NCBI RefSeq assembly: GCF_039602135.1
Contig: NZ_CP125942.1
Span: 310,001-374,000 of the forward strand
DNA length: 64,000 nucleotides
Reading direction: 5' to 3'
Origin: Glutamicibacter sp. B1
GTDB taxonomy: Bacteria > Actinomycetota > Actinomycetes > Actinomycetales > Micrococcaceae
Below, in pieces: positions 1-64,000 of the stretch; the first letter of the stretch is position 1; every line of letters starts with the position of its first letter. Both the position numbers and the translations under genes were made by a program. The notes beneath the pieces are model-generated. The model searched no databases. It saw only the letters and a list, made by a program, of their open reading frames with translations, and was not told where the DNA came from.

Positions 1-57
1 TGCAGTCTCGCCACCTCATAAGGCATTATTTACGAGATCTTATATTGATCGGCCCGA

Positions 58-1077
58 CTACTTATTTGCTTCTCGAGCAATCCTGTAGGCAAAAGTCCTC
101 CAAGTTTTCTGCGAAGCATTTTTGTTCAACCATTGAGGGATCTTGGAACTCGTGACTTTAGCCGTGACACCTAGGGCAAATTCATTGTTACGTCCACTAA
201 AGAGATTGAACTGGATCGTTGATCCGGGACCATCAAAGTGTCCTGGCAAAGTCTTAAAAGTCCACGTGAGTGGCGATTTCGATGCCTTGGTAACTTGTAC
301 TGGTGCCTTTACACCCATGACGCTAAGGTTAATTTTTTGGCCCTTCACAGGGAACGCTTTTGGTGCTCCACTCAAGGGGAAGCTGCAGTTGAAGCATCTC
401 TTAAGTGCGGCTGCGGCTTTTTTGAACGAAACGTAGGCAGGCCATCCTACGTCCTTCCAGGTGTAAGCAACCGTGTAGCTCCAAGCTGCAGCAGTAGCGA
501 CCGGAAATACGGCTTTTTCTGGATCTGCAACCGTGTATGAAACCTTAGAACCAGTTACAGCAGTAGTCAGTTCAACTTCTTTACCCGTAGCGTCAATGCC
601 TACAGGCTTTTCGATAACTCCATACTGCTGAGTTTCGTCCTCACTTTGGATGAAGACTGTATCGTCAATTTGAAGGATGAGATCCGAATCGGTTGCCGTC
701 TCGATCGTAAGGTTAGCTACCGGAGAATTAGCGTTCTTTTGAATTAATGTGAAGCCCTTGTTGATTTCATTGGCCGCTGGCGCCACTGTTTCGAGTGCCT
801 GGGCAGTCGCCTTTGAGAGCACACGTGCCTCGTTGGAAGATAGGAGTTGTTTGGATTTCAAGGAAATTCCAGACTCGTCTAAGCTAGGGTTTTCCGAAGT
901 AGATAACTTTACTTCTGGTGCCGGCGGAATAATTTCTTGCTTGTCGCCAGTCGTTAAAGTGGTTGCGTCAACGGGCTGCGACTGGACATTCGAAGCAGCG
1001 TTTGCAGGAGCAACTGAAAGCGATGCCACTAGTGCTAGCGCGCATAGCGAAACGACAGGAAGCGGTTTCATCTTCAT
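58..1077 (-). CDS. secreted protein of unknown function with an actinobacterial pro-region-like module
   Basis: 339 residues. The N-terminus is a clear Sec signal peptide (basic start, hydrophobic stretch, cleavage near APANAAS), so the product is exported. Residues about 130-195 contain a module (IDATGKEVE ... VSYTVADPEKAVFPVA) resembling a segment common in secreted actinobacterial proteins, where a DATGK-x-V strand is followed by a V-x-FPV-x-ADP strand just before a variable C-terminal domain. The C-terminal ~140 residues hold a CFNC cysteine pair and many Lys and aromatic residues. I do not recognise that domain. It is the last intact gene before a stretch of transposon debris. A secreted toxin, bacteriocin or wall-binding protein are all possible; none is shown. 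Confidence 0.7.
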   Translation of the reverse strand: MKMKPLPVVSLCALALVASLSVAPANAASNVQSQPVDATTLTTGDKQEIIPPAPEVKLSTSENPSLDESGISLKSKQLLSSNEARVLSKATAQALETVAPAANEINKGFTLIQKNANSPVANLTIETATDSDLILQIDDTVFIQSEDETQQYGVIEKPVGIDATGKEVELTTAVTGSKVSYTVADPEKAVFPVATAAAWSYTVAYTWKDVGWPAYVSFKKAAAALKRCFNCSFPLSGAPKAFPVKGQKINLSVMGVKAPVQVTKASKSPLTWTFKTLPGHFDGPGSTIQFNLFSGRNNEFALGVTAKVTSSKIPQWLNKNASQKTWRTFAYRIAREANK

Positions 1078-1434
1078 ACTAGGAACCTAACCAAAACTTT
1101 ATAGAACGAGTTGCTGAATTTTTTCGGCAGAAATATTATTATTGCACAGCATGTAGTTCTTTGACTAGGGTTTTAGTTCACGATGATCAATTGAATTTGT
1201 TAGTCCGTTCCCTCTATTTGGTCGATCGTTGCCGGAAATGGTCGTTTTGACCAGATGGTCAAGAACCGGGCAGCTACCAGTTTCTGAAGTTTGCGGCACG
1301 CGAGTCAGTGAGATTCTAGGCTTGGGCAGTCGACTATGGGCATGAAAATTTCCGAGGTACACTGCACAGAGCTGGAAATTGAGCATTAGGCCTATGAACT
1401 GACCTGCGCGGAAAAATTTAGCTTCCTTGCTTAA

Positions 1435-2000
1435 TGGGTTCGCTAGCTCTCCTATGGGTGCGACACACAGTCGATCTGGCCACCGAGAATAGTTCGGCAA
1501 GTTCTGTCGTTGTGTCGTTCCCGGCGCAATGCAGCTCCGATAGATGCGCTTCTTGCTTGAAAGTTTGAGCTGCTTGTCGTATAGTGTGTTTTTTCCTTCG
1601 GCCACAGCCATGCCCTCACGCATGCGTGCCCGGATCAAATCTGCCTCAAACTCGGCTACCAAAGCCAGGACATTTAACAGGAGTTCGCCTTCAGGGACGA
1701 TGGGGTCATGAACAGATCCGCTGATGCTGAGCTTCACCTCGCGGCGAGTGAGTTCATCCGCAATGTCTTTCGTGTCTCTTTAGGATCACTCCAACAGGTT
1801 AAGCTTCGTCATCACGAATGTATCCCCCTGCGCGGCGAGCAGCCAACGCCTCACGGAGCCCTGGCCACGCTTTTTTGTGCCGGTTAGGCCTTGATCAGTG
1901 AAGATCTGGTCAGGAGTCACGCCCGAGGCCATGAGCACGTTCTTCCGGGCAGTGAGGTCTAGGTCATTAGCGGATACGCGCGCGTACCGGATCGGTAATT
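1435..2000 (-). pseudogene. degraded Tn3-type serine resolvase/invertase
   Basis: Three pieces of one serine recombinase can be read in changing frames. Around 2000-1790 lies the catalytic N-terminus (RYARVSANDLDLTA, then GVTPDQIFTDQGLTGT). Around 1775-1560 come DIADELTRREVKLS and the LLNVLALVAEFEADLIRAR helix. Around 1545-1440, in another frame, is the helix-turn-helix end (ELAELFSVARSTVCR). Stops and frameshifts separate the pieces, so no functional enzyme is made. The longer open frame down to 1165 is out-of-frame read-through. The family normally resolves cointegrates of Tn3-like transposons or inverts DNA. No intact tnpA or res site is visible. Confidence 0.8.
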
Positions 2001-2006
2001 TTCAAA

Positions 2007-3118
2007 TCAAGTGAGACCACTAGCTCTTAGAAGATCATTTTTCTCTGTCTCTTCCTGCTCAATTGGTTCGTTGATCCACGCCGCGTGAGGCAACAACATT
2101 TTCTTCGGCAACCTATTCTTCCCAAACGGCCCAGGATGCTCAGCCCACGCCATCTCCAACGCAGCCAAACGCTGATCATCAACATAACTCGTCACCCCGA
2201 AATGCACGTCCGCAGGCGTATGAAAACCCAACCCCGAATGGCGACGTTCAGTGTTATACGCCTGAACAAACCGGCCCATAAAATCCCTAGCGTGCTTCAA
2301 CGAACCAAACCGCTGGAGGGGACACCGGCATATACTTCAACGTCTTGAACCACGACTGTCGAGTAGGGGTTGTCATTACTGACTTTCGGACGCGAATGCG
2401 ACCGCAACACATCTAAATCAGAATGCAACGCTTCCACCGGTTTTGATGTCATCGACGTGCCGCGGTCAGCATGCACCACCAGTGGTACCTGATGCTGGGC
2501 AAACACGCTTTTCATGAATGCTGTTGCTAACAATCCTGACTCTCTGGCATGCACTTCGCAGCCAATAATGAAACGGGAGTAAATATCAATCATCACGTAC
2601 GCATCAAAATATGTTCCTTTAGCAGGGCCAGCTAGTTTCGTAATGTCCCAAGAGAACACTTCACCCGGCTGATACGCCACTAGTTCAGGGACTTTCCGAG
2701 CAGGATGACGTTCCTGACGCTGGCGTTCTTGCACTTGCTTCGCCCTGCGCAGCAGTCGATACATGGTGGAGACAGAGCATAGATACGTCCCTTCACTCAA
2801 TAGGACCGCATAAATCTGTTCAGGGGCTTGATCTACGAACCGGTCACTATACAACGTTTCAAGAATCCTTGCTTCTTCAGCCTCGGACAGCTTATTGACT
2901 GGTACCGGCCTGCGCGCATCCATGGGTTGAGGCGGGAACCGTTTGGCCCGCTTGTGGCGGGCCATAGTGGCACGACTGACCCCAGACAGATAACTGGCCT
3001 TGCGGGTGGAGATCCCTGACTCAATGAGCTGGTCATAGACGTTCTTCATGAACGCACGAGAGTCTATTCGGTATCCGCGCTCTTCGAGATCTGTTCCAAG
3101 AGCGCGTGTGCTTTTCAC
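2007..3118 (-). pseudogene. IS3-family transposase OrfB, frameshifted
   Basis: The N-terminal part has an HTH_21-like region (ISTRKASYLSGVSRATMARHK), followed by an rve integrase core with the first two acidic residues (FSWDITKLAGP and VHADRGTSM). After SRPKVSNDNPYS the frame breaks. FKTLKYMPV continues in a second frame, and RFGSLKHARDFMGRFVQAYN in a third, the last running to 2007. At the first break the spacing is short by about two bases where the conserved ESQFKTLKYMP stretch should be, so the third catalytic acid of the DDE triad is disrupted as well. The element cannot transpose with its own enzyme. Confidence 0.85.
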
Positions 3119-3576
3119 ATGATGTCTAACGCGTTTTGAGTCGTCGCAAGCTTCGCATCACGGGCTGCTAATTATCGTTTGAGTCGCGCGATTTCGGCTT
3201 GTTCTTTACTGAGTTTTCCCCTGCCAGTGCGGGAAGACTGACCGGTGATTGTGGTGGTGTTTTCGTCGAGGATGCCCGCGTCGCGTATTTTGAGCCATTC
3301 AGCAATTTGCGAGGAGTAGATCGTGTTGGTGCGTAAGTAGCTGCCGCCTTGCTCTTGTTGGTTGGCTTGCTCGTAATCGTTAAGGTAAGCGAGTTTCTGT
3401 GCGGGGCTGATGGTTCGGCGTTTTGGTTGGTCCGGGCGTGGAGAAGAAGCCATGGTTCTATTCTCGGGCATCGGTGGTGCTGGGTGGTGAATGTCGGTGG
3501 CGGTCATGGTCGGCAGTGTTTTCCTAGTTCTCGCCCTGTCTGGGTTGGTGGTGTTGCTATGAAGGACTGGTTTCAC
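3119..3576 (-). pseudogene. IS3-family OrfA with in-frame stops
   Basis: From about 3453 the reading is typical of OrfA of IS3 elements with a long linker (MASSPRPDQPKRRTISPAQK ... YSSQIAEWLKIRDAG ... GKLSKEQAEIARLK). This is the DNA-binding and leucine-zipper component needed for the OrfAB fusion. A TAA interrupts it right after ARLKR; the same frame continues as LAARDAKLATTQNALDIM, then a second stop, then KAHALLEQISKSAD, which is the expected C-terminus. The upstream extension to 3576 is probably not coding. Confidence 0.75.
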
Positions 3577-3962
3577 TCAACCCTGACAGACAGGGGCGCG
3601 GCACGAGACCGGCGACTTGTATACAGTTATCGGCTCACATAGGAGTGATTCGGCGATGACTAGTGCAGCGAAACTGGATCTGTCCCGGGGGTCGCCACGC
3701 AATGGGTGGAGTTCGGCTTGGGCGCGTTAATGGAAGTTATCAGCGTCGAATAATCGACGTCAGTGCAGATGCTAAATCGTGTGGCCACCACGAGACTCAT
3801 GAATTTGAGCACCAGTCAGAGGAAGCACTGTTGGGAAGGACGACGGTAGTAGTCTCTTATTGTGACGCGGGCAGAACCTAGGATAATGGGATTGAAGTTC
3901 GTAACTAGTGTGCGGCCGTGGCCTGCACACTGGATAACTTCTAGAGAAAGACTGGCGCAATC
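3577..3962. other. intergenic stretch without recognisable gene
   Basis: About 390 bases between the IS relic and the XRE fragment. Short open frames exist on both strands but none has family resemblance, codon character or a ribosome-binding site worth calling. A toxin gene would be the usual neighbour of an XRE antitoxin, but I see no toxin motif here. Confidence 0.5.
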
Positions 3963-4130
3963 ATGATGAAACTTGAGGAGCTTCTCGCGCAGAGGCCCGT
4001 GAACGAAAAGCTCGCGTCCAAGTTTGAGGATCAATTGCGCGCCGAACTCCGTGCCTATGGCCGTAAAGAATCGCGTGAATAATCTGAGTCAACGAAGGCA
4101 TCCGTGGCTGAGACCATAAAAGTCTTATCT
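3963..4130 (+). pseudogene. truncated XRE-family (antitoxin-like) regulator
   Basis: The ATG at 3963 opens a 39-residue frame (MMKLEELLAQRPVNEKLAS ... ELRAYGRKESRE) ending in TAA at 4080-4082. In the same frame after the stop the reading continues SESTKASVAETIKV, which looks like the first helices of an XRE helix-turn-helix (compare the usual ...TQxxVAExIGV). The frame then runs into the strong hairpin at 4141 with no recognition helix. This looks like an antitoxin-type regulator inactivated by a stop and a 3' deletion. A real 39-residue peptide cannot be excluded. Confidence 0.45.
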
Positions 4131-4140
4131 GCAATTGAAA

Positions 4141-4191
4141 ACGAACGCCGGCGGCGGAAAACCTTTAGGGTCATCCGCCGCCGGCGTTCGT
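4141..4191 (-). terminator. strong hairpin terminator after the CoA-binding gene
   Basis: A perfect 18-bp inverted repeat (4141-4158 with 4174-4191) has a 15-base loop. Read on the minus strand it is followed by TTTTC, giving a rho-independent terminator for the metY/CoA-binding operon. Confidence 0.85.
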
Positions 4192-4201
4192 ATTGCAGTG
4201 T

Positions 4202-4696
4202 TTAGGCGAGTACCTGACGCTTCGAAGAAATCACGCCGGTATTAAAGCCCGCCAAGCGCAGCCCACCATGGAATCGAGCGTGCTCAATCTTGACGCAACG
4301 ATCCATCACAACGTTCAAGCCAGCAGCCTCTGCGCGCTGGGCTACCTCTTCATGCCACGAGCCAAGCTGCAACCAGAGAGTCTTGGCCCCTACAGCTAAT
4401 GCCTCATCCAGAACGGTCGGCAGGTCATCGTGCTTGCGGAAGACCTCAACCAGGTCCGGAGTCTCTGGCAGGTCCGCGAGGGACTTGTAGACCGGCTGGC
4501 CCAAGATCTCATCGAGTACCGGGTTGATGAAGTACACCTTGTACTTGGACGACGACAACAAGTAGGTTGCGACGAAGTAGCTGGCGCGTGAAGGCTTATT
4601 GGAAGCGCCCACGATGGCGATGGATTTGGTTTCGCGCAGGATGTTCAGCCGTTCGGCTGCTCCCGGACCTTCCCAAGTGCGTTCGGTGGTGCTCAT
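4202..4696 (-). CDS. CoA-binding (YccU-type) Rossmann protein
   Basis: 164 residues of the CoA_binding_2 family. The nucleotide-binding start is SIAIVGASNKPSRASY at about residues 25-40, followed by YKVYFINP, then the PDLVEVFRKHDDLP and LWLQLGSWHEE strands, and VMDRCVKIEHARFHG near the end. Proteins of this family bind CoA-like ligands; their physiological role is not settled. Its ATG overlaps the stop of metY by one base (TAATG), so the two are translationally coupled and sit behind the same SAM riboswitch. This suggests a role beside sulfhydrylation. A shorter paralogue lies at 47776-48192. Confidence 0.88.
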   Translation of the reverse strand: MSTTERTWEGPGAAERLNILRETKSIAIVGASNKPSRASYFVATYLLSSSKYKVYFINPVLDEILGQPVYKSLADLPETPDLVEVFRKHDDLPTVLDEALAVGAKTLWLQLGSWHEEVAQRAEAAGLNVVMDRCVKIEHARFHGGLRLAGFNTGVISSKRQVLA

Positions 4697-6069
4697 TAGT
4701 TAGCTCCCTTCGGTGCTGCAGGAATGGCGCAGGCTGCACCGTCATAGGTAGGTGCTGCAAATTCTTCAGCGGACCCATCGGTGGCTTCCTGTGATGCAGT
4801 CAATGCTTGGTCAAGGTCCCAGATGATGTCCTCGACATCTTCTAGACCCACTGAGAGGCGAATTAGGTCTTCGGGAACGCCGGCTGCCACCAACTGCTCT
4901 GCACTTAGCTGTTGATGGGTGGTGGATGCGGGGTGCAGCACCAGGGTGCGAGCATCACCGATATTGGCCAAGTGGCTGGCCAGCTGCAGAGCTTCAATGA
5001 ACTTGGAACCAGCCTCACGGCCACCCTTCACGCCAAAGCTGAAGACCGAGCCGACGCCCATGGGCAACAATTCTTTTGCGTGGGCATATTGCGGGTGGGA
5101 TTCCAGACCAGCGAAGTTCACATAGGTCACGCGTGGATCTGCTTCAAGCCAGGCAGCAACCTGCTTCGCGTTGGAAAGGTGGTTATCCATACGCTGCGGC
5201 AAGGTTTCCAAGCCCTGCAAGAGCTGGAATGCCGACTGAGCTGGCAGCGCAGGACCAAAGTCGCGCAGCTGCTCGCTACGAAGCTTGGTCAAGAAACCGT
5301 ACTCGCCAAAGTTGGCCCACCAGGAAACGTTGCCGTAGCTGGCCACCGGTTCGGTCATGGTGGGGAACTTGCCGTTGCCCCAGTTGAACTTGCCCGACTC
5401 AACAACGACGCCACCGAGCGTGGTGCCATGGCCACCAATGAACTTGGTTGCTGAGTGAATGACAATATCCGCACCGTGCTCAATAGGGCGCAGAATGTAT
5501 GGGGGAGTGAGAGTGGAATCAACCACTAGCGGGATCAGGTGACGGTGTGCCACCTCGGCCAGCCCCTTAATATCGGCAATGTCGCCCGACGGGTTCGCCA
5601 CTACTTCGGTGTACACCGCCTTGGTGTTCTCCTGGATGGCGGCTTCAAAATCGGCCGGATCATTGGAATCAATGAAAGTGGTGTCGACGCCAAAACGACG
5701 CAACGAAACATCAAGCTGGGTGATGGTTCCGCCATAAAGCTTTGAGGACGCGACAATGTGATCCCCGGCTTGTGCCAGGGCAGCGAAGGTAACGAATTCG
5801 GCGGCCATGCCCGAACCAGTAGCTACGGCACCGATGCCTCCTTCCAAGGAAGCAATTCGTTCTTCAAAAGCAGCGACGGTCGGGTTGCCGATACGCGAAT
5901 AGATATTTCCGTACTTCTGCAAAGCAAAAAGGTTGGCTGCATCGTCGGCATCTTTAAAGACGAATGAAGTGCTCTGATAGATAGGGACTGCACGGGCGCC
6001 GTGCTCGGCATCGGGGGTACCACCGGCGTGCAATGCACGGGTGCGGAATCCAAACTGATGATCTGCCAT
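4696..6069 (-). CDS. metY: O-acetylhomoserine sulfhydrylase (PLP-dependent)
   Basis: 457 residues, full length for the Cys/Met-metabolism PLP family. The PLP lysine lies in IHSATKFIGGHG. The N-terminal FGFRTRALHAGGTPD and the ATGSGMAAEF phosphate-binding loop are typical of O-acetylhomoserine sulfhydrylases, which join O-acetylhomoserine with sulfide (or methanethiol) to give homocysteine (or methionine) plus acetate. The ATG at 6069 has AAGGAG about ten bases upstream. The 120-base leader carries a SAM riboswitch, so high SAM should repress it. It is the first gene of an operon with the CoA-binding protein. Some family members also use O-acetylserine. Confidence 0.93.
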   Translation of the reverse strand: MADHQFGFRTRALHAGGTPDAEHGARAVPIYQSTSFVFKDADDAANLFALQKYGNIYSRIGNPTVAAFEERIASLEGGIGAVATGSGMAAEFVTFAALAQAGDHIVASSKLYGGTITQLDVSLRRFGVDTTFIDSNDPADFEAAIQENTKAVYTEVVANPSGDIADIKGLAEVAHRHLIPLVVDSTLTPPYILRPIEHGADIVIHSATKFIGGHGTTLGGVVVESGKFNWGNGKFPTMTEPVASYGNVSWWANFGEYGFLTKLRSEQLRDFGPALPAQSAFQLLQGLETLPQRMDNHLSNAKQVAAWLEADPRVTYVNFAGLESHPQYAHAKELLPMGVGSVFSFGVKGGREAGSKFIEALQLASHLANIGDARTLVLHPASTTHQQLSAEQLVAAGVPEDLIRLSVGLEDVEDIIWDLDQALTASQEATDGSAEEFAAPTYDGAACAIPAAPKGAN

Positions 6070-6190
6070 GTGGGCTTACGACTCCTTGTCGATTGGGTTT
6101 TCGCTCTTCACCGCTAGGCGGTAGTGCGATCGAGGCAGGAATCCCGGAATCAATGTCGCAACTCGTTGTGGTTAAACAAGGTATGCGGCT

Positions 6191-6280
6191 GCATCGTTTC
6201 TGGCGGTAGCACCGTAACCACCGGATGTGGCAGGTTGCTGCGGCGTCATCGAACCAGATCTCTCAGCCGCTCGGGATGGT
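6191..6280 (-). promoter_or_regulatory. SAM riboswitch (S-box type) upstream of metY
   Basis: On the minus strand: P1 strand ACCATCC, then GAGCGGC, the GAGAGATCTGG segment, GACGCCGCAGCAACC, a variable P3 hairpin, GGTGCTACCGCCAG and the closing GATG. These are the conserved core elements of SAM-I/IV-superfamily riboswitches and match four other copies in this window. It lies about 120 bases before metY. The most divergent part is the closing P1 strand (GATGC instead of GATGG). Confidence 0.9.
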
Positions 6281-6393
6281 GTAACAATCTTCGCAACATG
6301 ACCGTTCGTGACCTAACTATGAGTCTTAACGTTGCGTATTGGACGTAATATCGGAGATTCTTCGATTCGTTGGCGCGCCGGTAGGCTTGGATC

Positions 6394-6954
6394 ATGGATA
6401 CTGCGCTGGTGTTGATCAGACACGGACTGACCGATTGGAATCTGGTAGGCCGTCTTCAGGGGCGCACTGATATCCCCTTGAATGAGACCGGACGTGAACA
6501 GGCCCGCAGAGTTGGACGCGAACTAGCTGGTCAAGGTTTTTCCCTCGTTCTGGCATCACCGCTAGGGCGGGCTCAGGAAACCGCAGCGTTGATTGCTGAA
6601 GAACTGAACATTGATACAGGACGGCCAGTCCCGGAATTAATTGAGCGCGGTTTTGGACCTCTGGAAGGCCGAATCATGGCCGAGGTCAGTGACGAAGAGT
6701 CAGCAGCGTTGCGGGATCAACTGGAGCCCATTGCACATATTCTGAACAGAGCTATTCCTGCACTACTGAATCTGTGTGAAGAGCACGCAGGTAAAAAGGT
6801 AGCCGTAGTTAGTCATGGCGCGACCATGCGTGTCATCCGTGATGCGCTCGCAGGGACCAAGCTCCCACGTGGCGTGGAAAACGGTGAGATTATTCAGATA
6901 GATATCCAACGCCTCAAAGAGTTGGCTGAAGAGTTGGATTTGGTGAGCTGCTAG
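6394..6954 (+). CDS. histidine phosphatase family protein (phosphoglycerate mutase-like)
   Basis: 186 residues. The phosphohistidine motif LIRHGLTDWN is at residues 7-16, GRLQGRTDIPLNETGREQA follows, and the second catalytic His is in VVSHGATMRVI near residue 147. The family covers cofactor-dependent mutases and broad phosphatases. At this length and with the short C-terminus it is more likely a phosphatase (alpha-ribazole phosphatase or GpmB-like) than glycolytic mutase. The ATG at 6394 lacks a strong Shine-Dalgarno. It is divergent from metY and probably monocistronic. Confidence 0.85.
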   Translation: MDTALVLIRHGLTDWNLVGRLQGRTDIPLNETGREQARRVGRELAGQGFSLVLASPLGRAQETAALIAEELNIDTGRPVPELIERGFGPLEGRIMAEVSDEESAALRDQLEPIAHILNRAIPALLNLCEEHAGKKVAVVSHGATMRVIRDALAGTKLPRGVENGEIIQIDIQRLKELAEELDLVSC

Positions 6955-7049
6955 AGGCTCAAAATTTTTTGTCCCTCGACCTCACACTTTTGCTGCGCGA
7001 TACGTTTACATGGTGAAAGCCCGTTACGGTGCCAATCTTCAGGAGAGCC

Positions 7050-7547
7050 ATGCAAATACCGTTTGAGCGGATAGTCCAGGATTATGGGCTGAACGTACTG
7101 CGGGTTTGCCGTGCCCTACTTGATGAACACCGTGCACAAGATGCTTGGTCTGAAACCTTCCTTTCCGCGCTCAAGGCTTATCCGCAACTTGCTGAGGATG
7201 CCAACGTATCAGCCTGGCTTGTACGCATTGCACGGAACAAGGCCATCGATGAGCTGCGTAAGAATAAGCCAGAAATTCTTGATGATCATCAGCAGTGGGA
7301 ACATGCTGATGAGCAAGTGAACCTTGAGATGGAAGCCGACAATCTCCAACTATGGCAGGAAGTGTCAAAACTTCCGCAGAAGCAACGAATGGTAGTTGGC
7401 TATAGATATCTCGGCGGTCTGAGCTACGCGCAGATAGCCCAGCTAGTTTCTGGGAGCGAGGCCGCCGCACGGCGTGCTGGTAGTGACGGGATCAAAAACC
7501 TTCGCCGAATACTCGGCGATGACTCACTGTGGCGGGAGCAGTCATGA
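7050..7547 (+). CDS. ECF-type RNA polymerase sigma factor
   Basis: 165 residues. Region 2 is in the N-terminal half (FERIVQDYGLNVLRVCRALL ... DAWSETFLSALKAYP ... WLVRIARNKAIDELRK). Region 4 is C-terminal (LWQEVSKLPQKQRMVVGYRYLGGLSYAQIAQ). The start at 7050 was chosen over the GTG at 7029 because AGGAGAG stands a few bases before it. Its stop overlaps the ogt start (ATGA), implying coupling. No anti-sigma gene lies next to it, so how activity is controlled is not visible here. Confidence 0.85.
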   Translation: MQIPFERIVQDYGLNVLRVCRALLDEHRAQDAWSETFLSALKAYPQLAEDANVSAWLVRIARNKAIDELRKNKPEILDDHQQWEHADEQVNLEMEADNLQLWQEVSKLPQKQRMVVGYRYLGGLSYAQIAQLVSGSEAAARRAGSDGIKNLRRILGDDSLWREQS

Positions 7548-8173
7548 CGCAGGCAAAATTCAACTCCTCGGCAACCGGAGAAGAAGCTGAGCTTTTGGCG
7601 CAGCTTGGAAAAGAACTTCGGGCTAAAGCGAAAGCATCGGACCTACTGGATGTTTCCTACCGTGTGATTGATAGCCCTATCGGCTCGCTCCTGCTGGCTA
7701 GCACTCCAGCTGGTCTGGTGCGTGTGGCCTTTGAGAGCGAAGATCATGACAAAATCCTTGAGCTACTGAGTCAGAAACTCAGCCCGCGAATCCTTAAAGA
7801 CTCGTCGCGACTGGACGCCGTGGCTCGGCAGCTTGATGAGTATTTTGCTGGATCCCGCCGCAATTTTGATGTGCCGCTGGATTTGAAACTTTCCACTGCT
7901 TTCCGGCGTCAAGTGCAATTAGAACTGGGCGAAATTGGCTACGGGCAAACGTGGAGTTACTCGCAAATGGCGGAGCGTATCGGCAACCCGAAGGCGGTGC
8001 GTGCTGTGGGTTCAGCGTGCGCGACCAATCCGATTCCCATTGTCCTGCCATGCCACCGGGTACTACGAACTGATGGTTCACTCGGTGGTTATTTAGGTGG
8101 GCTGGAAACGAAAACTCAATTGCTGAAGTTGGAGAATCCAGACTTCGGTGGCGCAATGAGGACCCTTTTCTAG
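7544..8173 (+). CDS. ogt: methylated-DNA--protein-cysteine S-methyltransferase
   Basis: 209 residues, O6-alkylguanine-DNA alkyltransferase. The suicide acceptor cysteine lies in the invariant PCHRV motif (IVLPCHRVLRTDGSLGGY). The preceding YSQMAERIGNPKAVRAVG helix is the DNA-binding helix-turn-helix with its arginine finger. An N-terminal region of ~45 residues precedes the usual domain. It repairs O6-methylguanine by irreversible transfer of the methyl group. Start at 7544 overlaps the sigma factor stop (ATGA). The pairing suggests the sigma factor's regulon includes DNA-alkylation damage, but this is inference. Confidence 0.92.
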   Translation: MTQAKFNSSATGEEAELLAQLGKELRAKAKASDLLDVSYRVIDSPIGSLLLASTPAGLVRVAFESEDHDKILELLSQKLSPRILKDSSRLDAVARQLDEYFAGSRRNFDVPLDLKLSTAFRRQVQLELGEIGYGQTWSYSQMAERIGNPKAVRAVGSACATNPIPIVLPCHRVLRTDGSLGGYLGGLETKTQLLKLENPDFGGAMRTLF

Positions 8174-8182
8174 TTTTATTGA

Positions 8183-9019
8183 TCAGTTGTTTTCGCGGAT
8201 GCGCATCAAGGAGAGCTCAAGCTGCTCTTTGGCCTGTTCACCCAAACCCAGTATTGGGATCATCGCCTCGGCCTGAAGCAATAGGTGCTGCCAGCCATCT
8301 GAATATTCCAGGCCTTGCTCCATGGCGGACGTGATTGTTCCCGTGGTGTGCTCGCTATACACAAAGTCATAGACAAAGGTTCCAGACGAAAGCTCTTGTG
8401 TACCCCAAGGCGCCACGTCTTCACGATACTTTCCTATAGGTGTGGCGTTAATGATCAAGGTGGCTTGCATGGCGGCTTCGGCAACGTAAGAGAAGTCCAC
8501 TGTCCTTCCTGAAATCCCCATGGAACGTGCCAAGGATAAAAGCTCTTCGGCGGCCATGTGATTTCGGTCAGTGATAGTGATGGTGCCGATGTTTCCCTTG
8601 AGCGCAACCAGGGCAGCACGAGCTGCACCACCAGCGCCGATGAGCAATACGTGTTCATGGATTTTGGTGGCGAGTCTTGCTTCTACTGCAATCAAATCAG
8701 TGTTGTAAGCATTCAGTTTGCCGTCCTGACGAATCAGGAGGTTCGCTGCACCGCTGAGACTGACCTGTTCTGAGCGCTCGTCCGCGATGGCCGCGGCCCA
8801 CTGCTTGTGCGGCATGGTCACGTTGGCGCCTATGACTTCTGAAGAGAGCAAGCCATCATGAACTTTTTGCATGTCACTGTGCACCGGGACATCCCAGGGA
8901 ACGTAATTCCAGTGACTGCCCAATGCCTCAAATACTGGATTCCAGAGGCTGGGTGACATGGTGCCAGAGGCGTGGGATCCGATGATGAATAGTTGTGATG
9001 CGTTGTCCTGGTAACTCAC
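8183..9019 (-). CDS. shikimate dehydrogenase-like (AroE family) oxidoreductase
   Basis: 278 residues from a GTG at 9019 that has AAAGGA six bases upstream; longer starts to 9067 lack this. The substrate-binding end is SHASGTMSPSLWNPVFEAL, the catalytic Lys lies in GANVTMPHKQW, the NADP-binding loop is LLIGAGGAARAAL, and NATPIGKY follows. The usual Ser-x-Ser-Pro of AroE reads Thr-Met-Ser-Pro, so substrate preference may differ (shikimate, quinate or an aminated analogue). It is convergent with ogt, ten bases apart, and divergent from an MHS transporter, which suggests a catabolic rather than biosynthetic role. Confidence 0.82.
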   Translation of the reverse strand: MSYQDNASQLFIIGSHASGTMSPSLWNPVFEALGSHWNYVPWDVPVHSDMQKVHDGLLSSEVIGANVTMPHKQWAAAIADERSEQVSLSGAANLLIRQDGKLNAYNTDLIAVEARLATKIHEHVLLIGAGGAARAALVALKGNIGTITITDRNHMAAEELLSLARSMGISGRTVDFSYVAEAAMQATLIINATPIGKYREDVAPWGTQELSSGTFVYDFVYSEHTTGTITSAMEQGLEYSDGWQHLLLQAEAMIPILGLGEQAKEQLELSLMRIRENN

Positions 9020-9198
9020 TGTTGTCCTTTCGACTCGAACTTCTTCAGCATTGGCGATGCAAACCAATTAACATCTTGTGACGCGCCTCACCTTGCTGTA
9101 CTTTATTAATTGTCGCATAACGCACATGTGTACGCATAGTGCACATTATCATCAACGTAGGACGTGAAACATCCCCGCTGTCGTGGAAGGACGCCCCA

Positions 9199-10536
9199 AT
9201 GAGCAAGACCATCATTAAATCGAGTCACAGCCTCGATGAAGAACAACAGCGCAAGCTCAAACGAGCTAAGAAAGCGGCGCTCGCAGGGTTTCTCGGTGGC
9301 GCACTGGAGTACTACGACTTCTTTATCTACGCGACAGCGGCTTCGCTGATCTTCTCCAAAATTTTCTTCCCTTCCGGGGATGCAACCATCGCGTTACTGG
9401 CTTCATTTGCGACCTTCGGTGTTGCGTACATTGCCCGGCCTTTCGGCGCGGTCTTCTTTGGGCATCTTGGCGACAAGCTGGGGCGCAAGGCAACGCTGGT
9501 GATGACCCTGGTGCTGATGGGTTCGGCAACCTTCCTTATTGGTGTGCTGCCTGACTTTTCGACTGTCGGATATTGGGCTCCGGCACTTCTGGTGATCTTG
9601 CGCCTGATGCAAGGGTTGTCGGCCGGTGCTGAAACGGCAGGAGCTTCGGCGCTGTCTACTGAGGAAGCACCAGAAGGTCGACGTGGCTTTTTCGCTAGTT
9701 TTGCCATGAGCGGTATTTCCTTCGGCATCGTCCTTGCCTCCCTCGCCTTTCTTCCCGTGGCCGCAATGGAGGAATCCGCGCGGTTGGCGTGGGGCTGGAG
9801 AATTCCGTTTTGGCTTTCACTTCTAGTGCTCGTCGCTGCTTACCTGGTGCGCCGTTCCTTGGATGAACCCGAGGTTTTCGAGGAGAAGCAGGAAGATGAC
9901 TCGACGCTCAAGCTGCCATTTACCAAAATGATCACCACCCACCCAGCGCAATTTATCCAAGTCGCGCTGATGTCCTTTCAAGTGGTCACGAATACGTTTA
10001 TGCAGTCTTTCGGACTCGCCTATGCCGTCTCGGTAGGTATTCCAGCTGCCACTATGTTGTGGGTAAGCATCGCTGGAAACATCATTGCTATCGCTAGCCA
10101 GCCATTCTTTGCGCGACTCTCGGATATCTTTGGACGCAAAAAGGTCTTCATCGCCGGTGTTCTGGGTTCGGGTGTCATGATCTTTGTGTACTTCATGACG
10201 ATTTCCACTGGGAATCTGGCCATGATTTTTGTTTCTAGCATGCTGATTACGGCCGGAACGTACGCCGCATCAAATTCGGTGTACCCGGCTTGGTTCTCCG
10301 AACTATTCAACGTGAAGGTTCGTTATTCGGGAATGGCTATTGGGTTGCAGATCGGTATTCTCTGTGCCGGCTTCACTCCCATGCTGGCCACCGCGCTCGT
10401 CGGTGGGGTGACTGCTAACTGGGGCCCAGCGGCCTGGATCGTTGCCGCTTCCTCGATTCTCGCTGTCATTGGCGCGCTGTGGGCTCGCGAAACTAGTAAG
10501 ACGGATCTGCGAGAACTGGGCAATCCGGTTCCTTAG
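9199..10536 (+). CDS. MFS transporter, metabolite:H+ symporter (MHS) family
   Basis: 445 residues and about twelve hydrophobic segments. Typical MHS features are GFLGGALEYYDFFIYATAA at the first helix, the FGHLGDKLGRKATL loop between helices 2 and 3, RLMQGLSAGAE, and the half-repeat loop ARLSDIFGRKKVF. The family imports organic acids and betaines (shikimate, citrate, proline betaine). The start at 9199 follows GGAAGG. Divergent placement from an AroE-like enzyme makes shikimate or quinate a reasonable guess. A hairpin terminator follows. Confidence 0.85.
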   Translation: MSKTIIKSSHSLDEEQQRKLKRAKKAALAGFLGGALEYYDFFIYATAASLIFSKIFFPSGDATIALLASFATFGVAYIARPFGAVFFGHLGDKLGRKATLVMTLVLMGSATFLIGVLPDFSTVGYWAPALLVILRLMQGLSAGAETAGASALSTEEAPEGRRGFFASFAMSGISFGIVLASLAFLPVAAMEESARLAWGWRIPFWLSLLVLVAAYLVRRSLDEPEVFEEKQEDDSTLKLPFTKMITTHPAQFIQVALMSFQVVTNTFMQSFGLAYAVSVGIPAATMLWVSIAGNIIAIASQPFFARLSDIFGRKKVFIAGVLGSGVMIFVYFMTISTGNLAMIFVSSMLITAGTYAASNSVYPAWFSELFNVKVRYSGMAIGLQIGILCAGFTPMLATALVGGVTANWGPAAWIVAASSILAVIGALWARETSKTDLRELGNPVP

Positions 10537-10567
10537 GAGTAGCACAACAATAGCTCTCGCAAACCAC

Positions 10568-10615
10568 CACGGTCACCACCTTCCAATACATCTGGAAGGT
10601 GGTGACCGTGTTTTT
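10568..10615 (+). terminator. rho-independent terminator after the MHS transporter
   Basis: Perfect 18-bp stem (10568-10585 with 10593-10610), seven-base loop, followed by TTTTT. Confidence 0.92.
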
Positions 10616-10825
10616 AATTCTCTGGCATTTCACTTTCATCTGATTAATCAGTTGTTGGAGCTCTGTGGCCGTAGATATTGATGCACTGCATGATGGCTAA
10701 CTCTGATTGTGCCTTTACTTCGCTGATCCAGCCCTGACTTGGAGGAAGCTGTCTGAGGTTGTTTTGGGGCTGCGACCTGAAGGTGAGGATCTAACGAGAA
10801 TTATCAAATAACCTCTTGCGTGATA
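10616..10825. other. intergenic region before the FAD oxidoreductase promoter
   Basis: About 210 bases with no coding character on either strand. It ends in the GntR-type operator at 10826. Confidence 0.5.
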
Positions 10826-10835
10826 TGTGATCACA
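10826..10835. promoter_or_regulatory. probable GntR operator upstream of the FAD oxidoreductase
   Basis: Contains the perfect palindrome TGTGATCACA inside a longer block beginning TAACCTCTTG and ending ATTA that is repeated almost exactly at 14835-14866. FadR/VanR-type GntR proteins commonly bind such short GT-N-AC palindromes, and a gene of that family lies in this cluster. Confidence 0.7.
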
Positions 10836-11034
10836 AATTACAGTTAATGTGAGTGGCGTTACATCCGATGCGATCGAAGCATTCGCAGAAAACTCGCCGC
10901 TCCAGTTGGCACCCGGATCATTGAATCTCATCGATCCACTGTGTAGTTGCAGCATTTGGCCTGCGTTCCCCTCATATTTTCACGCGCCGTCAGCGCGCTA
11001 TTTGTCGACCCCTGAATTAAGGAGAAAAGAACTC

Positions 11035-12417
11035 ATGAAGGACGTTGTTATCGTCGGAGCAGGCCTAGCTGGGCTATCCGCTGGATGGCGGATGCGTCAT
11101 TGGGACTCATTGATCCTCGAAGCGGACGACCGAGTTGGCGGGCGAATTAAATCGGAGCGTAGGGGCGCCTACTGGCTCAATTGGGGCGGACACGTCTTCG
11201 CTGGTGAAGATTCCTCGACTGAGTCATTGCTCAACGAGGTCGGAGTGACCGCTGTCAATATTCCCGGCTCACTGCAGGGAATGTCGATGAATGGAAAATT
11301 CATCAAAAACGGACATATCGCAACCTATCCACTGCGGTTACCAATGAGCCTGAGTGATCGGATTGCCACCTTCAAAGGCGGACTTAAAGTCGTATCGGGC
11401 GTCGCTAAATACACATCTGTGGTGCGTAAACGTGCGGGCGAATCCGGTGCTTCGCGCCAACAACGCATCTACGACTTTGAAAATGAGCGCACCTTCCAAG
11501 ACTTCATTGGTGACCTTCCCGAAGACGCCGCTTCGCTCTTCAAAACTACTGTCACCCGATCTGCCGGCACTATGGATCAGATTTCGGCCGGAGCCGGAAT
11601 CGGTTATTTCAGTCTGGTTCTAGGCTTTGGTCAAGGACTGAGCAAGGGAATCGTAGGCGGACCCTCCACCCTGACCGAAAGCATTGCCGCAGCCCTGGAC
11701 GGACGTATCGAACGCGGTGCGAAAGTCCAGGAAGTGATTCACAAGAGCAATTCAGTGATTGTGCGATACCAGCAAAATGGGCAGATGCGCCAAGTTGAGG
11801 GACGAACCGTCATTCTGGCCACGACCGCAGATGTATCCCACCGGGTTGGTGTTGATCTGCCAGAAGACTTGAAAGACGCGTTGTCTCAAATCAAGTACGG
11901 TCCACACGTCAGTACCGCTTTCCTGACCGACGAAACTTCAGCCAGACACTGGGACGACATCTACGCGATTGCGGCTCCAAAACGTTCATTTGCTATTGCC
12001 TTGAACCAAGCCAGCATTGTGCGCGGAAGCGAGTCATCGCGTCAGCCCGGCGGAAGCATGATGACCTTCTCACCGGCTGACCTCGGAGCAGCTCTACTTG
12101 AGAAACCTGAAGAAGAGGTAATCGAGACCCACCTGCGTGATCTGGATGAAGTACTCGGCGGAAAGTTTGCAGACTCCGTAGTTGAAGCAAAAACCGAACG
12201 CTGGAAAGTCGCTTCACCTTACTGCTTCCCAGGACGGGCCAAGCTGCAAAGTACCCTCATGCGGGGCACCGATCGCGTCTTCTTGGCAGGCGACTTTATG
12301 GGGACCCTGTACACCGAATCATCGGTGACCTCAGGATTCTCTGCCGCGCAGAATGCCGCCAGTGTACTGGCTACGCATCGCCAGAGCCCCACGCTTGAAA
12401 TTCGCGAAGCCGGATAA
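11035..12417 (+). CDS. FAD-dependent oxidoreductase (amine oxidase / protoporphyrinogen-oxidase fold)
   Basis: 460 residues starting at MKDVVIVGAG, with AAGGAG ten bases before the ATG. Upstream in-frame sequence is non-coding promoter. The dinucleotide fold VVIVGAGLAGLSAG at residues 4-17 and ILEADDRVGGRIKSE are the classic FAD-binding start of flavin amine oxidases. The C-terminal RVFLAGDFMGTLYTESSVTSGFSAAQNAA is the second FAD contact. The substrate is unknown; the neighbours (AGCS amino-acid symporter, DapA-type lyase, aminoaldehyde-type dehydrogenase) favour an amine or amino acid. A GntR-type palindrome lies about 200 bases upstream. Confidence 0.8.
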   Translation: MKDVVIVGAGLAGLSAGWRMRHWDSLILEADDRVGGRIKSERRGAYWLNWGGHVFAGEDSSTESLLNEVGVTAVNIPGSLQGMSMNGKFIKNGHIATYPLRLPMSLSDRIATFKGGLKVVSGVAKYTSVVRKRAGESGASRQQRIYDFENERTFQDFIGDLPEDAASLFKTTVTRSAGTMDQISAGAGIGYFSLVLGFGQGLSKGIVGGPSTLTESIAAALDGRIERGAKVQEVIHKSNSVIVRYQQNGQMRQVEGRTVILATTADVSHRVGVDLPEDLKDALSQIKYGPHVSTAFLTDETSARHWDDIYAIAAPKRSFAIALNQASIVRGSESSRQPGGSMMTFSPADLGAALLEKPEEEVIETHLRDLDEVLGGKFADSVVEAKTERWKVASPYCFPGRAKLQSTLMRGTDRVFLAGDFMGTLYTESSVTSGFSAAQNAASVLATHRQSPTLEIREAG

Positions 12418-12542
12418 CTTCAAGCCAACCAAGCTCCAACCAAACTCCAATCATCTCGACAGACCGCGACAAGCCTCCTCGCTGATTGCGGCGTTCAACA
12501 ACTTAGTTTTCACGATTCACGACAAGGAAAGAGAGAGGCCAA

Positions 12543-14027
12543 ATGGAAAATTTTGACTTCGCAGAGCTCTTGTCACGGGTTTCCGATGCACTATGGGGAC
12601 CAATGGCGTACGTAGTTTTGGGCTTAGGTATTGCCTACTCAGTGGCAACCAAAGGGGTCCAATTCACCCGCATCCCGGACATGCTTCGGCAACTAAAGGA
12701 GAACGACGGCAGTCAGGGTGGCCTGTCATCCTTTCAAGCACTGGTTCTAGCACTGGCATCCAGAGTCGGTGTCGGTAGTATCGCCGGCGTAGCCACCGCA
12801 ATTTTCGCTGGTGGTCCCGGTGCGCTGCTGTGGATGGCGGCAACCGGCCTAGTGGGTTGCACCGTCGGTTATGCCGAAGCCACATTGTCCCAAGCGTTCA
12901 AGCGTCGGGTGATGGACGAAGACCGGCAGAAAGCCAATGAAGATATTGGTGGTATGCCCTATTACATCAAGTACGGTCTCAAGCTGCCCAAGATTGGTGC
13001 GCTGGTTGCCGTCCTTGGAGTCATTGGATACGGCGTAGTCTTCCCCGGCTTCCAAGTCAATACGATCGCCGCGAGTGCAAAGCTGGCTTTTGACGTTCCT
13101 TCGTGGGTTCCTGCGATTCTCGTGACCCTTTTGATTGCTGGAGTGATCTTCGGTGGAACGACTCGACTGGTGAAGGTGACACAGTTCCTCGTACCGGTAC
13201 TGGCCGTAGGCTACTTGATCCTCGCCTTAGTTGTCATTGCCCTGAACATCACTAAGGTTCCCGCTGCATTCATGCTTATCATCCAGTCTGCGTTAGGAAT
13301 TCATCCGATTCTGGGTGGTGTGGCAGGTGCAGCTGTCGCGTGGGGCGTACGCCGTGCGGTCTTCGCCTCGTCTAACGGACTCGGGGAAGCTACATTCGCC
13401 GCAGCCGCCGCTCGAACCTCGCACCCTGCAAAGCAAGGATTGGTGCAAACATTCAGCATCTATATCGACGTTCTGCTCATCTGCATGGCCACAGGTCTGA
13501 TGATGGTTGTCTCCGGAAAGTTCAACGTATCTGACGGTGCTGATGGCTTCCTTGTCAATAACGTGCCGGACGTTGCTGCCGGAGCAAACTGGGTGCAAGA
13601 AGCGATCGATACCGTGGCACCAGGCTGGGGTGCGGGATTTGTTGCTGTGGCCGTTCTGCTCTTTGGCTTCGCTTGCCTCTTGGCGTACTTCTACGTTGCC
13701 AATTCCAACCTGTTGTTCCTCCTGAATGGGAAGTCCGGCAACGTCTGGAAGTTAGCGTTGAAGCTAGGCACCATGGCTATTGTTTTCATCGGCTCAATCG
13801 CTGATGCCAAACTCATCTGGGCTGCCGGAGATATCGGTTTGGGGCTGATCGCGTGGGTCAACCTGATCTGTCTGGCATTCCTCTTCCCGACGGTACGTAA
13901 GATCCATGCCGATTACGAACGGCAGCGAAAGCTTGGGCTGAATCCGGTATTTGACCCTAGAAAGCTTGGAATCGATGGTGCCGACTTCTGGATCGATACC
14001 GATAACAAGGAATCTGTCCGCAAGTAA
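12543..14027 (+). CDS. Na+:amino acid symporter, alanine/glycine:cation symporter (AGCS) family
   Basis: 494 residues with about ten to eleven membrane helices. The AGCS signature is present in modified form (SRVGVGSIAGVATAIFAGGPGALLWM), along with GEATFAAAAARTSHPAKQGLVQ, the conserved intracellular loop. The family imports small neutral amino acids, usually alanine, glycine or D-alanine, with sodium. It lies 125 bases after the FAD oxidoreductase on the same strand and before the regulator, so it is probably the uptake system for the substrate of this pathway. Confidence 0.9.
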   Translation: MENFDFAELLSRVSDALWGPMAYVVLGLGIAYSVATKGVQFTRIPDMLRQLKENDGSQGGLSSFQALVLALASRVGVGSIAGVATAIFAGGPGALLWMAATGLVGCTVGYAEATLSQAFKRRVMDEDRQKANEDIGGMPYYIKYGLKLPKIGALVAVLGVIGYGVVFPGFQVNTIAASAKLAFDVPSWVPAILVTLLIAGVIFGGTTRLVKVTQFLVPVLAVGYLILALVVIALNITKVPAAFMLIIQSALGIHPILGGVAGAAVAWGVRRAVFASSNGLGEATFAAAAARTSHPAKQGLVQTFSIYIDVLLICMATGLMMVVSGKFNVSDGADGFLVNNVPDVAAGANWVQEAIDTVAPGWGAGFVAVAVLLFGFACLLAYFYVANSNLLFLLNGKSGNVWKLALKLGTMAIVFIGSIADAKLIWAAGDIGLGLIAWVNLICLAFLFPTVRKIHADYERQRKLGLNPVFDPRKLGIDGADFWIDTDNKESVRK

Positions 14028-14071
14028 CGATCCGAACGACGTGTTGCATTAAAGGACTCAAAAATTGAATT

Positions 14072-14081
14072 CGTGATCACA
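14072..14081. promoter_or_regulatory. probable GntR autoregulatory operator
   Basis: CGTGATCACA, identical in its eight core bases to the operators at 10826 and 14853, placed 21 bases before the gntR start codon. This is where an autorepressor would act. Confidence 0.65.
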
Positions 14082-14101
14082 TCCATCGATAGAATGTCGA
14101 C

Positions 14102-14779
14102 ATGACGTTGAACAAGCTCGAACCAGGTGCCCTGGTCGCAGATCAGGTTTTCGATGCGATCCATCAGGGGATCACCAATGGTGATCTTGTTGCCGGACAA
14201 CGACTTCGAATTCGAGACTTGGCTGACCAGCTTGGCACAAGCGTCATGCCGGTACGAGATGCGATCCGTCGTCTGGAGGAAAGCGGTCTAGTTGAGACTA
14301 TTCCCTATCGTGGGGCAGTAGTTCGTACCTTTACCGCTCGCGAATTGCTCAACGTCTATGCGGTTCGTCGAGTTTTGGAAGTAGAAGCAGCAAAACTCGG
14401 TGTCGTAAACCTTGGCAAGCCTGAGCAAGCAGTTTTAAAGGATCAGTATGATTCTATGAAAGCTGCTTTGGCAGATGGTGATCTGGCAGCATGCCTAGCT
14501 TTTGACGAAAAATTCTTGAGCACCATCTATTTGGCATCAGGGAACTCGGTTTTGTACGAGTCCATTGAACGTTTGTGGATTCAGTGTCGGGCTTACAAGC
14601 TGATCGGCGCACGACGTGCCGTGGCTGAAGGCAAATCTCGTCTACTTTGGGAATTTCAGTCCAAACTTCTCAAGGCGGTGAAGGCGCAGGACGTCAATTT
14701 GATGGCTGAGCTCACTGATCAATCTATTCTTGCGGCTATGGAGCGGATTCGCCAGGCGCTTCCCTCGGCCACGCAGTAA
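14102..14779 (+). CDS. GntR-family transcriptional regulator (FadR/VanR type)
   Basis: 225 residues. The N-terminal winged helix-turn-helix (VADQVFDAIHQGI ... RIRDLADQLGTSVMPVRDAIRRLEESGLVE, residues ~10-65) is followed by an all-helical FCD-type ligand domain (ARELLNVYAVRRVLEVEAAK ... ). FCD regulators bind carboxylic acids or amino acids and release DNA. The gene sits centrally in the cluster between transporter and lyase genes, and its own promoter carries the palindrome shared by the two flanking promoters. It is most likely the local repressor. Confidence 0.9.
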   Translation: MTLNKLEPGALVADQVFDAIHQGITNGDLVAGQRLRIRDLADQLGTSVMPVRDAIRRLEESGLVETIPYRGAVVRTFTARELLNVYAVRRVLEVEAAKLGVVNLGKPEQAVLKDQYDSMKAALADGDLAACLAFDEKFLSTIYLASGNSVLYESIERLWIQCRAYKLIGARRAVAEGKSRLLWEFQSKLLKAVKAQDVNLMAELTDQSILAAMERIRQALPSATQ

Positions 14780-14852
14780 TAGGAATTTTCTGACACCACA
14801 CGAGCCGCCATGGCTTGAATTTATGGGATATTTTTTAACCTCTTGTGTGATT

Positions 14853-14862
14853 TGTGATCACA
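14853..14862. promoter_or_regulatory. probable GntR operator upstream of the DapA-type lyase
   Basis: TGTGATCACA in a block (TAACCTCTTG ... ATTA) that differs in only a few bases from the one at 10809-10840. It lies about 175 bases before the lyase start. Confidence 0.7.
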
Positions 14863-15037
14863 TATTACTCTTGAATGAGATCCACGTTACACGAAACATC
14901 TTTAGTTGACGCATGTTCCGTTCACCCGTCATAGTCAATGGCAACATGACGAAATCAATCTATTCAACCGCCGATCGCTCTGAAAAATCTGATACGTATC
15001 TGGCGCAAATTCATTCAAAACTGAAGGAGTATCCAAC

Positions 15038-15943
15038 ATGTCTGTAAATCTTCATGGAATCCTCACCGCGCTCATCGCACCATTTGCACATGATGGAAGC
15101 CTTGACGAAACCGCTCTAAAAAACCTCGTAGAACGAAGCATCGCCGGAGGCGTGAATGGCCTGGTGACCTGCGGATCTACCGGAGAGTTCAGTGCAATGA
15201 CGCACGAAGAACGCAAACGAGTTGTTGAAGTAGTTGTGGAAGCCGCCGCGGGCCGAGTCCCCGTTGTCGCTCAGACCGGTGCCACCACAGCACGTGAAGC
15301 AATTGAACTCACTCGGCATGCAGAACAAGTAGGTGCCGATGTCGTCATGATCGTGACCCCGTACTACGAGCCAATCTCGATTGAAGAAACCGTTGACTAT
15401 CTCAAAACCGTCAGCGCTTCAGTATCGTTACCGGTCATGCTTTACAACATTCCACCAGCCACCGGCATCAACCTTGACCCTGCCTTGGTGGAACGACTCG
15501 TTACTGAAATTCCAAACGTCCGATACATCAAGGACTCCAGTGGAAATATGGAACAGGCACTGCAGATGATCCATCACTTGGGTGACAAGATCGAGACCTA
15601 CATTGGCTGGGACGTCTTGACCCTTGCAGGGCTGCTTGAAGGTGCAGCCGGAATTGTCGCTGGCGCTGCCAATGTAGTGCCGCGCGAACTTGCTGACGTT
15701 TATGCCGCGGTGCAAGACAACGACCTGGTCAAGGCCCGTGCCTTGTGGAACAAGGTCTATCCAGTCATCGACGGCCTGCTCACCGAACCATTCATCCCAG
15801 CCATCAAGGCTGCGCTGAAGATTCAGGGAGAAGACTTCGGTCAACCACGCCTACCAATCCATCCTGCCAGCGAAGAAACGACCGAACGTATTAAGGGCTT
15901 GCTAGGACAGCTGGCCGAAGCTGCAGCATCGGCGAAGAACTAA
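15038..15943 (+). CDS. DapA/NanA-family lyase (dihydrodipicolinate synthase-like)
   Basis: 301 residues, complete TIM barrel of the Schiff-base aldolase family. The GSTGEF phosphate/carboxylate loop, Tyr136 in MLYNIPP and Lys165 in RYIKDSSGN (the Schiff-base lysine) are present. The arginine that follows YNVPSRTG in true DapA is absent here (YNIPPATG), so it is probably not the lysine-biosynthetic enzyme. Catabolic lyases and dehydratases of 2-keto acids, or the hydroxyproline-pathway deaminase, are alternatives. It is nine bases from the aldehyde dehydrogenase, with a GntR-type operator upstream. Confidence 0.85.
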   Translation: MSVNLHGILTALIAPFAHDGSLDETALKNLVERSIAGGVNGLVTCGSTGEFSAMTHEERKRVVEVVVEAAAGRVPVVAQTGATTAREAIELTRHAEQVGADVVMIVTPYYEPISIEETVDYLKTVSASVSLPVMLYNIPPATGINLDPALVERLVTEIPNVRYIKDSSGNMEQALQMIHHLGDKIETYIGWDVLTLAGLLEGAAGIVAGAANVVPRELADVYAAVQDNDLVKARALWNKVYPVIDGLLTEPFIPAIKAALKIQGEDFGQPRLPIHPASEETTERIKGLLGQLAEAAASAKN

Positions 15944-15952
15944 GGACCGGAC

Positions 15953-17443
15953 ATGGAAACCACAAGCACAGTGGAAGTTCGTCGCAATGGGCAAGAACGT
16001 CCAACTCCAGCACTGCCTCCAGCAGCACTCTTTATCAACGGCGAGTTCACCGCAGGAGAGAGTACCGAGACTTTCACGGTCATCAACCCAAGCACCGAAG
16101 AGAACATTCTTGACGTTCCCCGAGCGAGTACCCAAGATGTCGACCGCGCCGTTGCAGTAGCTCACGAAGCCTTCGGCACGTGGGGACGCACCCTTCCGGC
16201 TGAGCGTGCAACAGTACTGCTCAATATTGCACAGCGCATGGAGGATGAGCGGGAGTTATTAGTTGAGCTGGAATCGCTTAATACCGGCAAGCCTCAAGCA
16301 GTAGCCGAGGATGACGTTGATTCGGCCATTGACTCCTTCCGCTTTATGGCTGGGGCATTGCGTGCGGGCACCACCTTGGCGGCCGGAGAATACGCAAAAG
16401 ACCATACCTCCGTGATCGTCCGCGAACCTTTGGGAGTCATCGGAGCGGTGACCCCATGGAACTACCCGCTGCTCATGGGCGTCTGGAAGATTGCGCCAAT
16501 CCTCGCAGCAGGCAATACCTTGGTGATCAAACCCTCGGAAACTACACCACTGACCACGCTTAAGTTCGCAGAACTGACAGCCGACCTCCTACCGGCCGGT
16601 GTCTTTAACGTTCTGACCGGACGTGGAGCGGTCATCGGAGACCGACTTGCCTCGCATCCGCAAGTTGCGATGATCGCCTTGACGGGTTCGGTGGGGAGTG
16701 GTCAATCGGTTGCTGCTTCCGCCGCGGATTCGGTGAAACGGGTCCATCTGGAATTGGGTGGCAAAGCACCCGCTGTGGTCTTTGAAGATGCTGATATTGA
16801 GGCGACGGTAGCAGGGCTACGCAACGGTGGATTCTGGAACGCTGGTCAAGAATGTGGAGCGGCTTGTCGTGTACTGGTGCATGAGTCAATTGCCGAAGAA
16901 TTCACTTCAAAACTAGCTGAGGCGGTATCGAGTTTGGTGGTGGGTGAGCCAGAGACAGGAGAAGACGTGGAAATCGGTCCGATGATTTCCCAAGCGCATT
17001 ACTCCCGTGTATTGGACCATCTGAAACTTGCTGAGCAAGAAGGCAATGAATTTGTGACCGGGGGACAGGCGATACCGACCAAGGGGTACTTCATCGAGCC
17101 CACGGTCATCAAGGCATCGCAGGGAGCATCATGCACCCAGCAGGAGATTTTTGGCCCAGTCATTTCGGTAGAGACCTTTAGTGGCGAGGAAGAAGTCATC
17201 ACTCGTGCCAATGAAGTTCCCTTCGGCCTCGCCGCTTCGGTGTGGACCAAGGATGCCCAGCGTAGCCACTATGTGGCTTCGCGCTTGGACGCCGGAACCG
17301 TATGGGTCAACGCCCATCTGGTGTTGGCTACCGAAATGCCATGGGGCGGTTTTAAGGGATCGGGCTACGGACGTGACCTTTCGGCCTACGCCTTGGATGA
17401 CTACTCGAGAACCAAGCACGTCATGCACAATATGTCCCGATAA
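15953..17443 (+). CDS. aldehyde dehydrogenase, aminobutyraldehyde/betaine-aldehyde type
   Basis: 496 residues, NAD(P)-dependent aldehyde dehydrogenase. NAD-binding PWNYPLLMGVWKIAPILAAGN, the general base Glu in LELGGKAP and nucleophile Cys301 in WNAGQECGAACRV are all present. The NAGQ-x-C-x-AACR context and EMPWGGFKGSGYGRD resemble gamma-aminobutyraldehyde dehydrogenases (PatD-like). It follows the DapA-type lyase by nine bases, so they form an operon. It would oxidise a semialdehyde made by the lyase or by the flavin oxidase. A terminator follows. Confidence 0.88.
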   Translation: METTSTVEVRRNGQERPTPALPPAALFINGEFTAGESTETFTVINPSTEENILDVPRASTQDVDRAVAVAHEAFGTWGRTLPAERATVLLNIAQRMEDERELLVELESLNTGKPQAVAEDDVDSAIDSFRFMAGALRAGTTLAAGEYAKDHTSVIVREPLGVIGAVTPWNYPLLMGVWKIAPILAAGNTLVIKPSETTPLTTLKFAELTADLLPAGVFNVLTGRGAVIGDRLASHPQVAMIALTGSVGSGQSVAASAADSVKRVHLELGGKAPAVVFEDADIEATVAGLRNGGFWNAGQECGAACRVLVHESIAEEFTSKLAEAVSSLVVGEPETGEDVEIGPMISQAHYSRVLDHLKLAEQEGNEFVTGGQAIPTKGYFIEPTVIKASQGASCTQQEIFGPVISVETFSGEEEVITRANEVPFGLAASVWTKDAQRSHYVASRLDAGTVWVNAHLVLATEMPWGGFKGSGYGRDLSAYALDDYSRTKHVMHNMSR

Positions 17444-17457
17444 ATAGGGCAAGAACG

Positions 17458-17508
17458 ACCGTGGCCGCTACCTTCCAAATCATTTGGAAGGTAGCGGCCA
17501 CGGTTTTT
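17458..17508 (+). terminator. terminator between the aldehyde dehydrogenase and katG
   Basis: 22-bp near-perfect stem (17458-17479 with 17483-17504), tiny loop, then a T run. It can serve both the plus-strand dehydrogenase and the convergent katG. Its CTACCTTCCAA arm resembles the terminator at 10568. Confidence 0.9.
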
Positions 17509-17522
17509 GTGCCTAGGGCTAC

Positions 17523-19703
17523 TTACTTACGCAGCTCGAAGCGGTCTGCATCCATGAGCTTGGCCCAAGCTGCAGCGAAGTCCTTGACGAACTTCTCCTT
17601 GGCGTCGTCCGAAGCGTAAACTTCGGCCAGTGCGCGTAGCTCGGAGTTGGAGCCGAAGACCAGGTCTACGCGGCTACCGACCCAGCGGCCGTCAGTGGTT
17701 GCGTAGGTCTTCTCTTCTGCATCTGGGGTCCATTCCAGGCCCAGTTCCAGCAGGTTAGCGAAGAAGTCGTTGGTCAGGGCACCTGGGGTGTCGGTGAAGA
17801 CACCGGTGTTCGAACCATCCCAGTTGTTGCCCAGTACGCGCAGGCCACCAACCAGTACGGTGGTTTCCGGTGCGGTCAGGCCCAACAGATTAGCGCGGTC
17901 CAGCAACAGGTACTCGGAAGGCAGGTTCAAGAAGCCCGAATCGTAGTTGCGGAAACCGTCAGCAACTGGTTCCAACCATGCGAACTGTTCCACGTCCGTT
18001 TGCTCCTGGGTAGCGTCAACACGACCCGGGGTGAACGGTACCTCGACCTGCTGGCCGGCTGCCGAAGCTGCCAGCTCAACACCTACGTTGCCGGCAAGAA
18101 CCACAACGTCAGCGAAGGAAGTCTTGATGGCGGAAGTAGCGTTGAAGGTGTCAACGATTTCTTCCAGCTTCGCGATTACTGGCTTGAGCTGCTCTGGCTG
18201 GTTCACGGTCCAGGAAACCTGTGGTTCCAGGCGGATACGACCGCCGTTGGCACCGCCACGCTTGTCCGAAGAACGGAAGCTAGCTGCGGCCTTCCATGCG
18301 GTGGAGACCAGCTGCTGAACGCTCAGACCGGATTCCTTGATCAGTTCCTTCAGTGCCGAGATCTCTGCAGCGCCCAGGGTGGTTTCTGGTGCAGCTGGCA
18401 GTGGATCCTGCCATGGCAGGTCTTCAGCTGGAACCTCTGGGCCGAAGTAACGGGACTTTGGACCCATGTCGCGGTGGGTCAGCTTGAACCATGCACGAGC
18501 GAAGGCATCTGCGAACTTGTCCTGGTTGTCCTTGAACTCGCGAGAGATCTTCTCGTAGGCAGGATCAAAGCGCAGGGCCAAGTCGCTGGTGAGCATACGT
18601 GGTTCGCGGCGCACCGATGGGTTGTGTGCCATTGGAACCATGTCGGCTCCGCCGTTGTCCTTTGGACGCCACTGCTGTGCACCGGCTGCCGAGTGGAACA
18701 GTTCCCACTCGTAGGCGAAGAGGATGTGGAAGAACTCGTTGTCCCAACGGGTTGGGTGGTAGGTCCAGGTAACTTCCAGACCGGAACCGATGGTGTCATC
18801 GCCGTGGCCGGTGCCGAAGTCGGACTTCCAGCCCAGACCCTGCATTTCTAGTGGAGCGGACTCTGGGTCGCCACTCTTGTGCGATTCGGCGCTGGCACCG
18901 TGGGTCTTGCCGAAGGTGTGGCCACCGGCAATGAGGGCGACGGTCTCTTCGTCGTCCATGCCCATACGGCGGAAGGTTTCACGGATATCTACTGCCGAAG
19001 CCAGTGGGTCAGCAACGCCGTCTGGACCTTCTGGGTTGACGTAGATCAGGCCCATCTGGACTGCTGCCAGCGGAGCTTCGAGGTTACGAGCGCCGGTGTA
19101 GCGTTCGCTTTCCAGCCATACCTTTTCTGGGCCCCAGTACACGTCGTCGTCGGCTTCCCAAACGTCCTTACGACCGCCAGCGAAACCGAAGGTCTTGAAG
19201 CCCATGTCTTCAAGAGCCACGTTGCCAGCCAGGATAATAAGGTCAGCCCAGGAGATGGACTGGCCGTACTTCTTCTTTACTGGCCATAGCAAACGGCGAG
19301 CCTTATCCAGGTTCACGTTATCTGGCCATGAGTTCAATGGAGCGAAGCGCTGCTGACCAGCACCGCCACCGCCACGGCCGTCGTGCGAACGGTAGGTACC
19401 GGCGGAGTGCCATGCCATACGAATAAGGAAAGGACCGTAGTGACCGAAGTCAGCTGGCCACCAGTCGTAGGACTTGGTCATTAGCTCGGCAAGGTCAGCC
19501 TTGACCGCTGCCAAATCCAGGGCTTCGAAAGCCTCGATGTAATCGAAGTCGGCATCCAGAGGGTTGGTAGCCTCCTGATTCTTCGACAGGATCTTCAGGT
19601 TCAGCTTATTTGGCCACCACTCGGTGTTGGCGTTGCCCTGGGTCGGGTGAACGCGACCGGTGTTACCTACAACCGGGCACTGACCTGCTGTTGTCTCAGA
19701 CAT
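17523..19703 (-). CDS. katG: catalase-peroxidase KatG
   Basis: 726 residues, normal length with both the active N-terminal and the degenerate C-terminal heme-peroxidase domains. The distal heme residues Arg-Trp-His lie in [12 protein letters not shown]. The Met-Tyr-Trp adduct partners are that Trp, the Tyr of [10 protein letters not shown] and the Met in [10 protein letters not shown]. The proximal His is in [12 protein letters not shown]. The enzyme removes hydrogen peroxide and has broad peroxidase activity in the cytoplasm. It lies 92 bases after furA on the same strand, the usual actinobacterial furA-katG operon. GGAAGG precedes the ATG. Confidence 0.97.
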
Positions 19704-19795
19704 GTGCTCTTCCTTCCGGATTTCTTGGGGTTTAGGGTTTGATGCTCATCGCTTGGGCGGTTCCCGAGCGACAACCAAGTCTTAGGGCCGCGCGG

Positions 19796-20230
19796 TCAGC
19801 CGTCGAGGTCTTTTGCCTGGCATTCGGGGCAGACGCCCCAGTAGATCACTTCAGCTTCATCAATCTTGAAACCGTGGTCATCTGACGCATGTAGACAAGG
19901 AGACTCACCGACAGAACAATCAACATCCGCTAAGTTCCCGCATTGCCGGCACACCACATGGTGGTGGTTGTCCCCGATGCGAGTTTCATAGCGTGCAATA
20001 TGTCCCTGCGGCTGGATCTGACGGATGACTCCCAAACTCGTGAAAAGTTTGAGGGAGTCATAGACCGCTTGGTGTGACACCTTGGGATATTCACGATGGA
20101 CCGCCGAAATGATCGTTTCGGTGTCTGCGTGAGGGTGCCGGGCAACGGCAGCGAGCACCGCAACGCGTGGTTGCGTGACTCGCATTGAAGCTGCCTTGAG
20201 CACCTGCTCAATCCCGTCCGTAGATGTCAT
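19796..20230 (-). CDS. furA: FurA-type peroxide-responsive repressor
   Basis: 144 residues, Fur superfamily. The N-terminal winged helix (MRVTQPRVAVLAAVARHPHADTE ... YDSLKLF) is followed by the metal domain with HHHVVCRQCG and a second CPEC motif near the end, giving two CxxC pairs for structural zinc. Its position directly before katG is the standard arrangement in which FurA represses its own operon and is inactivated by peroxide. The region around 20260 (TTGACT on the minus strand within an AT-rich stretch) is the likely promoter and operator. Confidence 0.9.
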   Translation of the reverse strand: MTSTDGIEQVLKAASMRVTQPRVAVLAAVARHPHADTETIISAVHREYPKVSHQAVYDSLKLFTSLGVIRQIQPQGHIARYETRIGDNHHHVVCRQCGNLADVDCSVGESPCLHASDDHGFKIDEAEVIYWGVCPECQAKDLDG

Positions 20231-20893
20231 ACCTTCAGCATGCCTGCTTATTTTGAATGAGTCAAGATAAGACGAGATGTCTTTCAGGTTACATCGCGAA
20301 AATCCTCGGCAAGCGCCCCAAGGCCCTCATCAGAGGGTATATATTCCCCTTTCGGTATACTTTGAATTACCCCTACAGGACCGTCTTCAGTCGAGGCTGC
20401 AGACCAACAACAACGGTCAGCCGTGGGATTTAAGCGGAGAATCCGTCGCCGAAATTACTGATAGAAAATCGTTGAATTCATGGCACGGTGGGCATGGATT
20501 TTCATCAACGCGAGCAAGTTCACATAGCTGTGAATCACCTATGGAAACTATGCGCTACACCGGGGTCGGGGGAGCGAAAACCGCGAAAACTGGGGACTCT
20601 GGTTTGACCAATGATGGTGGGTCGACCATCCTTAATAAGGACTATTTAGGATTTATTGTGACAATCCGAGAAGAAATAGCGTCGGGTCACTGGTGAAATT
20701 ACCGGTGAGAATACACGGGGTCAGCTGTTTCATTCAGCGCCCGCTGACGCTAGATTTGGATTCAGTGAATCGAAACCGATAAGCAATTCGCAATCAAGCA
20801 CACTGCAGAGCAATCGTTCACTAGTTGAACCGTTGCTCGTTGGGCTCCGAAGGAATTTCACCTTTGAAACCTCGCCGGTGAAGGAAGAAAGCA
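20231..20893 (+). promoter_or_regulatory. long gene-free region and leader of the BCCT transporter
   Basis: About 660 bases with no convincing gene; the one open frame across it has no family resemblance and no ribosome-binding site. The part next to the transporter can fold: an imperfect 13-bp hairpin at 20808-20838 (GAGCAA...TTGCTC ends, loop CTAGT), and TTCACC at 20857-20862 pairing with GGTGAA at 20877-20882, which overlaps the AAGGAAG ribosome-binding site. This could be a translational control element. I could not assign it to a known riboswitch class. Confidence 0.4.
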
Positions 20894-22750
20894 ATGAAGC
20901 AGACGGATCAATCATTTGAAGACCTTGTCGGCGAGCTGCATTCAGCTCGACAACGACGCCCTAAGAAATATTCGGTTTCAGGAACTGACTATTGGGTATT
21001 TGGTATCGCTGGCGCCTTAGCGCTGGCTTTTATTGTTTGGGGTTTCGTTACCCCAGAAGGCTTAGGTAAAGCCGCAGATGTAGCCCTGGACTGGGTCATC
21101 ACCAACACCGGTTGGCTGTTTATTATTGCAGCCTCGGTATTCGCAATCTTTGTCATCGTGGTCGCAGTGAAGAACTTTGGCCGTATCCCGCTGGGTAAGG
21201 ATGACGAAAAACCACAATTTACTACCGTCTCGTGGATCTCCATGATGTTTGCGACCGGTATGGGCATCGGCTTGGTGTTCTACGGCGTAGGAGAACCACT
21301 GTTCTTCTACATGTCACCTCCACCAGGGACCGTCGAAGGATCTAGCGCCGCGGCCATGAGCACCGCCATGGGTACGACGCTCTTCCACTGGACCTTATTC
21401 CCATGGGCGATGTACGCCATCGTCGGCTTGGGTATGGCTTACGGCAGTTTCCGTCTTGGACGCCCACAGCTCTTCTCTGCCATGTTCTCCTCAATCTTTG
21501 GAGAGCGCGTAGTACATGGCTGGGGCGGTCGCACGATCAACATCTTGGCAATCATCGCGACCCTTTTCGGGTCAGCATGTTCGCTGGGCCTTGGCGCGCT
21601 GCAGATTGGTGGCGGTATCCAGTCCGCCGGCATTCTTGAGAAGGTCGGCTCCGGCATATTGGTAGTCATCATCGCGATTCTGACTGCATTGTTTGTAGCC
21701 TCTGCCGTCTCCGGCATTGAGCGTGGCATTCAGTGGCTGTCGAACATCAACATGGTGTTGGCAGTAATCCTGGCGCTCATCGTCTTTATTGGCGGACCGA
21801 CGCTATTCATCCTCAACGTCATCCCGAACGCTGTGGGTTCATTCATTGGTGACCTGCCTCAGATGGCTTCGCGCACCGCGGCCTCCGGCGATGAAACCAT
21901 GTCCAGCTGGCTGTCCTCATGGACCGTCTTCTACTGGGCTTGGTGGATCTCATGGAGCCCATTCGTTGGCCTGTTCATCGCACGTATCTCGCGTGGACGC
22001 ACCATTCGCCAGTTTGTTACCGGCGTACTGTTGGTGCCATCGGCCGTGACCTTGCTGTGGTTCTCGATCTTCGGTGGCGGAGCCATCGGCTTGCAGGAAC
22101 GTGCTGAGCGTGCCGGGAACACCGGAGATGCTTTGGCCAAGATGGTCGACGGGGCACCAGACATTAACTTTGACCTGATCCTCTTCGACCTGCTCGATAA
22201 GCTCCCGCTGAACGGCTGGATAGCGACCGTGCTGATGGTGATCACCGTTCTGTTGATTGCCATCTTCTTCGTCACGGGAGCCGACTCGGCTTCGATCGTG
22301 ATGGGCGCGCTCAGTGAGCGTGGCGCCGAAGACCCGACCAAGAAGTCAGTGATCTTCTGGGGTGTCGCCACTGGTGCCGTTGCTGCCGTTATGCTGCTTG
22401 CCGGTGGAGATCATCCAGACGAGGCGCTCAACGGTTTGAAGAACATAACGATTGTTTCGGCCTTGCCATTCGTGATCGTGATGTTGTTGCTGTGCGTCGC
22501 GCTGTGGAAGGACCTGAGCCGGGATCCATTGATCTTGCGTGGAAAGGTTGCCCGCACCGTACTGGAGCAATCGGTGACCCAGGGCGTGGACCGGCACGAA
22601 GGTAGCCAGTTCGGCCTGATGACCACCGAGATTCCAATTGTTGCTCCGGCTGAGACTTCAGCAGAGGATGCTACCAAGTCAGCGCAGGTGTTTGTCACCG
22701 AAGCTGATGGGAAAGACTCTAAGGACTCCACCGAGTCAAAAGATTCCTAG
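20894..22750 (+). CDS. BCCT-family betaine/choline/carnitine transporter
   Basis: 618 residues with about twelve membrane helices. BCCT signatures are MFATGMGIGLVFYGVGEPL and, in the substrate region, WTVFYWAWWISWSPFVGLF followed by ARISRGRTIR. The family imports glycine betaine, choline or related trimethylammonium osmolytes with sodium or protons. The N-terminal tail (~30 residues) is basic. The C-terminal tail ends in a Lys/Asp/Ser-rich segment, as in osmosensing members such as BetP, though longer or shorter tails vary. AAGGAAG precedes the ATG. Confidence 0.93.
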   Translation: MKQTDQSFEDLVGELHSARQRRPKKYSVSGTDYWVFGIAGALALAFIVWGFVTPEGLGKAADVALDWVITNTGWLFIIAASVFAIFVIVVAVKNFGRIPLGKDDEKPQFTTVSWISMMFATGMGIGLVFYGVGEPLFFYMSPPPGTVEGSSAAAMSTAMGTTLFHWTLFPWAMYAIVGLGMAYGSFRLGRPQLFSAMFSSIFGERVVHGWGGRTINILAIIATLFGSACSLGLGALQIGGGIQSAGILEKVGSGILVVIIAILTALFVASAVSGIERGIQWLSNINMVLAVILALIVFIGGPTLFILNVIPNAVGSFIGDLPQMASRTAASGDETMSSWLSSWTVFYWAWWISWSPFVGLFIARISRGRTIRQFVTGVLLVPSAVTLLWFSIFGGGAIGLQERAERAGNTGDALAKMVDGAPDINFDLILFDLLDKLPLNGWIATVLMVITVLLIAIFFVTGADSASIVMGALSERGAEDPTKKSVIFWGVATGAVAAVMLLAGGDHPDEALNGLKNITIVSALPFVIVMLLLCVALWKDLSRDPLILRGKVARTVLEQSVTQGVDRHEGSQFGLMTTEIPIVAPAETSAEDATKSAQVFVTEADGKDSKDSTESKDS

Positions 22751-22754
22751 CAAA

Positions 22755-22798
22755 AAATAGTGGAAGCCACGTCCCGCGGGACGTGGCTTCCACTATTT
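22755..22798. terminator. bidirectional terminator between the BCCT gene and acsA
   Basis: Perfect inverted repeat of about 20 bp (AAATAGTGGAAGCCACG...), flanked by A-rich and T-rich ends. It serves the convergent genes on both sides. Confidence 0.9.
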
Positions 22799-22823
22799 AA
22801 GCTGCCATTCTCTTGGCTAAGAG

Positions 22824-24785
22824 CTAGCTACGTGCTCGGCAGATCGCATTGATCTCTGGAATGCACGGTTCATTTTGCAAGCTCGTGGTATCGCCGAGTG
22901 TGGTGCCCTCAAATAGTTGGGTGAGCAGTCGGCGCATAATCTTGCCCGAACGTGTTTTAGGAACGTCCGGAACCAGAACCACATCGCGTGGCTTGGCAAT
23001 GGGGCCAATCTGATTAGCTACGGTAGAGCGCAATTCGGCAATGAACTGTGCCTGACGGGCAGCCAGGTGCTCATCTGGGTATTCAGCAATCAATGACTTG
23101 TCCAAAGGAACCACAAAAGCGGTAGCGGCGTGGCCAGTCTTGGCATCTGGGGTGGGGCACACGCCAGCCTCAACGACACCCGCGTTAGTGACCAGAGCAG
23201 ATTCAATTTCAATGGTGGACAGGCGGTGCCCAGAAATGTTGATCACGTCATCGGTGCGACCCAAAATGAAAATGTCTCCATCATCATCAAAGCGCGCCCC
23301 GTCACCGGCAAGGAACCATCCCTGTCCGACATACTGTTCCCAATAACTGGTGTAGTAGCGTTCTGGATTACCCCAAACGGTTCGTGCCATCGAAGGTCCC
23401 GTCTGGGTGATGACAATATTTCCCTGAGTGTTCGGTGCAACGCGCTGGCCTTGAGCATCAACGATGTCCACCGAAACTCCAGGCAGGGCGCGGGCAGCGC
23501 AACCAGGCTTGAAGTACTCGTCGGTGGGCAGTGGCGAAAGGATCGTGGCTCCCGACTCGGACTGCCACCAGGTATCTACCATGGGAAGACCTTCGGTGGT
23601 ATCGCGACCTAACTGTTCACGGAACCACTTCCAAGCCTCCGGGTTCACTGCTTCGCCCACGGTGCCGCCAATATTGATGGAGGACAGGTCGTAGGAAGCT
23701 GGAATGCCCTGCGGGAACCAGCCCATCAACGAACGCACTAGCGTTGGCGCGGTGTAGTAGCTGGTGACCTTGTAGCGTTCGATGACTTCGAAGTGACGGC
23801 CAGGATGTGGGGCATTTGGTACGCCTTCGTAGATGACCTGAGTAACGCCGTTCGACAGCGGACCGTAGATCTCATAGGTGTGGGCGGTGACCCAGGCTAG
23901 GTCTGCGGTGCACCAGTGAACGTCTTGGTCTCGCTTTGAAACATCAGGGTTGGCGAAAAGCATGTTGTAGCTGGCGGCTGCCTGAGTCAGATAACCGCCG
24001 GTGGTGTGTACCAGGCCCTTAGGCTGTCCGGTCGTCCCTGAGGTGTACATGATAAATAGCGGGGTTTCCGAGTCAAAGGACTGTGCAGCGTGCTCGGTGG
24101 GCTGGGTGTCGACCACATCGTGCCACCAAACATCTCGGCCTTCGGTCCATGGGATCTCATCGCCTGTGCGGCGAATGACCAGGACCTTTTCAATTTCATT
24201 TTCGCCCGAGACCGCCTGATCGGCGTTGTCTTTGACCGGCACGGAAGTGCCACGACGGAACTGGCCGTCCGTGGTTACCAAGACTTTGGCTTTGGTGTCT
24301 TCCACGCGGAACTTCAGCGCCTCAGCAGAGAACCCGCCGAAAACCAATGAGTGGATCGCGCCAATGCGGGCGCAAGCCAAGGTGATGACGACGGTTTCGA
24401 TAAGTACTGGCAGATAGATGACCACGCGGTCGCCCTTGACCACACCCAAGGATTCCAAGGCATTGGCAGCTTGGCTGACGCGTTCTTGCAAGTTCTTGTA
24501 GGTGACGGCTACACGGTCGCCGGGTTCGCCCTCGAAGTACAGCGCAACCTTGTCACCGCGACCGGCCGCAACATGGCGGTCGGCACAGTTCACCGCGGCA
24601 TTGAGTTTGCCACCGAGGTACCAAGAAATCTGCGGGCCACGCTTGGCTACTGGGTCAGCGGGGAGAATTTGGCTGGTGGTGTGCCATTCGGTGTCCCAAT
24701 CTAGAAGGTGCGCCGCTTCATCCCAGAATGCTTGGCGTGCTTCCTCTGACACCAGTGTGGCGGTCGATGCTGATTCGATGGTCAT
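22824..24785 (-). CDS. acsA: acetate--CoA ligase (acetyl-CoA synthetase)
   Basis: 653 residues, full length. The adenylate-forming P-loop YTSGTTGQPKGLVHTTGGY, the W-W-Q-S-E-S-G active-site segment (MVDTWWQSESG) and the acetylatable lysine motif PKTRSGKIMRR near the C-terminus are present. It converts acetate, ATP and CoA to acetyl-CoA via acetyl-AMP. Upstream on the same strand are only a short ORF and a SAM riboswitch; the gap from the short ORF is about 60 bases, so acsA may be read from the riboswitch-controlled transcript. A link to methionine is plausible because MetY releases acetate. Confidence 0.95.
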   Translation of the reverse strand: MTIESASTATLVSEEARQAFWDEAAHLLDWDTEWHTTSQILPADPVAKRGPQISWYLGGKLNAAVNCADRHVAAGRGDKVALYFEGEPGDRVAVTYKNLQERVSQAANALESLGVVKGDRVVIYLPVLIETVVITLACARIGAIHSLVFGGFSAEALKFRVEDTKAKVLVTTDGQFRRGTSVPVKDNADQAVSGENEIEKVLVIRRTGDEIPWTEGRDVWWHDVVDTQPTEHAAQSFDSETPLFIMYTSGTTGQPKGLVHTTGGYLTQAAASYNMLFANPDVSKRDQDVHWCTADLAWVTAHTYEIYGPLSNGVTQVIYEGVPNAPHPGRHFEVIERYKVTSYYTAPTLVRSLMGWFPQGIPASYDLSSINIGGTVGEAVNPEAWKWFREQLGRDTTEGLPMVDTWWQSESGATILSPLPTDEYFKPGCAARALPGVSVDIVDAQGQRVAPNTQGNIVITQTGPSMARTVWGNPERYYTSYWEQYVGQGWFLAGDGARFDDDGDIFILGRTDDVINISGHRLSTIEIESALVTNAGVVEAGVCPTPDAKTGHAATAFVVPLDKSLIAEYPDEHLAARQAQFIAELRSTVANQIGPIAKPRDVVLVPDVPKTRSGKIMRRLLTQLFEGTTLGDTTSLQNEPCIPEINAICRARS

Positions 24786-24846
24786 GAAAGATAATTCCTT
24801 GGAGTGTTAATGGGTGACAAGTTGAGAAGCTGCGGGAGAGGCGAAA

Positions 24847-24927
24847 TCAGGTTCCCCGCTCGATAGCCAGCGCAATTGAAGCGTTGGCCGGGTCTTGTCC
24901 CTGAGGCTGTGCATAGTTCAGTGCCAT
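24847..24927 (-). CDS. short ORF directly under a SAM riboswitch
   Basis: 26 codons from ATG at 24927 (MALNYAQPQGQDPANASIAL...), or 28 from ATG at 24933. GGAG stands six bases before the 24927 ATG and lies at the closing strand of the riboswitch P1 helix (GATGGAG), so SAM binding would be expected to hide the ribosome-binding site directly. It ends 61 bases before acsA. I do not recognise the peptide. It may be a regulatory or leader peptide, a genuine small protein, or the remnant of a lost methionine gene. Confidence 0.5.
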   Translation of the reverse strand: MALNYAQPQGQDPANASIALAIERGT

Positions 24928-24935
24928 GATCATCT

Positions 24936-25034
24936 CCATCGGTTCTGGCGGTAGCACCGGCCTATGGAACATGTGATTCATAGGTGGTTGCTGCGACGTC
25001 TAGGAGCCAGATCTCTCGGTCGCTCGGGATGGTT
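24936..25034 (-). promoter_or_regulatory. SAM riboswitch (S-box type) upstream of the short ORF and acsA
   Basis: On the minus strand: AACCATCC, GAGCGACC, GAGAGATCTGGCTC, GACGTCGCAGCAACC, a longer P3 hairpin (CCTATG...CATAGG), GGTGCTACCGCCAG and CGATGG. All conserved core blocks match the copies at 25305, 38210 and 42304. The closing strand overlaps the Shine-Dalgarno of the short ORF. Confidence 0.92.
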
Positions 25035-25304
25035 ACCCGTCCATTACATGATTTCGAACGAATTGAATGCAAATCTTGCGTAACATGAAAAATATTCGAT
25101 AACTACGTCACACGCACGAGATATTTCGTTATTTATTTCATTGAATGCCGGTTTGATCGATGATTGATGATTTTCATGAGTTCATCTTCGGTGGAATGCG
25201 AAGTTGCCTGTGCAAACCGCCTGTCAAACCGGCGCATCGTCACGACGAAATGTGACTTCGTGGCTTGGAAGCACCGCTTTGTTACGGCTACAAATGAATG
25301 AGAA

Positions 25305-25392
25305 CCCATCCAGAGCGGCCGAGAGATCTGGCTCGATGACGCCGCAGCAACCACCCGATTTGCGGGACGGTGCTACCGCCAGGACCGATGGA
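25305..25392 (+). promoter_or_regulatory. SAM riboswitch (S-box type) upstream of the DszC-like gene
   Basis: CCCATCC, GAGCGGCC, GAGAGATCTGGCTCG, GACGCCGCAGCAACC, GGTGCTACCGCCAGGACC, CGATGG. It ends 18 bases before the start codon at 25411, whose GAGGA ribosome-binding site follows P1 immediately. There is no room for a terminator, so control is probably at translation initiation. Confidence 0.93.
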
Positions 25393-25410
25393 AAGAATTG
25401 AGGATTTCTA

Positions 25411-26742
25411 ATGTCATTTGGCGAGTCGCCAAACACCACAAGCTTGGACTTCAACCAGCTCAGTGATCCTTCGCAGGCTAGCGCCATGGGACTAGATGAC
25501 TTCCAAGAGCAGCTGCCTACCCGGCAACTACTCAAGGTCACCCCAGGCCCTAGCGCAGACGAACAATATGATCGCTTGGCTGAAGTCTTCCGCCCGGTTT
25601 TCGCGCAGATTGCAGCCACCGCCAAGGAACGTGACCGGAACCGCGTACTGCCTTTTGAGCAGGTAGGCCTGCTCAATCGAGAACGCTTTGGGGCGCTACG
25701 TATCCCAGTCGCCGAAGGTGGGTACGGCGCACGACTGGTTGACGTCTTCCGTCTACTCATCGAACTTTCCGAAGCTGATTCGCATGTGGGCCAGCTATGG
25801 CGCGCGCATATCGCATTTGTTGAAAATGTTCTGGTTCTTGAAGATCAGGAACTACGTAGCAAGTGGGTTTCCCGCATTGCCGCGGGACAAATTGTCGGCA
25901 ACGCGTACACCGAACGTGGCGGCAATGCGCTTGGTACCTTGAACACCAAAGCCAGCCAGGTTGATGGCCGTTGGCTGGTGACTGGTGAAAAGTACTACTG
26001 CACCGGCACTATCTTTGCCGACTGGACCACGGTGGCTGTGGCTCACCCGGAGCTTGCCGGGCGCCAGATTGCGGTGGTCTCCACCCAACATAGTGGCGTA
26101 AAAATCTTGGATGACTGGGATGGTTTCGGCCAGGGTCTCACCGGTACGGGAACCACGGAATTCCATCAGGTGCCGGTAGACACCTTCATGCCACAGCAGA
26201 AGAATGACCCTGAGGCAGCGATTTTCCAGCTGGTACTCATGGCCGTGCAGGCTGGCATAGCGCGGGCAGCACTGAATGACCTGCGTATTTCGGTGCAGAA
26301 TCGTACGCGCATCTTCACCACCGGCACGGGAGTGCCGGTACACCGCGAACCACAAGTACTGCAATTAGTCGGTGAGGTCTCCGCAGAGTCCTTCGCCGCT
26401 GACTCGGTGGTGATCGGTGCTGTCCTTGAGGTTGAAGCCGCCCTCATCGACCCAGGGCTAAATGATGAGGAACGCTACGCGGTCTGTGAACTAGCAGCTA
26501 ACCGGGCACAAACCATTGTCCAGCCACTGGTCATCGGAGCCACGAGCAAACTCTTTGATGGGCTTGGAGCATCGTCCACCAGCGTGATCTGTAACTTGGA
26601 TCGACACTGGCGCAATGCCCGCACCATCGCCACCCACAATCCGGCCATTTATAAGGCACGCATCGTGGGTGACTACGAGATCAATGCAGTGCAACCGCAA
26701 CGTCTCTCGGTCACCGGAGAAGACAGTAACCATCGGGCCTAA
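25411..26742 (+). CDS. acyl-CoA-dehydrogenase-fold flavin monooxygenase (SfnB/DszC-like)
   Basis: 443 residues. The acyl-CoA dehydrogenase-type fold is seen in RLAEVFRPVFAQIAATAKERD, ALRIPVAEGGYGAR, GNAYTERGGNALG and WLVTGEKYYCTGTIFADW. The C-terminal NARTIATHNPAIYKARIVG is the end typical of the DszC/SfnB monooxygenase branch rather than of true dehydrogenases. Members oxidise sulfides or sulfones using reduced flavin and oxygen. About 45 extra residues precede the fold compared with the paralogue at 45032. It is led by a SAM riboswitch and followed 59 bases later by a DszA-like partner, so a sulfur-scavenging role is strongly suggested. The substrate is unknown. Confidence 0.88.
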   Translation: MSFGESPNTTSLDFNQLSDPSQASAMGLDDFQEQLPTRQLLKVTPGPSADEQYDRLAEVFRPVFAQIAATAKERDRNRVLPFEQVGLLNRERFGALRIPVAEGGYGARLVDVFRLLIELSEADSHVGQLWRAHIAFVENVLVLEDQELRSKWVSRIAAGQIVGNAYTERGGNALGTLNTKASQVDGRWLVTGEKYYCTGTIFADWTTVAVAHPELAGRQIAVVSTQHSGVKILDDWDGFGQGLTGTGTTEFHQVPVDTFMPQQKNDPEAAIFQLVLMAVQAGIARAALNDLRISVQNRTRIFTTGTGVPVHREPQVLQLVGEVSAESFAADSVVIGAVLEVEAALIDPGLNDEERYAVCELAANRAQTIVQPLVIGATSKLFDGLGASSTSVICNLDRHWRNARTIATHNPAIYKARIVGDYEINAVQPQRLSVTGEDSNHRA

Positions 26743-26801
26743 GGCGCATCCACGCCGCCCAACAAACTTCACTACTACTCAACTATGGCAAGGGGAAACT
26801 A

Positions 26802-28202
26802 ATGAGCCAGAAGCGCGAAATTCTCTTCAATGCATTCGATATGAACTGTGTCGTGCACCAGTCGCCAGGCCTGTGGCGTCACCCAGAGGACAAGGCCTCG
26901 ACCTACAACACCATTGGTTACTGGACCCACCTGGCCAAGGTACTAGAAAAGGGCAAGTTCGACGGCCTGTTCATTGCCGACGTGCTAGGCACCTACGATG
27001 TTTTCAACGGGACCAACGAGTCCCCACTGCGCTCCGGTGCACAGGCTCCGGTCAATGACCCGATGATGCTGGTTTCGGCCATGGCAGCAGTGACCGAGAA
27101 CCTCGGCTTTGGTGTTACTGCAGGCACCGCCTACGAGCACCCATACGCTTTCGCCCGTCGCTTGGCTACTCTGGATCACCTGACCAATGGTCGCGTGGGC
27201 TGGAATGTCGTTACCGGTTACCTGCCTTCGGCTGCTCGCAACATGGGTCAGGAAGACCAGATGGAACACGACGAGCGTTACAACCACGCCGACGAGTACC
27301 TCGAAGTCATCTACAAGCTGCTTGAAGGCTCGTGGGAAGACGACGCTGTTCAGGCCGACAAGGAAACCGGGATCTACACCGACCCGGCCAAGGTGCACAA
27401 CATTGAGCACGAAGGCAAGTACTTCAAGGTTCCAGGCATCGCTATCACCGAGCCTTCCACCCAGCGCACCCCAGTGATCTACCAGGCTGGTGCTTCCTCG
27501 CGCGGTATCAAGTTCGCTTCGGAAAATGCTGAAGCAGTCTTCGTGACGAGCCCAACCCGCGAAATCCTCAAGGCCACTGTCACCAAGATCCGTGATGCAG
27601 CCGAAGCGGCTGGCCGCGATCGCTATGACGTGAAGATCTTTGCGATGCAGACCATCATCACCGACGAGACTTCTGAAAAGGCTCAGGCTAAGTACGAAGA
27701 CTACAAGTCCTACGCGGATATTGAGGGTGCTCAGGTACTGATCTCCGGTTGGATGGGTGTGGACCTGTCAGAGTTGGATCCTGACGAGCCACTGGGTTCC
27801 AACGTGAAGTCCAACGCTATCCAGTCTTCGGTGGAAACCTTCCAGAAGGCCAGCGGCGATGATGGCAAGCCATGGACCATCCGCCAGTTGGCAGAGTGGG
27901 TTGGCGTCGGCGGCTTCGGTCCGATCACCGTTGGTTCCGGTGCCGAGGTAGCGGAGAAGCTCATTGACTGGGTGGACTACACCGACGTGGATGGCTTCAA
28001 CCTGGCCTACGCCATCACCCCTGGCACCTTCGAAGACGTTGTTGAGTACGTGGTTCCTGAGCTGCAGGCTCGTGGCGCATACAAGACCGAGTACGCCGAA
28101 GGATCACTGCGCAACAAGCTCTTCAACGCAGGTGACCGGGTCAAGGACACCCACCGTGCCGCCAAGTACAAGATTGCTAACCGCGTAGCTGCTCAGGGCT
28201 AA
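26802..28202 (+). CDS. FMN-dependent monooxygenase, NtaA/SnaA/DszA family
   Basis: 466 residues, luciferase-like TIM barrel of the two-component NtaA/SnaA/DszA (SoxA) branch. Features are FDGLFIADVLGTYDVF, HPYAFARRLATLDHLTNGRVGWNVVTG, NMGQEDQMEHDERY and TPVIYQAGASSRGIKFA. Such enzymes use FMNH2 from a separate reductase to cleave C-S or C-N bonds (DszA opens a sulfone to a sulfinate). The pairing with the DszC-like gene under a SAM riboswitch points to release of sulfur from an organosulfur compound. No flavin reductase gene is visible nearby. Confidence 0.9.
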   Translation: MSQKREILFNAFDMNCVVHQSPGLWRHPEDKASTYNTIGYWTHLAKVLEKGKFDGLFIADVLGTYDVFNGTNESPLRSGAQAPVNDPMMLVSAMAAVTENLGFGVTAGTAYEHPYAFARRLATLDHLTNGRVGWNVVTGYLPSAARNMGQEDQMEHDERYNHADEYLEVIYKLLEGSWEDDAVQADKETGIYTDPAKVHNIEHEGKYFKVPGIAITEPSTQRTPVIYQAGASSRGIKFASENAEAVFVTSPTREILKATVTKIRDAAEAAGRDRYDVKIFAMQTIITDETSEKAQAKYEDYKSYADIEGAQVLISGWMGVDLSELDPDEPLGSNVKSNAIQSSVETFQKASGDDGKPWTIRQLAEWVGVGGFGPITVGSGAEVAEKLIDWVDYTDVDGFNLAYAITPGTFEDVVEYVVPELQARGAYKTEYAEGSLRNKLFNAGDRVKDTHRAAKYKIANRVAAQG

Positions 28203-28244
28203 CCTCCTGAGAAGCCGAGCGAGCTGCCCATAGACAGCCCGCAA

Positions 28245-28280
28245 ATGCCCCAGTTCAAAATTCTGAACTGGGGCATTTTT
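28245..28280 (+). terminator. terminator after the DszA-like gene
   Basis: 13-bp perfect stem (28245-28257 with 28264-28276), six-base loop, and a run of T. Confidence 0.92.
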
Positions 28281-28390
28281 GTGCCTTTGACGGCTGTTCT
28301 CAGGAGCATCGCATAGAAGCGAGCCAATGAATAGCCCCGGTGGCAGCACAGGGTTTGTGCGTATGGTGAAGGGCATGCGCATCTAGAACC

Positions 28391-29065
28391 TTAGGTCAGC
28401 GCAAGATGTGCTTCTGAAACCTGCAACAACTCTTGGAACAGCTGTTTGTTCCACTGGAATCCACGTTGAGCTTCATCCAGCACGGCTACGGCGCGAGTTT
28501 CGTCCTCACCGAAGATATCTAATTGCAGCCGATAGCGGTCTTTGTAGAGCTTCGGCTTCTCGATTTGCTCAAAATTCCACATGTTCAGCGCTTCAGGGGC
28601 AATGCCGTAGTGGCGGGCTACGAGCTTACCTATGGGAAGACCGCCGGATAGATCGCCGAGGTAACGCAGATAATGGTGGGCAACGAGCCTGGCAGGTTCG
28701 ATAGCGGCCGCATGGATGGCTTCTACATACTCGGTCGTGGCAGGTAGAGCGGGTGGTAACTGCTCGAAGCCATGAGCAGGTAGGAGCACCGCTAGATCCC
28801 CATCGATATTTGCCGAGCGCTCCAGTGCAAGGTCAAAGATGGGAGATAGCTCAGCTTGGTGAGCCAGCCGTCGCACCTCCTGCTCCAAAGCTGCATAAAT
28901 ATAGTGATACTGCGAGATCAGTAGCGTGTAGTCACGTGCGCTACGCTCGCCAGCCATCAACGTCGTGATGAACTTACTGGACTCTGCCGACTGGTGGTCA
29001 TCTTGGGTGACCTGGCGTAGCCGAGTTGAAAATTGTGGTTGATCGATAACTGTCATGTTCCCCAT
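28391..29065 (-). CDS. hmuO: heme oxygenase (biliverdin-producing)
   Basis: 224 residues, HmuO/HO-1 fold. The proximal heme ligand is His24 in DDHQSAESSKF. The distal helix with the flexible glycines is RYLGDLSGGLPIGK. The enzyme cleaves heme to biliverdin, CO and iron in the cytosol. It is divergent from the hmuTUV heme-import operon, so imported heme is the likely substrate. A palindrome TTAAGGGTACCCTAA about 35 bases upstream may be an iron-repressor site. An alternative start nine bases downstream (29056) is equally possible. Confidence 0.93.
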   Translation of the reverse strand: MGNMTVIDQPQFSTRLRQVTQDDHQSAESSKFITTLMAGERSARDYTLLISQYHYIYAALEQEVRRLAHQAELSPIFDLALERSANIDGDLAVLLPAHGFEQLPPALPATTEYVEAIHAAAIEPARLVAHHYLRYLGDLSGGLPIGKLVARHYGIAPEALNMWNFEQIEKPKLYKDRYRLQLDIFGEDETRAVAVLDEAQRGFQWNKQLFQELLQVSEAHLALT

Positions 29066-29100
29066 GGTCCTTAGATACGAGTCGATTTCAAGGATTTTGT

Positions 29101-29115
29101 TAAGGGTACCCTAAT
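29101..29115. promoter_or_regulatory. possible IdeR/DtxR-type site upstream of hmuO
   Basis: TTAAGGGTACCCTAA is a near-perfect palindrome whose TTAGGG half-site (minus strand) resembles DtxR half-sites, but the overall spacing is shorter than the 19-bp consensus. Position just upstream of hmuO supports a regulatory role. Confidence 0.4.
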
Positions 29116-29384
29116 ATTCTGCATCTCACGACCGGTCGGTCGGTGTGATCCAGTTCACGGCGAATGAACGTCGGGAAGACCTTGAGTAGTTCACTATTCG
29201 GTGGGCGTTTGGCGATTTTCAAAAATATTTGACTGATATGGTGATATTTATAAAATTTTCCTTCAGCATTACGTTTCTGGGTGCGCTAGTTGGTGCCCGT
29301 CGGCGCGTCTGCAGATGACGGCTGGCAGGCTGAAAAGAATTTTTATTGCGATACGAAATCATTCTTTAAGCTACTATCTAGAGC

Positions 29385-29403
29385 TTAGGTGAACTTAACC
29401 TAA
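29385..29403. promoter_or_regulatory. IdeR/DtxR iron box upstream of hmuT
   Basis: TTAGGTGAACTTAACCTAA matches 14 to 15 of the 19 bases of the consensus TTAGGTTAGGCTAACCTAA, with both outer half-sites intact. It lies 15 bases before the hmuT start. Iron-loaded IdeR/DtxR would repress the heme-uptake operon. Confidence 0.82.
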
Positions 29404-29418
29404 ATACTTGAGGCGCAT

Positions 29419-30573
29419 GTGGGAATGCCACCTCGGGTCATCAACACTCTCGCATCTAGGATTTCTGTGTTTCGCAAGCAAAATATCTCTGGCCGCCTTA
29501 AGCTGACCGCTCTGGGCCTGGCAACTTTGTTAGTGGTGACAGCGTGCGGAAATGGTGCTTCCAAAAACACCATTGACGGAAGCGGCAAGGCGTTATCGTC
29601 AGTTCAGACTCTCGAAGACCCGAAATCTTATGAAGGTCCATCCACCGCAGTTCTTAGCGGCGCAGACATCGATCCGATCGCACAGCATCCCGAAGCAAAG
29701 CTGCCCGCCAGCATTGTTGACGCCCAAGAGAATCAGGTAACCGTCACCGACATCTCACGGATCCTACCCATTGACCTTTACGGGACATCCTCACGCGTGG
29801 TCTTCGACTTAGGCCTGGGCGACAACGTCATTGGACGGGATACCTCTACAACCTTTGATGAGGCCCAAGACCTGCCAGTGGTCACCCAAAACGGACACGA
29901 ACTCAACGCAGAAGCGATCTTGCAGCTCGCACCCTCGGTCATTATTACCGACACATCGCTAGGGCCATGGGACGTCATTGAACAAATGCGTGAAGCTGGA
30001 ATTCCCGTGGTCGTATTGGACTCCGAGCGTAGTTTGGAGACCTCGGCCGAAATGATCGAGCAGATTGCCTCGGCACTCGGTGTGCCCGAAGAAGGCAAAA
30101 AGCTTGCCGAACGAACCGAAGCCGACATTGAGAAAATCACCGCTCAGATCTCTGACATCGCGCCCGAGGGAGACCGAAGAGTGCGCATGCTCATGCTCTA
30201 TGCGCGTGGCCAATCCGGAATTTACTACATCTTCGGCAAGGGCTCTGGCGCCGACTCACTGATCACTTCGTTGGGAGGAATCGACGTGGCCAGCGAAATT
30301 GGTTGGGACGGCATGAAACCAATGACGGATGAAGCCATGGTCAATGCAGAACCAGACCTGATCATCATGATGACCAAGGGCCTGGAATCAGTGGGCGGGG
30401 TGGAAGGCATCGCCGATTCGGTGCCAGCCATTGACCTCACGCCAGCAGGTAAGAACCACCGAATCGTGGACATGGCCGATTCACAATTGTTGAGTTTCGG
30501 CCCGAACTCCGCAGCAGTGCTGGAGGCTATGTCGGTCGCTGTGTATGCGCCCGATGCTGGAGAAGACTCATGA
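29419..30573 (+). CDS. hmuT: heme ABC transporter, substrate-binding lipoprotein
   Basis: 384 residues. A signal peptide ends in a lipobox (LLVVTACGNG), so it is a membrane-anchored lipoprotein. The periplasmic-binding fold of the FecB/TroA class shows RVVFDLGLGDNVIGRD, LNAEAILQLAPSVIITD and GNVDxAxEIGWDGMKPM-like sequence. HmuT takes heme from surface receptors and passes it to HmuUV. GTG at 29419 with GAGG five bases upstream was chosen; ATG at 29425 is possible. Its stop overlaps hmuU by four bases. An IdeR box controls the operon. Confidence 0.9.
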   Translation: MGMPPRVINTLASRISVFRKQNISGRLKLTALGLATLLVVTACGNGASKNTIDGSGKALSSVQTLEDPKSYEGPSTAVLSGADIDPIAQHPEAKLPASIVDAQENQVTVTDISRILPIDLYGTSSRVVFDLGLGDNVIGRDTSTTFDEAQDLPVVTQNGHELNAEAILQLAPSVIITDTSLGPWDVIEQMREAGIPVVVLDSERSLETSAEMIEQIASALGVPEEGKKLAERTEADIEKITAQISDIAPEGDRRVRMLMLYARGQSGIYYIFGKGSGADSLITSLGGIDVASEIGWDGMKPMTDEAMVNAEPDLIIMMTKGLESVGGVEGIADSVPAIDLTPAGKNHRIVDMADSQLLSFGPNSAAVLEAMSVAVYAPDAGEDS

Positions 30574-31703
30574 GCACAACGCAGAACGCTCCACTGCGCC
30601 TTGAAATCACAGATCTTCAGCTCGAAGGCGAAGCGCCGAATACGGCTCCGCTCGGCACAAAACCGAACTCAAAGAAAGGAAATCTGATCGTACTTAGCGC
30701 ACTAGGCCTCGCAGTATTCGTGATGGCTCTTATTAGCGCCGGGGTTGGTCAGATGCAGATCAGCGTTCCAGAGATTTTGGCCAGCATCGCCCACCGTGTG
30801 GGCTTGGACTGGGGCACACTGCCAGAACAACAGTTTGCTCAGCAAGCTTTATGGACGATTCGATTCCCTCGTGTGGTCATGGCCATCATCGTTGGAGCCG
30901 CATTGGCAGCCGGCGGAGTTCTGATGCAAGGAGTCTTCGGCAATCCGCTGGCTGAGCCCAGCGTGGTGGGAGTTTCCTCCGGCGCTGCAGCATTCGCCTG
31001 CACCTCCATCGCCTTTGGGTTGAGTATCTTCGGCAACTGGACCACCATCATTGCAGCATTTCTCGGTGGGCTCTTGGCCACCGCCTTGGTCTATCTCACC
31101 GCACGGCACTCTGGCCGCACAGAAGTAGTCACCCTGGTCCTAACCGGTGTTGCTATCAACGCGATTGCCGGGGCCTGTATCGCCTTGATGACTTTTCTTT
31201 CCGACACTTCGGCTCGTGAAGAAATCATCTTCTGGCAACTGGGCTCGCTCAACGGCACCATGTGGAACAACGTCGTCAGCGCTGGACCTATTGCACTCAT
31301 TGGCATCATCTTTGCCATGACCCAAACCCGAAAACTGGATCTACTGGCTTTAGGCGAACGTCCCGCACGCCATCTTGGGGTGAACGTAGAGCGACTACGC
31401 AAAGAAGTCATTGTTATCGTGGCCTTTCTAACTTCAGCCGCCGTGGCCTTTGCCGGCGTGATCGGGTTCGTCGGGCTGGTAGTGCCACACATTCTTCGCA
31501 TGGCATTGGGTCCGGGGCATCGCCTGTTGTTGCCGGCCTCGGTCATGGGCGGTGCATTGCTTCTGCTGGTTGCCGACACCGTGGCACGCACATTAGTAGC
31601 CAACGCAGATCTGCCCATCGGCATGCTCACGGCCCTGGTTGGTGGCCCATTCTTCTTCTGGCTCATTCGCCGCACGCGTCGTGGTGCTGGGGGTTGGTCA
31701 TGA
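30570..31703 (+). CDS. hmuU: heme ABC transporter permease
   Basis: 377 residues, FecCD family with about ten membrane helices. Conserved segments are WTIRFPRVVMAIIVGAALAAGGVLMQGVFGNPLAEPSVVGVSSGA, ERPARHLGVNVERLR (the EAA-like coupling loop) and GLVVPHILRMALGPGHR. It has a hydrophilic N-terminal tail of ~45 residues. The start overlaps the hmuT stop (ATGA) and its stop overlaps hmuV, so the three are coupled. Confidence 0.93.
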   Translation: MSTTQNAPLRLEITDLQLEGEAPNTAPLGTKPNSKKGNLIVLSALGLAVFVMALISAGVGQMQISVPEILASIAHRVGLDWGTLPEQQFAQQALWTIRFPRVVMAIIVGAALAAGGVLMQGVFGNPLAEPSVVGVSSGAAAFACTSIAFGLSIFGNWTTIIAAFLGGLLATALVYLTARHSGRTEVVTLVLTGVAINAIAGACIALMTFLSDTSAREEIIFWQLGSLNGTMWNNVVSAGPIALIGIIFAMTQTRKLDLLALGERPARHLGVNVERLRKEVIVIVAFLTSAAVAFAGVIGFVGLVVPHILRMALGPGHRLLLPASVMGGALLLLVADTVARTLVANADLPIGMLTALVGGPFFFWLIRRTRRGAGGWS

Positions 31704-32518
31704 TGCCTCAGCCAATAATGCAAGTTATCAATGCAACGTTGTCCTTGGGCGGTCGGCGAGTTCTCGACACGGTCAATCTGGACCTCTACCCCGGTGAAGT
31801 TGTGGCCTTGGTAGGGCCCAACGGTGCCGGAAAGTCCACTCTCCTGGCCGCAATGTGTGGTGATGAGCCACTGGATTCGGGGCAGATTCTGCTTCAGGGA
31901 CGTGAAGTCATGCACCGCTCGGCCAAGGACCTTGCACAACTCAGGGCAGTGCAAACCCAAGAGTCACGGATTTCCTTTGCCTTCACCGGTGAAGATGTCA
32001 TCCGGATGGGCCGTTCACCGTGGACGGGCACTATTGAGGAGGAACGGGACGAGGAAGTCATTGCTACCGCGGTATCCGTGACTGAATCCCAACCGCTGAT
32101 ATCGCGAGCAGTGCAAACACTCTCCGGCGGTGAGAAAGCCCGGATTTCTTTTGCCCGGGCACTGGCACAAGAAACCATGCTGGTGTTCCTTGATGAGCCC
32201 ACCGCAGCGATGGATATCCGGCATCAAGAACATCTGATGAGTACCGTGCGTTCACGGGCCAATTCCGGGGTCACTGCGGTTGTCGTCCTGCATGACCTAT
32301 CCCTGGCTGCCGCCTATGCAGACCGAGTAGTACTGCTTGACGAGGGGCGAGTAATCGCTCATGGCACCCCTGAAGAAGTACTCACGGCACAGAATCTGCA
32401 GAGCATCTATCGCTACCCGGTCAGTGTTTTTGAACATACAGAGCACGGGGGACTAGTGATCGTTCCGCTTCGTGCGCACTCAAGCACCCAACGTTTCCCC
32501 GAAGGAGAACTGATATGA
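31700..32518 (+). CDS. hmuV: heme ABC transporter ATP-binding protein
   Basis: 272 residues. Walker A is VALVGPNGAGKSTLL, the signature motif is VQTLSGGEKARISFARAL, Walker B is MLVFLDEPTAAMD, and the switch His is in VVVLHDLSLAAAY. It energises HmuU. ATG at 31700 overlaps the hmuU stop; a second ATG follows at 31703. Its stop overlaps the next gene (ATGA at 32515). Confidence 0.94.
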   Translation: MMPQPIMQVINATLSLGGRRVLDTVNLDLYPGEVVALVGPNGAGKSTLLAAMCGDEPLDSGQILLQGREVMHRSAKDLAQLRAVQTQESRISFAFTGEDVIRMGRSPWTGTIEEERDEEVIATAVSVTESQPLISRAVQTLSGGEKARISFARALAQETMLVFLDEPTAAMDIRHQEHLMSTVRSRANSGVTAVVVLHDLSLAAAYADRVVLLDEGRVIAHGTPEEVLTAQNLQSIYRYPVSVFEHTEHGGLVIVPLRAHSSTQRFPEGELI

Positions 32519-33990
32519 GCTCCCCATATGCAACACAGCGCACAGCGTTGGGACGAGACAATCGGTTCAGAACATTACTGATCGCGGTAGTCGTCGCCAT
32601 GATGCTCAGTTGTGGACTTGTTGCGACTTCACCCGCTCAGGCCGCGGGTACACTGAGCGTCACCTCCAACCTGGGCACCGGCAAAGCTTCAGCGACCGGA
32701 GCGACAACCATCACGGTAAAAGGTTCGGGATTCCAATCCGTGAAGAACGGATTTGGTGGGATATATGTCGTCTTTGGATACATTTCCAATACCGCAGGGT
32801 GGAAGCCAAGCAAGGGTGGAACCAGCGGGAAAGACTTCTATTATGTCGCGGACTCGCAGACTAAAAACAATAAGGGATACCAGCGTTTTGTCGCGTTCCC
32901 TGGCTCAAGTACCGCAGACAGTGCCAATGGTGGAACTATCGCCGCCAATGGAACATTCAGCACCACCATAGTGATCCCGGGACCAACCTTTAGCGCAGCA
33001 ACAGCCTCGGGCGGAAGCAAGAACATCGATTGCCGGGAAGTCACCTGCGGCATCATCACCATCGGCGCGCACGGAGTCGTCAACGGAGCTAATGAAGCAT
33101 TCACCCCGGTGAGCTTTGGTAGCGCCTCCGCCCAGACCCAGAAACAGTCGCAAAAACAAACCACTAAAGATACGTCGACAGCCCAACAGTCAACAGAATC
33201 CGCGACCAGCCAGCAGGCTCCGAGCGCAGGCGGGGAATCCACAAACTCCACTACTCAACAAGGTGGCAACGATACTGCTGACACCGAGCCGAACGGTGAA
33301 CAAACCGCTGACGAAGAGAGTGCCGAAGACACTTCGAATGGCCAAACGGTACGCGAAGCGGTCACCAGTGGGGATCCCACGCTAGGCCTAGAACAAGGGA
33401 CCGTCATCGCCGGCAGGTCGTTGGGATTCACCGGTCGCGGATTTGCTGCAGGCGAGCAAGTTGTTGCCAGCATTTCCTCAGGCTTGAGTGCTGCAGGACC
33501 GGTAGTTGCCGGTGAATTTGGTGAAATCGCTGGCACCGTCCAAATTCCTGCCGACACCGTAGCAGGCACCCACAAGATCAAACTCACCGGTGCAGGTTCA
33601 GGAACCTCGGTTGAAGCCGAATTCAGTGTGATGGCTGATGCCCAAGCGCTTGCGAGTGCGACACCGCAGGACCAGCAGCCTATACGCTGGGCGCTGATTG
33701 CGGTAGTTGTCGCCGGGGCGCTGCTGGCCGTATTGATTATCAGCTCGCTGATCTCGGGAATTATGCGTAGCCGCCGGAAGGCTGCCCAAAAATCTGAGCC
33801 CGCCATCTCAAGACAACGTAAGGTCAAGCGCCGGGTTCAGAAGCGTCGACGCCCAGCCAAGGGTAGGCCACCTGTTGAACAAACCATGGAGGCCAGAGCA
33901 TCGGTTGGGCAAGAAGCGCTCGCCGAAGACGAGTTACAGACTTCTGCCCTAGACCTACTTGAAGAGAGCTTTGATAAGGAGCGGGCGTGA
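32515..33990 (+). CDS. membrane-anchored surface protein of the heme-uptake operon
   Basis: 491 residues. Signal peptide to about residue 43 (SPAQAAG). A beta-rich extracellular domain covers residues ~45-205 (TTITVKGSGFQ ... YVVFGYIS ... CREVTCGIITIGAHGVVN ... FTPVSF). A low-complexity Gln/Thr/Ser/Glu linker follows (~210-285), then an Ig-like domain (~295-380, VIAGRSLGFTGRGFAAGEQV). A membrane helix lies near 394-415 and a strongly basic cytoplasmic tail follows. The CREVTCGI pair could form a disulfide. Translational coupling between hmuV and an HtaA gene implies work in heme capture or relay at the wall. Direct heme binding is not shown. Confidence 0.82.
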   Translation: MSSPYATQRTALGRDNRFRTLLIAVVVAMMLSCGLVATSPAQAAGTLSVTSNLGTGKASATGATTITVKGSGFQSVKNGFGGIYVVFGYISNTAGWKPSKGGTSGKDFYYVADSQTKNNKGYQRFVAFPGSSTADSANGGTIAANGTFSTTIVIPGPTFSAATASGGSKNIDCREVTCGIITIGAHGVVNGANEAFTPVSFGSASAQTQKQSQKQTTKDTSTAQQSTESATSQQAPSAGGESTNSTTQQGGNDTADTEPNGEQTADEESAEDTSNGQTVREAVTSGDPTLGLEQGTVIAGRSLGFTGRGFAAGEQVVASISSGLSAAGPVVAGEFGEIAGTVQIPADTVAGTHKIKLTGAGSGTSVEAEFSVMADAQALASATPQDQQPIRWALIAVVVAGALLAVLIISSLISGIMRSRRKAAQKSEPAISRQRKVKRRVQKRRRPAKGRPPVEQTMEARASVGQEALAEDELQTSALDLLEESFDKERA

Positions 33991-35321
33991 GTTTGCGACA
34001 TCGTGTTCTTTCGGCACTCATCGTGCCTGTTATCGGTGCCAGCATGCTGTTGACCGGACAGGTAGCTGTTGCAGCAGATAATAACGGCAGCAAGGAAATT
34101 GACCTGAAGGTCACCATTCCACAAGCGGATGCCTTTGAAGTCAAAGATGCCCAATTCCGTTGGGGAGTTAATGTCGAGTCGAACTCAGGGTCCTTTTCCG
34201 GAGACTGCAACTTCCTGTCCGCGGGTGTCGCCGCAGATGCCGGGGCGAGCAAGGTATGGAAAGAATCCGATGATCTGTATAAGACCCAGGACGGCAATAC
34301 TCGTATTGAGAAACCTAACGCCGCCGGTGAGTGGGCCAGCGCTTCATGGGCTAATAAGTGTCAAGACGCCAACGGACGCACGGTCACTACTGACCTATCT
34401 GAATCGGGTACCGGGGCACAGGTAGTCATTGATCAGGGCACCGGAAAAGTTGATGCAGCGAAGGGAACCGCCGAGATTTCCTGGAAGGGCTCGTTCTCTT
34501 TGGTGTTCTACGGAGGGCTGACCTACTGGTCGCTGTCTGACCCGGTACTTAAAGTTGCCGACGGGAAAGGGACCTTGACCGCAACTGCTAGCGGGTATGC
34601 CGCCGATCGCATCGACACCACCAAATGGAACAAGATCGAAAGCAAGAACATCGTGATGGCCCAACTGCCCAAGGTGAGTCTTGGAAAGAATGGCATCGTG
34701 AGCACCCCCGCGTATCAAGGCGTCAAGATCGACGGGGTTGAACCGGCACAGTCGCGCGAACAGTCCTGGTGGGGCTCGTTCCCCAAAGATTGGGTCGAGT
34801 TTAACCAACTCACCGGTCAAGGATCGTATTGGTATTCATCCGGTGGCGCCGCCGACGTTCGCAAGGTAGCCACCGATGTCTACATCAATTACACGCAAGA
34901 AAACTCGGTGATTGCTACACCCATCGCGCCTCAGAAAAACGATACGGATCAGTCTGGGGATAGCGAGAGCGGTGTGGTGAGCGAAGAACAAGAGAATTCC
35001 GGAGGAGCTAATGAAGCGACCTCTGGGGTAGCCAGTGCCGGTTCGCCGGTACAGCAACTGGTGCAACAAGCGCTCGAGTCGGTTCTGCCGGCCAGCGCAG
35101 TACTACCAGGAGCAGGTACCACCCTGCTTGAACCAACGGCTTTGGCGACCAGAGCTATCAACTGGGTCGGAAAGTCGCTTATTCCAGAAGCTGTGGAACG
35201 CGTCAAGGACTATAAGGAACCACTGTTGTGGTCCCTGGCGGGTTTGCTGGCGTTGGGCAGCGTGGCATGGGTTGGATTCCGCCACGGCTGGCTTGTCTGG
35301 CCCTTCTCGTCGAAAAAGTAA
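33987..35321 (+). CDS. HtaA-domain heme-binding surface protein, membrane-anchored
   Basis: 444 residues from GTG at 33987 overlapping the previous stop. Signal peptide ends near AVAAD. One HtaA (CR) domain covers residues ~35-310: FRWGVNVESNSGSFSG, CNFLSAGVAADAG, SFSLVFYGGLTYWSLSDPVLKV, then SFPKDWVEFNQLTGQGSYWYSSGGAAD. Corynebacterial HtaA domains bind heme through a conserved tyrosine. A disordered acidic linker, then a C-terminal membrane helix (WSLAGLLALGSVAWVGFRHG) and a short KK tail, hold it at the membrane. It probably hands heme to HmuT. Confidence 0.88.
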   Translation: MSLRHRVLSALIVPVIGASMLLTGQVAVAADNNGSKEIDLKVTIPQADAFEVKDAQFRWGVNVESNSGSFSGDCNFLSAGVAADAGASKVWKESDDLYKTQDGNTRIEKPNAAGEWASASWANKCQDANGRTVTTDLSESGTGAQVVIDQGTGKVDAAKGTAEISWKGSFSLVFYGGLTYWSLSDPVLKVADGKGTLTATASGYAADRIDTTKWNKIESKNIVMAQLPKVSLGKNGIVSTPAYQGVKIDGVEPAQSREQSWWGSFPKDWVEFNQLTGQGSYWYSSGGAADVRKVATDVYINYTQENSVIATPIAPQKNDTDQSGDSESGVVSEEQENSGGANEATSGVASAGSPVQQLVQQALESVLPASAVLPGAGTTLLEPTALATRAINWVGKSLIPEAVERVKDYKEPLLWSLAGLLALGSVAWVGFRHGWLVWPFSSKK

Positions 35322-35438
35322 GGGTCAGCACTACATCGATCCGGGAGCATCAAAGCTCCCGCGGTCAAACTGATACACCTCACCGTCGGAACCCGCCAGG
35401 TTCCGACTCCATTCTAAAATCACTCGGAGGAAAAGTCC

Positions 35439-36848
35439 GTGGCAAAATACGGCATCACCAAAGTTCGTCAATCATTGGCCCTGGCCGCTGCAACCGGCGT
35501 CGCCGTGTCGATCGCAGCAGTTGCTATTCCAGCGCACGCCGCCGAGCAGACGCTCGACGGGGTCTCACTGACATGGGGACTGAATGCAGAGAGCGGAGCG
35601 GCAGGCTTCGCGCCGGGCACCTGTAACTTCCTTTCGGCAGGCGTCGCAGGCAATACCGGATCCAGCCGTGTCTGGACCGAAAATGATGGTTTCTACAAGA
35701 GCTCCGAAGGTAACGTCAGCATCATCAAGGACGGTCCCGACGGCAGCACCATGACACCAACCTGGGCCACCAAGTGCCAGACCGGTGATGGTTCAAACGT
35801 GACCACCGGTACCGGCGCCAACCAGAAGGTCAGCAACAACAAGGTCGTGCTGAGCAACGGTACCGGCAAGGTTGACCCGCAAACCGGTGAAGCCACCGTG
35901 TCTTGGACTGGTTCTTTCACCTCAGTGTTCTACAGCGGCATGACCTACTGGTCTGCTACCGACCCGGTACTAACGGTGGCTGCTGACGGCAGTGCGACGC
36001 TGAAGGCTACCGCTTCGGGGTACCAGGCTGACATGAATGACACCAGCAAGTGGATTCCTATCCCAGGCGAAGAGATCACCCTCGCTAACTTGTCGGGCGT
36101 CGAACTGACCAAAGACGGGTTCAGTGCAACCCCTGCCTACCTTGGCGTCGATGCGCCAGCGAGCGTAAGCCAGGTTAAAACTGGTGATAACTGGGGTTCG
36201 TTCCCCGCTGACTTCGTTGAGTTCCAGGGTAAGACCGGAACCCAGTCGTACTGGTACTCCTCTGGCGGAGCCGCTGATCCGCGTAAGCCAGTAACCTCGT
36301 TGAACGTGGCATGGGAAGCTGACTTCACCGGCCCAGTAGATCCGGAAGAGCCAGAGAATCCTGAAAATTCCGACTCCAAAAACGTCGAGCTTGACGTGAC
36401 GGTGCCGAAGCAGCCGGTAGAACCCGAAGAGAAGGTCTTCAAATGGAACATTGCTGGCGATAGCTTGAGCCTGGGTACTGCAAAGCAGCAGTCCATCGGG
36501 TTTGTTGCTAGCGGTACGCTTCCCGAAATCACGGTCAGCGATACCCGCGAAGCATCAAAGGGATGGACCGTGACCGGTAAGACCACCGCATTCAAGGACG
36601 GTGCTAACACCTTCGGTGGCAACGGCCTGGGCTGGGCACCTACCGGTTCAGGAACTGAGGGCGTTGTAACCCTTGGTGAATACGTTGTCCCGGGGAGCAC
36701 CAATGGCCTGTCGGCAACTTCAACCATGGCTAGCGCAACCGGTGCTTCTACGGCGAAGCTCAATACTGGTGTTCACCTGTTGGCACCTACTGATGCACCT
36801 GCCGGTGACTACACCTCAACGCTGACCGTTACCGCTATTCAAAAGTAG
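35439..36848 (+). CDS. secreted HtaA-domain protein fused to a WxL-like domain
   Basis: 469 residues from GTG at 35439, with GGAGG about ten bases upstream. Signal peptide (IPAHAAEQ). The HtaA domain (residues ~35-290) is closely related to that of the preceding gene (LTWGLNAESGAAGF, CNFLSAGVAG, SVFYSGMTYWSATDPVLTV, QSYWYSSGGAAD). An acidic Pro-rich linker leads to a C-terminal ~140-residue domain (FKWNIAGDSLSLG ... GWTVTGKTTAF ... GLGWAPTG ... GDYTSTLTVTAIQK). This has the GWTVT and terminal strand pattern of WxL cell-wall-binding domains. There is no membrane helix, so it may be wall-bound through that domain. The gap from the previous gene holds a small hairpin. Confidence 0.82.
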   Translation: MAKYGITKVRQSLALAAATGVAVSIAAVAIPAHAAEQTLDGVSLTWGLNAESGAAGFAPGTCNFLSAGVAGNTGSSRVWTENDGFYKSSEGNVSIIKDGPDGSTMTPTWATKCQTGDGSNVTTGTGANQKVSNNKVVLSNGTGKVDPQTGEATVSWTGSFTSVFYSGMTYWSATDPVLTVAADGSATLKATASGYQADMNDTSKWIPIPGEEITLANLSGVELTKDGFSATPAYLGVDAPASVSQVKTGDNWGSFPADFVEFQGKTGTQSYWYSSGGAADPRKPVTSLNVAWEADFTGPVDPEEPENPENSDSKNVELDVTVPKQPVEPEEKVFKWNIAGDSLSLGTAKQQSIGFVASGTLPEITVSDTREASKGWTVTGKTTAFKDGANTFGGNGLGWAPTGSGTEGVVTLGEYVVPGSTNGLSATSTMASATGASTAKLNTGVHLLAPTDAPAGDYTSTLTVTAIQK

Positions 36849-36867
36849 ATTCGGCCAGTAGTACCTC

Positions 36868-36904
36868 GTGGTGTCCGGCCGACCTTAGGTTAGCCGGACA
36901 CCAC
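36868..36904 (+). other. hairpin between the HtaA-WxL gene and its DUF916-like partner
   Basis: Perfect 12-bp inverted repeat GTGGTGTCCGGC / GCCGGACACCAC with a 13-base loop containing TTAGGTTAG, an IdeR-like half-site. No good T run follows, so it may attenuate or protect mRNA rather than terminate fully. Confidence 0.55.
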
Positions 36905-36927
36905 ACCGTTTCATTTACAAGGAAATC

Positions 36928-37947
36928 ATGCTCTCGAACCGTCGAGCCACTAGCTCCCCAAATACGCGACGCATCATGGGCGTCATAGGTGCCGCACTCA
37001 TTGTCACAACCTTTGTGGCAGTACCAGATGCGCGCGCGGATGATATTTCGTGGGGCATTAACCCCGGCGGGGAAGAGCAACGTTCTAGCTTCTCCTACGA
37101 GCTTGAACCCGGCGATAGCGTTGACGATAGTTTTCAGATAACGAACTACGGCGTAAAGCCACTGGAACTTTCGGTCTATGGTGCCGACGGCCAGACATCG
37201 GCTAACGGCGCACTCGAACTCTTGCCAGCATCAGAACCATCACAAGAGGTCGGGGCATGGATTAGTGTGAGCGAATCTAAGCTCACCCTAGATCCCGGTG
37301 AAGAAGCAGATGTGGCTTTTACGCTGAGCATTCCCGAGGACACCGCACCGGGTGACTACGTTGGCGGCATGATTTCCTCATATATCGACTCCAGTGCGGG
37401 TACTGCTGTGGCAGTTGACCAACGACTGGCAACCCAGCTGGCGCTACATGTTGGTGGCGAGGGTAGCCTGGTCTTGGGAATGGACAATATTGATGTGAGT
37501 GCACCGATTGCGTGGAATCCGTTTGCGCCGGTTTCGGCAGATTTCGCAGCGCAGGTCAATAACGAGGGGACCTTGCGGGCCCGTGGAAACTACACGGTGA
37601 AGATCTCTGGAGTGTTTGGTTTGGGAAGCACCACGCAAACTGTTGCACTTGAAGAAATGCTTCCCGGTGCCAGCGTGGATCTGACTTCACAAGTCTCAGG
37701 GCTGTGGCCATTGATCTGGCAACAGTATGAAGTGAGTATGGTTCCTGAAGGAATCGATTCAGTCGCCGGGGAGCCGGTCCTTGCCAGTGGAACGTTATGG
37801 ACTTTCCCCGCCGGATGGGTGGGAATTCTTCTGCTGATCATCATCGCGATTGTGATTGTCGCGGTGGTTCGCAGCCGCCGGTACGAGTACGTCTACGAGG
37901 ATGAAGACGAGGTGGAAGCACCCTTGGCGTCGGTCAGCAGCGAGTAG
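36928..37947 (+). CDS. WxL-associated DUF916-like membrane-anchored surface protein
   Basis: 339 residues. Signal peptide near residue 37 (PDARADD). The extracellular region is FSYELEPGDSVDDSFQITNYGVKPLELSVYGAD, then LTLDPGEEADVAFTLSIPEDTAPGDYVGGMI, the Ig-like pattern of DUF916/WxL-interacting proteins. A second Ig-like domain follows (~185-290), then a membrane helix (WVGILLLIIIAIVIVAVV) and a short RSRR-acidic cytoplasmic tail. It is placed directly after the HtaA-WxL gene, as WxL proteins and DUF916 partners are in Firmicutes. It likely docks the HtaA-WxL protein to the membrane. Confidence 0.78.
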   Translation: MLSNRRATSSPNTRRIMGVIGAALIVTTFVAVPDARADDISWGINPGGEEQRSSFSYELEPGDSVDDSFQITNYGVKPLELSVYGADGQTSANGALELLPASEPSQEVGAWISVSESKLTLDPGEEADVAFTLSIPEDTAPGDYVGGMISSYIDSSAGTAVAVDQRLATQLALHVGGEGSLVLGMDNIDVSAPIAWNPFAPVSADFAAQVNNEGTLRARGNYTVKISGVFGLGSTTQTVALEEMLPGASVDLTSQVSGLWPLIWQQYEVSMVPEGIDSVAGEPVLASGTLWTFPAGWVGILLLIIIAIVIVAVVRSRRYEYVYEDEDEVEAPLASVSSE

Positions 37948-37957
37948 TCATCTGCTT

Positions 37958-37987
37958 CCAAGCCCCAGCGTTATCGCTGGGGCTTGG
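37958..37987 (+). terminator. hairpin ending the heme-uptake operon
   Basis: Perfect 13-bp stem CCAAGCCCCAGCG / CGCTGGGGCTTGG with a TTAT loop. The downstream T run is poor. Confidence 0.7.
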
Positions 37988-38209
37988 TGCATTTAAAGGC
38001 AATAAACCATGCGTGCATGGCAAGCCAAATATGTGTGTTTTTCTTGCTTCTTATGACGGCTTAAGGCTCTTTATGACCGTGAATATTACGAGCTTTCGGG
38101 CGGTGAGCATTTGAAGTTCGTGACATGACGGATTTACTACGTAACGCTTGCAGCTGATCAGTCACAAGTTACAGACTTGAGGAGTCCTAGCGATCATGCA
38201 GGACACCCA

Positions 38210-38295
38210 ACCATCCAGAGCGACCGAGAGATCTGGCTCGAAGACGTCGCAGCAACCACCTCTGTGAGGCCGGTGCTAAGGCCAGAGCCGATGGA
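38210..38295 (+). promoter_or_regulatory. SAM riboswitch (S-box type) upstream of metNIQ copy 1
   Basis: ACCATCC, GAGCGACC, GAGAGATCTGGCTCG, GACGTCGCAGCAACC, P3 CCTC...GAGG, GGTGCTAAGGCCAGAGC, CGATGG. It is the best match of the five to the consensus. It ends about 128 bases before metN. The spacer has a GCGCGCGGTG-TTTTT-CGC stretch that could form part of an expression platform. Confidence 0.94.
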
Positions 38296-38423
38296 GCATT
38301 CACAGTGATTCTCTGATGTCGCGCGCGGTGTTTTTCGCACGCGTCCCAGTGAGTTGACCGCGCTTCTAGGTGCCATCGCCAAGGAGAGAACATGTACTCG
38401 TACTTCCAAGGAGGAAACGTCTC

Positions 38424-39428
38424 GTGATTGAGATTGAAAACCTCCATAAACATTACGACTCTGCCCAAGGGCGCGTCGAGGTGCTCAAAGGCATCAACCT
38501 GAGCGTTGAGTCTGGTTCGATCACTGCAGTGGTTGGGCCCTCAGGCGCCGGTAAATCTACTTTGTCCCACTGCATCTCTCTGCTAGAAAAACCAAGCAGC
38601 GGGCAGATTCTCATCGATGGCAAGAACCTGACGAATCTATCGGGCAAAAAGCTTCGCGCTGAGCGTCGCGCTATTGGAACGATCTTCCAAAATTCGGCCC
38701 TGCTTCGCAGGATGACAGTGGCCGAGAACATTGCCTTGCCTCTGCGGAACCTAGGCGTGGTACACGAGGAGATGACTAGCCGAGTAGCTGAACTCCTTGA
38801 ACGTGTAGGACTACTGGACCGGGCAAATTCCTATCCTGGTCAACTATCCGGTGGCCAGCGGCAACGTGTAGGTATTGCACGCGCCTTGGCCTTGCGGCCG
38901 CGGCTGTTGCTCTCCGATGAATCAACCTCGGGCCTGGATCCGGAATCAACGCAGCAGGTTCTCACTCTCCTTGAATCACTGCGAACAGATCTCGGGCTTG
39001 CCATCATCCTGATCACCCACGAGATGGATGTTGTCCGCCATGTTGCCGATAACGTTGCACAACTCGACGGTGGTCGTATCGCAGAATACGGCAAGCTCCA
39101 CGAGCTGGTGGCTAATCCGAACTCCGAAGCCGGTTCCAAACTCTTGCCATTGCGTGCAGAGGCACTCCCGGCTGGGTTCTCTTATTCCATGACCGTCGCC
39201 TATCTCAACGATCGTGTTGATCCAGCATGGATCTCAAGATTGGGCATTGAACATGGAATTCGCGTGGCATTGCTTGGAGGCTCAGTTGAAGCACACCACG
39301 ACGGAACGCTAGGACGAGTCAGCATCGGCGTGGACGGGGCACTGCCTGAACAGGTCACACAGATCCTGGCATCGTGGGGCCTGCAAGCCACCGTTGAAGA
39401 ACATGTTCGTGAAGAGGTTGGCGTATGA
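38424..39428 (+). CDS. metN: methionine ABC transporter ATP-binding protein, copy 1
   Basis: 334 residues from GTG at 38424 preceded by AAGGAGG; an upstream in-frame extension falls in the leader. Walker A VVGPSGAGKSTLS, signature LSGGQRQRVGIARAL, Walker B LLLSDESTSGLD (Ser replaces the common Pro after Glu), and a switch His in LITHEMDVV. The C-terminal ~85 residues (FSYSMTVAYLNDRVDPAWISRLGIEHGIRVALLGGS) form the NIL domain, by which MetN senses methionine for transinhibition. The stop overlaps metI by four bases. Confidence 0.94.
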   Translation: MIEIENLHKHYDSAQGRVEVLKGINLSVESGSITAVVGPSGAGKSTLSHCISLLEKPSSGQILIDGKNLTNLSGKKLRAERRAIGTIFQNSALLRRMTVAENIALPLRNLGVVHEEMTSRVAELLERVGLLDRANSYPGQLSGGQRQRVGIARALALRPRLLLSDESTSGLDPESTQQVLTLLESLRTDLGLAIILITHEMDVVRHVADNVAQLDGGRIAEYGKLHELVANPNSEAGSKLLPLRAEALPAGFSYSMTVAYLNDRVDPAWISRLGIEHGIRVALLGGSVEAHHDGTLGRVSIGVDGALPEQVTQILASWGLQATVEEHVREEVGV

Positions 39429-40120
39429 GACTCCCATTTGAAAGCGCAGCGGTTGGAACAGACACCCCGTGGAATGAACTGCTCGCCCTGTTACTGCCTG
39501 CGTATGGGCAGACCTGGGCCATGGTCGGAATCGTGATGGCCCTAGTGATCAGCATTGGTGGCTTGATGGGGATCGCGCTGTACAACACCGACCGGCATGG
39601 CTTGTTCCCACGACCAAAGGTGCATGGCGTACTCAGCTGGATTGCAAACATGGGACGCTCACTGCCGTTTCTGGTGTTGATGGCCGCGATCATTCCTTTC
39701 ACCAAATGGATCACGGGAACCACCATTGGTATCGCTGCAGCGGCGGTACCCATGACCATCGCCGGCATTCCCTTCTTCGCACGTTTGGTTCAGAACGCGC
39801 TTAATGACTTGCCGAAGGAAAACCTCGCCGTTGGTCTAGTCACCGGAGGTTCGGCAACACAGATCATTGGCGCCACCCAGATCAGGGAAGCCCTGCCGGC
39901 GCTGGCCTCAGCGATCACGCTGAACACCATTTCTATGATCGAGTATTCGGCTATTGCAGGCACGATTGGCGCTGGCGGTATCGGCTATCTCGCGGTGACC
40001 TACGGGTACCAGAGATTCGATATGAACGTCATGTTGGCCACCATCGTCGCACTGATCCTGACAGTTCAAATTGTCCAATTCCTCGGTGACCGCATTGCCC
40101 ATGCGTTGGCCCGCCCATAA
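39425..40120 (+). CDS. metI: methionine ABC transporter permease, copy 1
   Basis: 231 residues, five to six helices. MetI features are TWAMVGIVMALVISIGGLMGIALY, GRSLPFLVLMAAIIPFTKWITGTTIG and the coupling helix VGLVTGGSATQIIGATQIREALPALASAI. The start overlaps metN (ATGA), and metQ follows after 26 bases. Confidence 0.94.
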   Translation: MRLPFESAAVGTDTPWNELLALLLPAYGQTWAMVGIVMALVISIGGLMGIALYNTDRHGLFPRPKVHGVLSWIANMGRSLPFLVLMAAIIPFTKWITGTTIGIAAAAVPMTIAGIPFFARLVQNALNDLPKENLAVGLVTGGSATQIIGATQIREALPALASAITLNTISMIEYSAIAGTIGAGGIGYLAVTYGYQRFDMNVMLATIVALILTVQIVQFLGDRIAHALARP

Positions 40121-40146
40121 TCGCATCAACATTAACGAGCTTAAAA

Positions 40147-41058
40147 ATGACTTCACCACTTTCAGGCCATGACCATGGCTTTACCTTGCGTAAGAGCAGG
40201 AATGTACTTCCTTGGAGTATCGCAGCGATCGCTTCTGTTCTGGCTATAGTCCTAGCCGTGATGCTCGGACAGCAACGAACCTTGCCGGCGGTTGCGGCAG
40301 CAGACGGAACCCAAACGAAGTTCGTCGTTCACTTTGAACCGGCGATGGCTGGCGAAGAAAAAATTCTGGACTACGTCGCACAGAGTATCGCCCCAGACTA
40401 CGGTGTAGAGATTGAGAAAACCGGTCTGCAAGACCCAATCCAAGCCAATCAAGCAGTGGCCAGCGGTCAGTTTGATGCGACGATCTTTGAACACCAGTGG
40501 TACATGGAGCAGTCGGCAGAAGCCGCCGGGGTGAAACTAACGCCCACCGTTGAGCTCTACCAATGGGGCTTTGGCATGTACTCGACCAAGTATGACTCCG
40601 TAGAAGCGCTGCCCAAGGGCTCAACACTGTTGTTGCCAAACGACGTTGCTAACCAAGGACAGGCTCTGTGGCTGCTACAGCGCGAAGGCTTCCTGAAACT
40701 CAATCCAGATATTGAACCTCGCACAGCAAAAATGTCTGATGTCGTTGAAAACCCGCATGAATTCGTTTTGAAGGAAGCCGACTTGTTGGCGATGCCTCGA
40801 ATGCTAGATGACGTTGATGTCGCCATCGGCTACGTCTCGCAGTTCGATGCCGGAAAGGTTAGTCGAGATAAGGGAATCTTGTTCCCAGAGCCACCTAAAA
40901 CCTTCGCTTCACGGCTGATCATGGCCTCTGATTTTGCAGAAACTGCTGACGCAAAGAAACTGATTGAAGTGTTCTCGGATCCTCGCTTGCAGGAATATTT
41001 GGAGACGACAGATGACCCACTGGTCCAAGGCGTCCTCACCAAGGTTTCTGATAGCTAG
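40147..41058 (+). CDS. metQ: methionine ABC transporter substrate-binding protein, copy 1
   Basis: 303 residues, NlpA/MetQ family (FVVHFEPAMAGEEKILDYVAQ ... ANQAVASGQFDATIFEHQWYMEQ ... ALPKGSTLLLPNDVANQGQALWLLQ). Unlike most MetQ proteins it has no lipobox. An N-terminal hydrophobic segment (WSIAAIASVLAIVLAVML) behind ~22 hydrophilic residues would act as an uncleaved anchor or a signal peptide cut near AVAAAD. It binds methionine or a related sulfur compound. Third gene of the riboswitch-led operon. Confidence 0.9.
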   Translation: MTSPLSGHDHGFTLRKSRNVLPWSIAAIASVLAIVLAVMLGQQRTLPAVAAADGTQTKFVVHFEPAMAGEEKILDYVAQSIAPDYGVEIEKTGLQDPIQANQAVASGQFDATIFEHQWYMEQSAEAAGVKLTPTVELYQWGFGMYSTKYDSVEALPKGSTLLLPNDVANQGQALWLLQREGFLKLNPDIEPRTAKMSDVVENPHEFVLKEADLLAMPRMLDDVDVAIGYVSQFDAGKVSRDKGILFPEPPKTFASRLIMASDFAETADAKKLIEVFSDPRLQEYLETTDDPLVQGVLTKVSDS

Positions 41059-41085
41059 AACCAGGCCTTTACGTGGAGAAAAGCT

Positions 41086-41127
41086 AGAGGCAACCAGCAA
41101 GAAATTCTTTTCATGCTGGTTGCCTCT
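41086..41127. terminator. terminator between metQ and the NmrA-like gene
   Basis: 14-bp perfect stem AGAGGCAACCAGCA / TGCTGGTTGCCTCT with a 14-base loop, between convergent genes. Confidence 0.85.
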
Positions 41128-41150
41128 TAGGCTGTTATGGTTTTCGCGTT

Positions 41151-42014
41151 TTAGGCAGCGAGCGCATCCTTGATGGCTTTGCCAAGCGAAGTTGGTGCGC
41201 GACCGATGAGCTTTGCCAAATCCCCGGAGTTCACTTCTAGAGCACCTTCACGAATACGCAGATCAGTATCTACCAAGATGTCAGCAAAAATGGCTGGAAC
41301 ACCCGAATCAGTGTAGATCTCCACTAGCTTGGCAGGATCCATTTCCTGATAGGTGACATCCTGGCCTGCTGCAGCGCCGACGGCACCGGCCAACTGACTC
41401 AAGGTGAAAGGCTTGTCACCGCCCAACTCGTAGATTTTTCCTGCCTGATCCGAATCCGAAAGTAAGACTGCAGCTGCTGCCTCGGCATAGTCCGCGCGGG
41501 TAGCAGCACTGATTTTGCCATCGCCGGCAGCACCGAGAACAACACCACTGTTCAAGTAACCCAGTAGCTGATCAGTGTAGTTTTCCGTGTACCAGCCATT
41601 GCGTAGCAGGACATAGTCGATACCTGATCCTGCCAGCAGGTGTTCGGTGGCGATATGTTCCTGCGCCAGTTTCATGTTGCCGGTCAGGGCATTGGCAATG
41701 GAGGTATAGGCGATGAGCTTTACGTTGACACGTTGGGCAGCAGTGATGACATTTTCATGCTGCGTGGTCCGCTGACCCACTTCGCTGCCGGAAATCAACA
41801 GCAACTTATCGACACCTTCCAAAGCGGTCACCAAGCTGGCTTCCGCGTTGTAGTCAGCGACGCGAGTCTGAAGACCCTTGCCGGCCAGCGGCTCTAACTT
41901 CTCTGGGGAACGACCAATGGCGATGAGCTGTGCTGGATCGGCGCCGCGCTTCAGCAATGCGTCGATAACTAACTGACCTAGCTGTCCGGTGGCTCCGGCA
42001 ATTGCAATATTCAT
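41151..42014 (-). CDS. NmrA/QorB-like NAD(P)H-binding oxidoreductase
   Basis: 287 residues from ATG at 42014 (GAGAGGAC just upstream); an in-frame extension to 42104 has no ribosome-binding site. The NADP-binding loop IAIAGATGQLGQLVIDALL is at residues 3-21. LLLISGSEVGQRTTQHENVITAA and IDYVLLRNGWYTENY match atypical SDRs of the NAD(P)H:quinone oxidoreductase 2 (QorB/YtfG) type. It is a probable quinone or redox-sensing reductase. It lies alone on the minus strand between the two methionine-transporter operons and shows no obvious link to sulfur. Confidence 0.87.
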   Translation of the reverse strand: MNIAIAGATGQLGQLVIDALLKRGADPAQLIAIGRSPEKLEPLAGKGLQTRVADYNAEASLVTALEGVDKLLLISGSEVGQRTTQHENVITAAQRVNVKLIAYTSIANALTGNMKLAQEHIATEHLLAGSGIDYVLLRNGWYTENYTDQLLGYLNSGVVLGAAGDGKISAATRADYAEAAAAVLLSDSDQAGKIYELGGDKPFTLSQLAGAVGAAAGQDVTYQEMDPAKLVEIYTDSGVPAIFADILVDTDLRIREGALEVNSGDLAKLIGRAPTSLGKAIKDALAA

Positions 42015-42303
42015 CTTGTCCTCTCGTTTAAACTGCAATCCATTACAACCGACGCAGTCACTGCAGAATTCCCGAACTATATTTCGTCGTGGCATTAAAT
42101 TCATAGCTCACTGAAATCTCAAGCTTTCGCGTCTTAAAGCGTAAGAGCTGAGAAATGTGTCGGATCATTACGTGGAATATTGCCCCAATCTCATGCTTGG
42201 CCCGCTGATTTATGTCTTGATGACGCTGATTAACGTAACTTTTGTCGGGCCGTGGCCTTGGAAGACAAACTTGAATTGTTCGGGCGGTACATCCGAACAC
42301 CAC

Positions 42304-42389
42304 ACCATCCAGAGCGACTGAGAGATCTGGCTCAACGACGTCGCAGCAACCACCCGACAGGGAGCGGTGCTACAGCCAGGACCGATGGA
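42304..42389 (+). promoter_or_regulatory. SAM riboswitch (S-box type) upstream of metNIQ copy 2
   Basis: ACCATCC, GAGCGACT, GAGAGATCTGGCTC, GACGTCGCAGCAACC, GGTGCTACAGCCAGGACC, CGATGG. Downstream, CACTTCGC at 42397-42404 pairs with GCGAAGTG at 42439-42446 around an inner ATCTG...CAGAT hairpin. This is a candidate expression platform before metN at 42477. Confidence 0.93.
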
Positions 42390-42476
42390 GTACCTTCACT
42401 TCGCCGTACAAAAAATCTGTCAAGACAGATATTTGTTAGCGAAGTGCGCTCCGCATAACCAAGCACTAAAGGAGCG

Positions 42477-43283
42477 ATGATGATTCGTCTTGAGAACCTA
42501 ACAACAACCTTCGGCAAAGGCCAAGACCAGTTCACTGCCGTCAAAGATGTCTCTCTAGAAATTAAGGCTGGAAGCATTCACGGCATTATCGGTTTTTCCG
42601 GGGCCGGCAAATCCACGTTGCTACGCAACATCAATTTATTGCAGCGCCCCACCTCGGGGCAGGTCTTTGTTGATGGCGTCGAACTTACCGGTCTGAGCGA
42701 AAGCGAGCTACGCAAGCAACGACATGAAATAGGCATGATCTTCCAGCACTTTAACCTGCTGAATAATCGCACTGCACAACAGAATGTGGAGCTGAACCTG
42801 AAATTCGCTGGTGTGCCTAAGAAGGAACGCCGCGAACGTGCACTTGAAGCGCTAGCAATTGTGGATCTCGCAGATAAAGCTAGCGCCTATCCGGGCCAGC
42901 TCTCTGGCGGGCAGAAACAACGTATTTCCATTGCTCGTGCGCTGGTCACCGAACCTAAGGTCCTATTGTGCGACGAGCCAACTAGCGCCGTGGATCCACG
43001 AACCACTACCTCGGTGCTGCAGTACCTGAGCGATATCAATGCCAGCCTTGGCATCACCACTGTCATCGTGACCCACGAGATGAACGTCATTAAGGCTATT
43101 GCCGATAACGTCTCGGTGATGGAAGACGGGGCAGTAGTTGAAGAGTTTGCTTTGAGCTCACTGCAAGAACCAAGCTTCGAACCAATTACGCCTATCGGCC
43201 GCTATCTCATCAGCGATGAAATCACGCTCAATCGAGCACCCAAGCAGACCCCAAACCTCGTTGCCGACGTAGCGCGCGTATAG
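42477..43283 (+). CDS. metN: methionine-type ABC transporter ATP-binding protein, copy 2
   Basis: 268 residues. Walker A IIGFSGAGKSTLL, signature LSGGQKQRISIARAL, Walker B VLLCDEPTSAVD, switch His VTHEMNVIK. It is about 65 residues shorter than copy 1 and has no complete NIL domain, so direct methionine transinhibition is probably lost. ATG at 42477 or 42480 with GGAGCG upstream. First gene of the operon led by the riboswitch at 42304. Confidence 0.93.
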   Translation: MMIRLENLTTTFGKGQDQFTAVKDVSLEIKAGSIHGIIGFSGAGKSTLLRNINLLQRPTSGQVFVDGVELTGLSESELRKQRHEIGMIFQHFNLLNNRTAQQNVELNLKFAGVPKKERRERALEALAIVDLADKASAYPGQLSGGQKQRISIARALVTEPKVLLCDEPTSAVDPRTTTSVLQYLSDINASLGITTVIVTHEMNVIKAIADNVSVMEDGAVVEEFALSSLQEPSFEPITPIGRYLISDEITLNRAPKQTPNLVADVARV

Positions 43284-43299
43284 AGAACCTGGATTACCA

Positions 43300-44016
43300 A
43301 TGAACTTCACTTCAGTAGTGCTAGCCACGAGCAACGGCAGCGCAGCAACTTTCAATTTTGACCGGATCGTCGAACTAGCCCCAGAAATCTGGGTGGCTAT
43401 GGCTCAGACTTTCGCGATGTTGTTGGTGGCGATCCCTATAGCCATTCTCTTGGGAACCCCACTGGGCATCTGGCTCTATTCAATGTCTCCCAACGGTTTG
43501 CGTCCACGACCACGTGTGCACCGAATCGTTGACGGGCTAGTCAATACGATCCGTTCCTTCCCTTTCCTCATCCTGCTCATTGCTATCATTCCGTTCACCC
43601 GATTTGTGGTGGGCACAACTATTGGTACGGCTGCGGTGATCGTGCCACTGACCATCAACGCGATCCCATATTTCGCTCGCTTTGTTGAACAGAACATTAG
43701 CCAGTTGGGCAACGGCGTGGTTGAAGCAGCTCAGGCGATGGGCGCGAGCCGAGGTCAGATCATCCGGGAAGTGCTCTTGGTTGAAGCTAAACCTGCGTTG
43801 CTGTCTTCCATCACCATCATGACCGTCAGCTTCATCTCGTACTCAGCCATGGCCGGTCTGGTCGGTGGTGGTGGTATCGGTGACTTCGCCATCCGCTACG
43901 GCTACTACCGATACGAAACCGGAGTCATGTTGCTGGCTATTGTTCTGATGATCTTGCTGGTTCATGCTGTGCAATTCATTGGCACCCGGCTATCGCGCGC
44001 CGCTGACAAGCGCTAA
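43300..44016 (+). CDS. metI: methionine-type ABC transporter permease, copy 2
   Basis: 238 residues, MetI family. VAMAQTFAMLLVAIPIAILLGTPLGIWLY, TIRSFPFLILLIAIIPFTRFVVGTTIG and the coupling helix VVEAAQAMGASRGQIIREVLLVEAKPALL are present. Starts 16 bases after metN copy 2. Clearly paralogous to the permease at 39425. Confidence 0.93.
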   Translation: MNFTSVVLATSNGSAATFNFDRIVELAPEIWVAMAQTFAMLLVAIPIAILLGTPLGIWLYSMSPNGLRPRPRVHRIVDGLVNTIRSFPFLILLIAIIPFTRFVVGTTIGTAAVIVPLTINAIPYFARFVEQNISQLGNGVVEAAQAMGASRGQIIREVLLVEAKPALLSSITIMTVSFISYSAMAGLVGGGGIGDFAIRYGYYRYETGVMLLAIVLMILLVHAVQFIGTRLSRAADKR

Positions 44017-44064
44017 ACACCAAATCTTATTCAACTCGCAACTCATCATCAAAGGACAAACACC

Positions 44065-44937
44065 ATGGCACTATCTCGTCGTACCTTCTTAAGCTTCACT
44101 GCCGGCTCCGCGGCAATCCTGGCGCTGACATCTTGCGGCCTTGCTGGTGGCCAAGCCGCTGGCTCAGACGACAAGACCATCAAGGTTATTGTTACCGAGT
44201 CCGCCCCGTCGCAGGAACCAACCAAAATCGCGCAGAAGCTTCTGGCAGAAAAGGGCTGGACTCTTGAAGCCACTTACGTCACCGACATCGTGCAGCCAAA
44301 CCACGTAGTGTCCAACGGCGAATACGATGCCAACTTCTTCCAGCACGGCGCCTACCTTGAACAGTTCAAGAAGGACCAGAACGTGGATGTGGAGCCTGCC
44401 TTCTACATGTACAGCTCACCAGCAGGCGTCTACTCGAAGAAATACGATGACATCAAAGACTTGCCCGATGGTGCCACCATCGCCCTGCCAGTTGACACTG
44501 CAAACAACGGCCGCGCTTTGGCTTTGCTGGACAAAGCTGGGGTGTTGAAAGTGACCGAGGGCAAGAGCGTGATCCACTTGTCGCAGAATGACATTCTGGA
44601 GAACCCGAAGAACTTCAAATTTGTTGAAGTAGATCAGCAGTCATTGTCCAAGACTCTCCCCGACGTAGACGCAGGATTCCTCTTCGCCCGCCTTGGAGCC
44701 GAAATTGGGCTCAACCCCAGTGACGCGTTGCTGTTCGAAGAGGAAGAAGACGCCCTTCCTTACATCAACATCATCGGTGCAAAGCCCGGATTCACCGACA
44801 CCGAAAAGGGTAAAGCCCTTGAAGAGGCGTACCACTCTGATGAGGTGCGTGAATGGTATGCAAACTACCTTGATGGCGCTTTGGGCACCCCGTGGGATCG
44901 CGACCTAGAAGCGGATTTCGCGACCTGGAACAAGTAA
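44065..44937 (+). CDS. metQ: methionine-type ABC transporter substrate-binding lipoprotein, copy 2
   Basis: 290 residues. The export signal (RRTFLSFTAGSAAILALTSCGLAGG) has a lipobox at LTSC and two arginines that could suit Tat or Sec. The MetQ body shows VIVTESAPSQEPTKIAQKLLAEKGW, NGEYDANFFQHGAYLEQFKK and LPDGATIALPVDTANNGRALALL. Sequence differs enough from copy 1 that another sulfur ligand (methionine sulfoxide, D-methionine, a thioether) is possible. Followed by a hairpin and two monooxygenase genes. Confidence 0.92.
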   Translation: MALSRRTFLSFTAGSAAILALTSCGLAGGQAAGSDDKTIKVIVTESAPSQEPTKIAQKLLAEKGWTLEATYVTDIVQPNHVVSNGEYDANFFQHGAYLEQFKKDQNVDVEPAFYMYSSPAGVYSKKYDDIKDLPDGATIALPVDTANNGRALALLDKAGVLKVTEGKSVIHLSQNDILENPKNFKFVEVDQQSLSKTLPDVDAGFLFARLGAEIGLNPSDALLFEEEEDALPYINIIGAKPGFTDTEKGKALEEAYHSDEVREWYANYLDGALGTPWDRDLEADFATWNK

Positions 44938-44945
44938 TTGGCTTG

Positions 44946-44978
44946 GCCCCATGACACAGATATTTAGTGTCGTGGGGC
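44946..44978 (+). terminator. hairpin between metQ copy 2 and the DszC-like gene
   Basis: 12-bp stem GCCCCATGACAC / GTGTCGTGGGGC with one G-T pair and a nine-base loop. A T run does not follow directly, so it may be a partial terminator that lowers expression of the two downstream genes. Confidence 0.6.
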
Positions 44979-45031
44979 AGCCGCTTTCCTTGTCCTTTTA
45001 CTCGAATAGTGACGCCCTGTAAGGAGAACCA

Positions 45032-46249
45032 ATGACGACTATTGCTACGGCAGCAACCGAAAGCCGATATCAGGAACTTCTAGATCGCTTCGGTTCAGTC
45101 TTCGCCAAGATTGCTGAAGGCGCCCGCGAACGCGAACAAAACCGCATTCTGCCCTTCGAACAGGTGCAGTGGCTTAAAGAGGCAGGATTCACGACCCTGC
45201 GAGTGCCAGAAAGCCATGGTGGAACCCCGATCAGCCACGAGCACCTATTCCGTTCGCTCATTGAGCTTGCTGCGGCAGATTCAAACGTTGCCCACCTGTT
45301 GCGTAGTCACTTCTCCTTTGTTGAAACGATCTCCCTGCAGCCACAAGAATTCCAGGATCGCTGGTTCCCGAAAGTGCTGCAAGGACAGATCTTCGGTAAT
45401 GCTGCGACTGAACGTGGTGGCAATGCCTTGGGCACCACCAATACCAAGCTGGTGAAGACGGACGACGGCTGGGTTCTGCGTGGCGAAAAGTACTACACCA
45501 CCGGCTCGATTTTTGCTGACTGGGTCGTGGTGATGGCAACGACCGAAGGCGTTGAAGGTCGCCAGTACGCGATCGTTGACCGCAATGCCCCAGGGGTGCA
45601 GATTCTTGATGACTGGGACGGTTTTGGTCAGCCACTGACCGGTACCGGAACCGCCATTTTCACCGATGTGCCGGTGGAGTCAGAGAACATTATTCAGCGC
45701 AAGGTCGCATCCACCCTTGAACCTGCCTTCTTCCAACTGTGCCTGCTTTCGGTGCTGGTCGGCATCGGCAAGGCAGCCCGAAATGAAGCGGCAAGTATTG
45801 TTGCGCAGAGAACCCGCACGTTTAACACCGGTTCAGGTTCTCTGTTCAAAGATGACCCGCAGATTCAAGAACTGGTAGGGCGTCTAGCTGCGAACGTCTT
45901 CGCCGCCGAATCCATCGTTATCACCGCTGCCCGCGAACTTGATGCGGCCCTTGATCCGCAGCTGGGACTGGACCCGGACGCCGCTTATTTGCGGGCAGAG
46001 CTCGCAGTCCAGCAAGCCCACGTGGCTACGCCCAAGTTGATCTTGGATGCTACCAGTGAGCTATTTGACGTCACCGGAGCTTCAGCGGTGTCAACCTCGA
46101 AATCATTGGACCGGTTCTGGCGCAACGCACGAACGGTCGCCACCCACAACCCGGTGGCTTTCAAAGCTCGCTCCGTGGGTGACTACTTCATCAACGGCAC
46201 CATCCCGACAGGACTGAATTCCATCGGTGAAGCGAAGGCAGGCAAATAA
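45032..46249 (+). CDS. acyl-CoA-dehydrogenase-fold flavin monooxygenase (SfnB/DszC-like), copy 2
   Basis: 405 residues, paralogue of the protein at 25411 without its N-terminal extension. Shared blocks are NRILPFEQVQWL, FGNAATERGGNALGTTNTK, GEKYYTTGSIFADW, LDDWDGFGQPLTGTGT and ARTVATHNPVAFKARSVGDY. Probable FMNH2-dependent sulfide/sulfone oxygenase. GTAAGGAGAACC precedes the ATG. It lies 95 bases after metQ copy 2 and two bases before the DszA-like gene, linking uptake of a sulfur compound to its oxidation. Confidence 0.88.
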   Translation: MTTIATAATESRYQELLDRFGSVFAKIAEGAREREQNRILPFEQVQWLKEAGFTTLRVPESHGGTPISHEHLFRSLIELAAADSNVAHLLRSHFSFVETISLQPQEFQDRWFPKVLQGQIFGNAATERGGNALGTTNTKLVKTDDGWVLRGEKYYTTGSIFADWVVVMATTEGVEGRQYAIVDRNAPGVQILDDWDGFGQPLTGTGTAIFTDVPVESENIIQRKVASTLEPAFFQLCLLSVLVGIGKAARNEAASIVAQRTRTFNTGSGSLFKDDPQIQELVGRLAANVFAAESIVITAARELDAALDPQLGLDPDAAYLRAELAVQQAHVATPKLILDATSELFDVTGASAVSTSKSLDRFWRNARTVATHNPVAFKARSVGDYFINGTIPTGLNSIGEAKAGK

Positions 46250-46251
46250 TC

Positions 46252-47670
46252 ATGGCAACTTTCCAAGAACGTCCACGTTTGCTGCTCTCAGCATTCTTGA
46301 TGAACACCTCTAGCCATATCCTTGGCGGAATGTGGCGTCATCCCGAAGCCCAACAGCACCGTTTTAATGAACTGGGCTTGTGGGTGGATCTGGCGAAAAA
46401 ACTAGAAGACGCAAAATTTGATGCGTTGTTCTTTGCCGATGTTGTTGGCCTGTATGGAGACCATGAAGGTGGTTGGGCCTCGCATGTGCGCAAGGGATTA
46501 CAGGTTCCTAGCCATGACCCGCTGGTCCTGCTATCCGCACTGGCGGCTGGAACCAAGGACATTGGATTGGCCATGACCAGCTCCGTCATTCAGAGCCACC
46601 CATTCCAGTTTGCACGACAGATTTCTACCCTCGATCACCTGTCACAGGGTCGTGTGGCATGGAATATCGTCACCAGCGTGCTGGAAAACGCTCACCGTAA
46701 TTTTGGTGGCAAAGACTTAGTTGCCCACGATGATCGTTATGGTTGGGCCGAAGAATATGTTGAAGCCGCTTACAAACTTTGGGAAGGGTCGTGGGAAGAC
46801 GACGCCCTGCTTGCAGATAAACAGTCTGGTGTTTATGCGGATCCGAGCAAGGTCAATAAGATCAACCATCGTGGGGACTTCTATTCCATCGACGGGCCAC
46901 ACCTTGCTCTACCTAGCGCGCAACGTACTCCGTTCCTCTTCCAAGCAGGCTCTTCGGCACGTGGTTCGCAATTCGCGGCAACCCATGCCGAGGCGACTTT
47001 CCTCTTTGCTCCGCATGCACAGTATGTTGCCAAGAAGAATGCGCAGCTGATCGAGAACCTAGCTGCCGCGGGACGCAACCGTGAAGACATCAAGGTCTTT
47101 GCTGGTTTGTCCTTTGTCGTGGGATCCACCGAGGCTGAAGCTAAGGCGTTGGAGGCAGAATACGACGAATATCTGGACCTGGATGCGATTATTGCGCACA
47201 TCGGTGGTGGGCTGGGTGTTGATCTTGGTGGCTTGGATCTAGATACCCCATTGGGGCAGATTCACACCGAGGGTGCTCAGGGTGTACTTGAAGCTGTTAA
47301 GGCTTCGGTCCCTGGCGGCAACCCGACGCTGAAGGATCTGGCCCACTATCGCGCGAAAGCTCAACAGATCGTGGGTACCCCGGAAAGCATCGTAGATGAA
47401 TTAGAACAGTGGCAGGATGCGGGAATTGATGGCTTGAACATCATGAATCACGTGTTGCCAGGATCTTATGACAACTTCATCGAGGGTGTACTTCCAGAAC
47501 TGCGTCGCCGTGGGCTGGCGCAAAGCGAATACGAGCAGGGAAGCCTGCGTCAGAAGGTCTTTGGGCGAGGGGATTACCTGCCAGAGAATCATCCGGCGTC
47601 CCAATACCGGGGTGCTTTTTCTCAGCTGAGCGCAGCGAATACTGAGGCCGCGGCTCAACTGCAAAGCTAG
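46252..47670 (+). CDS. FMN-dependent monooxygenase, NtaA/SnaA/DszA family, copy 2
   Basis: 472 residues, luciferase-like barrel. FDALFFADVVGLYGDHEG, HPFQFARQISTLDHLSQGRVAWNIVTS, AHRNFGGKDLVAHDDRYGWAEEYVE and TPFLFQAGSSARGSQFAATHAEA match the family and the copy at 26802. It starts right after the DszC-like stop. The pair probably performs successive oxygenations releasing sulfite or sulfinate, using reduced FMN from an unlinked reductase. Confidence 0.9.
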   Translation: MATFQERPRLLLSAFLMNTSSHILGGMWRHPEAQQHRFNELGLWVDLAKKLEDAKFDALFFADVVGLYGDHEGGWASHVRKGLQVPSHDPLVLLSALAAGTKDIGLAMTSSVIQSHPFQFARQISTLDHLSQGRVAWNIVTSVLENAHRNFGGKDLVAHDDRYGWAEEYVEAAYKLWEGSWEDDALLADKQSGVYADPSKVNKINHRGDFYSIDGPHLALPSAQRTPFLFQAGSSARGSQFAATHAEATFLFAPHAQYVAKKNAQLIENLAAAGRNREDIKVFAGLSFVVGSTEAEAKALEAEYDEYLDLDAIIAHIGGGLGVDLGGLDLDTPLGQIHTEGAQGVLEAVKASVPGGNPTLKDLAHYRAKAQQIVGTPESIVDELEQWQDAGIDGLNIMNHVLPGSYDNFIEGVLPELRRRGLAQSEYEQGSLRQKVFGRGDYLPENHPASQYRGAFSQLSAANTEAAAQLQS

Positions 47671-47684
47671 TGAACCGATTTTGA

Positions 47685-47721
47685 TAAGGGCGGTGGAGGT
47701 CAGTGACCTCCACCGCCCTTA
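47685..47721 (+). terminator. terminator after the second DszA-like gene
   Basis: 18-bp perfect inverted repeat TAAGGGCGGTGGAGGTCA / TGACCTCCACCGCCCTTA with a minimal loop. No strong T run. Confidence 0.75.
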
Positions 47722-47775
47722 GCAGCTCCTGCGCGAGCAATCCATCGGGGTCTAAATCCGGGTAAGGTGTCGAGC

Positions 47776-48192
47776 ATGGAGAACAATCACGTCAATGATC
47801 CGCAGGTGATTCGTCGTCTTTTGATCACCCCGGGGCGTTGGGCCGTAGTGGGCCTGACCAATAATCCAATGCGTGTGGCACCGAGTATTGCCCGATTCCT
47901 CCGTGACGAACTCTCCATGCAGATCATTCCGGTGTCACTGGATGCGCAGAGTGTCATGGGGGAGCAGGGGTACGCGCAGTTGGCCGACATTCCTGGTCCC
48001 ATCGATGTGGTTGACTGTTTTGTGAATTCTTCAAAAGTTGGCGACATTGTTGATCAAGCCATCAACATTGGGGCCAAGGCAGTGTGGATGCAATTGGGCG
48101 TCATCGATCAGGAAGCCGCGCAACGTGCCAAAGACGCTGGGTTGGATGTAGTGATGAATACCTGCCCGAAAATTGAATACCCATTTCGGTAA
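47776..48192 (+). CDS. CoA-binding Rossmann protein, short paralogue
   Basis: 138 residues, CoA_binding_2 family. RWAVVGLTNNPMRVAPSIARFL, VIPVSLDAQSVMGEQGYAQLADIPGPIDVVDCFV, VWMQLGVIDQEAAQRAKDAGL and VMNTCPKIEY are the conserved stretches. It lacks the C-terminal extension of the protein at 4202. ATG at 47776 preferred (AAGG upstream); GTG at 47767 is possible. Begins a short run of three same-strand genes. Its nearness to the sulfur locus may or may not be meaningful. Confidence 0.88.
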   Translation: MENNHVNDPQVIRRLLITPGRWAVVGLTNNPMRVAPSIARFLRDELSMQIIPVSLDAQSVMGEQGYAQLADIPGPIDVVDCFVNSSKVGDIVDQAINIGAKAVWMQLGVIDQEAAQRAKDAGLDVVMNTCPKIEYPFR

Positions 48193-48203
48193 CCGAGGCG
48201 AGC

Positions 48204-48623
48204 ATGACTAACCACGACAGCCAAGAAACACTAGAGCAACAATGGGCACAATTGTGCTTGAGTATGCCCTGCTCTTTTGCAGATTATCCTTTCGGACCAG
48301 AGAGTACAGTCTTTAAGGTCCACGGTAAGGACAAGAGCAAGTCCAAGATGTTCGGCCTACTCATGAATGTTCGAGGCGAGCTGGTTCTTAATCTGAAGTG
48401 TGAACCAGCATTGGCAGATCAGCAGCGTAGCGAACATCCGGAAATCACGCCGGGTTATCACATGAACAAAAAGCACTGGAACTCGATCCGTGCGGGACTC
48501 GACCAGGATTTTCTGCGAGAGCTGGTTGAAGATTCTTATGATCTTGTGGTTGAGGGCATGCCTCGACGGGATAAAGAATACATTCGTTTGCAAGACACTA
48601 TTAGCCAAGCCGTCCTAGACTAG
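48204..48623 (+). CDS. MmcQ/YjbR-family protein
   Basis: 139 residues. Features are WAQLCLSMPCSFADYPFGPESTVFKVHGK, KMFGLLMNVRGELVLNLKCEPALADQQR, TPGYHMNKKHWNSI and LVEDSYDLV. This is the CyaY-like-fold MmcQ/YjbR family, often listed as DNA-binding, with no firm function. It lies 11 bases after the CoA-binding gene and just before a monooxygenase-fold gene, probably as one operon. Confidence 0.88.
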   Translation: MTNHDSQETLEQQWAQLCLSMPCSFADYPFGPESTVFKVHGKDKSKSKMFGLLMNVRGELVLNLKCEPALADQQRSEHPEITPGYHMNKKHWNSIRAGLDQDFLRELVEDSYDLVVEGMPRRDKEYIRLQDTISQAVLD

Positions 48624-48627
48624 AAGC

Positions 48628-48951
48628 ATGTACTTCATCGTTGTTAAATATCAGGTAAAGCCAGAAAACACCGAAAACTTCATGGACCACGTTGCAGAGT
48701 TCACCCAGGCCACCCGTGCCGAAGAAGGGAACCTCTGGTTCGATTGGTCCGTGAGCGTGGAAGACCCTAATGAGTTCGTACTCGTTGAAGCCTTCCGCGA
48801 TGACGAGGCAGCTGCTGCCCACGTAAACTCCGCACACTTCGCCGCTGGTATTGAATCCATGCGTCCGTTGTTGGTTTCCACCCCGAAGATCGTCTCACGC
48901 AAGGTGGACGGCGAAGACTGGGACACCATGGGCGAGCTCGTGATCGACTAG
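48628..48951 (+). CDS. antibiotic-biosynthesis-monooxygenase (ABM) domain protein
   Basis: 107 residues, dimeric ferredoxin-like ABM fold: YFIVVKYQVKPENTENFMDHVAEFTQATRAEEGNLWFDW, then EFVLVEAFRDDEAAAAHVNSAHF. Small enzymes of this fold include quinol monooxygenases (YgiN) and heme-degrading IsdG types. The Asn/Trp/His triad of IsdG is not evident, so a heme role is not supported. Four bases after the MmcQ-like stop; a terminator follows. Confidence 0.85.
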   Translation: MYFIVVKYQVKPENTENFMDHVAEFTQATRAEEGNLWFDWSVSVEDPNEFVLVEAFRDDEAAAAHVNSAHFAAGIESMRPLLVSTPKIVSRKVDGEDWDTMGELVID

Positions 48952-48961
48952 TATCCAACGC

Positions 48962-49011
48962 AAATAAAGGAAGGAACCGCGAGAAAATTCTCACGGTTCC
49001 TTCCTTTATTT
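48962..49011. terminator. bidirectional terminator
   Basis: 18-bp perfect stem AAATAAAGGAAGGAACCG / CGGTTCCTTCCTTTATTT flanked by A and T runs, between convergent genes. Confidence 0.92.
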
Positions 49012-49023
49012 CATGCCCTCAGG

Positions 49024-51327
49024 CTAGTGACCGGCCTTGTTGCCGAAACGGCGAATCAGAAGCAAGACGATTCCGGCGAGAACAACGATGCCTGCAGCGA
49101 TACCGATCCAGCTGGCGCTGAAACCGGTGTCTGCCAAGTTTTCGTTATCCTGCTGCTTCGAATCATCTGAGGAATTGTCCTTTGAATCATCGTCAGAATC
49201 TGCAGTCGGGGAGGTGCTTGGATCCGAATCAGTGGTTGGTGCTGGGGATTCTGACTCGGACTCCGACTCAGAAGGCTCAGCGGATGGCGACTGATCGTCT
49301 TCGGTAGGCGATGGAACTGGTTCCTCAGAATCAGCGGCGATAACCGAGAAGTCCGTGGCAATATCTTCGCGCTGTACCTGCGAGATCACCAGCTGGTAGT
49401 CACCAGGCTCTACCGAGCTATCCACTGGTAGCTGGAAGGTCGTGGTGCCCGAAGCATCTGCTGCAGGCACGTCGGTGACCTCAACTGCGCCGTCAAATGC
49501 GGAAGCCGAAATCTGTGCTCCTTCTTCCAAACCGGAAACCGTGACACCCACGGTATCGCCGGCCTTGACCTCAGTGGCATCCAGTTCTACGGTGGCCCAG
49601 TCAGTGCCGGCAACGATTGCGCGACCCAGTGGGGATGGTGAGACTACGTCGTGAGCCTTGAAGAAGTTCACGGTCGCATCCAGGTCAACCTGACCCGAAT
49701 CGGTGTGGTCGGTGCCCTCACCAAAGGCGGTGAAGTTATCGCCACCGGTAGCCAAGAAGGCATTGGCAGCAACGCGGAAGGTAGCTGACTCATCCAACGG
49801 CTCACCGTTGAAGGTGATCTCCTGAATGTGCTTACCCGCTGGTGCATCGTCGATGTAGGTGTAGGACAGGCCTTCAGAAACACCAAGCTGTAGCTTGCTA
49901 CGCTCCGAACCTGCTGGCTGCCACTGCTGCTCAAGTGCTTCGCGGATCTGGGCGCCGGTGAGGTTGAAAGTGATCAGCGTGTTAGCGAAAGGCTGGACCT
50001 CTGCTGCAGACTGATAAGTGACCGTTCCATCTTCGCCGTAGAGCAGGTCAGCGCGCAGGCCGCCGGCGTTCATGAACGCAATCTGAGCTGGTTCGCCAGC
50101 GAAGTCTTCATTGGAGGTTGCCCACAGGTGGATATCTGCGACGGTATTGCCCAGGGTCGATTCAACACCACGGTCAGAACCTGGGGTGTCGCCACCGCGC
50201 AAGATATCTTCGGAGATCTCGCCAACCTTGACGCTGCCGACAACTTCGGCTTCTTTTTCAGCCTCATCGACAATCTTTGCCACGGTTGGGTTTGCTTCGT
50301 AATTCGCGGTCCACTCGCCGTCTGCTGATTCGTTAGCAAGTGGCAGGCGCTCGCTGGAAGCCTGAATGACATCACCAGTGCTTGGGTCAACTTCGAGGCT
50401 AACCTTGCCCAGGGTGGTTCCGTACTGATGCGACTGGATCACTGGGCGCTCGCCGTCAGGACCGGCAATAGCGCAGTCGTAAGTAGAGTGGGTGTGACCG
50501 GAGAAGATCGCGTCGATGTTACCGCTGGCCTTGCGAATCAAGTCGCCGTAAGCGGTGGTTTCTGATGCGATGGCTGAGCAGTCGGTGCTGGCTGAGCCAT
50601 TGTGGGTGAGCAGTACGATGACATCGGCTTCGCCGTTTGAGTCGTCGCCGTCGCTGAGCTGATCTGCCACGCGATTTGCAGCCTCAACTTCACTACCGAA
50701 GTCCAAACCGGAGATTCCGCTAGGGGAGACCAAGGATGGAACGTCTTCGGTGACGGTGCCGATAAAGCCTACGGAGAGTCCGCCGACTTCACGAATTGCG
50801 TACTCCTTGAGTGCAGGAGTTTTGGTGCCTGCCTTGTAGACGTTGGCGCCTAGTGCAAAATCTTCACCGGCCTGGCCGGTGGCTGAAGCGTAGCGGTCGA
50901 TGACCCGAGAGGTCAGGTCGTCGAAGCCCTTATCGAACTCGTGGTTACCTACGACCGAAACATCGAGGCCAGCTGCGCCGAGTGCATCGATGGTTGGAGC
51001 ATCCTCTTGAGAAGCGGAAGCAAAGGTCGAAGCACCGATATTATCGCCGGCCGAGAGGAACAGCGTGTTTTCATTCTCGGAGCGCAACTGGTCAACTGCA
51101 CCGGCCAGAACGGCTGCGCCAGCTGATGATCGATCCGCGGCAATGCGACCGTGGAAGTCATTAATGCCGACAAGATCCAGGGTCACTGAATCTGCTGCAG
51201 CTGGGGAAGTAGTGCTAGTGGGCTCGGCGGTAGGCGTTGCCTGAGCCATGGTGGCGCCGGTGGCCGCCAGTGAGAGCGTAGCCAAGGAGGCGAGGCTGAG
51301 TTTTCTCATCTGCCTAAATGCAGACAT
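49024..51327 (-). CDS. cell-wall-anchored 5'-nucleotidase / UDP-sugar hydrolase
   Basis: 767 residues from ATG at 51327 (AGGAG five bases upstream). Signal peptide ending near AQATPTA. The metallophosphoesterase domain (~40-330) shows the metal ligands in LVGINDFHGRI, SAGDNIG, VGNHEFDKG and IFSGHTHSTYD. The 5'-nucleotidase C-terminal domain (~360-550) has GGLRADLLYG and FLATGGDNF. An Ig-like domain follows, then a Ser/Glu/Asp-rich stalk, LADTG, a membrane helix and RRFGNKAGH. The LAxTG form suits class E sortases. It would release phosphate and nucleosides outside the cell. No sortase gene is in the window. Confidence 0.93.
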   Translation of the reverse strand: MSAFRQMRKLSLASLATLSLAATGATMAQATPTAEPTSTTSPAAADSVTLDLVGINDFHGRIAADRSSAGAAVLAGAVDQLRSENENTLFLSAGDNIGASTFASASQEDAPTIDALGAAGLDVSVVGNHEFDKGFDDLTSRVIDRYASATGQAGEDFALGANVYKAGTKTPALKEYAIREVGGLSVGFIGTVTEDVPSLVSPSGISGLDFGSEVEAANRVADQLSDGDDSNGEADVIVLLTHNGSASTDCSAIASETTAYGDLIRKASGNIDAIFSGHTHSTYDCAIAGPDGERPVIQSHQYGTTLGKVSLEVDPSTGDVIQASSERLPLANESADGEWTANYEANPTVAKIVDEAEKEAEVVGSVKVGEISEDILRGGDTPGSDRGVESTLGNTVADIHLWATSNEDFAGEPAQIAFMNAGGLRADLLYGEDGTVTYQSAAEVQPFANTLITFNLTGAQIREALEQQWQPAGSERSKLQLGVSEGLSYTYIDDAPAGKHIQEITFNGEPLDESATFRVAANAFLATGGDNFTAFGEGTDHTDSGQVDLDATVNFFKAHDVVSPSPLGRAIVAGTDWATVELDATEVKAGDTVGVTVSGLEEGAQISASAFDGAVEVTDVPAADASGTTTFQLPVDSSVEPGDYQLVISQVQREDIATDFSVIAADSEEPVPSPTEDDQSPSAEPSESESESESPAPTTDSDPSTSPTADSDDDSKDNSSDDSKQQDNENLADTGFSASWIGIAAGIVVLAGIVLLLIRRFGNKAGH

Positions 51328-51444
51328 AGGTACTCCTAAAAGTGACGAGTGTGACAAAATATATGTCTATCGCATCTAGGTGAACCTGTCGATGCTTGCA
51401 GGTTAAATCGTTGTGTAGACCAATAAGAACTTGTCGTTAAAGTA

Positions 51445-51483
51445 CGAAGCAACGCATCTGATCTTGGTTGATGCGTTGCTTCG
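51445..51483 (-). terminator. hairpin after the small membrane protein gene
   Basis: 14-bp perfect stem CGAAGCAACGCATC / GATGCGTTGCTTCG with an 11-base loop, just downstream of the minus-strand gene ending at 51500. Confidence 0.7.
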
Positions 51484-51499
51484 AAAAGACTTGATGTAT

Positions 51500-51709
51500 T
51501 TAGAGCTGCTGCTTTTTGCGGGTTTTGGTCACGGTGACTTTGGTAGCACCTACGATGGCGCCGAGCATGAGCATAGCCGCCGCGATGAAAAAGATTGTGG
51601 ACAGAACCCAGCAAGCTGTTGCGGTGTCTCGATGTGCGGCATTTAGTGCAAAACCAAAGAGGCACACGCTGGTAAGCAACAGGAGAACTCCCGATAACCG
51701 TGTCTTCAT
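51500..51709 (-). CDS. small two-helix membrane protein of unknown function
   Basis: 69 residues from ATG at 51709 with GAAGG upstream; the longer in-frame start lies in promoter sequence. Two hydrophobic helices (VLLLLTSVCLFGFAL and VLSTIFFIAAAMLMLGAIVGA) and a basic tail (TKTRKKQQL). No family recognised. It stands alone between the nucleotidase and an HNH lipoprotein. Confidence 0.6.
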   Translation of the reverse strand: MKTRLSGVLLLLTSVCLFGFALNAAHRDTATACWVLSTIFFIAAAMLMLGAIVGATKVTVTKTRKKQQL

Positions 51710-51849
51710 TGTTAGCCTTCGCGCCAGAGATTTTTGTAAACAGTCACTACGAATAATGACAATTAGGTTGATTAACATCTATATTGCCACAAATCCATCA
51801 ACTTGACGATAGGCCTTAAGGAGGATTTTTCGCTACGACTTTGGGCGAA

Positions 51850-52557
51850 CTATGCGCAAGCTTTCAGGATGCGCTCAATGGCGTCGTGTTCGGCTTTGGT
51901 CATCCAGGCGCCATACTTTGCCTTGACCTGCGTCTGGCGCGATACGTATTCGCAGCGGAAATTCTTGTTGGGAGGAAGCCAAGAAGCAGCGTCCTTGTCG
52001 CCCTTAGCTGCATTGGTCGGCCCGTCCGAAGCCATGAGATTTAGCGGGTCGTTGGCAAATTCCAAACGGGTTTCCTGATCCCAGCTTTGTGCTCCCTTTT
52101 GCCATGCATCCGAGAGTGCAACAACATGGTCAATCTGAACCGCGGTGCTGGTTTTCTGGCCTCGAACAAACTTGATGGTGGTGTTGGTGTACGGGTCATG
52201 GAAAGTTCCGCTAAGTACCACGCATGGTTTTGACGCTGACTTGTACTTCACGTTTTCTAAGTCACGGGCCAAAATGTCGTTGCGGGCGTCGCAACCATTG
52301 TGGTCCGGATCTTTCCAGCCCTTGCTGAACTTTTCTCGTTCATAACCAGTCTTCGGGGCGCGACCCTTGATATCGATGTCGGCGAGAAGTTTAAGCGAGT
52401 CCGCATAGGTGGCGCGTTGCTCCGCGCTGTTATGGGTGGTGTCAGCCTGTGCGTCTGGAATGCGATCTTGCTCGATGGAATCGAGGGTTGAGCATCCGGT
52501 GAGGACAAGAGAACCGGCGATGAGTGCTATTGAGGCGGTGCGACGCAGCAGGCGCAT
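51850..52557 (-). CDS. secreted lipoprotein with HNH/DUF1524-type nuclease domain
   Basis: 235 residues. The lipobox LVLTGCS follows an RLLRR start, so it is membrane-anchored outside. The DUF1524 fold shows VQIDHVVALSDAWQKGAQSWD (His-Val-Val with preceding Asp), FANDPLNLMASDGPTNAAKGDKDAASWLPP and FRCEYVSRQTQVKAKYG, the HNH-type metal site. Cysteines in GCDARND and KPCVVL probably form a disulfide. Related actinobacterial proteins are annotated as extracellular nucleases; nutrient DNA degradation or defence are both possible. With the adjacent 5'-nucleotidase it could salvage phosphate from DNA. Confidence 0.87.
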   Translation of the reverse strand: MRLLRRTASIALIAGSLVLTGCSTLDSIEQDRIPDAQADTTHNSAEQRATYADSLKLLADIDIKGRAPKTGYEREKFSKGWKDPDHNGCDARNDILARDLENVKYKSASKPCVVLSGTFHDPYTNTTIKFVRGQKTSTAVQIDHVVALSDAWQKGAQSWDQETRLEFANDPLNLMASDGPTNAAKGDKDAASWLPPNKNFRCEYVSRQTQVKAKYGAWMTKAEHDAIERILKACA

Positions 52558-52809
52558 GCGGTAGTTCTACTCCTTGGGAAGAATTCATTGGCGATGGGAT
52601 AAGACCCTTAGAGAACTATATGAAGTGCTGCGGACGCTTTAGCTCTGGTGACGCCGTGTGTTGGTGTGAGATCCGTGTGAGTCCATTTGGTCAGCCATTT
52701 CAAGATTTCATAACAATCGCGTTCATGTGGTTTGACATGTATTGTTTAACTCAGATTCATGTCATAAGGTCAATAAATCACCTTCACTCATCCTCGTATT
52801 GGAGTGCAC

Positions 52810-53394
52810 ATGAAACGGGCGCTGCCTCTGTCCCTAGCTTTAGTCCTTGGGGTTTGTTCCTGCACTACCCCGGTTTCTCAATTGAAGCTTCCAGAGCAGA
52901 CTCCCACCGCGATCAATTCCGAAGTCCTCACAGACGAAACCACTGAAGAGTCAGAGGGCGGCTTCGACGACATCCTTGATTACTTCCCTCCAATGATTGC
53001 CTTCGGCTCTAAGATCATGAACCACGATGGACTTGCGGAATCCATGCGGGATCCCGAAGTTGATTTCTTTGACAAAAATGGGTTTATCTCTGGTGCGGGT
53101 TCGGTAAATACCTATCGGGTGGATGACGAAGGCAATCCCCAAGGTGAGCATATGGTGTTTACGAGCGTGGCGGGGCAGAAAAATCTGGTGCTGGTTGCAT
53201 GCCAAGGCGTAGGAAGTGTTCTCATCCGTGCTGAAAAAGACGGAGAAACTGTGGCAGAAAAATCTCTGGACTGTTCGATACCGGCCACAGAATTGAGCAT
53301 GGAATTCACCATAGCCCAAGGTGGCGATGTTTGGGTTGTCCAGGAACCAAGCTCAGATACTCGTGGGATCTATGAAGTAATGATCTACAGCTAA
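52810..53394 (+). CDS. putative lipoprotein of unknown function
   Basis: 194 residues from ATG at 52810 (TTGGAG upstream). Short signal peptide with Cys residues in GVCSCTTP forming a plausible lipobox. A Thr/Glu-rich linker (~30-50) precedes a domain with NGFISGAGSVNTYRV, KNLVLVACQGVGSVLIRAEKDGE, LDCSIPATELSMEFTIAQGGDVWVV. The central strand pattern resembles small beta-sandwich lipoproteins. I recognise no family. It ends just before the TPP riboswitch; no link is implied. Confidence 0.65.
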   Translation: MKRALPLSLALVLGVCSCTTPVSQLKLPEQTPTAINSEVLTDETTEESEGGFDDILDYFPPMIAFGSKIMNHDGLAESMRDPEVDFFDKNGFISGAGSVNTYRVDDEGNPQGEHMVFTSVAGQKNLVLVACQGVGSVLIRAEKDGETVAEKSLDCSIPATELSMEFTIAQGGDVWVVQEPSSDTRGIYEVMIYS

Positions 53395-53421
53395 GCCTGA
53401 AGTGTGCTACTAATGGGAACA

Positions 53422-53500
53422 GTGACACGGGGTGCCGCACGGCGGCTGAGAGAACACCCGTTGAACCTGATCCAGTTAGTACTGGCGAAGGGAATGTCAT
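53422..53500 (+). promoter_or_regulatory. TPP (THI-box) riboswitch
   Basis: TGACA pairs with TGTCA to close P1. Inside are CGGGGTGCC, GGCTGAGA, ACACCCG, TTGAACCTGATCCAGTTAGTACTGGCGAAGGGA. The CTGAGA and the CCTGATC...GCGAAGGGA blocks are invariant thiamin-pyrophosphate-binding elements. It lies about 90 bases before the SDR gene, so thiamin pyrophosphate should shut the SDR/monooxygenase operon down. Confidence 0.97.
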
Positions 53501-53591
53501 AGATTCTGCGTACGCGTGTACCTTTACAGGGCGAACCGTTCGCGTCTTTGGCTACTTCTCCTTCGCCAACAGACGCCAAGGAGTTCACACG

Positions 53592-54392
53592 ATGAGCACG
53601 GACACTCAAACAACGACCCACCCTATTTCCCTGCCATTGGAAGAACAAGTAGTTCTGATCACCGGCGGTGCCCGGGGACTTGGCGCAGCCATCAGCAATG
53701 CTTTCCTCGGTGCTGGCGCGAAAGTTGTAATCAACTACAACACCTCGGCGCAGGCCGCTGAAGAGCTCGTTGCGCGTTATCCGCAGCATGCCCTCGCTAT
53801 TCAGGCCGATGTCCGTGACGAAGCAGGACTGAAGGCAATGGTTGCTGAAGCGAAGGAACACTTCGACGCGCCAGTAACAACACTGGTGAATAACGCCTTG
53901 GTAGATTTCTCCTTTAATGGAGATGCCCGTTCCACCGCGGACGCCATTTCGTCCGAGGAACTCAGTGCACAATTTGCTGGCTCGGTGCTGGCCCCGGTGG
54001 CCGCCATTCAATCCGTACTTCCAGGAATGCGTGAAGTTGGTTTTGGACGCATCATCAATATCGGAACCAATCTGTTCCAGCACCCAGTGGTTCCCTACCA
54101 TGACTACACGGCTACCAAGGCAGCGTTATTGTCCTTGACGCGAACCTTTGCCGATGACCTTGGGCCGGAAGGAATCAACGTCAACATGGTCTCCGGTGGA
54201 CTATTGCGTACCACGGATGCTTCAGCAGCGACTCCGGAAGCAGTATTTGACCTGATTGCTTCAGGAACCCCCTTGCGTCGAGTGACCACTCCCGAAGAAT
54301 TATCCGATGCCGTGCTGTTCTTTGCTTCCCCGCTCTCTCGTGGTGTGACGGGACAGAACCTGATTGTTGATGGCGGGTTGGTGAAAGGTTGA
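53592..54392 (+). CDS. SDR-family oxidoreductase under TPP-riboswitch control
   Basis: 266 residues, classical SDR. The cofactor loop is VVLITGGARGLGAAIS, NNAL follows, and the catalytic YxxxK is YTATK. The catalytic serine position 13 residues before that Tyr is Thr (INIGTN). The C-terminus GQNLIVDGG is typical. FabG-like by fold, but its position behind a TPP riboswitch and translational overlap with a DszA-like monooxygenase mean it most likely acts on a thiamin-related alcohol or aldehyde. GCCAAGGAG precedes the ATG. Confidence 0.87.
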   Translation: MSTDTQTTTHPISLPLEEQVVLITGGARGLGAAISNAFLGAGAKVVINYNTSAQAAEELVARYPQHALAIQADVRDEAGLKAMVAEAKEHFDAPVTTLVNNALVDFSFNGDARSTADAISSEELSAQFAGSVLAPVAAIQSVLPGMREVGFGRIINIGTNLFQHPVVPYHDYTATKAALLSLTRTFADDLGPEGINVNMVSGGLLRTTDASAATPEAVFDLIASGTPLRRVTTPEELSDAVLFFASPLSRGVTGQNLIVDGGLVKG

Positions 54393-55717
54393 GCCAGAAG
54401 AAACAAGTTCACCTGAATCTATTTATTTACGGCACAGGCCACCACCAGGCCGCTTGGCGAGCCGAAGAGTCGGCTGCCGAAAAGCTCTCCGAAGCCCAGT
54501 ACTACATCAATCTTGCTCAGATCGCTGAGCAGGGTTTGCTGGATGCAGTGTTCTTTGCAGATGGGCAAGCTGTGTCGCCCGAAGCAGCGCAAGCAGGACC
54601 CACCTGGTTCTTTGAACCTGTGACCCTGTTGTCGGCGATCAGCCAATGCACGAGGAACATCGGGTTGGTCTGCACCATTTCTGCGAGCTTTTATTCACCT
54701 TTTCATGCCGCGCGTATGCTCGGAAGCCTGCAACATCTCTCCCAAGGGCGGGCCGGGATTAACGTGGCGACGAGCATGTGGGACACCGAAGCTCAGAACC
54801 ATTCGCTGACGGAATTGCCGGCCCACGCTCAACGTTATGCCAGAGCTACCGAGTTCATCGATGTCTTACGTCAGCTGTGGGAATCTTATCCGCACCAAGC
54901 AGTTCAGATTGACCGGGCTGGCGATTTCACAATCGCGAATCAACTTCAAGAGATCAATCATGAAGGTCAGCACTTCTCGGTGCGCGGACCGTTAAACATG
55001 CCTAACTCTGAACACGGAGAACCAGTCCTTTTCCAGGCAGGATCTTCGCCCGCGGGACGTGAATTGGCAGCGACTCATGCCGAGGCAATATATTCAGTAG
55101 CCGCGGATCAGCAGATGGCTGCAGAATTTGCTCAGGATATTTCTGAACGCACCAGTGCTTTGGGCAACCAGAGGTCGCGGGCATTGATCATGCCGGGATT
55201 GGTGACTTATGTGGGGCGTACGCTCGAAGAAGCCAAAGCAAAACAACGTGAGCTCAACGAGTTACTGCCGGTTGAGGATGCATTACGCCAGCTTGGCGTA
55301 TTCCTGCAACAAGACACGAGCCTGTGGCCACTCGATGAGCCTGTTCCAGCGCTGCCACCCTTGGCAGAATTCACCGGACCGGCAGGGCGGTACACCACGA
55401 TCTTGCGACTCATCGAATTGCATCAACCTACCGTTCGAGAGCTCTTGGGCTTGTTGGCCGCTGGGGGAGGACACTGCACGATGGTGGGGACCCCGGAAAT
55501 GATTGTGGACGAGATGGAAGATTGGCTAGACAGTGGGGCTGCAGATGGGTTTAACCTGATGCCGCCTTCTCTGCCTGGATCTTTAGAAGACTTTATTGAC
55601 TTAGTGATTCCAGAACTACAGCGGCGTGGACGATTCCGTACCCGTTACGAATCAACTACGTTGCGTGGCAATCTTGGTCTGACTGTTCCGCAAGAAACGG
55701 TGCTTGCGCCTAGCTAA
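54389..55717 (+). CDS. FMN-dependent monooxygenase (NtaA/SnaA/DszA-like) under TPP-riboswitch control
   Basis: 442 residues. TTG start at 54389 overlaps the SDR stop (TTGA), with GAAAGG upstream. Barrel motifs are LLDAVFFADGQAVSP, PFHAARMLGSLQHLSQGRAGINVATSMWD, EPVLFQAGSSPAGRELAATHAEA and CTMVGTPEMIVDEMEDWL. It is a third DszA-like enzyme in the window but more distant, and the only one without a DszC-like partner. Thiamin control suggests oxidation of a thiamin moiety or degradation product (thiazole or pyrimidine) for salvage. The 3' end overlaps the convergent next gene by four bases. Confidence 0.86.
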   Translation: MSQKKQVHLNLFIYGTGHHQAAWRAEESAAEKLSEAQYYINLAQIAEQGLLDAVFFADGQAVSPEAAQAGPTWFFEPVTLLSAISQCTRNIGLVCTISASFYSPFHAARMLGSLQHLSQGRAGINVATSMWDTEAQNHSLTELPAHAQRYARATEFIDVLRQLWESYPHQAVQIDRAGDFTIANQLQEINHEGQHFSVRGPLNMPNSEHGEPVLFQAGSSPAGRELAATHAEAIYSVAADQQMAAEFAQDISERTSALGNQRSRALIMPGLVTYVGRTLEEAKAKQRELNELLPVEDALRQLGVFLQQDTSLWPLDEPVPALPPLAEFTGPAGRYTTILRLIELHQPTVRELLGLLAAGGGHCTMVGTPEMIVDEMEDWLDSGAADGFNLMPPSLPGSLEDFIDLVIPELQRRGRFRTRYESTTLRGNLGLTVPQETVLAPS

Positions 55718-56745
55718 TTTTGCGGTTGTGCTGCCGGAATTAAACCGGGGAAGTCATTTTCAAAGTAATCCAGAATCTTTTGTGTGGAATAGAAATCTAA
55801 GAGAAATGACTCTTGTAGTGCAAACACATTGCCGCCGCGAATGGACGGCAACAGTCCAAGCGAAGTATCTGTGGTGAACTGTTCAACGGCTTCGGAATCC
55901 GAAGCGAGCAAGAAGGCCACATCTCCTGACACGGACTTTGCTAGCCCGGCGTAACTGGTGAACGCGAAGTCTTCTCGTTCTTGGGCGGAAGTATCAAATT
56001 CTTTGGGCGGATCCGCAACGGTGAAGCCCAGCGCCTCGAAAAGTTGTGCGTGTGGACCGGTGCTTTGGGCTATCGGAGAGATATTTCCTTGATGGTAGGA
56101 AAGGATTGATGCTGTGGTGCCGGCCGGGATCGACAAGGAACGTTTCAAGCCGGCTACACGCCGGTTGATGATGGCGTTATTGCTTGCGGCAGCTTCCTCT
56201 GTGCCAGTGGCTTTGGCTAGATCTGCGCTGAGTGCTGTCCACTTCTCTTCGGTGTAATCGACCAATAACGTTGGTGCGATGTCCTTCAGCTGTTCAAGAT
56301 GAACCAATGCGGAATCGGCGCCTGAGGCCGAGACAATGATCAAATCAGGCTTGCTGTCGCGGATAGCTTCAAGATCAAAATTTCCAATTTCGTAGAGTGC
56401 GTCCACCGAGCGTTTTGAAGCAACTTTGGCCCATTGACTCAAGTAACCGTGCTTTTCCGTAGCAGGGCTTTGCGGCGCTACTGCCGTGGCGATAACTGGG
56501 GCGTTAAGGGCCAGCAAGGATCCTGTCGCCGATACTGAAGTTGAGACGATGCGCTGAGGCTTGGCTGGGATCTTGATGAGATCCCCGGTCTCGTCGGTGA
56601 CCACTCGCGGCCAGTCGTTACTCTCAACGGTGGCAGTGCTGACTTCACGTGCTTCCGGATTTGCCGTTGAATTGCAGGCGCCCAACGAAAATGTCAGAAG
56701 ACAAATCAGCATGGAGGCCACGATTTTCGGCTTGCTTGGACGCAC
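55714..56745 (-). CDS. iron-siderophore ABC transporter substrate-binding lipoprotein
   Basis: 343 residues, FecB/FepB type. Signal peptide with lipobox FSLGACNS. The two-lobe fold shows PQRIVSTSVSATGSLLALNAPVIATAV, NFDLEAIRDSKPDLIIVSASG and FEALGFTVADPP. No permease or ATPase gene adjoins it, so it must share an unlinked transporter. The siderophore-interacting protein lies just upstream on the same strand. Upstream, TTAGG...GCTAAC at about 56804-56818 faintly recalls an iron box. Confidence 0.88.
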   Translation of the reverse strand: MRPSKPKIVASMLICLLTFSLGACNSTANPEAREVSTATVESNDWPRVVTDETGDLIKIPAKPQRIVSTSVSATGSLLALNAPVIATAVAPQSPATEKHGYLSQWAKVASKRSVDALYEIGNFDLEAIRDSKPDLIIVSASGADSALVHLEQLKDIAPTLLVDYTEEKWTALSADLAKATGTEEAAASNNAIINRRVAGLKRSLSIPAGTTASILSYHQGNISPIAQSTGPHAQLFEALGFTVADPPKEFDTSAQEREDFAFTSYAGLAKSVSGDVAFLLASDSEAVEQFTTDTSLGLLPSIRGGNVFALQESFLLDFYSTQKILDYFENDFPGLIPAAQPQN

Positions 56746-56960
56746 TGAGAGTTTCTCCTAGGGCAGGCTCATTTCACGAACTGATCCAGACTATTTCAGA
56801 TCCTTAGGGGAATGCTAACTACGCTTCAACGCGAAATTTACGGCTGACTTGGTTATGTTTTGGCGGAAAACTGCCGAATACGTGCTGGAGATCATCGAAA
56901 AGAAGCAACGATGAGTGCCGTTCTAGCTTTGTTGAGCCCCTTACTTCAGGACCAATGGGT

Positions 56961-58127
56961 CTAGCTGTGCAACCTGTTTTCTCGCAAGGTCCAGTATGAG
57001 GAGATATGTGATGCATGCTTGTTTAGGTGCCAGTATTCGGTGATCCGGTGAATAGCTTTAATCGTGGATCTTTCGGCATGGGCAATGACTCCCACTTGCC
57101 CTGCTGGAAGTGGGAGCGCTTGGAGCGCAACGGGAAGCACGTTGCTTTTGCCAGCGGGGACTTGATCACGAGGGAGCCACCGTAAAACAACGCCTTCTGG
57201 ATGTTTCACGTCAAACATTGCGTTTTCGTCGGCCACTTCCAACAGTGCTACGCCCGAGGCGCTTGACGGTAAGGCCTCCAAAATTTTGGCGATGGCAGGA
57301 AGCCCCGCTTCATCGGCGGCAAGAACGTAATAGCTGGCAGTGAGCGAGAGCGAAGATTTGCTACGCGCCGGTGAGATCACTATCGGGTCTCCTGGCTGTG
57401 CATTTCCTGCCCAATGTCCAACGGTTCCTGGCGACCCATGGATGACAAAATCTATGGCCAGCTCATTAAGTGTGGGGTCGACCCAGCGAATGGTATAGGA
57501 CTTTGAGCGAGGCATCTGTTCTCGAGGCAAACGATGGCGCAGGGCTCGCAGATCATAAGGTGGGACGAGGCCCAACGCGGGGTCAGCGACGACAACTTTG
57601 ACGTACTCATCGAGGGCAGCGTTGGAGCGATATCCATCAAGATTCGGAGCGCTGGCGATGAGCCGCACCATTTGGTCGTTGAGCCGTTCTACCCTCGTGA
57701 TGGTCAATATATGCTGCTCAACCTTGGTGCGCGGCGTATCCAACAATCCTAGTGCTGGCGAGTACTTTGTCAGTGGTTCTTCAGTGACGGTCGGCGGTAG
57801 GGCCGGAGGCATCGTTGGTGAAGATGAGCCTGATGCATGATGGTGATGAGCGAAGGATGTGCGGAGTGTTTTATCTAAAACTTTGCGCGCAGCAACCAGT
57901 GCGGCTGCTGAACCAGCGCGTTGTGCGGCGGCCAGTAGTTCATCGGTTTCTTGCTCATTGAGGAATTGGCCGGATCCGATGGTTCGATACAGTTCTTCCT
58001 TGGCCGCTGCGTACCCAGCTTTCGCTCCCGCCTTCTCGGCCATGGCTAAAACTTCTAATACGAGGCCTTCTTTTGGAGAGGCAGAGAACTGTGCTCCGTA
58101 GCCGCGGTGCTTGTGGTGCTTAGACAT
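56961..58127 (-). CDS. siderophore-interacting protein (FAD-dependent ferric reductase) with N-terminal extension
   Basis: 388 residues. The SIP domain covers residues ~125-388: ILTITRVERLNDQMVRLIASAP, the FAD-binding SKSYTIRWVD, DFVIHGSPGTVGHWAGNAQPGD, the NAD(P) region YYVLAADEAGLPAIAKIL, and the C-terminal HISSYWTLREN in place of the common SGYWR. It reduces ferric siderophores in the cytosol to release iron. An extra ~100-residue helical N-terminus (EVLAMAEKAGAKAGYAAAKEELYRTIG ...) and a His-rich HHHH linker are unusual and may mediate interaction or metal binding. Confidence 0.88.
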   Translation of the reverse strand: MSKHHKHRGYGAQFSASPKEGLVLEVLAMAEKAGAKAGYAAAKEELYRTIGSGQFLNEQETDELLAAAQRAGSAAALVAARKVLDKTLRTSFAHHHHASGSSSPTMPPALPPTVTEEPLTKYSPALGLLDTPRTKVEQHILTITRVERLNDQMVRLIASAPNLDGYRSNAALDEYVKVVVADPALGLVPPYDLRALRHRLPREQMPRSKSYTIRWVDPTLNELAIDFVIHGSPGTVGHWAGNAQPGDPIVISPARSKSSLSLTASYYVLAADEAGLPAIAKILEALPSSASGVALLEVADENAMFDVKHPEGVVLRWLPRDQVPAGKSNVLPVALQALPLPAGQVGVIAHAERSTIKAIHRITEYWHLNKHASHISSYWTLRENRLHS

Positions 58128-58333
58128 GGTTTGCCCCTTAGCTTCGCTGTCGTGAGAATCAGCTCTTTAGCCTGAGTATGGGCGAAACAGGGCGAGCAAA
58201 ACAAGTGGTTTTAAAGCAAGCTACTGGGTTTGTGGAAGAGGTGGAAGGCAGAGTGCTTGACTGATTTTCGTGGAGGCTATTCGATATTCGATTCATTCGA
58301 CAATGTCAGTGAGGAGTAACTAAAATTAGCCGC

Positions 58334-58681
58334 ATGTCTGATTCTTTGCCGCCGTGCCCTCAGTGCTCCAGCGAGTACACCTATGAACTCGATGCTTTGT
58401 TGGTCTGCCCAGAATGCGCTCATGAATGGAACGCAGAAGCCGAAGCGTCGGAACCGAGCGAAACCGTCATCAAGGATGCCGTCGGCAACGTCCTGCAGGA
58501 TGGTGATACCGTGAGCATCACCAAGACCATGAAGGTCAAGGGCGCACAGAGCGCCTTGAAGGCCGGCACCAAGGTGCGCAATATTCGTTTGACTCCTGGC
58601 TCTGGTGATCACGATATCGCGGCCAAGGTCGACGGCTTCGGACAGATGGAACTGAAGTCTTCTATCGTCAAGAAGATCTAA
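58334..58681 (+). CDS. PhnA/YjdM-family zinc-ribbon protein
   Basis: 115 residues. The N-terminal zinc ribbon has CPQC at 8-11 and CPEC about 17 residues later. The C-terminal PhnA domain is [41 protein letters not shown]. Despite the historical name the family (YjdM) is not established in phosphonate breakdown. Monocistronic, with a hairpin terminator after it. Confidence 0.93.
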
Positions 58682-58703
58682 TCAATAAAGCTAATTGCTA
58701 ACT

Positions 58704-58736
58704 GCAGCCCGCTCTCTATAAGGAGGCGGGCTGTTT
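58704..58736 (+). terminator. terminator after the PhnA-like gene
   Basis: Stem CAGCCCGC / GCGGGCTG with a 14-base loop, followed by TTTCT. Confidence 0.85.
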
Positions 58737-58838
58737 CTGACTTAAAGCCACGTGTGACCGCGCAGTTCGTGATTGACTTGCGCCTTTAATAAGGGGCAGA
58801 CTCAACTTGGACGGTATGACACCAGCGAGGGGACGAAC

Positions 58839-60221
58839 GTGGGCACTGATAAGGCAATTGACAAGCTCGACACCATCGTCATCGGTTGGGGCAAAGGCGG
58901 CAAAACACTGGCAGGTGTTTTGGCACGTGCTGGCGAAAAGGTAGCCATCGTTGAACAGTCCGCACAAATGTATGGCGGCACCTGTATCAATATTGGATGT
59001 GTTCCCACCAAGACGCTGATTCATGATGCTGAGCAAGTCGGTGGTGGCGAGCCAGATCCTCAACGATTTGAACGTGCCGTGCAGCGTCGAGATGATCTGA
59101 CCGCGATGCTGCGAGCCAAAAATTATTCGATGCTCAATGACCTGGAATCGACGCTGGTAATTACCGGGCATGCTAGCTTTATTGACCCTAAAACTATCGT
59201 GGTGCGCACCGAACAAGAAGAGCTAGAACTGAGCGCGGAACGCATCATTATTAATACCGGAGCACAACCTGCCATTCCGAAAATTGAGGGTGCGCAGATC
59301 ACCGGCCGAGTCCATGATTCCACTAGCATTCAGCATGCGCCATTGCCTGCCTCCCTTATTGTTGTGGGTGGCGGATACGTAGGTGTCGAGTTCGCTTCAA
59401 TGTTTGGCCAGTTTGGCAGTAAAGTCACGGTGCTAGATCGCGGGCAACGGGCGCTATCCAAAGAAGATGCCGACGTGGCCGCCGAAGTGCAGTCCTGCCT
59501 TGAAGACGCCAACGTAACGATCCTTAGCCATGCGCAGGTGAACGAGATTTCCCAAGATGATTCTTCGGCAACAGTCAGTTTTGAAGTGGATGGAGAACGC
59601 CAGCAACTTTCTGCTGAGGCCGTACTCGTAGCTTTGGGGCGCACTCCAGCAACTGATGGACTGAACCTGCAGGCCGCCGGAGTTCAGACTGGTGAGCGAG
59701 GCGAAATCGTGGTGGATGAATTCTTAGCCACGAACGTTGAAGGAATTTACGCGCTGGGCGACGTGAGAGGCGGCCAGCAGTTTACCTACGTCTCCCTTGA
59801 TGACCACCGAGTGCTGGCCAACCATCTACTGGGCGATGGAACTCGTAGCATTCGAGATCGAGAAGCCGTGCCCTATACGATTTTCTGCACACCGCCGCTG
59901 TCAAGGGTAGGGCTGAGCGAAGATCAGGCACGGGCTGAAGGTCGGGATATCAAGATCGCAGTGAAGAAGGCCGCGGCCGTTGCCGCAATGCCGCGTCCTA
60001 AGATCGTTGGTGACCCGCGAGGCATCATCAAATTTGTGGTCGACGCGCACAGCGACCAGATCCTGGGTGCGGCACTCATGCATGTCGATTCCCAGGAAGT
60101 GATCAACCTGGTGGCAATGGCTATCAGGGTAAAAATGACCGCAACCCAATTGAAAGACCAGATCTTCACCCATCCATCCTCTACGGAAGCGATCAACGAG
60201 GTGCTCGGCGAGCTGCGGTAG
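58839..60221 (+). CDS. RclA-like pyridine nucleotide-disulfide oxidoreductase
   Basis: 460 residues from GTG at 58839 with GAGGGGAC upstream; the in-frame extension to 58773 looks non-coding. FAD fold TIVIGWGKGGKTLAG; redox Cys49 and Cys54 in GGTCINIGCVPTKTLIHDAE; NADP fold IVVGGGYVGVEFASMFGQFGSKV; YALGDVRGGQQFTYVSLDDHR; PLSRVGLSEDQARAEG; and the dimer-interface DQIFTHPSSTEA. The motif order and TYVSLDD block match RclA-type enzymes, which defend against hypohalous acids and copper. Mercuric reductase is less likely because the C-terminal Cys pair is absent. Confidence 0.87.
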   Translation: MGTDKAIDKLDTIVIGWGKGGKTLAGVLARAGEKVAIVEQSAQMYGGTCINIGCVPTKTLIHDAEQVGGGEPDPQRFERAVQRRDDLTAMLRAKNYSMLNDLESTLVITGHASFIDPKTIVVRTEQEELELSAERIIINTGAQPAIPKIEGAQITGRVHDSTSIQHAPLPASLIVVGGGYVGVEFASMFGQFGSKVTVLDRGQRALSKEDADVAAEVQSCLEDANVTILSHAQVNEISQDDSSATVSFEVDGERQQLSAEAVLVALGRTPATDGLNLQAAGVQTGERGEIVVDEFLATNVEGIYALGDVRGGQQFTYVSLDDHRVLANHLLGDGTRSIRDREAVPYTIFCTPPLSRVGLSEDQARAEGRDIKIAVKKAAAVAAMPRPKIVGDPRGIIKFVVDAHSDQILGAALMHVDSQEVINLVAMAIRVKMTATQLKDQIFTHPSSTEAINEVLGELR

Positions 60222-60254
60222 GGCGAAGCTGCAGGCTCGATTCCTGCTCGTCAG

Positions 60255-60401
60255 GTGCACGAAACACTCATGGCTGTTTTGAACTCCAACTGGGCCGCTG
60301 TTGCACCGAGTGATCAGTGGGAGACTGCCGTGGAATCAGGCACTTCCTTGGCGGGGGATAACCTCATTGAATCTGCGGCACGTGGTCGCACTACTGCCTA
60401 A
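60255..60401 (+). CDS. possible small ORF after the RclA-like gene
   Basis: In the same frame as the RclA-like gene but after its TAG, 59 codons follow without a stop. A GTG at 60255 (AGGT context) or ATG at 60270 could start a 42-48 residue product ([18 protein letters not shown]...). Codon character is coding-like, but I recognise no family and the ribosome-binding site is weak. It may be a relic C-terminus. It overlaps the end of the convergent gene by four bases. Confidence 0.3.
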
Positions 60402-61048
60402 GCAGAGGTGGTTACGCTGGCCGAACTGATCAGTTCGGCCAGCTGTGCCCGCGGCTGGTTCGCGCCAAAAGCTGGTTGCCCTGGCTGCAGGCGCATGCCT
60501 TCGGCGAGGCTGCCAATGACTAATGGATCAAAACCGAAGGCATCGATGAGAGCAGCAACCTGCTGTACGTCTGCGACATCGTTCCCGGCCACCGCAATGG
60601 CCTTGCGTGCGGCACCGGCTGGGCGAGCTTCTTCCTCTAGGTCGTGATAACCCATGTGGTTGAACGCCTTGACGACACGTGATGCTGGAAGGAAATCCTG
60701 AATGAGTTCGCTGGTGGAGACTGCCGGTCCATTGAGATCTTCACGAATCCCATCGGTCTCCCACCAATAGTTCATCGCATCAATTACCAGCTTGCCCGAC
60801 AATTGCTCAGTAGGAATGCTCTGATACTTACCTAAAGGCAGGGCCAAGATGACGATGTCCGCTTCACTGGCAGCTGTCATTGCATCAACTGCCACGGCAC
60901 CCGGGGTCAGGATCTCGATAGTCAACGCAATGGCGCTGGGATCACCAGATCCTGCGATGAGAACCTCGTGGCCTGCCTTGATAGCTAGCCGTGCCAGCGC
61001 GGTACCAATTTTTCCGGCGCCAAGAATGCCTATTGTCAGCTGTTCCAT
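60398..61048 (-). CDS. NADPH-dependent F420 reductase-like oxidoreductase
   Basis: 216 residues, F420-oxidored (NADP-binding) family. The nucleotide loop [73 protein letters not shown] and [18 protein letters not shown] are typical. Classical members transfer hydride between F420 and NADP; many bacterial homologues act without F420. It is 20 bases downstream of a luciferase-like gene on the same strand, suggesting an electron-supply partnership. Confidence 0.87.
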
Positions 61049-61068
61049 GATCTTTCCTTCGTGGGTGC

Positions 61069-62127
61069 TTATCGCGTTGCGGTGGCGGTCTGCTCGGCGA
61101 GCATTTCTCTTACCAGTGGAATGACCTTGTTTCCGTAAAGCTCAACGGCATGCAGTCGCGCGCCAGCTTCTACTGCGCCGCCAGTGTAGATCAGATCAAA
61201 GCGGCCGATATCCAAGGTTTTGATGGTCTGAGCAATCTTGCGGGCGACAGTTTCCGGGGAGCCAATATAGAGCGAACCTTCACTGGCTTCGTGTTCAAAC
61301 TCTTCACGGCTCATCGCAGGCCATCCGCGCGTTGCGCCGATCCGATCGCGCTGGGCCTTGTAAGCATCAAACATGTACTTGCGAGCGAGCTCATCAGTGT
61401 CGGCTACGAAACCGGGGGAGTGCAGGCCTACCGGAGTGCTTTGATGGCCGAACTGTTCATTGGCCCGGCGGTAAAGGTCTATATACGGTGCAAAGCGTTC
61501 TGGTGAGCCACCGATCACGGCCAGCATCATGCGGAAGCCATAGTGTGCTGTACGGATGACTGATTGCGGGGATCCTCCAACGCCGACCCACGTGCGAAGC
61601 CGTCCGGACTCAGTCTTCGGAAAGACATTCATGTCCACTAAGCTGGCACGTTTGCTGCCGTGCCACGTTACAGGTTTCTCATCGAGCAGCTTGTGGAACA
61701 GGTCAATTTTCTCGTCAAAGAGTATTTCGTAGTCGGACATGTCATAACCGAAAAGTGGGAAAGATTCGGTGAAAGAACCACGCCCCAGCATGACTTCGGC
61801 ACGTCCATTGGAAAGTGCATCAACAGTAGCGAAGCGCTGGTAGACGCGTACCGGATCGTCTGAGGATAATACTGTCACCCCGGAGCTGAGACGGATGTTT
61901 TCGGTAGCGGTGGCAATGCCCGCCAACACCGTTTCGGGGCTGGAAATCGCATACTCGGGACGATGGTGTTCACCAACTGCAATGACGTCTACACCTGCCT
62001 GGTCTGCGACGATCGCTTCTTGCACGGTGGCGCGGATTGCTTGTGCCTGAGTTACTAAGTGTCCCGCTGAGCTGGGTACATCGCCAAAAGTGTCGATACC
62101 AAATTCGATATTCTCGATGGCGGTCAT
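61069..62127 (-). CDS. LLM-class flavin-dependent oxidoreductase
   Basis: 352 residues from ATG at 62127 with GGAGG eight bases upstream; the longer reading to 62163 covers that ribosome-binding site. Bacterial-luciferase fold: [73 protein letters not shown] and [20 protein letters not shown]. It belongs to the alkanal-monooxygenase-like (single-component-like) branch, distinct from the DszA-like genes. First gene of an operon with the F420-reductase-like protein. Cofactor (FMN or F420) cannot be told from sequence by eye. Confidence 0.88.
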
Positions 62128-62248
62128 GACCACTGCCTCCAATAAATTAAGCTGATGCGTCAATCATGACTCACTTATGTTGACGTGTCAACTATATTGG
62201 GGATGGGTTAACTAACGGATGAAACCCTGCCGATGAATCGAAGACACA

Positions 62249-62287
62249 AAAACGGTGGCCCTCCTCATCGAGGAGAACCACCGTTTT
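62249..62287 (-). terminator. terminator after purL
   Basis: Outer stem AAAACGGTGG / CCACCGTTTT with inner CTCCTC / GAGGAG pairing. On the minus strand it ends in TTTTTG. Confidence 0.88.
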
Positions 62288-62302
62288 AGCTTGACTTAGT
62301 GC

Positions 62303-64000
62303 TTAGCCGAAGTACTTCTTCATGGTGCCTTCGTTGGCTTCGCGAAGCTCCTGCACCGAAACGGTGAATTCGCCCTGAACCTCCAACGAACCGGACTGTG
62401 CATCAACGATACCCAGGCGAGCCACGGTGACACCGCGAGCGCTGGTCATATCGTTGAAACGAACCTCTTCGCTGCGTGGAACTGCAACCACTGCGCGAGC
62501 CTGAGTCTCGGAGAACAGTGCGGTGAAGGAATCAACACCGTCACGATCCTTGATCTCATCCAGTGCCACGCGAGCGCCAACGCCAAAGCGCAGAACCATC
62601 TCGGACAGGGCTGCCGCCAGGCCGCCTTCGGAGAGATCGTGGGCAGCGTCGATCATGCCGTCGCGGCTGGCGTTGATCAAGATCGCGCCCAGTTCCTTTT
62701 CAGCAGCCAGGTCAACTACTGGTGGAACGCCACCGAGGTGACCACGCAGGTTAGCGAACTCGGAGCCATCCAACTCATCCTTGGTGGTACCGATCAGGTA
62801 GATCGCCTGACCGTCAGCTTCTTCACGCCATCCCGAAGGGGTGCGGCGAGCGACGTCATCGAACTTACCCAGGGTGGCAACCACTGGGGTTGGGTGGATC
62901 GCCTTGTCGCCGGTCTGGTTGTACAGCGAAACGTTACCGCCGGTCACCGGAACACCAAGCTCCATGCAAGCATCGGAGAGGCCGCGGATACCCTCGGCCA
63001 GCTGCCACATGACATCTGGATCCTCAGGGGAACCGTAGTTCAGGCAGTCAGAGACCGCTGCTGGGATGGCGCCGGAGGTGGCAACGTTACGGTAGGACTC
63101 GGCCAGAGCCAACTGGGCACCGGCGTATGGGTCCAAGTAGGTGTAACGACCGTTGGCATCGGTAGCGATGGCCACGCCCAAACCGGTGGACTCGTCGATA
63201 CGGACCACACCGGAATCATCCGGCGCCGCCAAAGCGGTGTTGCCGCCAACATAACGGTCGTACTGGTTGGTGATCCAGGACTTGTCGCACATATTCGGGC
63301 TAGCCATCAGCTCAAGCACGGCAGCCTTGAGCTCATCTCCAGTAGCTGGCAAGTTCTGGCCGGCCGCCGAGGACTTGAAGTTATCAGCCTGCAGGGCATC
63401 CTGCCATTCTGGGCGAGCGTACGGGCGATCGTAGACCGGGCCGTCGTGAGCGACGGTCTTCGGATCCACATCCACGATGACCTCACCCTTCCAGGTGATG
63501 ATCAAGCGGTCGGTGTCGGTCACCTCGCCCAGCCAGGAGTATTCCACGTTCCACTTGGCCATGACTGCCTCGAACGCTTCAACGTTCTCGGGAGTGACCA
63601 CGGCCATCATGCGTTCCTGGGACTCCGACATCAGGATTTCACCCGGGGTCAGGGTGGAGTCGCGCAGCAGTACGTCGGTCAGCTCGACCTGCATGCCGCC
63701 TTCACCGTTGGAAGCCAGCTCACTGGTAGCGCAAGAAATACCTGCGGCGCCCAGATCCTGGATACCCTCAACCAGCGAAGCCTTGAACAGCTCCAAGCAG
63801 CACTCGATCAGGACCTTCTCAGCGAAGGGGTCACCGACCTGCACTGCAGGGCGCTTGGAAGGCTTGGTGTCATCGAAGGATTCGGAAGCCAGCACCGAAG
63901 CGCCACCGATGCCATCGCCACCGGTGCGTGCACCGAAGAGCACGACCTTATTGCCCACGCCCGAAGCGTTAGCCAGGCGTAGGTCTTCGTGACGCAGTGC
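62303..64000 (-). CDS. purL: phosphoribosylformylglycinamidine synthase subunit PurL, C-terminal part
   Basis: The reading frame is open to the right edge, so the window holds the last 565 residues of a protein usually ~740-770 long. It enters as [88 protein letters not shown] and [17 protein letters not shown] are characteristic. It catalyses ATP- and glutamine-dependent FGAR to FGAM conversion in purine synthesis, with PurQ and PurS supplied elsewhere. Internal GTG or ATG codons near 63958 are not starts. Confidence 0.97.

Follow-up and report, generated by a model that had tools for sequence, protein, structure and literature searches.

A TPP riboswitch in Glutamicibacter precedes a conserved oxidoreductase–flavin monooxygenase pair that may salvage the pyrimidine half of thiamin

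The window analysed here is a 64-kb stretch of DNA from Glutamicibacter sp. B1, in which a TPP riboswitch aptamer (THI element) lies at 53418–53511 on the forward strand. The covariance model RF00059 matches this site at 76.1 bits (gathering score 54.3, E 3e-13) over its full length, with all 105 positions (1–105) covered, and the aptamer is the top-scoring of the five TPP aptamers in the genome. The other four precede what we take, from inspection of the genes, to be thiM–thiE, thiO–thiS, thiC and a ykoE-type ABC operon. Behind the aptamer, on the same strand, lie genes for an SDR oxidoreductase of 266 aa (53592–54392) and an LLM flavin monooxygenase of 442 aa with a TTG start (54389–55717). 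The first-pass annotation had read this locus as a TPP riboswitch ahead of an SDR and a DszA-like monooxygenase, with the SDR stop overlapping the TTG start. Both parts were borne out, since the aptamer and the two proteins exceed the cut-offs of their families and the two reading frames share 4 nt. The next gene on the 3′ side (55714–56745) is on the opposite strand, and the operon therefore consists of the SDR and LLM genes only. It contains no flavin reductase and no TenA or YlmB-type enzyme, and no symporter is found near the pair within the 64-kb window.

In the leader, AAGGAG at 53578–53583 (forward strand), 8 nt before the ATG, probably serves the SDR gene as its Shine-Dalgarno sequence. 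The stretch CCTTCGCC at 53560–53567 on the same strand is complementary to GGCGAAGG in the aptamer (53484–53491) and is a candidate switching element of the expression platform, which may pair with the aptamer. The 3′ part of the aptamer pairs with 53560–53567 in the centroid fold; the MFE fold does not use this pairing, and the z-score is only −0.88. Of 64 leaders, 39 carry the motif TTCGCC, where mononucleotide shuffling predicts 3.0. Since no terminator-like site was found in the leader, control would probably be exerted on translation.

The SDR scores 402.8 bits against NF006393 (PRK08642), for which the curated equivalog cut-off is 292, and carries the Pfam domain adh_short_C2; the model is called ‘3-oxoacyl-ACP reductase’, a name that denotes the family and not a tested function. 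Across 70 sequences T24, G25, R28, G29, G31, T159, Y172 and K176 are near-invariant, with Thr159 at what we take to be the usual position of the catalytic serine, alongside Tyr172 and Lys176. The arginine of the TGxxRGxG motif, which marks NADPH-type SDRs, is retained. Tree distances of the SDR and the LLM are correlated (r 0.75; 69 loci plus the window), but shared ancestry is uncontrolled in this comparison and we do not count it as evidence.

The LLM matches TIGR03860 at 481.7 bits (cut-off 279.7; model positions 1–422 of 422) and has the Pfam domain Bac_luciferase; its AlphaFold2 model has a mean pLDDT of 92. It is assigned to the NtaA/DmoA family of FMN-dependent monooxygenases, which takes in the sulfur-scavenging enzymes DmoA, DszA/BdsA and CmoJ, and family membership predicts an FMNH2-dependent oxygenase activity. 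The nearest solved structure is that of CmoJ (6ask, 39% identity over 440 columns), and the closest solved structures belong to C–X bond-cleaving enzymes, in keeping with the earlier suggestion that the monooxygenase attacks a C–S or C–N bond. Residues such as W73, H106, E134, H138, D240 and W313 are near-invariant in the LLM clade and mostly missing in 11 paralogues, a comparison that does not include CmoJ. RutA, a pyrimidine oxygenase, is a remote match, and SsuD, MsuD and SfnG are likewise only remote (17–21% identity). Sulfite-cleaved thiamin, an alkanesulfonate, may be a substrate of the LLM, and the remoteness of these last three enzymes counts neither way. The window also holds a second LLM of the NtaA/DmoA family, in a gene run behind a SAM riboswitch.

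The riboswitch and the pair are conserved together. A same-strand TPP aptamer lies upstream of the LLM in 63 of 80 LLM-relative loci, as against 0 of 10 loci of LLM paralogues (39–45% identity), so the link between aptamer and pair goes beyond chance. At 14 more of the 80 loci, all from Achromobacter, an aptamer is present on the opposite strand only, before a divergent symporter gene. The SDR is immediately ahead of the LLM in 70 of the 80 loci and an adjacent SDR is missing in 10; the spacing, measured between alignment ends and not gene ends, is 0–60 nt in 65 of the 70. Genes were counted by tblastn and aptamers by covariance model because the ORF caller misplaces genes in high-GC loci. The module is seen behind TPP riboswitches in Actinomycetota, alpha-, beta- and gammaproteobacteria and Bacillota. 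Conservation of the pair behind TPP riboswitches elsewhere was the main check proposed by the first-pass annotation, and its outcome supports a thiamin-regulated module, with salvage, which the annotation had put forward, as its likely role.

A sodium symporter of the Pfam family SSF is found near the pair in 45 of the 80 loci, which represent 45 of the 46 proteobacterial loci; none is present near the pair in the 34 non-proteobacterial loci. A TPP aptamer lies on the symporter's own strand in all 45 (the weakest, at L078, scores 26.5 bits). Across the 151 genomes of the Halomonas family, symporter orthologues (66–100% identity) occur in 11, all of them among the 12 LLM carriers. Two symporters were compared with specific models, the nearest being PanF for one and PutP for the other, both far under the cut-off. 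ThiV is described as TPP-regulated and panF-like (PMC2211319) and as the likely HMP importer in SAR11 (PMC11452348). Judged by its SSF family and its own TPP aptamer, the symporter resembles ThiV; it differs in being tied to the LLM and SDR. In Proteobacteria it would probably import the substrate of the pair.

Genes for thiamin synthesis also lie beside the SDR or the pair. At five alphaproteobacterial plasmid loci the order is TPP aptamer–thiM–thiE–thiD–SDR, with no LLM. At one locus (L055) thiM–thiE lie ahead of the pair, and at another (L036) thiD, thiM and thiE are near it, with thiM–thiE further downstream; only 2 of the 80 loci have ThiM close to the pair. Near three Caballeronia plasmid SDRs (60–62%) there is neither a TPP aptamer nor any thi gene or LLM. 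Because the SDR keeps the TGxxRGxG arginine and also closes thiM–thiE–thiD operons that have no LLM, it is likelier to work as a reductase than to oxidise a hydroxyethyl group, as had been suggested at first.

We compared the distribution of ThiC and ThiG. Among 50 pair-bearing genomes, for which completeness is not stated, a clear ThiG (over 280 bits) is present in 47 and ThiC in only 30; 18 have ThiG without ThiC, and one, the metagenome-assembled genome G021, shows the reverse. In the Halomonas family, where completeness is likewise not stated, ThiG is present in 151 of 151 genomes, and ThiC is missing in 8 of 12 LLM carriers versus 10 of the 139 remaining genomes (one-sided Fisher p 3e-6, kinship uncorrected). 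One genome with ThiC only in pieces (G379) was scored as ThiC-positive; scored otherwise, p is 5e-6. The LLM is missing in 10 of the 18 ThiC-less genomes of this family. An internal stop is reported in 4 of the 12 LLM matches (G012, G260, G337 and G347), and that in G012 is the alignment running onto the gene's own stop.

In the Micrococcaceae (197 genomes), ThiG is found in 53 of 58 LLM carriers versus 84 of 139 others, and the LLM is present in none of the five genomes with ThiC and without ThiG. The 58 carriers comprise 56 full-length matches, four with a reported internal stop (G102, G122, G132 and G197), and two split ones (G085 and G146), the partial G167 being left out. Among ThiG-positive genomes, ThiC is missing in 32 of 53 carriers versus 26 of 84 others (p 8e-4), these 26 having neither ThiC nor the LLM; the ThiC count (n=84) leaves out the fragmentary G098, G132 and G144 and keeps the frameshifted G192. 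This link lost significance on stratification by genus (Mantel-Haenszel OR 2.4, permutation p 0.13) and when the ThiG-negative genomes were added (p 0.27). TenA is found in 148 of the 197 genomes and no complementarity between it and the pair was found among them; the substrate of the pair therefore differs from that of TenA, or the routes overlap. Since Glutamicibacter sp. B1 itself has thiC, the pair is not essential there. Salvage of thiazole alcohol, which the first-pass annotation had entertained, was not upheld, being set back by the pattern of ThiG versus ThiC in the 50 carriers, the Micrococcaceae and the Halomonas family.

On balance we consider it probable that the pair forms a module, repressed by thiamin, which salvages the pyrimidine half (HMP) of vitamin B1, and salvage of this half is a better reading of the sequence evidence than salvage of the thiazole. 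When TPP is low, the riboswitch would permit synthesis of the SDR and LLM. By analogy with CmoJ and the riboflavin monooxygenase, the LLM, with O2 and FMNH2 from a general flavin reductase, would oxidise the methylene carbon of a pyrimidine-CH2-X compound and cut the C–X bond, yielding 4-amino-2-methylpyrimidine-5-carbaldehyde and free X. Candidates for X are a sulfonate, a thioether or sulfoxide, an amine or formamide, or what is left of a damaged thiazolium. Using NAD(P)H, the SDR would then convert the aldehyde by reduction into HMP; ThiD would phosphorylate HMP, and ThiE would couple the product to thiazole made by the cell itself. The substrate is most likely vitamin B1 in a modified or damaged state, taken up from outside, and in Proteobacteria the TPP-regulated, ThiV-like sodium symporter would bring it in. 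Only tentatively do we go further and propose an O2-dependent, TPP-repressed supply of HMP that dispenses with ThiC, draws on a compound unrecognised as a thiamin precursor and has a sodium symporter of its own.

The closest parallel to the proposed cleavage is CmoJ (YtnJ/MoxC), the alkylcysteine sulfoxide C–S monooxygenase of Bacillus subtilis. It is flavin-dependent and cleaves a benzylic CH2–X bond to an aldehyde, converting a benzyl sulfoxide to benzaldehyde with the aldehyde oxygen derived from O2 (PMC10863075). CmoJ serves cysteine salvage, whereas the LLM belongs to a clade of its own and has as its neighbours the SDR, the TPP aptamer and often a ThiV-like symporter or thi genes, which is not the context of an S-alkylcysteine salvage operon. 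We therefore liken the LLM to CmoJ in its presumed way of working, and not as a member of the CmoJ group. RcaE, a riboflavin monooxygenase/lyase that shares the fold and family of the LLM (about 30% identity), oxidatively cuts the ribityl chain off riboflavin and is reported to use a radical route unlike that of the usual flavin oxygenases (PMC12746152), so mechanisms vary across the family. RcaE is catabolic, whereas the LLM is linked with a TPP riboswitch and the supply of thiamin. The proposed route also differs, as an oxygenase plus a reductase, from that of YlmB and TenA, which are hydrolytic enzymes of other families. The two share the salvage of a damaged pyrimidine vitamer and HMP as the (here proposed) end product feeding ThiD, the YlmB/TenA pathway being described as converting degraded thiamin, FAMP and AmMP to HMP (PMC10470507).

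Several other explanations were weighed against pyrimidine salvage. The LLM might be an oxidative thiaminase that attacks thiamin itself, or one of its phosphate esters, releasing thiazole and the pyrimidine aldehyde and making external thiamin usable without a thiamin kinase. The same-family RcaE does strip the side chain off a vitamin heterocycle, and ThiM, ThiE and the YkoE-type importer of Glutamicibacter sp. B1 could reuse both halves. Breaking the vitamin under a switch activated by scarcity would, however, be costly unless the kinase is missing, and with ThiM near the pair in so few loci we regard this as unlikely. Rather unlikely, too, is that the pair salvages the thiazole half, turning a thiazole that has been oxidised or modified into hydroxyethylthiazole for use by ThiM. 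The thiM–thiE genes ahead of the pair at L055 and further downstream at L036, the thiM–thiE–thiD genes ahead of the lone SDR in Alphaproteobacteria and the ThiC-positive, ThiG-less carrier G021 would suit it; yet it is ThiC, missing in 20 of the 50 carriers, and not ThiG that is commonly lost, ThiC loss tracks the pair in the Halomonas family where ThiG is universal, and the five ThiC-positive, ThiG-less Micrococcaceae lack the LLM.

The occurrence of the pair in ThiC-less genomes (8 of 12 carriers in the Halomonas family, 20 of 50 overall) and the remote match to RutA would also agree with an O2-dependent, ThiC-free biosynthesis of HMP from a common metabolite, in place of salvage from a fragment. 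We find this improbable: a dedicated symporter accompanies the pair in Proteobacteria and therefore suggests an imported substrate, and many carriers, Glutamicibacter sp. B1 included, have ThiC. Least probable of all, in our estimation, is detoxification of a thiamin antagonist or sulfur scavenging with only secondary TPP control. The sulfur-scavenging DmoA, DszA/BdsA and CmoJ and the second LLM of the window behind its SAM riboswitch speak for such a role, but the tie to thiM, thiE and thiD and to the ThiV-like symporter, like the distribution of ThiC and ThiG, indicates that a thiamin precursor is being supplied.

Rodionov et al. reportedly noted in 2002 a THI-controlled gene of SDR type, oarX, and the SDR of the pair may be its orthologue. 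We know of no function, LLM partner or symporter link for oarX, and no paper treating oarX and thiamin together was found in the open literature searched. The main texts of the open literature searched likewise yielded no description of the pair, of its TPP control or of a monooxygenase in thiamin salvage. Neither PMC3188489 nor PMC12029414 concerns the SDR–LLM pair in the portions available, and ‘monooxygenase’, ‘oxidoreductase’ and ‘oarX’ are absent from the main text of a 2013 RNA-regulon paper (PMC3766115). Judged by these texts, a salvage route by way of this pair is probably not yet described. Lack of the pyrimidine half is given as the commonest thiamin auxotrophy among marine microbes (PMC11452348), and predictions of auxotrophy rest on known genes, namely ThiC, TenA, YlmB and transporters. 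The module would add a missing salvage route, alter such predictions and help to find the damaged forms of vitamin B1 that bacteria use. If the more tentative proposal of a ThiC-free supply of HMP is true, many ThiC-less bacteria now listed as HMP auxotrophs could live on a different and broader range of vitamin B1 fragments, and the enzymes of thiamin salvage would include a flavin oxygenase.

The TPP aptamer is matched in full by a covariance model at 53418–53511 on the forward strand of the window and is followed on the same strand by the SDR gene (53592–54392) and the LLM gene (54389–55717), which score above the NF006393 and TIGR03860 cut-offs respectively. The TTG start of the LLM gene overlaps the SDR stop, and the gene 3′ of it runs in the opposite direction. 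In the leader, CCTTCGCC (53560–53567, forward strand) is complementary to GGCGAAGG within the aptamer (53484–53491, forward strand) and stands just 5′ of a Shine–Dalgarno-like AAGGAG, itself located between CCTTCGCC and the SDR start. The two segments are paired in the centroid fold of the leader, whereas the minimum-energy fold keeps the aptamer instead; the stability of the fold is not unusual (z −0.88). No terminator-like site was found when the SDR leader in the window was searched. Between aptamer and gene, TTCGCC was observed in 39 of 64 leaders compared with 3.0 expected from mononucleotide shuffles, start positions being approximate. Judged from sequence, control of the pair by this leader is likely to be translational.

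When genomes were scanned with the LLM, 192 relatives were recovered, and locus analysis was confined to the best 80 (at least 55% identity). The first-pass annotation named conservation of SDR and LLM genes behind TPP riboswitches elsewhere as a check, and this conservation was borne out. At 70 of these best 80 loci the SDR gene is immediately 5′ of the LLM gene, with a gap of 0–60 nt in 65 of the 70 adjoining pairs, and a custom covariance model, for which five aptamers of this genome (including that of the pair) and three from relatives were used, located a TPP aptamer upstream on the same strand in 63 of 80. Plasmids of Pseudochrobactrum, Rhodococcus and Mesobacillus also carry aptamer and pair. 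At L055 the aptamer precedes thiM–thiE and then the pair, and at L053 it is followed by the LLM alone, without the SDR. Fourteen of the 17 loci without a same-strand aptamer are from Achromobacter, where the aptamer is on the opposite strand only, before a divergent symporter gene, and where the adjacent SDR is also missing in nine cases; L008 and L064, also among the 17, are cut off by a contig end. No aptamer was found by the covariance model at the L047 locus. We conclude that the pair is a real, widely conserved, thiamin-controlled module.

TPP control is a trait of this LLM clade and not of the whole family, because no aptamer was found within about 4 kb of any of ten loci of LLM relatives with 39–45% identity (0/10). 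Among 197 Micrococcaceae genomes there were 56 full-length LLM matches (54–100% identity), four of which have an internal stop reported, as well as two split ones; below that group, no full-length match exceeded 45% identity. G167 (locus L126) yielded no more than part of an LLM, with a TPP aptamer in its vicinity, indicating decay in progress. The window also contains a second NtaA/DmoA-family LLM (46252–47670; TIGR03860, 496 bits) that shares about 36% identity with the LLM of the pair. This second LLM ends a run of forward-strand ORFs starting behind a SAM riboswitch at 42302 and is likely to have a role in sulfur scavenging. The five SAM riboswitches in the 64-kb window (25303–25394, 38208–38297 and 42302–42391, forward strand; 6188–6282 and 24933–25035, reverse strand) suggest that sulfur or methionine operons are clustered here.

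A sodium:solute symporter gene is present at 45 of the 80 LLM loci (45/46 proteobacterial, 0/34 others), with an aptamer on its own strand in all 45; the three symporters examined all have the Pfam SSF domain. In 151 genomes of the Halomonas family (that of G012, an uncultured Halomonas with locus L022), LLM orthologues occur in 12 and symporter orthologues (66–100% identity) in 11, all within those 12, the remaining nine symporter matches having only 37–41% identity. Because of this strict co-occurrence, the symporter would be expected to carry the substrate of the pair or a related vitamer. Two reports describe ThiV as a TPP-regulated, panF-like symporter (PMC2211319) and, in SAR11, as a likely importer of HMP (PMC11452348). 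The likeness of the present symporter to ThiV is one of description, both being TPP-regulated symporters. In Oceanisphaera (L025), a pyrC-type dihydroorotase gene (3471–4571, reverse strand) lies between symporter and pair, and L060, L065 and L079 have genes of the same cluster at the equivalent place. In Achromobacter pulmonis (L068), the symporter-side aptamer occurs twice, together with a fragment of a second LLM, reflecting a local duplication.

A protein search of plasmids returned 18 records with the SDR, 12 of which were examined. On gene order, the SDR is itself tied to thiamin precursor kinases, since it is the last gene (60–64% identity) of TPP–thiM–thiE–thiD–SDR operons on five alphaproteobacterial plasmids (L145, L146, L147, L152 and L153; three records were unannotated, their genes being located by tblastn). 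No LLM was found near these five operons. On an Exiguobacterium plasmid (L150) aptamer and SDR are present and the LLM looks broken, because its match splits into two pieces (7803–8877). Counting against the SDR–thiamin tie, Caballeronia plasmids L148, L149 and L151 carry SDR relatives (60–62% identity) with aptamer, thi genes and LLM all missing nearby, perhaps reflecting a different regulation or role.

The distribution of ThiC (pyrimidine) and ThiG (thiazole) was surveyed in 50 pair-bearing genomes, representing 50 of the 80 loci after thinning by hand, with genome completeness not given. ThiC was present in 30 and clear ThiG (>280 bits) in 47, the raw ThiG tally of 49 including short cross-matches; 18 had ThiG without ThiC, two lacked both and one (G021) had ThiC without ThiG. 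ThiG was found in 151/151 Halomonas-family genomes, and in 53/58 Micrococcaceae LLM carriers compared with 84/139 others. ThiC was missing in 8/12 Halomonas-family carriers versus 10/139 non-carriers (one-sided Fisher p = 3e-6), and in 32/53 carriers versus 26/84 others among ThiG-positive Micrococcaceae (p = 8e-4), these unstratified p values being inflated by kinship. Across all 197 Micrococcaceae, ThiC showed no association with the LLM (p = 0.27), and the link between the LLM and ThiC loss was less marked within genera, where it did not reach significance (OR 2.4, p = 0.13). In G132 and G379 ThiC is found only in pieces, indicating decay in progress, and in G132 the LLM too has a stop reported inside. 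Taken together, the surveys suggest that the pair tends to belong to thiazole-making cells and is enriched where the pyrimidine must be obtained. From the genomes, pyrimidine salvage is the best-supported candidate role, with the within-genus test as its weak spot.

In thiamin and its breakdown products, the pyrimidine CH2 is a benzyl-like carbon bonded to N or S. The predicted LLM structure (mean pLDDT 92) is closest to CmoJ, followed by an NtaA-annotated protein, BdsA, EmoA, LadA, DmoA and RcaE. According to the respective papers, CmoJ cleaves the C–S bond of a benzyl sulfoxide to give benzaldehyde and a sulfenic acid, with the aldehyde oxygen derived from O2 (PMC10863075), and RcaE removes the ribityl chain of riboflavin by oxidative cleavage, a reported radical route (PMC12746152). 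By analogy, we infer that the LLM would oxidatively cleave the pyrimidine CH2–N/S bond to an aldehyde, which the SDR would reduce to HMP; the need for a reductase to reach HMP would explain why oxygenase and SDR are kept together. The SDR retains Tyr–Lys and a Gly-rich motif with Arg, the latter presumably of the NADPH type, and Thr replaces the usual Ser. This Thr in place of the catalytic Ser is common to the SDR clade (70 sequences; residues 159–176 of the protein encoded at 53592–54392), and the near-invariant stretch TNL.Q.P.VPYHDYTA.K could act as a signature.

No description of the pair behind a TPP riboswitch was found in the open-access papers searched. Rodionov et al. in 2002 reportedly named a THI-regulated oxidoreductase oarX, which may be the SDR of the pair. 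In the papers searched, the association with the LLM, the tie to the symporter, the distribution of ThiC and ThiG and the salvage hypothesis that follows appear to be unreported. The Glutamicibacter sp. B1 genome has four TPP aptamers besides that of the pair, preceding what we take to be thiM–thiE, thiO–thiS, thiC and a ykoE-type ABC operon. Since these TPP-preceded genes, ThiC, ThiG and a TenA-domain protein are all present, the organism should make both halves of thiamin and, in addition, possess genes for salvage.
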